Positions 1-33,266 of a stretch of 33,266 bases of DNA are shown in pieces (position 1 is the first letter of the stretch; every line of letters begins with the position of its first letter). The notes beneath the pieces were generated by a model. It was not told the DNA's origin and did no database searches. It was given only the letters and a program-made list of their open reading frames with translations. Both the position numbers and the translations under genes were made by a program. Source of the stretch: Chloroflexota bacterium (GTDB taxonomy: Bacteria > Chloroflexota > Dehalococcoidia > CAUJGQ01); assembly GCA_963170165.1 (NCBI GenBank), contig CAUJGQ010000045.1:1-33266 (forward strand), given 5' to 3'.

Positions 1-962
1 CCGATGGTGACCAGCACGATCGGCTGCGACAGGCTGATCCCTGCCAGTGCCTGCAGGCGCGCGGGGCGCTGAACGTCACCGGCGGCGCCGTCAATATCCA
101 CCATCTCCGTCGAGATGCCGCTGATCGAGTTGATCTGCTCCAGCGGTCCGATGATCGTTACGATCTCCGGCTCAGAGCGGAGGGAGGTGACGGTGTAGCC
201 AGTCTTAGGCCGGCCACGGTAGGCAACGTTGACCGCCACCTGTTTGGGGTAGAAATTCTGCTTGATCTTGACGGCGACCACGGCCGTGGCCGGCTCAACC
301 GTGACGCCACCGATCGTACGACCATCGCGATCGCGGGCGTCCAGCGGCACGGGGCGCGAGAAGCTCACCGTCTGGCCATCGAGCGGCGCATCGGCGTAGA
401 CCGCCTCAATTGAGTTGAGATTGCGCCGGGTGCCACGCACCGTGGCCTGTGGCTGATCAACCGTGACGGACTCCAGCTCATAGCCGGCGGGCAACACACC
501 CACCTGGCGCAACTGTACCTTGACGTCGCGCCGCTCCACCCGTTCCAGGGTGACGGCCGCGGTCTCAGTGGCTGGCTCGCCACGTAACGAGCGATGGTTG
601 ACACGGGCCCGCACCCGTGCATCGACGGTGAACTCCTGCTGGCCATCGCCGCTGCGAGCGCCATCGGACAGGTCAACGCGGGCCAGCACCTCTTCTTGTT
701 TCAGATCCTCCAGGGCGTTGCGCGGTCCGGTCACCACCACCCGCACCTTGTCCGGCACGATCCCAGAGGCAATCAAGTTCGGCGGCACGTTCTCCGCTTC
801 GACGCGGACTTCCACCGTGCGCGTCTCGGTGGGGTTCTCGCTATTACTCACGACCACCCAAAGCACAACGGCAATTCCCACGGAGAGCAGGCCCAGCGAG
901 ATGTTCCCGGGGGCCGCCGCGAGCAACCGTTTCCAGCGGGCGCCCGGCGTCACGCCCCTCAT
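1..962 (-). CDS. ybbR: YbbR-domain protein (CdaA regulator), truncated at window edge
   Basis: The reading frame opens at ATG 962-960 and runs off the left end of the window without a stop, so only the first 320 or so residues are visible. An N-terminal hydrophobic segment (about residues 20-37, ISLGLLSVGIAVVLWVVV) is followed by repeated beta-rich modules typical of YbbR domains, for example stretches reading NVPPNLIASGIVPDKVRVVV and GYTVTSLRSEPEIVTIIGP. YbbR (CdaR) is a membrane-anchored extracytoplasmic protein that in Firmicutes modulates the diadenylate cyclase CdaA. The ATG overlaps the cdaA stop codon as ATGA, which implies translational coupling. The family call is confident; the regulatory role is transferred from Firmicutes. 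Confidence 0.88.
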   Translation of the reverse strand, partial: MRGVTPGARWKRLLAAAPGNISLGLLSVGIAVVLWVVVSNSENPTETRTVEVRVEAENVPPNLIASGIVPDKVRVVVTGPRNALEDLKQEEVLARVDLSDGARSGDGQQEFTVDARVRARVNHRSLRGEPATETAAVTLERVERRDVKVQLRQVGVLPAGYELESVTVDQPQATVRGTRRNLNSIEAVYADAPLDGQTVSFSRPVPLDARDRDGRTIGGVTVEPATAVVAVKIKQNFYPKQVAVNVAYRGRPKTGYTVTSLRSEPEIVTIIGPLEQINSISGISTEMVDIDGAAGDVQRPARLQALAGISLSQPIVLVTI

Positions 963-1828
963 CGCGCCACCTCACCGGAAATGGCGTCGCTGTCCGCGGG
1001 CCTGCCCACGAGTAGCGCTTCGGTGGCTCGGCGCAGTTTGCCGACCGAGCGGTCATCCCGTGCGAGCAGCCCGGTCAGCAACATGCGCAGCCCGGCCTCA
1101 TCGAGCTTGGAGACAAGCCGTCCATTGGAGGCCACCGAGATTGAGCCGGTCTCTTCGGAGACGATGACCGCCACCGCATCGGTGCGCTCGCTGACGCCGA
1201 TACCAGCCTTATGTCGAGTGCCAAGGTGGCCGTCCGTTGGCGCTTCGGTTAGCGGCAAGGTGCAGGCCGCGGCACAGATGCGGTCGCCCCGCACAATCAC
1301 GGCGCCGTCATGGAGCGGGGAATTTCGGTAAAACAGGTTCGAAAGCAGCTCCTCGGTCGGTACCGCATCGATGCGGGTACCGGTGGCGATGTAGTCCTCA
1401 AGGCCGGTATCGCGCTCAATCACGATCAGCGCTCCAAACCGGCGGCGAGACAGATCACGGCAGCCACGCGCCACCGCATCGACCAGCGCATCCATGGCCG
1501 GGCGGGTACGCAGTCCGGTTACACGCGTCCGCCCTACCCGTTCAAGCGTTCGCCGGATCTCCGGTTGGAACACAACGAACACCGCCACGACCAGGCCGGT
1601 TGCCAGCCGGTCGAGCAGCCAGCGCAGGGCGGTCAGGTTGAAGTAGTTGGCCAGCACATAGGCAGCGACGAAGACGATCGCGCCACCGCGCAGCAGGGCC
1701 ATGGCCGTGGTACCCCGCAGCAGAGACAGCAAGGCGTAGATGATCACGGCGATCAGCGCGATATCGAGCACGCTCCGGGCGTCGATATCGCGGACCGCGT
1801 CGGCGAAGGTCCGCACGAACTCAGGCAT
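959..1828 (-). CDS. cdaA: Diadenylate cyclase CdaA (c-di-AMP synthase)
   Basis: This 289-residue protein is a membrane-bound DAC enzyme that condenses two ATP into the second messenger c-di-AMP. Three hydrophobic segments near residues 20-37, 46-62 and 77-92 precede the DisA_N domain. Both diagnostic motifs are intact: DGA at 174-176 (LHDGAVIVRG) and GTRHKAGIG at 203-211, the local form of the RHR nucleotide-binding motif. The length matches the CdaA/YbbP family. The gene lies 38 bp downstream of argF on the same strand and overlaps ybbR by four bases, so argF-cdaA-ybbR is probably one transcript. CdaA next to YbbR is the conserved arrangement; argF as the leading gene is less usual. Confidence 0.95.
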   Translation of the reverse strand: MPEFVRTFADAVRDIDARSVLDIALIAVIIYALLSLLRGTTAMALLRGGAIVFVAAYVLANYFNLTALRWLLDRLATGLVVAVFVVFQPEIRRTLERVGRTRVTGLRTRPAMDALVDAVARGCRDLSRRRFGALIVIERDTGLEDYIATGTRIDAVPTEELLSNLFYRNSPLHDGAVIVRGDRICAAACTLPLTEAPTDGHLGTRHKAGIGVSERTDAVAVIVSEETGSISVASNGRLVSKLDEAGLRMLLTGLLARDDRSVGKLRRATEALLVGRPADSDAISGEVAR

Positions 1829-1866
1829 AGGCAGCCTTCGTTCTGCCGGTGTGATGGCGAATCAGG

Positions 1867-2784
1867 CTAGACGCCGCCGAGCACCAGCGCGAGCAGCGCC
1901 TTTTGGGCGTGCAGCCGGTTGCCCGCCTGCTGGAAGATCACCGACTGAGGCGATTCCATTGCCTCGTCGAGGATCTCTTCCCCCCGATGGGCCGGCAGGT
2001 CGTGCATGATGACGGCATCGCTGGCCGCGACACGCATCAGATCCAGCGACACCTGGTAGCCCGCAAAGGCGCGCTGGCGGCGGATACGCTCGGCCTCTTG
2101 GCCCATGCTCGTCCACACATCAGTGTATACCACCTCAGCCCCACCCACGGCCTCTGCGGGCGAACGGACCACCGTCACCGACCCACCGGCATCAACCGCA
2201 TAGCCCTTTGCCGCTTCGAGCAGATCTCCCGGAGGCTCATACCCTGGTGGCGCGGCAATGGTCATCCGTCCACCGAGCATGGCGACCGCCATCATGAGCG
2301 AAACACAGACGTTGTTGCCATCTCCCACGTACGCGACGCGCTTACCCTGAACCGACCCGAAGCGCTCGGTGATGGTGAGCACATCCGCCAGTGCCTGACA
2401 GGGATGCTCCTCGTCCGACAAGGCATTGATCACGGGCACGTCCGCGAAGCGCGCCAGTTCGGTGATGGTTGCCTGAGCGAAGGTGCGGGCCACGATACAG
2501 TCAACGTACTCGTTGAGCACGCGTGCGATGTCTTTGACGGGCTCGCGCACGCCAATGCCGACTTCGGCCTGGGACAGGTAGATGGCATGGCCGCCGAGCT
2601 GCTGCATGGCCCGTTCGAAGCTCACGCGCGTTCGTAGCGACGGCTTCTCGAACACCAGCGCAATCGCCTTGCCATGCAGCAGGTCGCCGTGGCCCTCGTG
2701 CTTGAGCCGAAGTGCGGTGTCGATCACCAACCGCAGGTCGGCGGGGGAGAGATCAGCAAGCGTCAGCAGGTCGCGTCCGTACAT
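1867..2784 (-). CDS. argF: Ornithine carbamoyltransferase
   Basis: This 305-residue enzyme transfers the carbamoyl group from carbamoyl phosphate to ornithine to give citrulline in arginine synthesis. The carbamoyl-phosphate loop reads SLRTR at 49-53, the SxRTR form. HPCQ is at 127-130 and the SMG ornithine loop is in DVWTSMGQE around 222-230. The C-terminal HCLP motif reads HDLP (261-264), so the usual cysteine is an aspartate. The downstream PAHRGEEI context is conserved and argues against aspartate carbamoyltransferase (HPLP). ATG 2784 is preceded by a GAGG-type ribosome binding site. It is the first gene of the minus-strand argF-cdaA-ybbR run. Confidence 0.93.
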   Translation of the reverse strand: MYGRDLLTLADLSPADLRLVIDTALRLKHEGHGDLLHGKAIALVFEKPSLRTRVSFERAMQQLGGHAIYLSQAEVGIGVREPVKDIARVLNEYVDCIVARTFAQATITELARFADVPVINALSDEEHPCQALADVLTITERFGSVQGKRVAYVGDGNNVCVSLMMAVAMLGGRMTIAAPPGYEPPGDLLEAAKGYAVDAGGSVTVVRSPAEAVGGAEVVYTDVWTSMGQEAERIRRQRAFAGYQVSLDLMRVAASDAVIMHDLPAHRGEEILDEAMESPQSVIFQQAGNRLHAQKALLALVLGGV

Positions 2785-2814
2785 CGGTTCCTCAATGCTG
2801 CATGCGGCCGGGCC

Positions 2815-2843
2815 AGGATATCACCCGTCAATCGAGCACTCAA
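2815..2843 (-). promoter_or_regulatory. Candidate sigma-70 promoter for argF-cdaA-ybbR
   Basis: On the minus strand TTGAGT (2843-2838) and TATCCT (2820-2815) are separated by 17 bp. The predicted start near 2808 lies about 24 bases before the argF ATG. Each box matches consensus at four of six positions, so this is a moderate call. Confidence 0.4.
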
Positions 2844-2855
2844 TTTTGCCGCCTA

Positions 2856-2885
2856 TTGACGATAAGCCCTTGACGGGCTTATGTA
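2856..2885 (+). promoter_or_regulatory. Candidate comEA promoter with a palindrome in its spacer
   Basis: TTGACG (2856-2861) and TATGTA (2880-2885) are 18 bp apart. Between them lies a perfect inverted repeat, ATAAGCCC (2862-2869), TTGAC, GGGCTTAT (2875-2882). A palindrome filling the -35/-10 spacer is a typical repressor-operator placement. The -10 is weak. A second TTGACG at 2870 forms the loop of the palindrome. Confidence 0.4.
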
Positions 2886-2927
2886 ACCATACCGGAATGC
2901 GTGTGCGCTGCCTCTCGGGAGGGTACG

Positions 2928-3509
2928 ATGTCTGCCTCCCGCACGCTCCTCATCGGCCTGCTTGCCTTCGCCGCTGGCGGCCTGCTCATTGGCGCCGCGG
3001 TCATGCTCCGAATGCCGGCACGGTCTACCGCCCTGGAGGTGCGGCTGCCTCCGGCTTCCGCCATCCCCGCGGATGGCAGGCACATCGTCTCCGTTGCCGG
3101 CGCCGTCCAGCGCCCTGGGCTCTACCCGTTCGTCCCCGGTGATCGCATCGCCGACGCGATTGTCGCCGCAGGCGGTGCGGCAGACGGCGCGGACCTGCTC
3201 GCCATCAATCTTGCCCGGCGGCTGCGGGATGAAGACCAGGTGGTGGTGCCACGTCAGGGTGAAGCTGCTCCGGTCCAGGTCGCCAGCAGTGGCGGCGTAA
3301 CGGCCACGGGTCGCCGGATTGACGTGAACACCGCCAGCCCGTCTTCGCTCGAGTCGCTACCCGGTATTGGCTCCGTCCGTGCGCAGCGCATCGTCGAGTC
3401 ACGCCAGAAAGACGGCCCATTCTCCGAGCCGGCCGACCTGGTCAGACGCAAGATTATCCCTCAATCCGTGCTGGATGACATCATCGAGTACATCGACACC
3501 CGCTCATGA
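2928..3509 (+). CDS. comEA: ComEA family DNA-binding competence protein
   Basis: This 193-residue membrane-anchored protein binds incoming DNA during transformation. An N-terminal transmembrane segment (LLIGLLAFAAGGLLIGAAVML) is followed by an SLBB-type domain (IVSVAGAVQRPGLYPF and on) and a C-terminal helix-hairpin-helix DNA-binding domain (VNTASPSSLESLPGIGSVRA). I chose ATG 2928 because GGGAGGG sits five bases upstream and translation from it starts directly before the membrane segment; an in-frame GTG at 2901 lacks a comparable site. The stop overlaps the comEC start as ATGA. Domain order and length match ComEA of Gram-positive bacteria. A role in DNA uptake is inferred from the family. 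Confidence 0.92.
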   Translation: MSASRTLLIGLLAFAAGGLLIGAAVMLRMPARSTALEVRLPPASAIPADGRHIVSVAGAVQRPGLYPFVPGDRIADAIVAAGGAADGADLLAINLARRLRDEDQVVVPRQGEAAPVQVASSGGVTATGRRIDVNTASPSSLESLPGIGSVRAQRIVESRQKDGPFSEPADLVRRKIIPQSVLDDIIEYIDTRS

Positions 3510-5749
3510 CCGCTGCGCTGTTTGCTGCTGCGTGGGTCTTGGGCATCGCCTGCGCTGCCTGGGCCCCGGCCGGCGTTGCATCTGGCGTGACGATTGCCGG
3601 AGCGGCCCCCGTCTGGTTCACCCGTGGCCGCTCCCCCCGCGCTGCCTGCCTGGCGCTGTCCTGCGCCGGTATCGCGCTGTTGGGCGCCTGGCGCGGGCAG
3701 ATGGTGACGGACGGCGTCGCTCCCACCAGTGCTGCCCGCTTCGCCGGGGGCGGGCCCGTCCTTCTCACCGGCGTGGTCGCAGCGCCCCCCGACGAGCGAG
3801 AGCGGCACCAACGGCTGCGAGTGCAGGCACGCTGGATTGAGCGCGACGGCCACCGCGCCGGCGCCAGCGGCGGTGTGCTGGTGCGCATACCATTGGGCCG
3901 CCGACCCCGGGCCGGGGATGTGGTAGAGGTGGAGGGTACCCTTGAGCTTCCGGCGCAGTTGCCGGGCTTCGACTACCGCGCGTATCTCGCCCGGCAAGGC
4001 ATCGATGCAGAGATGGCCTACCCGCGCCTGCGCCGGATTGGCTACGAACCACCACCTGCACCGGTCCGAATGCTGCACCACGTTCGTCAGGCGGTGGTGG
4101 CCTCACTGAACCGGGCACTGCCGCAGCCGGAAGGGGCACTGGCCGCCGGCATCCTTACCGGCGTCCGCTCCGCCATCCCCCGTGACCTGACCGACGACTT
4201 CAACGCATCAGGCACTTCTCACCTAATTGCGATCTCCGGGTATAACGTCGCCCTCCTCGCTGGTGCGGTGATGAGCGTGCTCGCCGGTCTCATTCACCGG
4301 CGCTGGGCGGCGCTGATTGCCGCGCTGGTCATCACCTCTTACGCCATCTTTGCCGGGCTGTCTGCATCGGTCGCACGGGCGCTGATCATGGGCCTGCTCC
4401 TGATCTGGGTTGACCGGCTCGGACGGCCGTCCGCGCCACTGGTCTCCCTCTCACTGGCGGCCGCGCTGATGACCGGGCACGATCCTCGCATCCTCGATGA
4501 CCTAGGCTTCCAGCTCAGTTTCGCCGCCACCGCCGGCATCATGCTGCTACAGCCGGTCCTGCATGACGCTGGCCGGGGCTGGATTGGCGACGGCGATGGC
4601 TGGGGCCGGGCAGCGCTGCGGGCAGCGCAGGACACCGTCTCCGTCACGCTCGCTGCGACGGTCGCCACATTGCCCGTCATGCTGCATGCCTTCGGCCGTG
4701 TGTCGCTGGTGAGCGTGCCAGCAAATCTACTGGCGGCGCCGCTGTTCCCGGTGGTGCTGCTCACCAGCGGGCTGGCGGCACTGTGGGGATTGCTCTGGCC
4801 GCCGGCAGCGGTGCTCGGCGGGATGGTCGCCTGGGCCCCGCTTACGATGACCATCGCGATCGCCCGCGGCATGGCCGCGCTACCGATGGCACAGGTATCA
4901 ATTCCAGCTATCCCGGGCTGGGGCGCGCTTGTCCTGGGTGCAGGGCTAGGGCTCCTGCTGATGTGGCTGCGTCATAGCCGTCGCGCAGCGCCCGCGCCGC
5001 CGGATGGCCATTCGCTACGCATATCTCCGCTGCTGGTGGCGAGCGCGCTGGTGCTGGCGGCGCTGGCGTTGAATTTGTCTGCCGTCATCGGGGGACGCTC
5101 GGACACGGGGCGCCTGGAGGTGGTTTTCGCCGAGGCAGGAGGCGCGCCTATCGCGCTGGTCACCGGTCCCCAAGGGGAACGGGTGCTGGTCGACACCGGA
5201 CCATCGCCGGCAGCGCTGGCCAGAGCCGTCGATCCCCTGCTGCCGGTTGCCCGCCGTCAGGTCGACCTGGTCTTACTCACACGGACCAGCAGCACATCCA
5301 GTGGTGGGCTGGCCGAGGCGGTCGAGCGCTACCGGCCGGCCGCGTCACTTGCGCCGGAAGCTGAGCGTGATGCCACCGGCGGAGCGATTGCGACCATGCC
5401 GCTCACCGCAGGCAGCGTGGTGCATCTGTCGCGCGGCGCACGGATCGAGGTCGACGAACCGCAGGAGCGCGGCGGACGGCTGCGGCTTACGGCCGTTTGG
5501 GGCGAACGGCGCATCGCGCTGACACCCGATACCAGCGCAGACGCGGGCCCATTCCATCAAACCGGAGCGCCTCCCGGCGTGCTCGCCGTTGCCCTCGCTG
5601 AACAATGGCTCCCCGCCATCTCCGTGCGCGAGCAGGGACCCGTGCGGTTATCGACCGACGGCGCCAGACTGCGGCTGAGCCCGGCGCGCGGACCGTTGCC
5701 GGCGCTATCCGCGTCGACGGCTGGGAGAGGAACGGGCCTGCTTCGATGA
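3506..5749 (+). CDS. comEC: ComEC/Rec2 DNA-uptake channel with degenerate metallo-lactamase domain
   Basis: This 747-residue polytopic membrane protein is the channel that carries single-stranded DNA into the cytoplasm. An N-terminal OB-like extracytoplasmic domain (to about residue 170) is followed by the Competence domain with its signature, GILTGVRSAIP near 215 and SHLIAISGYNVALLAG near 238-253, and many membrane helices. The C-terminal beta-lactamase-like domain starts near residue 530. Its fold motifs remain (RVLVDTGPSP), but where the HxHxDH metal site should follow VDLVLLT the sequence is RTSSTSSGG, with no ligand residues. The gene is translationally coupled to comEA. It is full length, so loss of the metal site looks like divergence rather than truncation. 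Confidence 0.93.
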   Translation: MTAALFAAAWVLGIACAAWAPAGVASGVTIAGAAPVWFTRGRSPRAACLALSCAGIALLGAWRGQMVTDGVAPTSAARFAGGGPVLLTGVVAAPPDERERHQRLRVQARWIERDGHRAGASGGVLVRIPLGRRPRAGDVVEVEGTLELPAQLPGFDYRAYLARQGIDAEMAYPRLRRIGYEPPPAPVRMLHHVRQAVVASLNRALPQPEGALAAGILTGVRSAIPRDLTDDFNASGTSHLIAISGYNVALLAGAVMSVLAGLIHRRWAALIAALVITSYAIFAGLSASVARALIMGLLLIWVDRLGRPSAPLVSLSLAAALMTGHDPRILDDLGFQLSFAATAGIMLLQPVLHDAGRGWIGDGDGWGRAALRAAQDTVSVTLAATVATLPVMLHAFGRVSLVSVPANLLAAPLFPVVLLTSGLAALWGLLWPPAAVLGGMVAWAPLTMTIAIARGMAALPMAQVSIPAIPGWGALVLGAGLGLLLMWLRHSRRAAPAPPDGHSLRISPLLVASALVLAALALNLSAVIGGRSDTGRLEVVFAEAGGAPIALVTGPQGERVLVDTGPSPAALARAVDPLLPVARRQVDLVLLTRTSSTSSGGLAEAVERYRPAASLAPEAERDATGGAIATMPLTAGSVVHLSRGARIEVDEPQERGGRLRLTAVWGERRIALTPDTSADAGPFHQTGAPPGVLAVALAEQWLPAISVREQGPVRLSTDGARLRLSPARGPLPALSASTAGRGTGLLR

Positions 5750-5800
5750 GCAGCCGTCACGACGGCGCTGTTTCCGCTAAGCTTGGTGACATCGCACCGC

Positions 5801-5806
5801 GGAGGT
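5801..5806 (+). promoter_or_regulatory. Consensus ribosome binding site that decides the rph start
   Basis: GGAGGT lies six bases upstream of an in-frame CTG at 5813. The in-frame TTG 5783 and GTG 5786 lie upstream of this site and cannot use it. The position supports CTG initiation of rph. Confidence 0.6.
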
Positions 5807-5812
5807 CTGCTC

Positions 5813-6601
5813 CTGAAACGCCCCGATGCTCGCCGCCTGGACCAACTTCGCTCCTGCAAGATCACGCCCGGGGTGCTGTCCTTCGCCGAGGGTTCGGCGC
5901 TCATCGAGATGGGCCAGACGCGCGTCCTCTGCGCCGCCTCGGTTGAGGACCGGGTACCCCAGTTCCTACGTGGCAAAGGCACCGGCTGGGTCACGGCTGA
6001 GTACGCCATGCTTCCCCGCGCCACGCACACACGCACCCCGCGCGAGGTGGTGAATGGGCGGGTCGGCGGCCGCACCCACGAGATTCAGCGGCTCATCGGC
6101 CGCTCGCTCCGTTCGGTGATGGATATGTCCGCCATCGGCGAGCGCACCATCGCGATTGACTGCGACGTACTCCAGGCGGATGGCGGCACGCGCACCGCCG
6201 CAATCACCGGCGCCTACGTAGCGCTGGCGCTGGCGTGCGACCGGATCGTGCGGGATGACGCCGCCCGTGCGGCCCCTCGTGAGGGGTTGCTGGCGGCGAA
6301 GCTCCGAGAGGCCGGCCTTGCCGGACGGCACGGCTGCCGGCAGGCGGTGGCCGCCGTCAGTGCTGGCATCGTCGATGGACAGGTGCTGCTGGACCTGGCG
6401 TATGCCGAGGATTCCCGCGCTGAGGTGGACTTCAACGTGGTGATGACCGAGGACGGCCGGTTTGTCGAGGTGCAGGGTACCGCCGAAGGTGAGCCATTTC
6501 CGCGCGAGGCGCTGGACCGCATCCTCGGCACGGCCGAGCAGGGGATCCGCGAGCTGTTGGGGTTGCAGCGCCAGGCGCTGGCGGCGGTCCGTGGTGGCTA
6601 G
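5813..6601 (+). CDS. rph: Ribonuclease PH, probable CTG start
   Basis: This 262-residue phosphorolytic 3' exoribonuclease trims tRNA 3' ends. Family blocks are clear: [11 protein letters not shown] at the N-terminus, [19 protein letters not shown] with the phosphate-binding arginines, the block [20 protein letters not shown], and [19 protein letters not shown]. Starting at CTG 5813 gives [13 protein letters not shown], which aligns with the usual MKRPDGR start, and a perfect GGAGGT sits six bases upstream. TTG 5783 or GTG 5786 would add about ten residues with no obvious ribosome binding site. It follows comEC by 63 bp. Its stop overlaps the stop of the convergent HIT gene as CTAG. Confidence 0.93.
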
Positions 6602-7251
6602 ACGTAGTGACCCAGCTCTGCGCCGCCCAGCAGGTAGATATGCCCGCCCGGCTGGGTCTGCAGCGCATCCCATCCGAAGTCGGCGGCAAAGCGAAAGCCG
6701 TACGGGCAGAGATCACGACCGAGACGCACCAGCTCCCGCCCCATCGCGCCCACCATTTGCTCATCGGACCACAAGGTGTATTGGCCGGCCTCTGCCCGCG
6801 GCTCGGCCACCATCACCACCGGTGGCCATCCACTGTGCCGGCGCGAAATCGTGAACTGCGCCGTCTCAAGCACCGGCTCCGTGACGCCGGCGCGGCCGGT
6901 CAGCGCTTCCATTGCGCCACCACCAAGCACATGAATGTGCGCGTGCGGCTGGCTCTGCAGAGCATCCCAACCAAAATTGGACACGAGCCGAAACCCGTTG
7001 GGGCAGAAACGCCGGCCCATTTCCGCTGCCACCCGGCCAGCATGCCCAAGATTCGACCAGAGGTCCTCCTGGAGGCGGTGCGTCTTTGGCACCGTCAGCA
7101 GCATGAGCGGCAGCCAGCGCAGGACGTTGCGGAAGACGATGATTTCGCTGTCTTCGTGAAGGATGTCGGCCGGTGACTGGCGGGCGATGATCGCACAGAA
7201 GATGCAGCCGGGCACAGCGCCATCCTGATGCTGGTGAGCGCCGCCCCCCAT
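6598..7251 (-). CDS. Tandem HIT-domain protein, second copy degenerate
   Basis: This 217-residue protein carries two HIT-like units. The first has a CIFC pair (residues 16-19) and an intact histidine triad, HAHIHVLGG at 103-111, typical of nucleotide hydrolases or transferases. The second repeats the same local sequence, [10 protein letters not shown] followed by GGHIYLLGG (about 193-210), but only one triad histidine remains. FGWDALQ plus S/T plus QP in both halves shows internal duplication. One active unit with one structural unit is reminiscent of GalT-like proteins, but the substrate is unknown. ATG 7251 is the start, 15 bases from the predicted transcription start. The gene converges on rph with overlapping stops. 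Confidence 0.85.
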
Positions 7252-7272
7252 GCGGTCTGTCGCGGCTCAACG

Positions 7273-7302
7273 ATTGTAGGAATGCGCCGGAGCCAGGGTC
7301 AA
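7273..7302 (-). promoter_or_regulatory. Promoter for the HIT gene
   Basis: On the minus strand TTGACC (7302-7297) and TACAAT (7278-7273) are 18 bp apart. The predicted transcript starts near 7266, giving a leader of about 15 bases before ATG 7251. It is back to back with the DUF1015 promoter; the two TTGACC boxes form an inverted pair 12 bp apart. Confidence 0.6.
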
Positions 7303-7314
7303 TTGCCGTCCGCT

Positions 7315-7343
7315 TTGACCGCAGCTGCCATGCTGCCTATGAT
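7315..7343 (+). promoter_or_regulatory. Promoter for the DUF1015 gene
   Basis: TTGACC (7315-7320) and TATGAT (7338-7343) are spaced by 17 bp, a near-consensus sigma-70 promoter. The predicted start near 7350 leaves a leader of about 95 bases before GTG 7444. I see only short GC-rich inverted repeats in that leader. Confidence 0.6.
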
Positions 7344-7443
7344 CGGACTGCGGTGGCCGCCTGCCCGCCAGGCACCCCGGCCGGTAGCGGCCTTGACCAT
7401 CGATATCACCCTGCATCCGATGCATGGCTAAGGGGGGCCGGTA

Positions 7444-8754
7444 GTGGCCGAGTTGCGCGCGTTCCGCGGGCTGCGGTACCAGGTGGACCCGGCAGCAGCC
7501 GGCGCGGTGATTGCCCCTCCCTACGACGTAATCTCTCCTCAGCAGCAGGAGGCGCTGTACGAGCGCAGCCCGCACAACGTCATCCGCCTGGAATACGGTA
7601 AGGAGACCGGCGAAGCGCGCTACCGCGCCGCCGCAGACGCCCTGGCGCAGTGGCGGTCCGGCGGCGTGCTGGCGGCGGAGGCTCGTCCGGCGCTGTACCT
7701 TTATGAGCAGCGGTTCCGGCATGGTGGCCAGAGCTACACGCGGCGGGCCGTCATCGGCAGGGTACGGCTGTCACCACCGGAGGACGGCATCATCCGGCCG
7801 CACGAGTACACGATGTCACGGCCCAAAGCGGACCGGCTGGCCCTGCTGCGCGCGACGGCCACCAACATCAGCCCCGTGTACGCACTGGTGGATGATGCGG
7901 ACGGGGCATTCAAGTCAGCGATCGCGGCGCTCACGGTTGCGCCCGTTATCGACGCACAGGACTTCGTCGGTCAGGGCCACCGGCTGTCCGTGATTGACGA
8001 GCCGGAAGCCATCGCCCGCATCACTGCCGCCATAGCTGCCCGGCCGCTCTACATAGCCGACGGCCACCACCGCTACGAAACCGCCCTTGCCTACCAGCGC
8101 GAGCTGCAGAGTGTTGCCGGAGCGGCCTGGCCGCCGGACCACCCGGCGAATTTCATCCTGATGGCGATCACCGCCACCGACGATCCCGGCTTGCTGATTC
8201 TGCCCATTCACCGGCTGGTGCGGCCGGTACGCATGCCGGAGGATCTGGCGGCCGCCCTCGGCACAACGTTCGATGCCGTCGATGCCGGCTCGCTCGACAA
8301 CGCCGGTGCCCGTGCAGCGCTAATGGCCGCGGTCCGTTCAGCCTCCCCGCCGGCCAACGTCTTTGGTGCGGCAGGCATCACGCCAGGGCGGCTGCATCTG
8401 GTCACCCTGCGTAACCGGCAGGCGGTCGAGCAGATGATGCCGGCGGAACACCCTGCGGCGTGGCGGGCGCTGGACGTGAACGTCCTCCAATACGGCATCC
8501 TTGAGCCGCTGCTGGGGATCGATGCCGCGGCGCTGGCTGGCGGAGAACATGTCGAATTCAGCGAAGATGACGACGAAGCGTTTGATGCGGTGCGCCACGG
8601 CGCTGCGGCGCTGGCGCTGCTGGTCAACGCCACCCGACCCGAGCAGATTGTCGCGGTGGCCGATGCCGGCGATCGTATGCCACAGAAGAGCACCTACTTC
8701 TATCCGAAGCTTGGTACCGGCCTGGTGCTCAACGCCCATGACGTAAACGGCTGA
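7444..8754 (+). CDS. DUF1015 family protein
   Basis: This 436-residue protein matches the DUF1015 family, conserved and of unclear biochemistry. Characteristic blocks are IAPPYDVISPQQQEAL near the N-terminus, NVIRLEYG, RPHEYTMSRPKADRL and the signature DGHHRYETALAYQREL near residue 206. The length is normal for the family. GTG 7444 is preceded by AGGGGGG at suitable spacing and starts the typical MAELRAFRGLRY N-terminus. It is a single-gene transcript flanked by convergent serA, whose stop is 10 bp away. In several phyla DUF1015 genes neighbour serA; the same holds here although the strands oppose. No function is assigned. Confidence 0.9.
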   Translation: MAELRAFRGLRYQVDPAAAGAVIAPPYDVISPQQQEALYERSPHNVIRLEYGKETGEARYRAAADALAQWRSGGVLAAEARPALYLYEQRFRHGGQSYTRRAVIGRVRLSPPEDGIIRPHEYTMSRPKADRLALLRATATNISPVYALVDDADGAFKSAIAALTVAPVIDAQDFVGQGHRLSVIDEPEAIARITAAIAARPLYIADGHHRYETALAYQRELQSVAGAAWPPDHPANFILMAITATDDPGLLILPIHRLVRPVRMPEDLAAALGTTFDAVDAGSLDNAGARAALMAAVRSASPPANVFGAAGITPGRLHLVTLRNRQAVEQMMPAEHPAAWRALDVNVLQYGILEPLLGIDAAALAGGEHVEFSEDDDEAFDAVRHGAAALALLVNATRPEQIVAVADAGDRMPQKSTYFYPKLGTGLVLNAHDVNG

Positions 8755-8764
8755 TTGCCCGGCC

Positions 8765-10345
8765 CTACAACCGAACCAGCCGCGCCCAGTTGATGCCCGG
8801 AATGGACTCGATTTCCTTCACCTGGTCGTCGGCGGGCTCATCGTCCAGTTCCAGCACCATCAGCGCGTGACCGCGGGCCGCGCGCCGGCCCACCTTCATC
8901 GCACTGATGTTGATGTCCCAGGCCCCCATCCGCGTGCCAACCGCGCCGATCATCCCCGGCCGGTCAGTGTTGTCACACAGCAGCAAGAATCCCGCGCTTG
9001 GCGTGAGATCGACGCGTAGGCCGTGCAGGCTGAGGATGTGCGGCAGCCCATGTTCGACGCTGCCTGAGACGGTGGACTTGCCGGTACGGGTCTGCACCGT
9101 GACGGTCACTGCACTCAGCCCGTCCTCGCCCTCGGTGTCTTTGAGCTCGACGATGTGCAGCCCCCGTTGCTCGGCTACCAGATTGGCGTTGACCACCGAG
9201 ATGTTGCCCTCGCTCACCGGCTTGAGCAGGCCGCGAATAACGGCGGCGCGCAACACGGTGGTGTCGTGCAGAGCGAGATCGCCGCTGTAGGCGATTTCGA
9301 CGGAGCGCAGCTGGCCCTCTGATAGCTGCGTGGCAAGCGACCCGACCAGTTCTGCCGCAGCAAGGTACGGACTCAGGATACTCATCGTCTCCGGCGCTAC
9401 CATCGGCGCGTTCACGGCGTAGGCGGCCGGCTCGCCGCGGAGCACCGCCAGGATCTGCGCGGCAACGTCCACCGCCACCCGCTCCTGCGCCTCGGCCGTC
9501 GACGCCCCGAGATGCGGGGTGACGATGATGCGTTCGTCGGTGGCCAGCGGCGTCTCGGGCGCCGGCTCCTTGCTGAAGACATCGACGGCGGCGCCGGCCA
9601 CTCGACCCGAGCGCACGGCCTCGAGCAGGGCGGTCTCTTCGATGATGCCGCCGCGGGCTGTGTTGATCAGGCGCACGCTCGGCTTCATCTGCGCGATCTC
9701 TTCTTCGGCGATGAGCCCGCGGGTGCCCGTAGTGAGAGTCGTATGCACCGTGATGAAGTCCGCAAGGCGCAGCAGCTCCGGCAGCTCGACCAGCTCGACG
9801 CCGAGCGCCCGCGCCCGTTCTTCCGGTACAAACGGATCATGGCCGATCAGCCGCATCTCCAGGCCGCGCGCCCGCCGCGCCACCTCGGACCCGACCTGAC
9901 CCAGGCCAATCACACCGAGCGTCTTCCCCCGCAGTTCAACGCCGACATACTTGGATCGCTTCCATTCCCTCGCGCGCAGTGAGGCGTCGGCCTGCGGGAT
10001 ATGCCGCGCCAGGGCCAGCATCAGCCCCACTGTGTGCTCGGCGGCGGAGATGGTATTGCCCGTCGGTGCGTTGACTACGACGATCCCGCGCTGCGTGGCG
10101 GCCGGGATGTCGATGTTGTCGACCCCCACGCCGGCCCGGCCGATCACCTGCAGCCGCGTCCCCGCACCGATCACCTCCGCCGTCACCCGCGTCTCACTGC
10201 GCACGACGAGCGCGTCGTATTCGGCGATAACCGCGCACAGCTCTTCGTTGCTGAGCCCCGTGCGCACATCAACCTGGGCCTCGCGCAACAAGATCTCGAT
10301 ACCATCCTGCGCGATCGGATCGGCGACCAGCACTCGGGCGCCCAT
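8765..10345 (-). CDS. serA: D-3-phosphoglycerate dehydrogenase with ASB and ACT domains
   Basis: This 526-residue enzyme oxidises 3-phosphoglycerate to 3-phosphohydroxypyruvate, the first step of serine synthesis. It has a 2-hydroxyacid dehydrogenase catalytic domain with the NAD-binding GLGQVG at 147-152, active-site R231 (NTARGG), E260 and H278 (TPHLGAST). An allosteric substrate-binding domain follows (about 315-450) and then a C-terminal ACT domain from about 452 (FLLLCDNTDRPGMIGAVG), which senses serine in related enzymes. The length and domain order are those of the long bacterial form. It lies 113 bp downstream of a class V aminotransferase on the same strand, suggesting a serine operon. 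ATG 10345 is the start. Confidence 0.96.
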   Translation of the reverse strand: MGARVLVADPIAQDGIEILLREAQVDVRTGLSNEELCAVIAEYDALVVRSETRVTAEVIGAGTRLQVIGRAGVGVDNIDIPAATQRGIVVVNAPTGNTISAAEHTVGLMLALARHIPQADASLRAREWKRSKYVGVELRGKTLGVIGLGQVGSEVARRARGLEMRLIGHDPFVPEERARALGVELVELPELLRLADFITVHTTLTTGTRGLIAEEEIAQMKPSVRLINTARGGIIEETALLEAVRSGRVAGAAVDVFSKEPAPETPLATDERIIVTPHLGASTAEAQERVAVDVAAQILAVLRGEPAAYAVNAPMVAPETMSILSPYLAAAELVGSLATQLSEGQLRSVEIAYSGDLALHDTTVLRAAVIRGLLKPVSEGNISVVNANLVAEQRGLHIVELKDTEGEDGLSAVTVTVQTRTGKSTVSGSVEHGLPHILSLHGLRVDLTPSAGFLLLCDNTDRPGMIGAVGTRMGAWDINISAMKVGRRAARGHALMVLELDDEPADDQVKEIESIPGINWARLVRL

Positions 10346-10397
10346 AGCGTTCCCCTTATCTCTTCATCTGCGTGGTGTACGGCGTGGCAAGACGTGA

Positions 10398-10417
10398 GGA
10401 GCCATGTCGCTGGCTCC
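10398..10417 (-). other. Hairpin in the aminotransferase-serA gap
   Basis: GGAGCCA and TGGCTCC form a perfect 7-bp stem around a 6-base loop, within the 113-bp gap before serA. There is no T-run after it on the minus strand, so it is not a classical terminator. It may be a processing or stability element. Confidence 0.35.
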
Positions 10418-10458
10418 CCACGATGCGGTCATTGCCTGCCGGCCGTGAGTCTGAGCGG

Positions 10459-11562
10459 TCACACCCGAGCAGCCGGAACGTGACCTAACGCTGCCAGGCC
10501 CTTCGCCAGGGCATCCAGCGCTTCATCAATGTCTGCCTCAGACACCAGGCCGAGATGGCCAATGCGGACGATCTTGCCGGCGAGATCGCCCTGACCGCCG
10601 GCCAGCACCACCCCGTGCTCCTCGCGCAGCAGCTTGCGCAAGGCGGACACATCGATCCCGGCCGGGATCTTGACCGCGGTGACGGTGTTGGAGGCAAACT
10701 GCTGATCGGCGAGCAGCTCCAGCCCCATTTCGCGCACACCACGACGGGTGTACGCACCGATGGCGGCATGGCGGGACCAGACGCTGTCCCAGCCCTCACG
10801 CTCCAGCATCTCCAGCGCCACATCGAGGGCATAGTACAACGACAGCGCCGGTGTCCACGGCGTCTGCCCCTTGTCCTGGGCCTCCTTCGTCTTTAGCGCA
10901 TCGAAGTAATAGCGGGGCGCCGTAGCGCGGCGGTTGGCCTCCCAGGCGCGGGGACTCATCGAGACAAACGCCAGTCCGGGTGGGAGCATCCAGCCCTTCT
11001 GCGAGCCACTGACGACTACGTCCAGCCCCCAGGCGTCCGTCCGCACCGGGATCGAGCCCATCCCTGAGATCGAGTCCACCAGGATCAGGCGGTCATCACC
11101 GGCGGCGCGTACGGCAGCGGCCAGAGCCTCCAGCGGATTCGTAACCGACGTCGACGTCTCGTTGTGGGTCAGCAGCACCGCCCGGATCTCAGGATCAGCG
11201 GCGAGAGCGCGAGTGACAGCCTCTGGGCCGGCGGCCTGGCCGGAGGCAAAGTCCAGCTTGGTGACGGCGGCGCCGTATGACTTGGCAATGGAGGCGAAGC
11301 GGTCACCGAAGTTGCCGATGGAGACAGCCAGCACCTTATCGCCGGGCGAGAGCACATTCACAATCGCCGCTTCCAGGCCGCCGGTGCCGGAGGAGGTGAA
11401 GATGAGGACGTCGCTGTCGGTCTGGAAAGCGCGCTTGAGCCCGGCAGCCACGCGCCGGATGATCGCCGCGGCCTCCGGGCCACGGTGGTCGTTCATCTGG
11501 CGGGCCATTGCTTCGAGCACTTCCGGCGGGCACGGCGTCGGCCCTGGCGTTCGCAGGTTCAC
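10459..11562 (-). CDS. Class V aminotransferase (alanine/serine-glyoxylate or phosphoserine type)
   Basis: This 367-residue PLP enzyme belongs to the SGAT/AGAT branch of class V aminotransferases. It opens with the family start LRTPGPTPCPPEVLEAMA, has the substrate/PLP block HNETST at 133-138, D163 in LILVDSISGMGS, and the Schiff-base lysine K189 in GSQKGWMLPPG. GTG 11562 is supported by GGAGGA about seven bases upstream. In several lineages this type of aminotransferase replaces SerC and sits beside serA; here it is directly upstream of serA, so it may transaminate phosphohydroxypyruvate. The sequence alone cannot exclude alanine-glyoxylate activity. Confidence 0.88.
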   Translation of the reverse strand: MNLRTPGPTPCPPEVLEAMARQMNDHRGPEAAAIIRRVAAGLKRAFQTDSDVLIFTSSGTGGLEAAIVNVLSPGDKVLAVSIGNFGDRFASIAKSYGAAVTKLDFASGQAAGPEAVTRALAADPEIRAVLLTHNETSTSVTNPLEALAAAVRAAGDDRLILVDSISGMGSIPVRTDAWGLDVVVSGSQKGWMLPPGLAFVSMSPRAWEANRRATAPRYYFDALKTKEAQDKGQTPWTPALSLYYALDVALEMLEREGWDSVWSRHAAIGAYTRRGVREMGLELLADQQFASNTVTAVKIPAGIDVSALRKLLREEHGVVLAGGQGDLAGKIVRIGHLGLVSEADIDEALDALAKGLAALGHVPAARV

Positions 11563-11592
11563 AGAGGTCCTCCTTCACATCGGCACACCGGC

Positions 11593-11622
11593 ATAATACG
11601 AACGGGCGCGGAAATGGGTCAA
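11593..11622 (-). promoter_or_regulatory. Promoter for the aminotransferase-serA operon
   Basis: On the minus strand TTGACC (11622-11617) and TATTAT (11598-11593) are 18 bp apart. The predicted start near 11586 leaves a leader of about 24 bases that includes the GGAGGA ribosome binding site. I found no convincing promoter for the divergent selA in the same gap. Confidence 0.55.
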
Positions 11623-11675
11623 GCAATTGAGAATCCTGTCACAAACGGCCGCGCGAGATGGATAGGGACAGTGCT

Positions 11676-13058
11676 ATGTCGGGCTATGACCACGCCAGCC
11701 GATTTCGAGCGTTGCCGAGTGTTGCCGGGCTGGCACGACACCCCCAACTCCAGGCTGCCGGCATCCCCGACGGCTGGCTCACCGCGCTGATCCGCGAGGA
11801 ACTGGCGGAAACGCGCCGGCAGGTGGCCGCGGGCGAGGTTGCGCCGTCTCACGAGGCGCTGGCGGTGGCCGTGCTCGCGCGGGCCGCACGCCTGCAAGGT
11901 GGCGTATCCCCGGTGATCAACGCTACCGGGATCCTCCTGCACACCAACCTCGGCCGGGCGCCGCTATCGACCGCCGCCCGCCGTGCCATGGACCTCGCCA
12001 CCCGCGGCTATAGCAACCTCGAGTTCGATCTTGACTCCGGCGGGCGCGGTTCTCGCCACCGTCACGTGGAGGAACTGCTGCAACGGGTCACCGGCGCTGA
12101 GGCGGCGCTGGCCGTCAACAACAACGCTGCCGCGCTGCTGCTGGCCCTGGGCGCGCTGTGCAGCGGCCGGGAAGCGGTCATCTCCCGTGGTGAGCTGGTG
12201 GAGATCGGCGGCGGGGTTCGCATTCCGGACGTGCTGCGTCAGAGCGGCGCACGGATGATCGAGACCGGCACCACCAACCGTACCTATGTCAACGACTATA
12301 CCGATGCTACCTCGCCCGATACCGCCGCCTATCTCCGCGTCCACTCGTCGAACTTCCGCATCACCGGCTTCACGGCGCGGCCGGACCTAGCCGAGCTGGT
12401 CGAGGCCGCGCATCACCGCGGGCTGCTGCTGATCGATGACCTCGGCTCTGGGGCGCTGTTCGATACGACGGTGTACGGCCTGGACCGCGAGCCGATGGTC
12501 CAGGACAGCGTCGCGGCCGGCGCAGACCTGGTGCTGTTCTCCGGGGATAAGCTGCTCGGAGGCCCGCAGGCTGGCATCCTCGCCGGTCGCGCGGTGCTGA
12601 TTGCGCAGCTCAGACGCCATCCGCTGGCGCGGGCACTGCGGCTGGACAAGGGCAGTCTCGCCGCCCTGCACGCGACGCTGCTGCACTACGCGCGCGGGGA
12701 GGCGCAGCGGGAGGTGCCCGTGTGGCGCATGATTGCGACGCCTCTGGACGAGCTCGAATCGCGCGCTCAGCGCTGGGCCGCCGCCCTTGCGCCGGCCGCC
12801 GCGTCGCTGGTGGCGGCACGCTCGATGGTCGGCGGTGGCAGCCTGCCAGGCGAGAGCCTGCCAACGGTGGCGCTGCGGCTGGAGACGTACCCAGCTGACG
12901 GGTTAGCGCGACGTCTGCGCACCGGCCACCCAGCGGTCGCCGGCAGGATCGAGCGGGATGGGTTGCTGCTCGATCCCCGCACCGTCGCACCTGAGGATGA
13001 CGGCGCCATGCTGATGGCCGTCCGTGCGGCGCTTGCCGGGAGCGAGATGCTCCGGTAG
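11676..13058 (+). CDS. selA: L-seryl-tRNA(Sec) selenium transferase
   Basis: This PLP enzyme converts seryl-tRNA(Sec) to selenocysteinyl-tRNA(Sec). Family blocks include INATGILLHTNLGRAPLS, the stretch ATRGYSNLEFDLDSGGRGSR, ETGTTNRTYVNDY, and the PLP lysine in FSGDKLLGGPQAG (residue 292 from this start). The length, 460 residues, is normal. I favour ATG 11676 because AGGGA lies about nine bases upstream and MSGYDHASRFRALPSV aligns with usual SelA N-termini; ATG 11658 in the same frame would add six residues. It implies selenocysteine use. No selB, selD or tRNA(Sec) is found next to it, so the other parts must lie elsewhere. Confidence 0.93.
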   Translation: MSGYDHASRFRALPSVAGLARHPQLQAAGIPDGWLTALIREELAETRRQVAAGEVAPSHEALAVAVLARAARLQGGVSPVINATGILLHTNLGRAPLSTAARRAMDLATRGYSNLEFDLDSGGRGSRHRHVEELLQRVTGAEAALAVNNNAAALLLALGALCSGREAVISRGELVEIGGGVRIPDVLRQSGARMIETGTTNRTYVNDYTDATSPDTAAYLRVHSSNFRITGFTARPDLAELVEAAHHRGLLLIDDLGSGALFDTTVYGLDREPMVQDSVAAGADLVLFSGDKLLGGPQAGILAGRAVLIAQLRRHPLARALRLDKGSLAALHATLLHYARGEAQREVPVWRMIATPLDELESRAQRWAAALAPAAASLVAARSMVGGGSLPGESLPTVALRLETYPADGLARRLRTGHPAVAGRIERDGLLLDPRTVAPEDDGAMLMAVRAALAGSEMLR

Positions 13059-13279
13059 GGGCCGGCAGAGCGCACCGGGCACGGCTGGCCCGTTCGCAAG
13101 CTGCCGTCCAGCCCGCCGCCCGCGGAGCCGCAGGGCAGTCATACCGCACCGCGCTGACACCGGGCGGATGGCCACCCGGCACCACGCCGCGGCAGGCAGC
13201 GCTCCCACAGTGGCGAAAGCCAGCGCGCCAGCAGGCGACTGAGGTAGACCGGCAGGCTTGGTGCTCGCCCCGGTCTCCG

Positions 13280-13404
13280 CCCGCCGGTCAAGCGATGCCG
13301 TGCCGAGCCCGGCCGCATTCGTCATTGCTTGACCAGAGGAGCGGCCACAGCATGGGTGGTGCCGGGAAGACTCGGGCTCGGCACGGCATCGCTTGACCGG
13401 CGGG
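13280..13404. repeat. Perfect 32-bp inverted repeat with 61-bp spacer
   Basis: Arms 13280-13311 and 13373-13404 are exact reverse complements over 32 bases; the left arm begins CCCGCCGGTCAAGCGATG. The spacer holds a second nested pair, GGCCGC (13311-13316) with GCGGCC (13341-13346), and a third near-copy of the arm core, CATTGCTTGACC at 13323-13334 against CATCGCTTGACC at 13387-13398. No target-site duplication is evident at the ends. It could be a miniature repeat element, a REP-like unit or a structured RNA. Copy number in the genome would decide. Confidence 0.8.
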
Positions 13405-13605
13405 ACCGCGAGAGCGGCGCTCACCGCCGCCACACGTCGTGCGCGGTGAGAACGTGCCGGCGCGGCCAGCAACCGCTAGCCACCAGCAGTCCATAGCCGG
13501 TACGTAGGCGCTGTTCCTATACTGGCGCACCTTCGCGGTTTTCCACACTGCCAGAGCGCGGACGCCGGCAACGGCTGATGACGAACTATGCCTTGCCGAT
13601 GATCG

Positions 13606-13619
13606 CTATAGCTGTATAG
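13606..13619. promoter_or_regulatory. Palindrome CTATA-N4-TATAG upstream of the winged-helix gene
   Basis: CTATA (13606-13610) and TATAG (13615-13619) form a short inverted repeat in the AT-richer promoter zone. It may be an operator. It is too short to be sure. Confidence 0.3.
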
Positions 13620-13640
13620 GTTCACATAGCAATGCGCGCA

Positions 13641-13663
13641 ATCGCGCTGACGCGATGTACAAT
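13641..13663 (+). promoter_or_regulatory. Operator-like palindrome abutting a TACAAT -10 box
   Basis: ATCGCG (13641-13646), CTGA, CGCGAT (13651-13656) is a perfect inverted repeat directly followed by TACAAT (13658-13663), a good -10 hexamer. No consensus -35 is present at 16-18 bp, which fits a regulated promoter. It lies about 45 bases before the ATG of the small winged-helix protein. Confidence 0.4.
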
Positions 13664-13708
13664 GTAGTCGGGCAGTCATCCACATCGGAGTAACGGAGGT
13701 TAGCGGCT

Positions 13709-14110
13709 ATGGTAGCGCTTGAGGATCTGGTAGTAGATAGCCGCGAACTGGACCGGGAGCTGGTTGCCACGGTGCTTGCGCCCTACCTGCGCATCGACCG
13801 GCGCTCGGGCGAAGTGATTCCGCTGGGGCTGTGGGAGGAGACGCCCACCGAGAGCCGGGTCCTTCTGTATCTACTGGCCAGGCGGGCGATGCAGGCGCTG
13901 GCCCTTCCCGGCGGCGACGCCGCTGCCACCCCGGTCGAGATTGAACGGGCGACCGGTATTCCCGGCGGCTCGGTCAGGCCGGCACTCCGGCGTCTGTTGA
14001 AGTCCCGCGCAGTCGCCAGGGGCGATGGAGCAAGCTACATCGTCCCCAACTATGCTATGGCCAGGGTCCACCAGCAGCTTCGGCCCTGGTCAACGCGCGG
14101 CGTCGCCTAG
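13709..14110 (+). CDS. Small winged-helix-like protein
   Basis: I do not recognise a named family for this 133-residue protein. Residues 45-75 are helical (ESRVLLYLLARRAMQAL). Residues 78-118 look like a winged helix-turn-helix: ATPVEIERATGIPGGSVRPA as the HTH, LRRLLKSRAVARGDG as the third helix and turn, and ASYIVPN as the wing strand. GGAGGT eight bases before ATG 13709 is a strong ribosome binding site. Two palindromes lie in its promoter region, so self-regulation is possible. The next gene, 119 bp downstream on the same strand, encodes another small winged-helix-like protein, so the two may work together. Confidence 0.75.
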   Translation: MVALEDLVVDSRELDRELVATVLAPYLRIDRRSGEVIPLGLWEETPTESRVLLYLLARRAMQALALPGGDAAATPVEIERATGIPGGSVRPALRRLLKSRAVARGDGASYIVPNYAMARVHQQLRPWSTRGVA

Positions 14111-14229
14111 CCGGCCTAGCGGTGTAGGGACGGCAGGCGCGGACCAGCGCGCTGGGTGGCGCCCGCGGCCAGCTCTTTCCGCCCCACTGGCAGGGCAAGG
14201 GGGGCCGCGGTCCTCCGAGGGTTCATGCG

Positions 14230-14688
14230 ATGGATGACGATCAGATCCGCGCTGCGATTGCCCGTGCACGGCTGTTAGCAGAGGACCAGCCGGAACCGTT
14301 TCGGTCGCTGGCGTTCCGCGCCGTGCTCCAGACGCTGCTGACCGGCGCCGGCGCACCTCCCGGCTCCGGAGTGCCGGTTCGCACGCCGCCCTCGCCCATC
14401 GGACTTGACCTTGTCGAGTTCTTGGCCGCGCGGAAGGCCGACACCCACCCAGACCGCGCGGTCGCAATTGCCTACTACCACTACCGCACCCGCAATGGCG
14501 CCGGCGTCTCCACCCGCGATCTGACCGATGCCTATGCCCGAGCCCGCATCAAGAAACCCCAGAACTTCCCCGATGTGATTGCAGCCTGCGTCCGCCGTGG
14601 TCACCTGGTTGAGGGGGATCGCAAGGACGGCATGAAGTCATGGGTGGTGACGCGCAGCGGCGAAACCCATGTCGAAACTAGCCTGTGA
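14230..14688 (+). CDS. Winged-helix-like protein of unknown function
   Basis: This 152-residue protein has a helical N-terminal part (1-38), a glycine- and proline-rich linker (about 39-55), and a C-terminal domain that begins LDLVEFLAARKADTHPDRA. That domain continues as helices with YYHYRTRNG, STRDLTDAYARARIKKPQN, VIAACVRRGHLVEG, and ends in a wing-like KSWVVTRSGETHV. This resembles a widespread small-protein domain with a winged-helix layout, but I cannot name it securely. ATG 14230 is preceded by GAGGG. The gene lies between a smaller winged-helix gene and mutS2, all on the plus strand. Confidence 0.72.
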   Translation: MDDDQIRAAIARARLLAEDQPEPFRSLAFRAVLQTLLTGAGAPPGSGVPVRTPPSPIGLDLVEFLAARKADTHPDRAVAIAYYHYRTRNGAGVSTRDLTDAYARARIKKPQNFPDVIAACVRRGHLVEGDRKDGMKSWVVTRSGETHVETSL

Positions 14689-14742
14689 GCCCCATGGGGC
14701 GCCGGCCGCACCGTGCCGCACGCAAGCTGATAAGCTAGGTGC

Positions 14743-17133
14743 GTGAATCAGAAGACGCTCCGCATCCTTGAGTTTGACAAGGTGATTGCCCGTCTGGCGG
14801 GGCTGACGAGCTTCGCCCCCGGCCGGGAGCTGACGCTGGCGCTCACTCCCACCGCTGACCACTCCGAGGCGGTGCGCCGTCAGCGCGTCACGGCCGAGGC
14901 CCGCTGGCTGCGCGAAGTGCGGCCGAACCTGGGGCTGGGTGGCGCACGCGACATCCGCGAGGCCACCAACCGGGCAGCGCTGGGTGGCGTGCTGGACGGT
15001 GCTGAGCTCCTGGACGTGCGCAACACCCTGGTTGCGGTTCGGCAGCTCAAGGGCAATGTCACCCGGCTGGCCGCCAATGTGCCCCTGCTGGCCGATGTCG
15101 CCCGGCGCATGGAGGAGCTTGGCGCGCTGATCAATCACATTGACCGCGCCATCAACCCTCGCGGTGAAGTCGTCGACAGCGCCAGTCCGGCACTCCAACA
15201 GTTACGGCGTGAAATCCGCATCGCCCATGACCGGCTGGTGGCGCGCATGAATGAGATCCTGGCCTCTGCCGTCAGCCGCGGTGTGGCACAAGAGCCGATC
15301 GTCACCTTTCGCGACGGCCGATACGTCATCCCGGTGAAGGCCGACTTCCGCGGTCAGTTGCGCGGCATCGTTCACGACACCTCCTCCTCCGGCGCCACGA
15401 TGTTCATCGAGCCGCTGGCCGCGGTCGAACTCGGAAACACCTGGCGCGAACTGCAACTTGACGAACAGCGCGAGGTAGAGCGCATCCTGCGCGCGCTGTC
15501 GGACGAAGCCGGTCGGGTGGCGCCACAATTGCGGCAGAATGTCGACTGCCTGGCGCAGTTTGACCTGGCCTTCGCCAAGGCACGCCTGGCCGAACAACTC
15601 GGCGCCACCGAGCTGCCCTATGCCGGCCCAGAGCAGCCCTGGCTGGCGCCCGGGCCGTCGGAGCTGCGCCTGGTGGATGCCCGCCACCCGCTGCTGCGGG
15701 GCGAGGTCGTCCCTACGTCGCTGGCTGTGGGCGGTCCGTACTCGGTGCTGTTGATCACCGGCCCCAACACCGGCGGCAAGACCGTGGCCCTCAAGACCGC
15801 CGGTCTGTTGACATTGATGGCGCTGGCCGGCTTACCCGTGCCCGCAGAAACCGGCACGCGCATCCCGGTCTACGCATCGGTCCATGCCGATATCGGCGAT
15901 GAACAGAGCATCGAGCAGTCGCTGTCCACCTTCAGCTCACACATGCGCAACATCATCGCCATCCTCGAAGAGGCAACCGCCAATAGCCTGGTGCTGCTCG
16001 ACGAGTTGGGCGCCGGCACTGACCCGACTGAGGGCGCGGCACTGGCCCGCGGGATCGTTGCCTCGCTGATGCGCCGAGGCTCCAGTGTCGTCGCCACGAC
16101 ACACCACGGCGAACTGAAGCTGTTCGCGCACGCCACCCCGGGCGTCATGAACGCCAGTGTTGAGTTCGACCCGGAGTCGTTTGCGCCCACGTACAAACTT
16201 GCGATCGGTCTGCCCGGGCGCAGCAATGCCATCGCCATCGCCTCGCGGCTGGGGATGCCGGACGACGTTCTGATGGATGCGCGCGGGCAGATCACGCCGG
16301 AGCAGGTGCGGCTGGAGGACCTGCTCGACCAGCTACAGCGCGAACGCGACGAGGCGGCCGCCGCCAAGCGTGCGGAGCGGCTGGCAGTCCAGGAGGCGCA
16401 GCAAATCCGCGACCAGCTGGCGCGCCGGCTGGACGAGGTCGAGGCCACGCGTGACGACCTGATTGCTGACATGCGCCGCCAGGTTGAAGACGAGATCGCC
16501 GGGGTGCGGGAGCGGTTGCGCGAGGCGACGCGCCGGCTGGCACGGCCGCAGCCGGTGGAGTTTCCGGCCGTTCAAGAGGAAGCGCGCGCTGCCGTTGCAG
16601 AGGCGGAACGCCAGCTCCAGCGCCAGCGCCGCCGCGCCCCCCGGAGACGGCGGGAGGAGCCGGGTCCGCGCGTGGAGGAGATCCAGCCGGGAGACCGTGT
16701 GTGGGTGCGCGGCCTGGAGACGGCTGGCGAAGCGCTGTCCGCCATTGATGACCGACGGGAACTCGAGGTCCAGTTTGGCGGGTTGCGCACCCGCGTCAAG
16801 GCTGACCAGGTGTCCCGCATTGCCCGCCAGCTGCCGGCGCCGGGGCGGGTCACCGTTAATGTGATCGCCGCCGGACCAGCGCCGTCACCCGGCATGGAGA
16901 TCGAGGTGCGGGGCCAGCGGGTCGATGAAGCGCTGCCGCGGGTGGAGGAGTTTCTTGACCATGCCTTCCGCGCGGGACTGCCGTTCGTCCGTATCATCCA
17001 TGGTAAGGGCACCGGCACGCTGCGGCGGGTGGTGCGAGAGCACCTGGCCGGCAACCCCGTGGTCTCCTCCTTTGAGACGGCGGGCCACAGTGACGGGGGT
17101 GAAGGGGTCACCATCGCCCACTTGGCCATCTAA
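14743..17133 (+). CDS. mutS2: MutS2 endonuclease/ribosome rescue ATPase
   Basis: This 796-residue protein belongs to MutS2, linked to suppression of recombination and, in Bacillus, to splitting collided ribosomes. It starts with the family block LRILEFDKVIARLAGL, has the core and clamp regions, Walker A GPNTGGKT at 340-347, Walker B LVLLDELGAGTDP near 417-429, and a long charged coiled coil (about 515-640). A KOW-like segment near 645-690 precedes a C-terminal Smr domain with HGKGTGTLRRVVREHL. The Smr start motif is EVRGQRVDEA rather than the common LRG. GTG 14743 is the only start giving the conserved N-terminus. It stands alone, 54 bp after the winged-helix gene. Confidence 0.96.
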   Translation: MNQKTLRILEFDKVIARLAGLTSFAPGRELTLALTPTADHSEAVRRQRVTAEARWLREVRPNLGLGGARDIREATNRAALGGVLDGAELLDVRNTLVAVRQLKGNVTRLAANVPLLADVARRMEELGALINHIDRAINPRGEVVDSASPALQQLRREIRIAHDRLVARMNEILASAVSRGVAQEPIVTFRDGRYVIPVKADFRGQLRGIVHDTSSSGATMFIEPLAAVELGNTWRELQLDEQREVERILRALSDEAGRVAPQLRQNVDCLAQFDLAFAKARLAEQLGATELPYAGPEQPWLAPGPSELRLVDARHPLLRGEVVPTSLAVGGPYSVLLITGPNTGGKTVALKTAGLLTLMALAGLPVPAETGTRIPVYASVHADIGDEQSIEQSLSTFSSHMRNIIAILEEATANSLVLLDELGAGTDPTEGAALARGIVASLMRRGSSVVATTHHGELKLFAHATPGVMNASVEFDPESFAPTYKLAIGLPGRSNAIAIASRLGMPDDVLMDARGQITPEQVRLEDLLDQLQRERDEAAAAKRAERLAVQEAQQIRDQLARRLDEVEATRDDLIADMRRQVEDEIAGVRERLREATRRLARPQPVEFPAVQEEARAAVAEAERQLQRQRRRAPRRRREEPGPRVEEIQPGDRVWVRGLETAGEALSAIDDRRELEVQFGGLRTRVKADQVSRIARQLPAPGRVTVNVIAAGPAPSPGMEIEVRGQRVDEALPRVEEFLDHAFRAGLPFVRIIHGKGTGTLRRVVREHLAGNPVVSSFETAGHSDGGEGVTIAHLAI

Positions 17134-17188
17134 GACACGCGAACACGCACGTTCAAGCCCGGACCGCCAGCAGAAAGCAGCACCCGCC

Positions 17189-17623
17189 ATGAACCAGCAT
17201 CGTGTGGCCGTTGTCGACGACACCGCGGAGCAGCATCCGGCGCCGTTCATGGACCGGGTCGTGCGCCAGCTCGGCCTGTCGAGTTCCGCCGCGGCGGTGT
17301 ACGGCGCGCCGGTTGAGCATGGCCCATACACGGTGGTGCCAGTGGCACGGGTTATGTATGTCTACGGCGCCGCCATGGGGCCGGAGCTCGCCGGCCGGAA
17401 GATCGAGCAGCCTGCCGAAGGCCGCATGATCCCATCGCTCACCACGGGCGGCGGCGCCGGCGGAGCGGGCATCAGCCGGCCGGCCGGTCACATCGAGATC
17501 GGCCCCGCAGGTACACGTTTTGTTGCGGTGCGGCGCGACTGGCGTGGGCCGGTTATGGCAGCGGGCGTGGTGGGGACAGCACTGATGCTGCTGCGGCCAC
17601 CGTGGCGGCGGGGAGGACGGTAG
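17189..17623 (+). CDS. GerW/YtfJ family protein
   Basis: This 144-residue protein matches the GerW (YtfJ) family, whose Bacillus member is a spore protein needed for germination. The diagnostic pattern is visible: VYGAPVEHGPYTVVPVARVM near 35-55, a glycine-rich stretch (TTGGGAGGAG near 88-97), then ISRPAGHIEIGPAGTRFVAV. The C-terminus is hydrophobic (PVMAAGVVGTALMLL) and ends in basic residues, suggesting a membrane tail. I chose ATG 17189, 55 bp after mutS2, because the homologous region begins a few residues later; the ribosome binding site is weak. The family is common in bacteria that do not sporulate, so no spore role is implied. Confidence 0.82.
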   Translation: MNQHRVAVVDDTAEQHPAPFMDRVVRQLGLSSSAAAVYGAPVEHGPYTVVPVARVMYVYGAAMGPELAGRKIEQPAEGRMIPSLTTGGGAGGAGISRPAGHIEIGPAGTRFVAVRRDWRGPVMAAGVVGTALMLLRPPWRRGGR

Positions 17624-17642
17624 CGCCGGTCCGCCACCTGCG

Positions 17643-18416
17643 CTACTGAAAGCGGGGTTCTCGTTTCTCCAGGAACGCCGACATCGCCTCACGCGGATCC
17701 GGTCCACGGTATGCGGCGGCAAAGCTGTCGATGCCGAGCTTGATCGCCCGGTCCATTGAGTCGTCGAAGTACCAGCGCCGCACCAGCGCCTTCTGTAGCC
17801 GCAACGCCTCCCGGCTGTACGAGGCAAGCTGCTGGGCCAGGGCAAGCGCCACCTCGAGCGCGGCGCCGGTGGGAGCGACGCGGTTTACGAAGCCGGCCGC
17901 CTTCGCCTCGGAGGCCGTGACCACCTCACCGGTGTAAACCCACTCTGCGGCGCGGCTGAGCCCAATCAGCGGCACGAGCAACGCTGCCTCAATCACCGAA
18001 GGGATGCCGACCCGTACCTCAGGCATGCCGAAGGTCGCATTCTCCGCCGCAACGCGCAGATCGCAGACAGCAGCCAGTTCACAGCCTGCTCCCAGGGCAG
18101 GTCCGTTGACCGCCGCGATCACGATCTTATCCAGGCCGCGAATCGTCGCGAACAGGCCATGCAGATGGGTGATGAAAACGCGCGCCTCCTCCGGCGTGAA
18201 GTCGCGCATCTCCCGAACGTCGGCACCGGCCACGAACGCGCGCCCGGCGCCGGTAAGCACCACCACCGACAGGCTGTCATCAACACCGGCTTCAGCCAGC
18301 ATCAGGGCAGCGTCGTGGATGAGCTGGCTGCCCATGAGGTTTAGGCGGGCCGGCTGATTCAGCGTCACCACCCCTACCCGGCCGGAACGCTGAAACAGGA
18401 CCGATGCCTCGTTCAT
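17643..18416 (-). CDS. Enoyl-CoA hydratase/isomerase family protein
   Basis: This 257-residue crotonase-fold protein has both oxyanion-hole segments, AGADVREM near 64-71 and GPALGAGCELA near 105-115. Both catalytic glutamates of the enoyl-CoA hydratase type are present: E113 (GAGCE) and E133 (MPEV). After the second glutamate it reads GIPSVIEAALLVPLIG rather than the GxIPGAGGTQRL of classical hydratases, which marks a different subfamily. The substrate is unknown. It lies 20 bp downstream of a metallo-hydrolase gene on the same strand, and GAGGAG precedes ATG 18416, so the two are likely cotranscribed. Confidence 0.9.
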   Translation of the reverse strand: MNEASVLFQRSGRVGVVTLNQPARLNLMGSQLIHDAALMLAEAGVDDSLSVVVLTGAGRAFVAGADVREMRDFTPEEARVFITHLHGLFATIRGLDKIVIAAVNGPALGAGCELAAVCDLRVAAENATFGMPEVRVGIPSVIEAALLVPLIGLSRAAEWVYTGEVVTASEAKAAGFVNRVAPTGAALEVALALAQQLASYSREALRLQKALVRRWYFDDSMDRAIKLGIDSFAAAYRGPDPREAMSAFLEKREPRFQ

Positions 18417-18436
18417 CGCCTAACTCCTCGCCGCTG

Positions 18437-19210
18437 CTAGACAGCGCTGCGACGCGCTGACGGGTAGATGATCGGCACGCGTGGCGCCGAAGCAGCGAAC
18501 GTGGCGCCCATCGCCCCATCCGCCATCTCGGGGAAGCGCGAGAAGGTGATACGAGTGCTTTCGATGTACTCAAAGCCACCGTTGCGGATGCGGAAGGCAC
18601 GGTCGTGACCGGGATAGACGATGGCACACCGCTCGACGATGCGGCTGACGCTTGTGCGGGCGGCGTCCTCATCCCAGAAGACGTTGTCCGGGAGGCCGGC
18701 CGCGATGGAGCCGGAGCTAGGCAGCGCGTCCCCCACAATGCCGATCATCCCGTCTGCGGTACGGACCAGCACGGTCTGGCTGCCCGGGCTGTGACCGGGC
18801 GTCGCCATCACGCTGACACCGTCCGCGATCTCCTCGCCGTCGCGCACCTCCTGGATTGGGTGCCGGTCCAGTACGGCATGGGTCCAAGCGGGCGTCGCCC
18901 AATCCAGCTGGTGCGGACTGCGCGTGTACTCGTGCTCGGCGGGGCTGATGATGACTCGGGCCCGCGGAAAGCAATCGACATTCAGGCAGTGGTCCCAGTG
19001 GGCATGGGTCAGCACCACGGCATCGATGTCGTCTGGGGCAATCCCCTTTGCCTGCAGCCGCTCCAGCAGCAGGGCGCGACGGCCGACATGCCCGACATCG
19101 ACCAGCAACAGCCGGCCGGCATCGCGCAGCAGCGTCACGCCGCAGAATCCGAGCGTGCCTTCGTCGGTGCGAATCCCGAATCCCTGGAGCACGGTTTCAA
19201 CGGTGGTCAT
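18437..19210 (-). CDS. Metallo-beta-lactamase-fold hydrolase
   Basis: This 257-residue metal-dependent hydrolase has the full ligand set: THAHWDH (H69, H71, D73, H74), PGHSPGS, VGDALPSSG and YPGHDRAF. The pattern resembles the AHL-lactonase-like and related small hydrolase groups, but substrate cannot be read from sequence. ATG 19210 is supported by GGAGGGG five bases upstream; an in-frame upstream start would add 35 residues unlike the family. It leads a two-gene unit with the crotonase. The gap to the divergent J-domain gene contains a perfect 8-bp-arm palindrome. Confidence 0.88.
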   Translation of the reverse strand: MTTVETVLQGFGIRTDEGTLGFCGVTLLRDAGRLLLVDVGHVGRRALLLERLQAKGIAPDDIDAVVLTHAHWDHCLNVDCFPRARVIISPAEHEYTRSPHQLDWATPAWTHAVLDRHPIQEVRDGEEIADGVSVMATPGHSPGSQTVLVRTADGMIGIVGDALPSSGSIAAGLPDNVFWDEDAARTSVSRIVERCAIVYPGHDRAFRIRNGGFEYIESTRITFSRFPEMADGAMGATFAASAPRVPIIYPSARRSAV

Positions 19211-19256
19211 CGATCCCCTCCGCAAAGCCATCGCCGCGAAGCTTACCATGTCTGGA

Positions 19257-19275
19257 GTGCCGCACGTTGCGGCAC
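19257..19275. promoter_or_regulatory. Operator-like palindrome in divergent region
   Basis: GTGCCGCA (19257-19264), CGT, TGCGGCAC (19268-19275) is a perfect inverted repeat. It lies between the divergent hydrolase and J-domain genes and overlaps a possible -35 (TTGCGG, 19267-19272) with AATGAT 18 bp later. A regulator site for either gene is plausible but unproven. Confidence 0.4.
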
Positions 19276-19326
19276 AACCAGTCCGCAACCAATGATTGCC
19301 GGCGTCCGCCGCCACAGGGATGCACC

Positions 19327-20004
19327 ATGCAAGATTACTACGATGTGCTCGAGGTGAGCCCGCGTGCCGGCCACGACGTGATCGACGCCGCCTATCGTGC
19401 GCTGACGCGCCGGCTATCGCAGACCGCAGAAGATGACCCTACCGCGCAGCGCAAGCGCGAGCTGGTCAACGAGGCATATGCAGTGCTGAGCGCGCCACTC
19501 TCCCGGCAGCGCTTTGACGTCCAGCGCATCGAGCGCCATGCGAGCAAGCAACTGGCAATCGATGAATCTCAGCGGCAGGCCATTCGCCATCCCCTGGTCT
19601 ACTTCCTGCGGACACAGGGCTGGTACCTGCTCTTCCTCTATTCCTTCACGAATTTGCTGTGGATGGCGGTCTCCTTCGTGACGGGCGATGTCGGGTGGCG
19701 GGACGTGGCTTTTGTGGCGGTGTTTTCGGCCGTCATGACCGGCGCGGCCGGCCTGGCCTACTTCGCCAGCTGGTGGCGGATGAGCGCACCGGCGGTGGTC
19801 GTGGCCTGCGTCATCTATCCACCGGCCGGATATGCCCTCCTCCTATTAGCGTCTTGGCGCTCGCCGTCGGTCGAAGGCGCGATCCTGAGCGCTGTATTCT
19901 CGGTCTTCCTCACGCTGTTCACGCTCATTCACTCTCTCGACGGCGAGGCTTCACCCGACCAAGCCAGCAACGGAGACCTGCCCGGCACCGGGCTCAGTCT
20001 GTGA
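19327..20004 (+). CDS. J-domain-like membrane protein lacking HPD
   Basis: This 225-residue protein begins with a J-domain-like segment, YYDVLEVSPRAGHDVIDAAY to NEAYAVLSAPLSRQRFD (residues 4-64). The HPD tripeptide that stimulates DnaK ATPase is missing: the loop between helices II and III reads LTRRLSQTAEDDP. Four hydrophobic segments follow (about 100-119, 126-149, 155-176 and 184-203), and the C-terminus is acidic and polar. ATG 19327 has AGGG about eight bases upstream and gives the natural J-domain start. Without HPD it probably does not act as a DnaK co-chaperone. Its 3' end overlaps convergent hisB by 11 bp. Confidence 0.82.
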   Translation: MQDYYDVLEVSPRAGHDVIDAAYRALTRRLSQTAEDDPTAQRKRELVNEAYAVLSAPLSRQRFDVQRIERHASKQLAIDESQRQAIRHPLVYFLRTQGWYLLFLYSFTNLLWMAVSFVTGDVGWRDVAFVAVFSAVMTGAAGLAYFASWWRMSAPAVVVACVIYPPAGYALLLLASWRSPSVEGAILSAVFSVFLTLFTLIHSLDGEASPDQASNGDLPGTGLSL

Positions 20005-20599
20005 CAGTTCCCTTCGTGCTGGGGATGGCGCCCGCCGTGCGCGGGTCGACCCGCGTCGCGGCGCCCAGCGCGCGGGCCAGTGCCTTGAAGATCGCTTCAG
20101 CACGATGGTGGTCATTCTTGCCGTACAGCAGCCGCACATGCAGCGTCAACCCGGCCTGCTGTGCCAGCGACCAGAGGAAGTGCTCAATCATCTCGGTTGG
20201 CAGCGCGCCAATACGCTCGCCTGCAAACGGGATATCAAACACCGTGTACGGCCGGCCACTAATATCCACGGCGGCAAAGCCTAGGCACTCATCCATCGGC
20301 CAGAAGGCGTGCGCGGCACGAACGATGCCGGCTCGGCTGCCCAGCGCCCGATGCAGTGCCTGGCCAATGGCGATGCCGCAGTCCTCCACCAGATGATGCG
20401 CATCCCGATCCAAATCGCTCCGCAACGCGCGAACCTTGATGTCCATGAGGGAGTGCCGTGCCAGCTGCTCAACCAGGTGATCCAGCATTCCGATGCCGGT
20501 GGCGCACTCATAACGGCCGCTGCCGTCCAGGTTGACCGTGGCTTCAATCAGGGTCTCCGCGGTGTCACGCCGGACCTCACCTGCTCTGACCGAGCTCAC
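19994..20599 (-). CDS. hisB: Imidazoleglycerol-phosphate dehydratase
   Basis: This 201-residue monofunctional enzyme dehydrates imidazoleglycerol phosphate in histidine synthesis. It has the manganese-binding histidine motifs HHLVED (68-73) and HHRAEA (164-169), plus GIGMLDHLVEQLARH and SGRPYTVFDI. No phosphatase domain is attached. I chose GTG 20599 because it gives the standard N-terminus RRDTAETLIEATVNLDGSG and has GGGGGAGG six bases upstream. It overlaps the end of hisC by 23 bases, which implies coupled translation. It is the last his gene in the cluster seen here. Confidence 0.95.
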   Translation of the reverse strand: MSSVRAGEVRRDTAETLIEATVNLDGSGRYECATGIGMLDHLVEQLARHSLMDIKVRALRSDLDRDAHHLVEDCGIAIGQALHRALGSRAGIVRAAHAFWPMDECLGFAAVDISGRPYTVFDIPFAGERIGALPTEMIEHFLWSLAQQAGLTLHVRLLYGKNDHHRAEAIFKALARALGAATRVDPRTAGAIPSTKGTVTD

Positions 20600-21725
20600 G
20601 CGGCGCCTCCCCCATGGCATGCAGCGTCGCGAGCAGCCGGTCACTGTGCTCCGGCAGCCCGACGCTGATCCGAATCTTGTCCCGCAACCCATCGCGGCCG
20701 AAGTAGCGGGTGAAGATACCCTGCGCACGGAGCGCATCCCGCAGCAAGCCGGCATCACCGGCCGTGACGTCACACAAGATGAAGTTTGCAGCGGACGGCC
20801 GTGGCCGCAGGAACGGCACACTCGCCAGCAGGGCGCTCAGCCGCTCGCGCTCCGCGACGATTCGTGCCACCCGCTCCAACAGCAGCTCACGGTCTTCCAG
20901 GGACGCGACAATTGCAGCTTCCGCCGCGACATTGATGTTGTAAGGCGGCTTGATCGCCATCAGCAGATCCGCCAACGGCCGCGGCATGACGCCATAGCCG
21001 GCCCGCAAACCTGCTAGCCCTGCCCACTTGCTGAAGGTGCGGATCACGATCAGGTTGTCCCGGTCCGCTACCAGCGGAACTACCGACCCACCGCTGAACT
21101 CGATGTAGGCTTCATCCACCACTACCGGTACCCCCAGCGCGAGTAGCCGGTCCAGATCCTCGCGCGGCAGCAGGTTGCCGCTGGGGTTGTTTGGCGAGGC
21201 GACGAAGATCAGCTTGGTGCGCTCGTCAACCGCCGCCTCGACCGCGGGCACATCAACGCTGAAGTCATCATGCCGGGGCACGGGCACGTAGGCGCCGCCG
21301 CAGACCGCCGCGGTAAAGACGTACATCCCAAACGTGGGCACCAGATCAATCACGTGGTCGCCGGGGGCGAGCAGCGCGCGGGCGAGCAGATCGATCAGCT
21401 CATCGCTGCCGGCCCCGGCGACGATGCAATCCGGTGCGGCACCGGTGTACTCCGCCAGCGCGGCACGCACGCGAAGCTGATCAGGATCAGGGTAAATGTT
21501 ATAGCCGTGCAGCGGATGGAGCGCCGCCAACGCCGCCAGCGCCCGCGGCGACGGGCCGTAAAGGTTCTCGTTGCCGTCCAGCTTGACGATGCGCTCCGGC
21601 GGGATGCCCAGCCGCGCCGCCGCCACCTCCACCGGTTCCACCGGTTCGTAGTGCGCCATCCGCAGCAACTCGGGCCGGACGTACCTTAGCAGCCCATAAC
21701 TCATTGTCGTGCCGGTAGATTCCAT
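20577..21725 (-). CDS. hisC: Histidinol-phosphate aminotransferase
   Basis: This 382-residue class I/II PLP aminotransferase converts imidazole-acetol phosphate to histidinol phosphate. Landmarks are KLDGNENLYGPSP at 48-60, SPNNPSG at 177-183, VVVDEAYIEF at 201-210 and the PLP lysine K233 in TFSKWAGLAGLRAGYG. ATG 21725 is used, with AGGAAAGGG upstream; ATG 21704 in frame is an alternative. It overlaps hisB at its 3' end and follows hisD after a 111-bp GC-rich gap. Genome position in the his cluster supports HisC over other aromatic aminotransferases. Confidence 0.95.
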   Translation of the reverse strand: MESTGTTMSYGLLRYVRPELLRMAHYEPVEPVEVAAARLGIPPERIVKLDGNENLYGPSPRALAALAALHPLHGYNIYPDPDQLRVRAALAEYTGAAPDCIVAGAGSDELIDLLARALLAPGDHVIDLVPTFGMYVFTAAVCGGAYVPVPRHDDFSVDVPAVEAAVDERTKLIFVASPNNPSGNLLPREDLDRLLALGVPVVVDEAYIEFSGGSVVPLVADRDNLIVIRTFSKWAGLAGLRAGYGVMPRPLADLLMAIKPPYNINVAAEAAIVASLEDRELLLERVARIVAERERLSALLASVPFLRPRPSAANFILCDVTAGDAGLLRDALRAQGIFTRYFGRDGLRDKIRISVGLPEHSDRLLATLHAMGEAPRELGQSR

Positions 21726-21785
21726 GGACCGTGGCCCTTTCCTGTGCGAACGCGGCGGGTTAGCGGTCGCATGCTGCGTACGCCG

Positions 21786-21818
21786 CGGGCCGCGCCGGCC
21801 CGGGCGGCCGCAGCCGCC
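21786..21818 (-). other. Two adjacent hairpins between hisD and hisC
   Basis: CGGGCC with GGCCCG (21786-21802, 5-base loop) and GGCGGC with GCCGCC (21803-21818, 4-base loop) stand side by side in the 111-bp gap. No T-run follows. They may slow transcription or protect mRNA ends, or simply reflect high GC. Confidence 0.3.
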
Positions 21819-21836
21819 AATGCTTGGCGCAGCGCC

Positions 21837-23180
<1,344 letters not shown>

Positions 23181-23205
23181 AGGCAGTCCTTGTCAGTGGT
23201 GGCGG

Positions 23206-23970
23206 TCAGCGCCGCCCGAAGAACCGTTCGGCCGCTTCGAGTGCCCGCTCGCTCGCCTGCTCGATATAGGCATCGATGTGCGCTGTTGAGACATGGCGGA
23301 TGGTGCGTTCCAGCACGTCGGGGATCTCCTGCACGAAGCGGTCAATCGCATCGTCTGACTCCAGGCCGGAGCCCCGCAGATGCCTGCCCCCTTGGAACTT
23401 GAAGCGGTCCCAGGTCGGCGGGTGGCGGGTGATGTCGATGGCGACGTCCAACCAGCGTTTGAGCGTCTCAGAGTCGAGGAACCCGACATCGAAGGCGAGC
23501 GAACAGGACTCCAGCGCTGATCGAATGCCGGTGCTGAGCTCTGGGTCCTCCCGCCGCCGCCGGTCCAGCTCATACTGAAGCACCCGGTCCATGATGTTAG
23601 CCTGAGCGCCGCCGCCCAGCGCCGACAACTGGCCGAAGTGCGGGCGATAGACCGCCGTGATCCAGGTCTCGTCCAGCGCCAGATGGCCAATGTACCCAGC
23701 CACCCAGGCGGCAGGGGCCGGGTCAAGATTCGCGGCATCCGCCAGGTGGCTATGCTCGGCGAACATGGCCGCCACCGAATCCTGATGCGCCGTGACCGCG
23801 AGGTCGAAGAAGTGCGTTCGCTCCCGTTCCCAGCGAGTCAACACACGAATGTCCGGCGATGTCGAGCCGAGGAAGTAAGCGCCGGGTTGTGCCATCACCG
23901 GCGAGCCGCCCAGCCGTTGAGCGACGTCGCGCGCCATCGCCATGTGTAAGAAGATCGGTGGCATGCGCAC
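23206..23970 (-). CDS. Zinc-dependent phospholipase C-like protein
   Basis: This 254-residue protein resembles the zinc-dependent phospholipase C/S1-P1-like family. It begins MPPIFLHMAMARDVAQRLG, followed by YFLGSTSPDIRVLTRWER, ERTHFFDLA and WVAGYIGHLALDETW, with the spaced histidines and aspartates that form a trinuclear zinc site in this fold. No signal peptide is apparent, so it is probably cytoplasmic. The real substrate is not known. It sits between hisG and hisD on the same strand with gaps of 27 and 25 bp, so it is cotranscribed with histidine genes although no histidine role is known for the family. Confidence 0.8.
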   Translation of the reverse strand: MRMPPIFLHMAMARDVAQRLGGSPVMAQPGAYFLGSTSPDIRVLTRWERERTHFFDLAVTAHQDSVAAMFAEHSHLADAANLDPAPAAWVAGYIGHLALDETWITAVYRPHFGQLSALGGGAQANIMDRVLQYELDRRRREDPELSTGIRSALESCSLAFDVGFLDSETLKRWLDVAIDITRHPPTWDRFKFQGGRHLRGSGLESDDAIDRFVQEIPDVLERTIRHVSTAHIDAYIEQASERALEAAERFFGRR

Positions 23971-23997
23971 TGCCCGCGGGGCGGAAGGCCCCTGCTA

Positions 23998-25416
23998 TCA
24001 GCCGTCGAGGCCATCACGGAACCGTGTCACCAACTGTTCGACCAACCGGCGGCGCGGACCGTCAATGCCGGACGTGCGGGTGATGACGCAGTTCGTTGAG
24101 TCGAAGACATGGTCCACCTTCTTCAGGCGGTTTGCCCGAAAACTTGAACCCGTCTCCGTACCTTCTATCAGAATCTCGCTGTCCTCCGGCACAAACGCCT
24201 CGCTGGCGCCGTTGACCGGAATCACCTGATACCTGCCCAAGTGCCGCAGCCGGGCGAAGTGGTCGGCAATGTTGGGGTACTCGGAAGCAACCCGAATGGC
24301 AGTGTGGCCCTGTCCGCGCCACCATCCCAGCGCTTCTGCCAGCGTGGTAGCCGGCACATCTTCGCTGACGGCAGCGGCGATACCGTAGCGCGAGCGCTGC
24401 AAGTCCAGCGCCTCTGCCACCGGGCTGGCTGGAAAGGCAAAGAGGTGATCAAGCAGCCAATCGCGGCCGGTGATGGCGAGGTCGAAGTTGCCCAGGGCCA
24501 CCTGCTGCGGCATATCCTGCGGCCGGATGACCTTCACCTCCAGCCCATCAATGCCGCTGGCCGGCCGGCGAACATAGCTCTTTTCGCCGTAGCCGTCGAA
24601 TGTCAGACCGGCGGCAGCCAGTGCGGCGAAGGTGTGACGTTGGGCGTGCCCGTCTGGCACAGCCAAGCGGACGCCCTCCCGCTCTCGACCAGCTGCCGGT
24701 GCGAGCCGCGATTCCAGCTGGGAAGCACGTGGGAGCGCGAGCGTCCCCGGCGGCACGGCCGGCGCCGCCATCGCCAGCAGGCGGCCGATAACCGCGCCCA
24801 GATCACGGCCCGCCAGCCCGCGGCGCCCAGCGATCAGCCAGGCCGAAGCGTCGAGGAGCGTGACGAGCGGCTCCAGCCCATGAGCGAGCACATCGGATGG
24901 GTCCTTGACGGCCAGAATAGCGAGGTCGGCATCCTCCGGCGGATAGGCTTCGGCCGCGCCCCAGACACTGTGAATGCTGTAGCGGGCAAACCGCATTCTG
25001 CGGGCAAACCGCTCAGCGATGCCGGGGAACTCCGAGACAATCCGCAGGCCACGCACCCCTGACCAGGAACGCAACGGGCCCAGCCGCTGCAGCGTCTCTG
25101 GAGCGGCAGCGGCAACCAGTTGATGACGGCCGAAGCCTAGCGGCCGGAGCACCGTGACATCGTCATAGGGGAACCGCGACTGCAGTTCCTCCACCCAGGC
25201 CGCGGAGCAGATACCGAAGTCGTAGTTGCCCAGTGCCACCTGGATGGGAATATCCTTCTCGCGAAACACGCGCAGGGCGACGTCGTCGCGACCTTCGAGC
25301 GATAGTCGCAACGAGCGCGACCCATCCGCGTAGGGTGAGCAAGCGAGGCCGCCGGCCGCCAGCGCCGCCGCCACGGGCCCGCGCAGGTCACCGGTAGGCA
25401 GGGCAAGCGTTAGCAC
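23998..25416 (-). CDS. hisG: Tandem-duplicated ATP phosphoribosyltransferase HisG
   Basis: HisG joins ATP and PRPP in the first step of histidine synthesis. This 472-residue protein carries two short-form HisG units. Residues 1-200 include MLTLALPTGDLR, REKDIPIQVALGNYDFGI, LRIVSEFPGIAERF. Residues 248-450 repeat them as VRLAVPDGH, RPQDMPQQVALGNFDLAI, IRVASEYPNIADHF. The PRPP loop is present only in the second unit (ETGSSFRANRL, 421-431); the matching place in the first reads KDPSDVLAHGL (171-181). So the N-terminal copy is probably non-catalytic. Normal short HisG is about 210 residues. GTG 25416 overlaps the hisZ stop by seven bases, with GGGGAGGGG just upstream. Confidence 0.9.
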   Translation of the reverse strand: MLTLALPTGDLRGPVAAALAAGGLACSPYADGSRSLRLSLEGRDDVALRVFREKDIPIQVALGNYDFGICSAAWVEELQSRFPYDDVTVLRPLGFGRHQLVAAAAPETLQRLGPLRSWSGVRGLRIVSEFPGIAERFARRMRFARYSIHSVWGAAEAYPPEDADLAILAVKDPSDVLAHGLEPLVTLLDASAWLIAGRRGLAGRDLGAVIGRLLAMAAPAVPPGTLALPRASQLESRLAPAAGREREGVRLAVPDGHAQRHTFAALAAAGLTFDGYGEKSYVRRPASGIDGLEVKVIRPQDMPQQVALGNFDLAITGRDWLLDHLFAFPASPVAEALDLQRSRYGIAAAVSEDVPATTLAEALGWWRGQGHTAIRVASEYPNIADHFARLRHLGRYQVIPVNGASEAFVPEDSEILIEGTETGSSFRANRLKKVDHVFDSTNCVITRTSGIDGPRRRLVEQLVTRFRDGLDG

Positions 25417-26666
25417 TGGCCCCTCCCCAACGCCGCCAGCACCAGATCCATGCTGGCGGCTCCCAGGTCGCCGCCCGATTGGACATCATGCAGCACGTAG
25501 CGGGCGGCGCCGCGGGCGGGGTCCACGGTCAAGGTCCACCGGCAGGCAGGATGGCGGCGCGAGCCTACCAGCTCGGCGCAGAATCCGGCCGCCTGCAACT
25601 CACTCGCGACGCTCAGCGCCAGTCCGGCCGCCTCCGCCGAGACGGCGGCAGGCTGGACCAGGACGACGGGGCCGCGCTCTGGCTCGATCTCCGGCATCCT
25701 GGCCATGACGTGTTCCATAGCCAACCCAAAGCCGCAGGCCGGAACGGCGCTACCGGCGGTCCGGTGCACCAGGCTGTCGTATCGGCCGCCACCGCCGGCA
25801 TCACTGCCATCACTGAGGGCGAAGCGGAAGATAGGGCCGGTGTAGTACTCGAAGTCGCGGGCCAAGGTCATCGAGATGTCGAATGGGCAGCCGGTGGCCG
25901 CCAGGGCCCGCGCCACGAGATCGAGCTCATCCAGCGCCGGTGCCATCCCCGGCACCGCTTCGGCGAACACGGCACGCAGATTAGACAAGTAGCCGGCATC
26001 GGTTCCGGTGACCGTGAACAGCAGGTCAAGCGGGGCGCGCACGTCAGGCAGGCGGCCCAGGATCTCCTGGGTAACCGACAGATCGCCGTCGAGGATGCGG
26101 TCGTAGCGCTCTGCCTGCTCGTCCGGAGCGAAGCCAGCCCGCGCCAGCAGCGCCCGCAGCACGCCGGTATGCGACAGTCGTACGCGGACGTCTCCCAGCC
26201 CCAGGCGCTGCAGCACGCGGCGACCGGCGGCCATCAGCTCGATATCGCCCGCCGGCCATGTATGACCGTACACCTCGGCGCCACACTGCCACAGCTCACG
26301 CGGTTCGTCGCCCTGTGCGAAGCGGAAAATATTCTGCACATAGAATAGCTTCGCGGGCTCATCCGTGAAGTGCTCGGCATACACCCGCGCGGCCGGAATC
26401 GTCGTGTCCGGCCGCAGCACGACCCGCTCGCCACTCCAGCCGTCCCAGTCCAAGAAGGAGTAGACGCGGTCCAGCAGGTGCGGCGACAGTGTGCCGGCAC
26501 TGGTGAACAGGTGCAACCACTCAATCGTGGGAGTACGCACTTCCTGGTAGCCCCAGCCGAGCAGTTCGTCTCGAAACGCCCGTTCGATACGGCGGAAGCG
26601 GGTCATGTCCTCGGGGAGCAGGTCGCGCATACCGCGCCCGCGCAGAAGTTCGACGGCAGCAGTCAT
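25410..26666 (-). CDS. hisZ: ATP phosphoribosyltransferase regulatory subunit HisZ
   Basis: This 418-residue protein is a histidyl-tRNA synthetase paralogue that activates short-form HisG and mediates histidine feedback. It shows class II core blocks: GMRDLLPEDMTRFRRIERAF, the stretch RVVLRPDTTIPAARVYAEHF, LFYVQNIFRFAQGDEPRELWQ, and FEYYTGPIFRF, AGGGGRYDSL. Adjacency to hisG and divergence from true HisRS support HisZ. I chose ATG 26666: an in-frame TTG at 26720 has no ribosome binding site, and a TACAAT -10 box lies between the two. The C-terminal region (about 325 on) resembles an anticodon-binding-like domain. It leads the his cluster. Confidence 0.88.
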   Translation of the reverse strand: MTAAVELLRGRGMRDLLPEDMTRFRRIERAFRDELLGWGYQEVRTPTIEWLHLFTSAGTLSPHLLDRVYSFLDWDGWSGERVVLRPDTTIPAARVYAEHFTDEPAKLFYVQNIFRFAQGDEPRELWQCGAEVYGHTWPAGDIELMAAGRRVLQRLGLGDVRVRLSHTGVLRALLARAGFAPDEQAERYDRILDGDLSVTQEILGRLPDVRAPLDLLFTVTGTDAGYLSNLRAVFAEAVPGMAPALDELDLVARALAATGCPFDISMTLARDFEYYTGPIFRFALSDGSDAGGGGRYDSLVHRTAGSAVPACGFGLAMEHVMARMPEIEPERGPVVLVQPAAVSAEAAGLALSVASELQAAGFCAELVGSRRHPACRWTLTVDPARGAARYVLHDVQSGGDLGAASMDLVLAALGRGQC

Positions 26667-26699
26667 GAGCCGGGCAGCCTCGCGCTCGGGATCAGCCCG

Positions 26700-26705
26700 A
26701 TTGTA
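26700..26705 (-). promoter_or_regulatory. Possible -10 box for the his cluster
   Basis: TACAAT on the minus strand at 26705-26700 would start transcription near 26693, upstream of hisZ ATG 26666. No good -35 is visible at 16-18 bp. It supports the shorter hisZ start. Confidence 0.35.
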
Positions 26706-26753
26706 CCGGACCTTGCCCAACAGGGAAGGGCAGCCGGCAGATCGGTAACGCGG

Positions 26754-26759
26754 TAGAAT
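26754..26759 (+). promoter_or_regulatory. Possible -10 box for the slipin gene
   Basis: TAGAAT lies 22 bases before ATG 26781, with GGGAGGT between them as ribosome binding site. A matching -35 is not evident. Confidence 0.35.
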
Positions 26760-26780
26760 GCCGCTGACGGGAGGTCCGCC

Positions 26781-27692
26781 ATGTGGGAGGCGATTGGTGT
26801 GCTGATTGGCGTTGCGGCCGCCGGGCTGGCTCTGGCCGGAACTGCCGTACGCGTGGTGCAGGAGTATGAGCGAGGGGTCGTATTTCGGTTGGGCCGGATG
26901 GCCGGTGCCCGCGGGCCGGGGCTGATTCTGCTAATACCCGTGATCGAGCGGATGCAGCGCGTCGACCTGCGCATTGTGGCGCTCGATGTCCCGGCGCAGG
27001 AGGTGATCACCAAGGACAATGTCACGGTCAAGGTGAACGCCGTGCTCTACTTCCAGGTGCGCAACCCGGAGGCGGTGGTGGTGCGCGTGCTGGACTTCGT
27101 GCGGGCTACGTCGCAAATCGCCCAAACCACGTTGCGCAACGTCGTTGGCCAATCGGAACTCGACGAACTGCTGGCAGAGCGCGAGCGCATCAATGCCCGC
27201 CTGCGCCAGATCATCGACACGGCCACCGAGCCCTGGGGCGTCGAGATCACCCTGGTCGAAATCAAGGACATCGAGCTGCCACAGGGCATGCAGCGGGCGA
27301 TGGCGCGCCAGGCGGAAGCGGAGCGCGAACGGCGGGCGAAGATCATCAACGCCGACGGCGAGTATCAGGCCGCAGAACGGCTGGCCGACGCCGGCAAAGT
27401 GCTCGCTGAGGTGCCGACCACGATGCAGCTCCGGTTCTTGCAGACGCTGGGCGAGATCGCGACCGAGAAGAACAGCACCATCGTACTGCCGGTGCCCGTC
27501 GATCTGCTGTCCGCGTTCATGGGTGGTCCAAGACCAACCACCGCGGCGCCGCCACCGCTCACCGCGCACACGATCCCGCTGGAGGAGGCGGGGCCGCCGA
27601 GGCTGACCCCCGTGGACCGGTTCGAGCCGCATCCGCGCGCCCGTGCCGAATCCCGGCTGCCTGAGGGGGAGCCGCGCCAACCGACGGACTAG
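26781..27692 (+). CDS. SPFH/Band 7 slipin
   Basis: This 303-residue membrane protein belongs to the stomatin-like slipins, scaffold proteins of membrane microdomains. An N-terminal membrane segment (about residues 2-24) is followed by the SPFH domain: VVQEYERGVVFRLGRMAGAR, PGLILLIPVIERMQRVDLR, and VPAQEVITKDNVTVKVNAVL, then the hallmark LRNVVGQSELDELLAERERI. A helical section (about 165-220) precedes a proline-rich tail. GGGAGGT precedes ATG 26781. No NfeD-like gene is beside it, which many slipins have. It diverges from hisZ and its stop overlaps the convergent birA stop as CTAG. Confidence 0.93.
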   Translation: MWEAIGVLIGVAAAGLALAGTAVRVVQEYERGVVFRLGRMAGARGPGLILLIPVIERMQRVDLRIVALDVPAQEVITKDNVTVKVNAVLYFQVRNPEAVVVRVLDFVRATSQIAQTTLRNVVGQSELDELLAERERINARLRQIIDTATEPWGVEITLVEIKDIELPQGMQRAMARQAEAERERRAKIINADGEYQAAERLADAGKVLAEVPTTMQLRFLQTLGEIATEKNSTIVLPVPVDLLSAFMGGPRPTTAAPPPLTAHTIPLEEAGPPRLTPVDRFEPHPRARAESRLPEGEPRQPTD

Positions 27693-28459
27693 CCACCGGG
27701 CCGGAGGGTGACCTCACCGGCGGGTAATATGACGCGCGAGCCGTCGGCCCGACGCAGGACCAGCGCCCCGGCCCCGTCAACATCCTCCGCGATACCCGAT
27801 TCTGTGGCGCCTGCGAAGCTGACGGTGACCGCGCGACCCAGCGTTTGCAGGCGCGCGCGCCAGGCGGTGCGCGCCGCCTCGGCGTCGGGGTCATCGAGCC
27901 AGCGTTCCAGTGCGTTGAGCAAGGCGGCAAGCGTCTGCTCGCGTGACACCGGCCTGCCTACCTCCTGGGCGACGCTGGTGGCGATGGTGGCAATCTCAGG
28001 GACGGCGGCCGTATCCAGGTTGACGTTCAGGCCGATACCGATGATGGCGTAGTCCGGCCGGTCACCGGTGAATTCACCTTCAATCAGGATGCCGGCCAGC
28101 TTGCGCTCACCGACCCGCACGTCGTTCGGCCACTTGAACTCCACATCCAGGCCAGCCACGGCGGCCACGGCGTCTGCCACGGCCAGCGGCGCGATCATCC
28201 CGAGCCGCTTCATCCCCTCGCGCTCCGGCCGGACCAGCACCGAGACGTTCAGGTTGACCCCGGGCGGCGCGACCCACGTCCGCCCCAGCCGGCCGCGGCC
28301 GGCCACCTGCTCATCGGCGACGATCACCAGCCCCTCGGCGGTGCTCTGGGCGGCGCGCACCCGGACATCGTCCATGGTCGAACCGGTGCTAGGCAGAAAC
28401 ACCAGCTCGCGGCCGATGCGGTTGGTTGTGAGCAGAGCCGTAACGGTTGGAATGTGCAT
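27689..28459 (-). CDS. birA: Biotin--[acetyl-CoA carboxylase] ligase, group I (no HTH)
   Basis: This 256-residue enzyme activates biotin as biotinyl-AMP and attaches it to biotin carboxyl carrier protein. The catalytic motif GRGRLGR is at 54-60, with KWPNDV at 109-114 and KLAGIL at 120-125, followed by a C-terminal SH3-like domain. It lacks the N-terminal winged helix of bifunctional BirA, so it should not repress biotin genes itself. I chose ATG 28459, giving LLTTNRIGRELVFLPSTGST, the normal family start. No ribosome binding site is near it. GTG 28522 in frame would add 21 residues and would read through the leader hairpin. It follows a leader with a small ORF and hairpin. Confidence 0.93.
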   Translation of the reverse strand: MHIPTVTALLTTNRIGRELVFLPSTGSTMDDVRVRAAQSTAEGLVIVADEQVAGRGRLGRTWVAPPGVNLNVSVLVRPEREGMKRLGMIAPLAVADAVAAVAGLDVEFKWPNDVRVGERKLAGILIEGEFTGDRPDYAIIGIGLNVNLDTAAVPEIATIATSVAQEVGRPVSREQTLAALLNALERWLDDPDAEAARTAWRARLQTLGRAVTVSFAGATESGIAEDVDGAGALVLRRADGSRVILPAGEVTLRPGG

Positions 28460-28466
28460 GATGCTG

Positions 28467-28507
28467 AAATGAGAAGAAGGCGCCGGGGGACGACCCTCGA
28501 CGCCTTC
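28467..28507 (-). terminator. Terminator-like hairpin in the birA leader
   Basis: On the minus strand GAAGGCG (28507-28501) pairs with CGCCTTC (28482-28476); the inner bases pair further to a 4-base loop TCGT, giving a 14-position stem with one mismatch and one G-U pair. The stem is followed by TTCTCATTT. That is a weak U-tract, so termination or attenuation is plausible rather than certain. Confidence 0.55.
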
Positions 28508-28526
28508 ATGTTGCCAGGCCACGAGC

Positions 28527-28589
28527 CTAGCCCGCTGACCTCGAGAGGCAGCGGTGTGGGTGGCCGTAGCAACGTTGACTACTATCCAT
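28527..28589 (-). CDS. 20-codon leader ORF upstream of birA
   Basis: ATG 28589 opens a 20-codon ORF, MDSSQRCYGHPHRCLSRSAG, ending in TAG at 28527. It is preceded at seven bases by GGAGGT within a 12-base match to the 16S anti-Shine-Dalgarno sequence. A promoter sits just upstream and a terminator-like hairpin lies 20 bases after the stop. An in-frame ATG at 28595 would overlap the ribosome binding site. The peptide has two RC dipeptides and two histidines. I know no family for it. The layout is that of a leader peptide controlling downstream transcription, or a short independent peptide gene. Confidence 0.6.
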   Translation of the reverse strand: MDSSQRCYGHPHRCLSRSAG

Positions 28590-28593
28590 CCAC

Positions 28594-28605
28594 ATCACCT
28601 CCTTT
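28594..28605 (-). promoter_or_regulatory. Extended Shine-Dalgarno of the leader ORF
   Basis: AAAGGAGGTGAT on the minus strand matches the anti-Shine-Dalgarno region of 16S rRNA (ATCACCTCCTTT) over 12 bases. It is the strongest ribosome binding site seen in the window and it serves only the 20-codon ORF. Confidence 0.7.
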
Positions 28606-28616
28606 CCTCTGCTGGC

Positions 28617-28646
28617 ATCCTAGCAGCGCGGCCGGCGGCGCGTCAA
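28617..28646 (-). promoter_or_regulatory. Promoter of the birA leader
   Basis: On the minus strand TTGACG (28646-28641) and TAGGAT (28622-28617) are 18 bp apart. The predicted start near 28610 lies only about 20 bases before the leader ATG. The -35 matches other promoters in the window. It lies in the 222-bp gap after murE. Confidence 0.55.
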
Positions 28647-28681
28647 CGCGCAATTTGCACCGCCGGTCAACCAACAGGCGT

Positions 28682-30196
28682 TCAACGGTGATATCCCAGG
28701 CGGTGGAGCGCGGCCTCCGCGGCGGACCGCTCGTCCCACGGCTGCTTCTCGTCACCGACAATGATCGACTGCTCGTGGCCCTTCCCGGCGAGAACAACGA
28801 CATCTCCGGGGCGCGCTGTGGCCATCGCTACGGCGATTGCCTCGCCGCGGTCGCTGACACGGATGAACTCTCGACCCTCCTGCCTGCCTGCACGGAGCAT
28901 GGCGGCGGCGATATCCCCGATCACGGCAAGGGGATCCTCGTGGCGCGGGTCTTCGGTGGTGAGCACGGACAGGCCGGCGCCTTCGGCCGCGGCCCGCCCC
29001 ATCCCCTCTCGCCGCTCGGGAGACTGTTCGCCAGCGCTGCCAAACACGGCGATGATCCGGCCGCTGGTGAGCGGTCGCAGGACCGCCAACAGCTTCCGAA
29101 AGGCATGGCCGGTGTGGGCGTAATCGATGATCACGGTAAACGGCTGGTCAAGATCAACCCGCTCCATCCGGCCGGGCACACCTGCGAAGCGCGCAAGCGG
29201 TGCGCAGACATCTGCCAGCGTCATGCCGAACCCAAGCCCGGTGGCCACAGCCGCCAGTGCGTTGAGGACGTTGTAGGCGCCGGGCACAGGCACCAGCGCT
29301 TCCTGCTGACCCCACCGCCCATCCAGCACACAGCGCGTGCCAGCGGCGGTGGCCTCTACGATGGTGGCGCGCACGTCCGCAAGCTGGTCGATACCGTAGC
29401 TGATCACACCCAGCGACGTGGCTGCAGTCAGGTACCCAAATGATGCATCGTCAGCATTGAGGACGGCGAAGCGAGGTCCTGGCTTTTTGGATGCTTCAGT
29501 CAGCGCAAGCAGGCGCGCCTTTGCCTGCCAATAGGCAGACTGCGTCTGATGGAAGTCCAGGTGATCCTCGGTGATGTTGGTGAACACGGCCGCGTCGAAA
29601 CCCGCATGGTCGAGCTTGTGCAGCGCCAGGCCATGCGAGCTAGCCTCCAATACAGCGGTGGCCAGACCGGCGGCGCGCATCCGCGCGAGCAGTGCCTGGA
29701 CATCGGTCGCCTCTAACGTCGTCTGGCGGCTTGGGTTTGCCTCCCACTCGTCGCCGAACTTAAAGCGTGCGGTGCCGATCATGCCGGTCGGACCGAGCGG
29801 CGCGAGCACGGCAGCCAGCATGTGGCTGGTCGTCGTCTTACCATCCGTGCCGGTGACGCCGGCCACCCGCAGGTCATGGCCGGGGAAGCCCTGGATGGCA
29901 GCCGCGAGGGCGGACAGCGCGACGCGCGTGCTTCCGGCTTCAATCCACACGCAGGCTGTGGCATCCCAGCCACGTGGAGGGCCACCCCGCCCGCGTTCGA
30001 CCACCACAGCAGCAGCGCCTCGGCGGCGGGCATCGTCCAGGTAGGCGTGACCGTCTACGGTGAAGCCCGTCACCGCCACAAAGACGGCGCCCGTCGAGAC
30101 GGCGCGGGAGTCGTACGTGACGGCCGTCACCTCGGGGTCTCTCTCACCCGTGACCGTGACATCGGGTAGCGCCGCCAACAGCCTGGACAGGCGCAT
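28682..30196 (-). CDS. murE: UDP-MurNAc-tripeptide synthetase MurE
   Basis: This 504-residue Mur ligase adds the third residue of the peptidoglycan stem peptide. It has the N-terminal UDP-binding block TYDSRAVSTGAVFVAVTG, the ATP loop GTDGKTTT (from 116), SSHGLALHKLDH, FTNITEDHLDFH, and the C-terminal GKGHEQ. The position that selects the third amino acid, DNPR in meso-diaminopimelate enzymes, reads EDPR at 415-418. The arginine is kept but the asparagine is not, so diaminopimelate specificity is uncertain; ornithine or lysine are alternatives. ATG 30196 lies two bases after the stop of the upstream hypothetical gene. No other mur genes are in the window. Confidence 0.93.
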   Translation of the reverse strand: MRLSRLLAALPDVTVTGERDPEVTAVTYDSRAVSTGAVFVAVTGFTVDGHAYLDDARRRGAAAVVVERGRGGPPRGWDATACVWIEAGSTRVALSALAAAIQGFPGHDLRVAGVTGTDGKTTTSHMLAAVLAPLGPTGMIGTARFKFGDEWEANPSRQTTLEATDVQALLARMRAAGLATAVLEASSHGLALHKLDHAGFDAAVFTNITEDHLDFHQTQSAYWQAKARLLALTEASKKPGPRFAVLNADDASFGYLTAATSLGVISYGIDQLADVRATIVEATAAGTRCVLDGRWGQQEALVPVPGAYNVLNALAAVATGLGFGMTLADVCAPLARFAGVPGRMERVDLDQPFTVIIDYAHTGHAFRKLLAVLRPLTSGRIIAVFGSAGEQSPERREGMGRAAAEGAGLSVLTTEDPRHEDPLAVIGDIAAAMLRAGRQEGREFIRVSDRGEAIAVAMATARPGDVVVLAGKGHEQSIIVGDEKQPWDERSAAEAALHRLGYHR

Positions 30197-30198
30197 GA

Positions 30199-30615
30199 CT
30201 ACTGCTCCTCCCCGTCCGGCGCGTCGCTGAGCAGGCTGGTATAGAAGGCGACGATCGTCTCCATAGGACCAAGATCTTCGTCGTCCACCTCGGGGTAGTG
30301 CTCAAGCACCAACGACCGCTCCCTGGCCGTGACACGGGCTTGGGCCCGCCGGACATCGATCAGCAGCTGACAGGCGACGCGGACATCGCGCGGGGTGATA
30401 GCGGTCGTCGCCGGCCCGTCCGCCGCGGGCGCACCGGCCTCGATGTCGCGTGCATCGGAGTCGAGCTCGGCGGCATGCACCAGCTCACGCGCCTGCCCGA
30501 TCACGCCCTCGCCTTCAACCGGCACGGCCCGGTACAGCGCTGCGCAGAAGCGCGCCAGACGCGCCACCAGCGCCGCCCCACGCGGCAGCGGCTCCTCGTC
30601 TTGACCGTGCATCAT
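30199..30615 (-). CDS. Hypothetical protein between rnpB and murE
   Basis: This predicted 138-residue protein is acidic and largely helical, and I recognise no family. Helical segments include AALVARLARFCAALYRAV, DVRVACQLLIDVRRAQAR and METIVAFYTSLLSD. It has no signal peptide or membrane span. The start is uncertain: ATG 30615, ATG 30612, or GTG 30630, which has GAGGGTGA upstream. A longer frame reaches GTG 30663, closer to the rnpB terminator. The stop is two bases from the murE ATG, so the two are very likely cotranscribed and coupled. Confidence 0.65.
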   Translation of the reverse strand: MMHGQDEEPLPRGAALVARLARFCAALYRAVPVEGEGVIGQARELVHAAELDSDARDIEAGAPAADGPATTAITPRDVRVACQLLIDVRRAQARVTARERSLVLEHYPEVDDEDLGPMETIVAFYTSLLSDAPDGEEQ

Positions 30616-30681
30616 GTCCCGATCGCCCACCGGCTCACCCTCGGACAGCGTAGCACCCCGCACACCAGCAACTGAACGGGC

Positions 30682-30713
30682 GAGAGCCGCCCCACGGCGT
30701 GGAAGCGGCTCTC
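30682..30713 (-). terminator. Strong hairpin after rnpB
   Basis: GAGAGCCGC (30713-30705, minus strand) pairs perfectly with GCGGCTCTC (30690-30682), and the loop contains a further CCAC/GTGG pair. It starts a few bases after the 3' end of RNase P RNA. The following bases are not T-rich, so it may act in 3'-end formation rather than simple termination. Confidence 0.55.
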
Positions 30714-30715
30714 AA

Positions 30716-31077
30716 GATGCGCGCAGCCGGACTGTAAGCCGGGTTCTGTACCCCCAAGGCGGGGGTGGCAGTCATCTTTCTAGGTCTGCCGTTACCGGCA
30801 GGCTCAAGCAGCCAACCCGGGGACCGGCCGGGCACCGATGCGTCCCCTACTTGGCCTTGCTCCAGACGGGGTTTGCCCGGCCGGACGGTCTCCCGCCCGC
30901 CGGTGCGCTCTTACCGCACCATTTCGCCCTTACCAGCGTGTTGCGCCGGCGGTATGTTTCTGTGGCACTTTCCGTGGGGTCGCCCCCCCTGGGGATTACC
31001 CAGCGTCCTCGCCCGGTGGAGCCCGGACTTTCCTCTCCCCCGGTTTCCCGAGGCAGCGACTGCCCGTCCGGCTGCGC
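30716..31077 (-). ncRNA. rnpB: RNase P RNA (bacterial type A)
   Basis: This is the catalytic RNA that removes tRNA 5' leaders. On the minus strand the universal blocks are clear: GAGGAAAGTCCGGGCTCC (near 31041-31024), ACAGAAACATACCGCC (near 30963-30948) and AGAACCCGGCTTAC near the 3' end (about 30747-30734). The closing helix P1 is a perfect 12-bp pair between 31077-31066 and 30732-30721 (GCGCAGCCGGAC with GTCCGGCTGCGC). The size, about 360 bases, is normal. The 5' end fits a start seven bases after an extended -10 box. The exact 3' end is uncertain by a few bases. Confidence 0.95.
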
Positions 31078-31083
31078 GATCGT

Positions 31084-31092
31084 AGTATACCA
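31084..31092 (-). promoter_or_regulatory. Extended -10 promoter of rnpB
   Basis: TGGTATACT on the minus strand (31092-31084) is an extended -10 (TGN plus TATACT). It places the start near 31077, the first base of helix P1. No good -35 is present. The upstream part of the promoter overlaps the end of the recombinase-like gene (stop at 31107). Confidence 0.6.
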
Positions 31093-31106
31093 CGGCTGCC
31101 CTGGGC

Positions 31107-32531
31107 TCAGACCGCCAGCGTCACGAGCACGTGGTCATCGTAGACCGTCGCCCGTGCCAGCACCGATTCGAGCAGCTCACGCCGGGCGGCATGTGCCAGG
31201 TGCGCCCAGCCGTCGCCTAACGCCTGCACCGCCGCCTGCCGGGTCGCCGCACGAGCCCGGCTTGCCGCTTCGCGTTGGGAGTGTTCCTCGCGTTCCGCCA
31301 GTGCGCGCTGTATCTGGTCACGGGTTTGAACGGCGCTGAGGATGCGTGGATGCAGCCGCGACCGCTCAGGAGGGCGGGAGACGAGGCGCTGGATCAGCCG
31401 GTCTATCTCGCGGTCTGCTGCCAGTAGCCGCTGTCGCAGGACTTCGGCCGGCTCTCCAGCAGCCAGTGTTGCCAGTGTCTCACCGGCCGGCTCGGCCTCG
31501 AGCGCTACCTGCACCGCGGTCCGCACCGTTTCATCCAGGTCATCGGCGCGATGGGTGTGGTAGGCGCAGACGCTCTGATTTGTGCGTGAGCCACACTGGT
31601 AATAGCGGTACTCGGCCGTGCTGACGCCGCCGTCTGATCGTCGCGTCCAACGCTGGCGGCGGCTGACGCCAATCATATGACCTCCACAGGCGCCGCACAC
31701 CGCCAACCCAGACAGCAGGAACGGTGACACCGACCGCGGGCCGCCGGACGTGCGCCGGGTGGCCATCCGCTCCTGCGCTTTCCGGAACTCGTCGCCACTC
31801 ACCAGGGCAGCATGGCTGCCGGGCACCCGCACGCCGAAACGCGCATAAGTGCCGAGGTACACCCGGTTGCGGAGGATGTCACGAATGGTGACCATCGACC
31901 AGGCCCCACCGCGCCGCGTTCGATACCCGTCTTCGTTCAGGCGACGGGCGATCAGCCGGATGCCTAACCCTTCGTGCACATACCAGCGGAAGATGTGCTG
32001 CACTACCACGGCCTCGTCGGGCACGGGCTCCAGTCTATGGCGGGAACCGGCACGGTAGCCAAAGGGTGACCGCCCCAGCACCTCGCCCTTGACGGCCTTC
32101 CGCCGCATCGCCTCGCGCACACGGTCGCCCAGCAAGGGGGCCGGCTCGCCGGAGCGTTCGGTCGTGGCGAGCAGCCCGTCAAGCAGATCCTGTGGTGGAG
32201 CACCGCTTACCTCGACGGTCGCACCGGCGGCCAGCAGCTCGTACAGGCGACGGAGAGCGGTCTGCGGCGATGCGCCGAGCACCACCGGATGGGACAAGAT
32301 CACGCGCAGGCCCGGTGGATCACGTTGGACCAGATCCAGCAGTGCGGTGAACGCGGGTGGCTCGGCTTCGGTCTCGCGTCCTTCGACAAAGGTCGCGATG
32401 ACGTCGTAACCACCGCGGTGGCAGTGATCAACAAACTGCCGGTGCTGATCGGCAATCGAGGACAGCTCCGAGTGAGCGGAGAGTTCTACGGCCAATGCCT
32501 CGCGGAAGAACCCTGCTGCACGCTCGCCCAT
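31107..32531 (-). CDS. Large serine recombinase-like protein with degenerate catalytic domain
   Basis: The 474 residues show the layout of a large serine recombinase: N-terminal resolvase-like domain (about 11-110), recombinase domain (about 135-255, with KGEVLGRSPFGYR and RLIARRLNEDGYRTRRGGAW), zinc ribbon (C279, C282, C313, C322) and a C-terminal coiled coil. The catalytic domain is eroded: the YxRVS start reads VELSAHS (the arginine is E16, a serine remains at 18), the following RP reads PP, and the DRLSR block reads HPVVLG. The essential arginines are therefore absent. Base composition matches its neighbours. It lies three bases after the zinc-ribbon gene and 30 bp before the rnpB start. 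It is probably inactive as a recombinase and may be domesticated. Confidence 0.85.
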   Translation of the reverse strand: MGERAAGFFREALAVELSAHSELSSIADQHRQFVDHCHRGGYDVIATFVEGRETEAEPPAFTALLDLVQRDPPGLRVILSHPVVLGASPQTALRRLYELLAAGATVEVSGAPPQDLLDGLLATTERSGEPAPLLGDRVREAMRRKAVKGEVLGRSPFGYRAGSRHRLEPVPDEAVVVQHIFRWYVHEGLGIRLIARRLNEDGYRTRRGGAWSMVTIRDILRNRVYLGTYARFGVRVPGSHAALVSGDEFRKAQERMATRRTSGGPRSVSPFLLSGLAVCGACGGHMIGVSRRQRWTRRSDGGVSTAEYRYYQCGSRTNQSVCAYHTHRADDLDETVRTAVQVALEAEPAGETLATLAAGEPAEVLRQRLLAADREIDRLIQRLVSRPPERSRLHPRILSAVQTRDQIQRALAEREEHSQREAASRARAATRQAAVQALGDGWAHLAHAARRELLESVLARATVYDDHVLVTLAV

Positions 32532-32534
32532 CGG

Positions 32535-33236
32535 TCAACCCGCGAACAGGATGCGCTCGCAGGAGGTGCACTGCACGATCTGCATCGTGTTGCGCGCCCT
32601 CTGCTGCACACCGCTGGGCAGCATGACCCGGCATCCGCCGCAGGTACCGCGCTCGACCCGCACCACGGCCACGCCGCGCCGTGCCGCCCGCAGCCGCTCG
32701 TACTGCGCCAGCGGCTGCGAAGGTACGCGTCCCGCACGGGCCTGCCGCTGCGTGGCCAGCCGGCCTCGCTCAACGGTCAGCTGAACTTCGCGCTCGCGGA
32801 GGCCGGCCTGCCCGCTCTCCCATGCCTGCTCCAGCTCGCTGGCCTGCGTCCGCCGTGCGGCGAGCGCGGCGGCCAGCCGCTCGAGATCCTCCATTACGAC
32901 AAGCTCACGATCTTCTGCCTCACGCTGATGGCGTTTCAGCATGTCGAGGTCTTCCTGAAGCGCCTGAAGCTCTTTGGGATTCCGCAGCGAGCCGCCAAAC
33001 AGCCGCTGCTCAACTGGCGTCACTTTGGCACGAATGTCGACGATCTGGACTTCCAAGTCACGAGAACGGGCCTGGGCCGCCCGCAGTTCTGCCTCCAGGT
33101 CCACGATGCCGATCCGCAGCTCGGCAAGCTCCTCGCTCTCACCGAACTGCGCGCGCACTTGCTCAAGCGAGCGCTCACAGGCATCAACCGCATTATCGGT
33201 TTCTTGCAGGGCAAACAGGTCCCCGATGAGGGTCAT
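32535..33236 (-). CDS. Coiled-coil C4-type zinc-ribbon protein
   Basis: This 233-residue protein belongs to the zf-RING_7/C4-type zinc-ribbon family, related to chlamydial CdsZ/CT398. Residues 1-170 form a long coiled coil with heptad-like LEAELRAAQARSRDLEVQIV and KELQALQEDLDMLKRHQRE. The C-terminal domain carries two cysteine pairs, CGGC and CTSC (CGGCRVMLP and VQCTSCERILFAG). ATG 33236 has AGGA upstream. The molecular role is unclear, though it is often found near RNase H or Nif3-like genes and rnpB in Gram-positive lineages. Here it lies directly upstream of the recombinase-like gene and rnpB. Confidence 0.88.
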   Translation of the reverse strand: MTLIGDLFALQETDNAVDACERSLEQVRAQFGESEELAELRIGIVDLEAELRAAQARSRDLEVQIVDIRAKVTPVEQRLFGGSLRNPKELQALQEDLDMLKRHQREAEDRELVVMEDLERLAAALAARRTQASELEQAWESGQAGLREREVQLTVERGRLATQRQARAGRVPSQPLAQYERLRAARRGVAVVRVERGTCGGCRVMLPSGVQQRARNTMQIVQCTSCERILFAG

Positions 33237-33245
33237 AGGGATGTC

Positions 33246-33266
33246 CTAGCGGTACACGAGGGCCTG
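33246..33266 (-). CDS. Possible 3' end of an upstream gene
   Basis: On the minus strand the last bases read QALVYR followed by TAG at 33246, nine bases before the zinc-ribbon ATG. It could be the end of a gene that begins outside the window. Six codons are too few to identify it. Confidence 0.25.
   Translation of the reverse strand, partial: QALVYR

Follow-up and report, generated by a model that had tools for sequence, protein, structure and literature searches.

The window analysed here, i.e. the whole stretch of 33,266 nucleotides, carries a hisG gene in which two HisG domains are joined in one reading frame and hold only jointly the PRPP loop and the catalytic residues of short-form HisG enzymes. 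We consider it likely, with a probability of roughly 80%, that this gene, called hisGG in the following, encodes a covalent, obligately asymmetric pseudo-dimer of ATP phosphoribosyltransferase (ATP-PRT) that is regulated by HisZ and has one site in its C-terminal half (C half), which is completed by Arg34 of the N-terminal half (N half). ATP-PRT, the first enzyme of the histidine pathway, controls its flux under feedback regulation and serves as a model of allostery. The gene and its parts are located as follows.

23998 to 25416, minus strand: hisGG, the tandem HisG fusion, 472 amino acids in a single frame with GTG start; the one-ORF architecture is conserved.
24772 to 25416, minus strand: N half, approximately residues 1-215, with HisG fold, lost PRPP loop and retained trans arginine, the putative pseudoenzyme half; based on PF01634 (66.8 bits) and the AlphaFold secondary structure.
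24679 to 24771, minus strand: linker, approximately residues 216-246, with the lowest confidence in the model (pLDDT down to 63) and variable in the alignment.
23998 to 24678, minus strand: C half, approximately residues 247-472, stop codon included, with HisG fold and intact PRPP loop, the putative catalytic half; based on PF01634 (96.1 bits).

The frame is uninterrupted from the GTG at 25416 to 23998, and both halves separately reach the Pfam family HisG (PF01634), for which the cutoff is 25.5 bits. The NCBIfam model TIGR00070 for hisG matched the protein in two stretches with 190.8 bits (cutoff 75.75), and no Pfam family other than HisG was listed for it. An earlier note made from the sequence had described the gene as a tandem HisG fusion with halves that are alike along their length, and this description is borne out by the two PF01634 domains in one frame, by its conservation across the class and by the comparison of the N half with the C half (approximately 88 bits, E about 1e-26). 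The idea that the N half might be an unrelated periplasmic-binding-like domain fails, since it has its own PF01634 match, since its PDB sequence matches are HisG when it is taken alone, and since the AlphaFold model matches HisG. A Pfam profile search of the 4.41 Mb genome returned no third HisG match; hisGG is the sole HisG there.

The distribution of active-site residues was counted in an alignment of 112 N halves, 111 C halves and 41 unduplicated HisG proteins of the phylum, using the numbering of the short-form enzyme HisGS from Psychrobacter arcticus. The latter is a symmetric dimer with one active site per subunit, and Arg56 of each subunit is reported to extend into the partner's site, where it stabilizes the departing pyrophosphate of PRPP (PMC9734150). 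This trans role is taken from the literature, and the hypothesis of a trans arginine in hisGG was derived from that paper and the two halves in the window before the columns were counted; it was formed after the sequence had been seen, and the counts are therefore not blind. The residues in question have the following positions in the window.

24142 to 24165, minus strand: PRPP loop of the C half, residues 418-425 (EGTETGSS); based on alignments and column counts.
24886 to 24915, minus strand: degenerate PRPP-loop position of the N half, approximately residues 168-177 (LAVKDPSDVL); based on alignments, the loop residues being lost across N halves.
25315 to 25317, minus strand: Arg34, equivalent of Arg56 of P. 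arcticus HisGS; an invariant column in one alignment, with the function taken from PMC9734150.
24574 to 24576, minus strand: Tyr281, the C-half counterpart of Arg56, where the arginine is lost (Arg in 0 of 111 C halves).
24646 to 24648, minus strand: His257 in the motif PDGH, located where P. arcticus HisGS has its catalytic Arg32 (His in 111 of 111 C halves).

The C half contains the sequence ETGSSFRANRL, and the N half shows AVKDPSDVLAHGL at the equivalent place, hence the PRPP loop has been lost in the N half. The claim of the earlier note that the loop is kept by the second half only can be extended to the relatives, because Gly181 of the loop is present in all 111 C halves and all 41 unduplicated proteins versus 4 of the 112 N halves. 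The equivalent of Arg73, a residue in contact with the ATP gamma-phosphate (PMC10795190), was found in all C halves (111/111) and in 48 of 112 N halves, and the corresponding numbers for Asp94 are 111/111 and 25/112. The equivalent of Arg56 is distributed the other way round: it is Arg in 110 and Lys in the remaining two of 112 N halves, Lys in one and Arg in none of 111 C halves, and Arg in 39 of 41 unduplicated proteins. Among 70 columns conserved in unduplicated HisG, ten are kept in the C half and lost only in the N half, and these losses centre on the PRPP loop (176, 180, 181, 183) and on the ATP side (73, 92, 94). The losses restricted to the C half amount to three columns (33, 56 and 205), and a charged residue is concerned only at 56. 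Several conserved columns are retained in both halves, and the fold of the N half is kept.

At the level of sequence, these patterns support the pair of a catalytic and a non-catalytic copy that had been proposed in the earlier note. The trans arginine, lost in the live half and kept in the dead half, had been missed there, and this reciprocal pattern turns the pair into a specific complementation mechanism; it suggests that the dead copy lends the live copy its missing arginine. The main observation that is awkward for a simple transfer of the known mechanism comes from proteins likely belonging to Dehalococcoides, whose N half carries Lys in place of the trans arginine, because the exchange R56K decreased the activity of P. 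arcticus HisGS about 24-fold (PMC9734150). Moreover, the exchange R32A in the same enzyme had a 25-fold cost (PMC9734150), and the invariant His at position 32 of the live half indicates that its chemistry probably differs in detail from that of the studied enzymes. As a separate observation, the C halves have a conserved RRP motif at the P. arcticus positions 58-59 (residues 283-284 in the window) with Arg in 96/111 and 90/111 sequences, respectively. It adjoins the position of the lost Arg56, and its first residue is Tyr in N halves and in unduplicated HisG.

The proposed mechanism combines our observations of two HisG domains, complementary residues, a single origin, the pairing with hisZ, purifying selection and a two-half model with the literature on Arg56. 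According to it, a single tandem duplication of hisG would have taken place early in the history of the class. The N copy would have lost its PRPP loop and become a pseudoenzyme retaining the fold, the dimer interface and the arginine. The C copy would have preserved its PRPP loop and the contacts to ATP; its arginine, left without a site to act on, would have disappeared. Each chain would then fold as one dimer with a single active site in the C half, which would bind PRPP and ATP and perform the chemistry, and the N half would act as dimer partner and donor of Arg34, predicted to enter this site in trans. The HisGG chain is further expected to dock on HisZ, which would mediate activation and histidine inhibition. 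As suggested in the earlier note, the fusion might also alter the allostery. In the known hetero-octamers, two HisGS dimers sandwich four HisZ subunits (PMC9734150), from which a complex HisZ4(HisGG)2 would follow; by this analogy, it probably has two active sites rather than four. We regard the chances as evenly balanced that, with a one-site dimer in such a complex, the pseudo-half is both the arginine donor and the path by which HisZ activation and histidine inhibition reach the live half. If true, activation would work by positioning an arginine that is owned by a separately evolving domain.

The structure prediction for the fusion alone, which had been suggested in the earlier note, gave a confident two-half model. 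The AlphaFold2 model, built with 81 sequences, has a mean pLDDT of 93.9 and a pTM of 0.91 across all 472 residues, and both modelled halves show the same order of helices and strands with a weak spot only in the linker. Such a high pTM in a two-domain chain would point to a confident relative placement of the halves, and it is indirect evidence for an arrangement as in a dimer. The best PDB matches of the model are HisG chains, including 6FCA and 5M8H from P. arcticus, with TMt values of 0.88-0.89; since the fold search compares single chains, the TMq of about 0.41 corresponds to one half matching HisG and not to the dimer arrangement. The model also bears on an intermolecular version of the complementation, in which domain-swapped or chain-linked dimers form and a C half is completed by the N half from a different chain. 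The complementary residues fit this version equally well, and the separate genes for the halves in two relatives (L054 and L064) indicate that covalent linkage is not strictly needed. However, the single-chain model is confident over its entire length, and with a linker of about 30 residues swapping is apparently not needed. We consider an exchange of halves between chains unlikely.

The regulatory partner is encoded directly upstream of hisGG.

25410 to 26720, minus strand: hisZ, regulatory subunit, in which motif 2 of HisRS is lost and FEYYTG and GGRYD are kept; the exact start codon is uncertain.

The TAA stop of hisZ overlaps the GTG start of hisGG by 7 nt (GTGCTAA). TIGR00443 was the best NCBIfam match of the HisZ-like protein, with 193 bits below the cutoff of 271.65. 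A separate histidyl-tRNA synthetase HisS is present on contig C105, and the loss of motif 2 from the HisZ-like protein is as expected of a regulatory paralogue. The pairing of the fusion with HisZ, another assumption made from the window, holds beyond it, because all 31 relatives examined likewise have hisZ as the gene immediately upstream of the tandem one. The regulatory domain HisG_C (PF08029) gave no match in the genome of the window or in any other tandem genome, and it is present in 20 of 21 genomes with a single HisG. Hence, the tandem protein takes the place of the short-form HisG. From its status as sole copy and its his operon context we infer that the hisGG product has ATP-PRT activity, is activated by HisZ and is inhibited by histidine. 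The HisZ proteins of the tandem genomes also share a nearly invariant stretch, YSFLDWDGWSGERVVLRPD, which could be a lineage-specific docking or regulatory feature.

The phylogeny of the halves, likewise proposed earlier, points to a single duplication that preceded the radiation of the class. In the maximum-likelihood tree, the N halves form a clade with support of 100 and the C halves one with 96, and both together are separated from the unduplicated HisG with 97; the method is quick and these values should not be over-read. The stem branch of the N halves is longer than that of the C halves (1.07 vs 0.32 changes per site), which is expected when one copy has lost the catalytic constraint. 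Among the close relatives compared, dN/dS was mostly 0.03-0.2 in both halves, hence the N half is maintained by purifying selection. The closest unduplicated relative in this region of the tree is the long-form HisG of locus L072 (genome G053), located at about 5018 to 5422 and onward on the plus strand. It carries HisG_C and has both GH, a motif of the live half, and SRSYRP, a motif of the dead half, and it is a candidate for the nearest relative of the pre-duplication gene. This combination makes a long-form ancestor possible, which would have lost HisG_C and gained HisZ later.

These data are also relevant for the role of the N half. It might have become a new regulatory ligand-binding domain derived from HisG, for example a nucleotide or histidine sensor, that acts allosterically and donates no arginine. 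Its retained fold, the several columns conserved in both halves, an own conserved loop of the PPEDAD type and its long stem are in line with such a function. On the other hand, the histidine sensor HisZ is still present at every tandem locus examined, and the only charged catalytic residue that survives in the N half but not in the C half is exactly the known trans residue, for which a pure sensor would have no need. We give a pure sensor little credence, whereas the roles of sensor and arginine donor are not exclusive. Even more improbable is that the N half represents a decaying, functionless relic attached to a self-sufficient HisG. The absence of the PRPP loop and the faster evolution on the N stem would be compatible with decay; however, the N half is fused or adjacent in every complete tandem locus examined, it is under purifying selection similar to that on the C half with Arg34 kept invariant, and the C half is without the residue needed in trans.

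The fusion is widespread in the class. About half of 60 relatives have two HisG domains, nearly all of them in one frame of 460-560 amino acids. Some relatives contain longer open frames of 640-752 amino acids; a fusion with HisZ was rejected in these cases, because hisZ is a separate ORF upstream and the lengths reflect an open frame without stops. In a genome scan, both halves were found in one ORF at all 80 named loci among the best 80 matches listed, all of which were records of Chloroflexi or Dehalococcoidia or unclassified MAGs. The full-length fusion occurs in approximately 120 of 196 genomes of the Dehalococcoidia (Chloroflexota) that are at least 85% complete, and among 400 genomes sampled across the phylum full-length matches were obtained in Dehalococcoidia only; in the other classes of this sample only the C-half positions were matched, the same as for single HisG. 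Although the halves are encoded separately in two relatives, the possibility that two separate hisG genes were joined by an assembly error or, as considered in the earlier note, by a frame error is refuted to a negligible residual doubt by these independent assemblies, including complete single-contig chromosomes, and by the low dN/dS in both halves.

Three single-contig genomes of 1.36-1.52 Mb have 19-28 reductive dehalogenase matches each. They are likely Dehalococcoides, in which the tandem HisG is apparently present, and we infer that G087, G096 and G308 are Dehalogenimonas. In L064, the N and C halves are separate genes (about 3985 to 5393, plus strand) with a TGATG stop/start overlap. 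Separate genes occur also in L054 (about 2358 to 3618, plus strand), where the second gene begins with a GTG just ahead of the TAG that ends the first one, so that they overlap. These halves are located inside the N and C groups of the tree and therefore look like fissions or a retained unfused state; for the split in L054, a frameshift in the linker keeps a small probability. Both cases are consistent with halves working as a heterodimer. G518 and G500, which show a C half only, were rejected as further split genes, because their contigs end there.

Among the characterized enzymes, hisGG is closest to a variant of the short-form HisGS, which acts together with HisZ in P. arcticus (5M8H), Acinetobacter baumannii (8OY0), Lactococcus lactis and Thermotoga maritima (1USY). 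Both have the catalytic fold of HisG, no HisG_C and HisZ as partner, and the catalytic half shares the PRPP loop and the ATP-contacting arginine with HisGS, whose arginine acts in trans across the dimer. However, HisGS is a symmetric homodimer of subunits with about 214 amino acids and two identical sites, whereas hisGG has two diverged halves in 472 amino acids with a single intact site: Arg56 is confined to one half and the PRPP loop to the other one, and the live half carries His in place of Arg32. The combination of PRPP loop and catalytic residues that characterizes HisGS is provided by the two halves jointly only, the C half contributing the loop and Arg73 and the N half contributing Arg56. 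As hisGG is not a single-domain, self-complete subunit of a symmetric homodimer, it should be regarded as a variant and not as a plain member of HisGS. The long-form HisGL of Escherichia coli (1H3D) and Campylobacter jejuni (4YB7) has the same catalytic fold but carries the C-terminal regulatory domain HisG_C and acts without HisZ, whereas the tandem genomes lack a HisG_C match.

Gene elongation by tandem duplication and fusion is known for other histidine genes, namely hisA/hisF, hisB and hisD, and the remaining his genes are reported to show no internal repetition (PMC7284861). The event in hisGG is of the same kind; however, those elongations have been proposed to predate LUCA, whereas hisGG is limited to one class as searched and one of its halves is catalytically dead. 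It represents a recent, lineage-restricted elongation in a pathway where only very ancient ones have been proposed. The relevant passages of PMC1963479 and PMC8305728 describe no hisG fusion, and no published description of a tandem HisG was found in the open literature searched, mostly without subscription papers. The symmetry of the ATP-PRT dimer makes it hard to separate the roles of a subunit in its own site and in that of its partner; in hisGG, the cis and trans functions would reside in different halves of one chain and could be mutated one at a time. Furthermore, when such proteins are annotated as plain HisG, an unusual enzyme is concealed, and the class concerned very likely comprises cultured bacteria that dehalogenate.

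Further genes of the same operon are located downstream of hisGG.

21837 to 23180, minus strand: hisD (PF00815, 496.7 bits).
20577 to 21725, minus strand: hisC-like aminotransferase (PF00155).
19994 to 20821, minus strand: hisB with the IGPD domain only (PF00475, 193.1 bits); start codon uncertain.

Between hisGG and hisD, an ORF of 254 amino acids (23206 to 23970, minus strand) shows a sub-threshold match to Zn-dependent phospholipase C (25.2 bits vs a cutoff of 26.8). As a guess, it might encode a metal phosphatase of the his pathway, for example a histidinol-phosphate phosphatase; the same genome has a PHP-type candidate for this enzyme just at its cutoff and HisN-like proteins below theirs. 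In 18 relatives, the ORF occupies the same place in the operon, whether their HisG is tandem or single, and H9, D40, H53, H96 and D100 are invariant.
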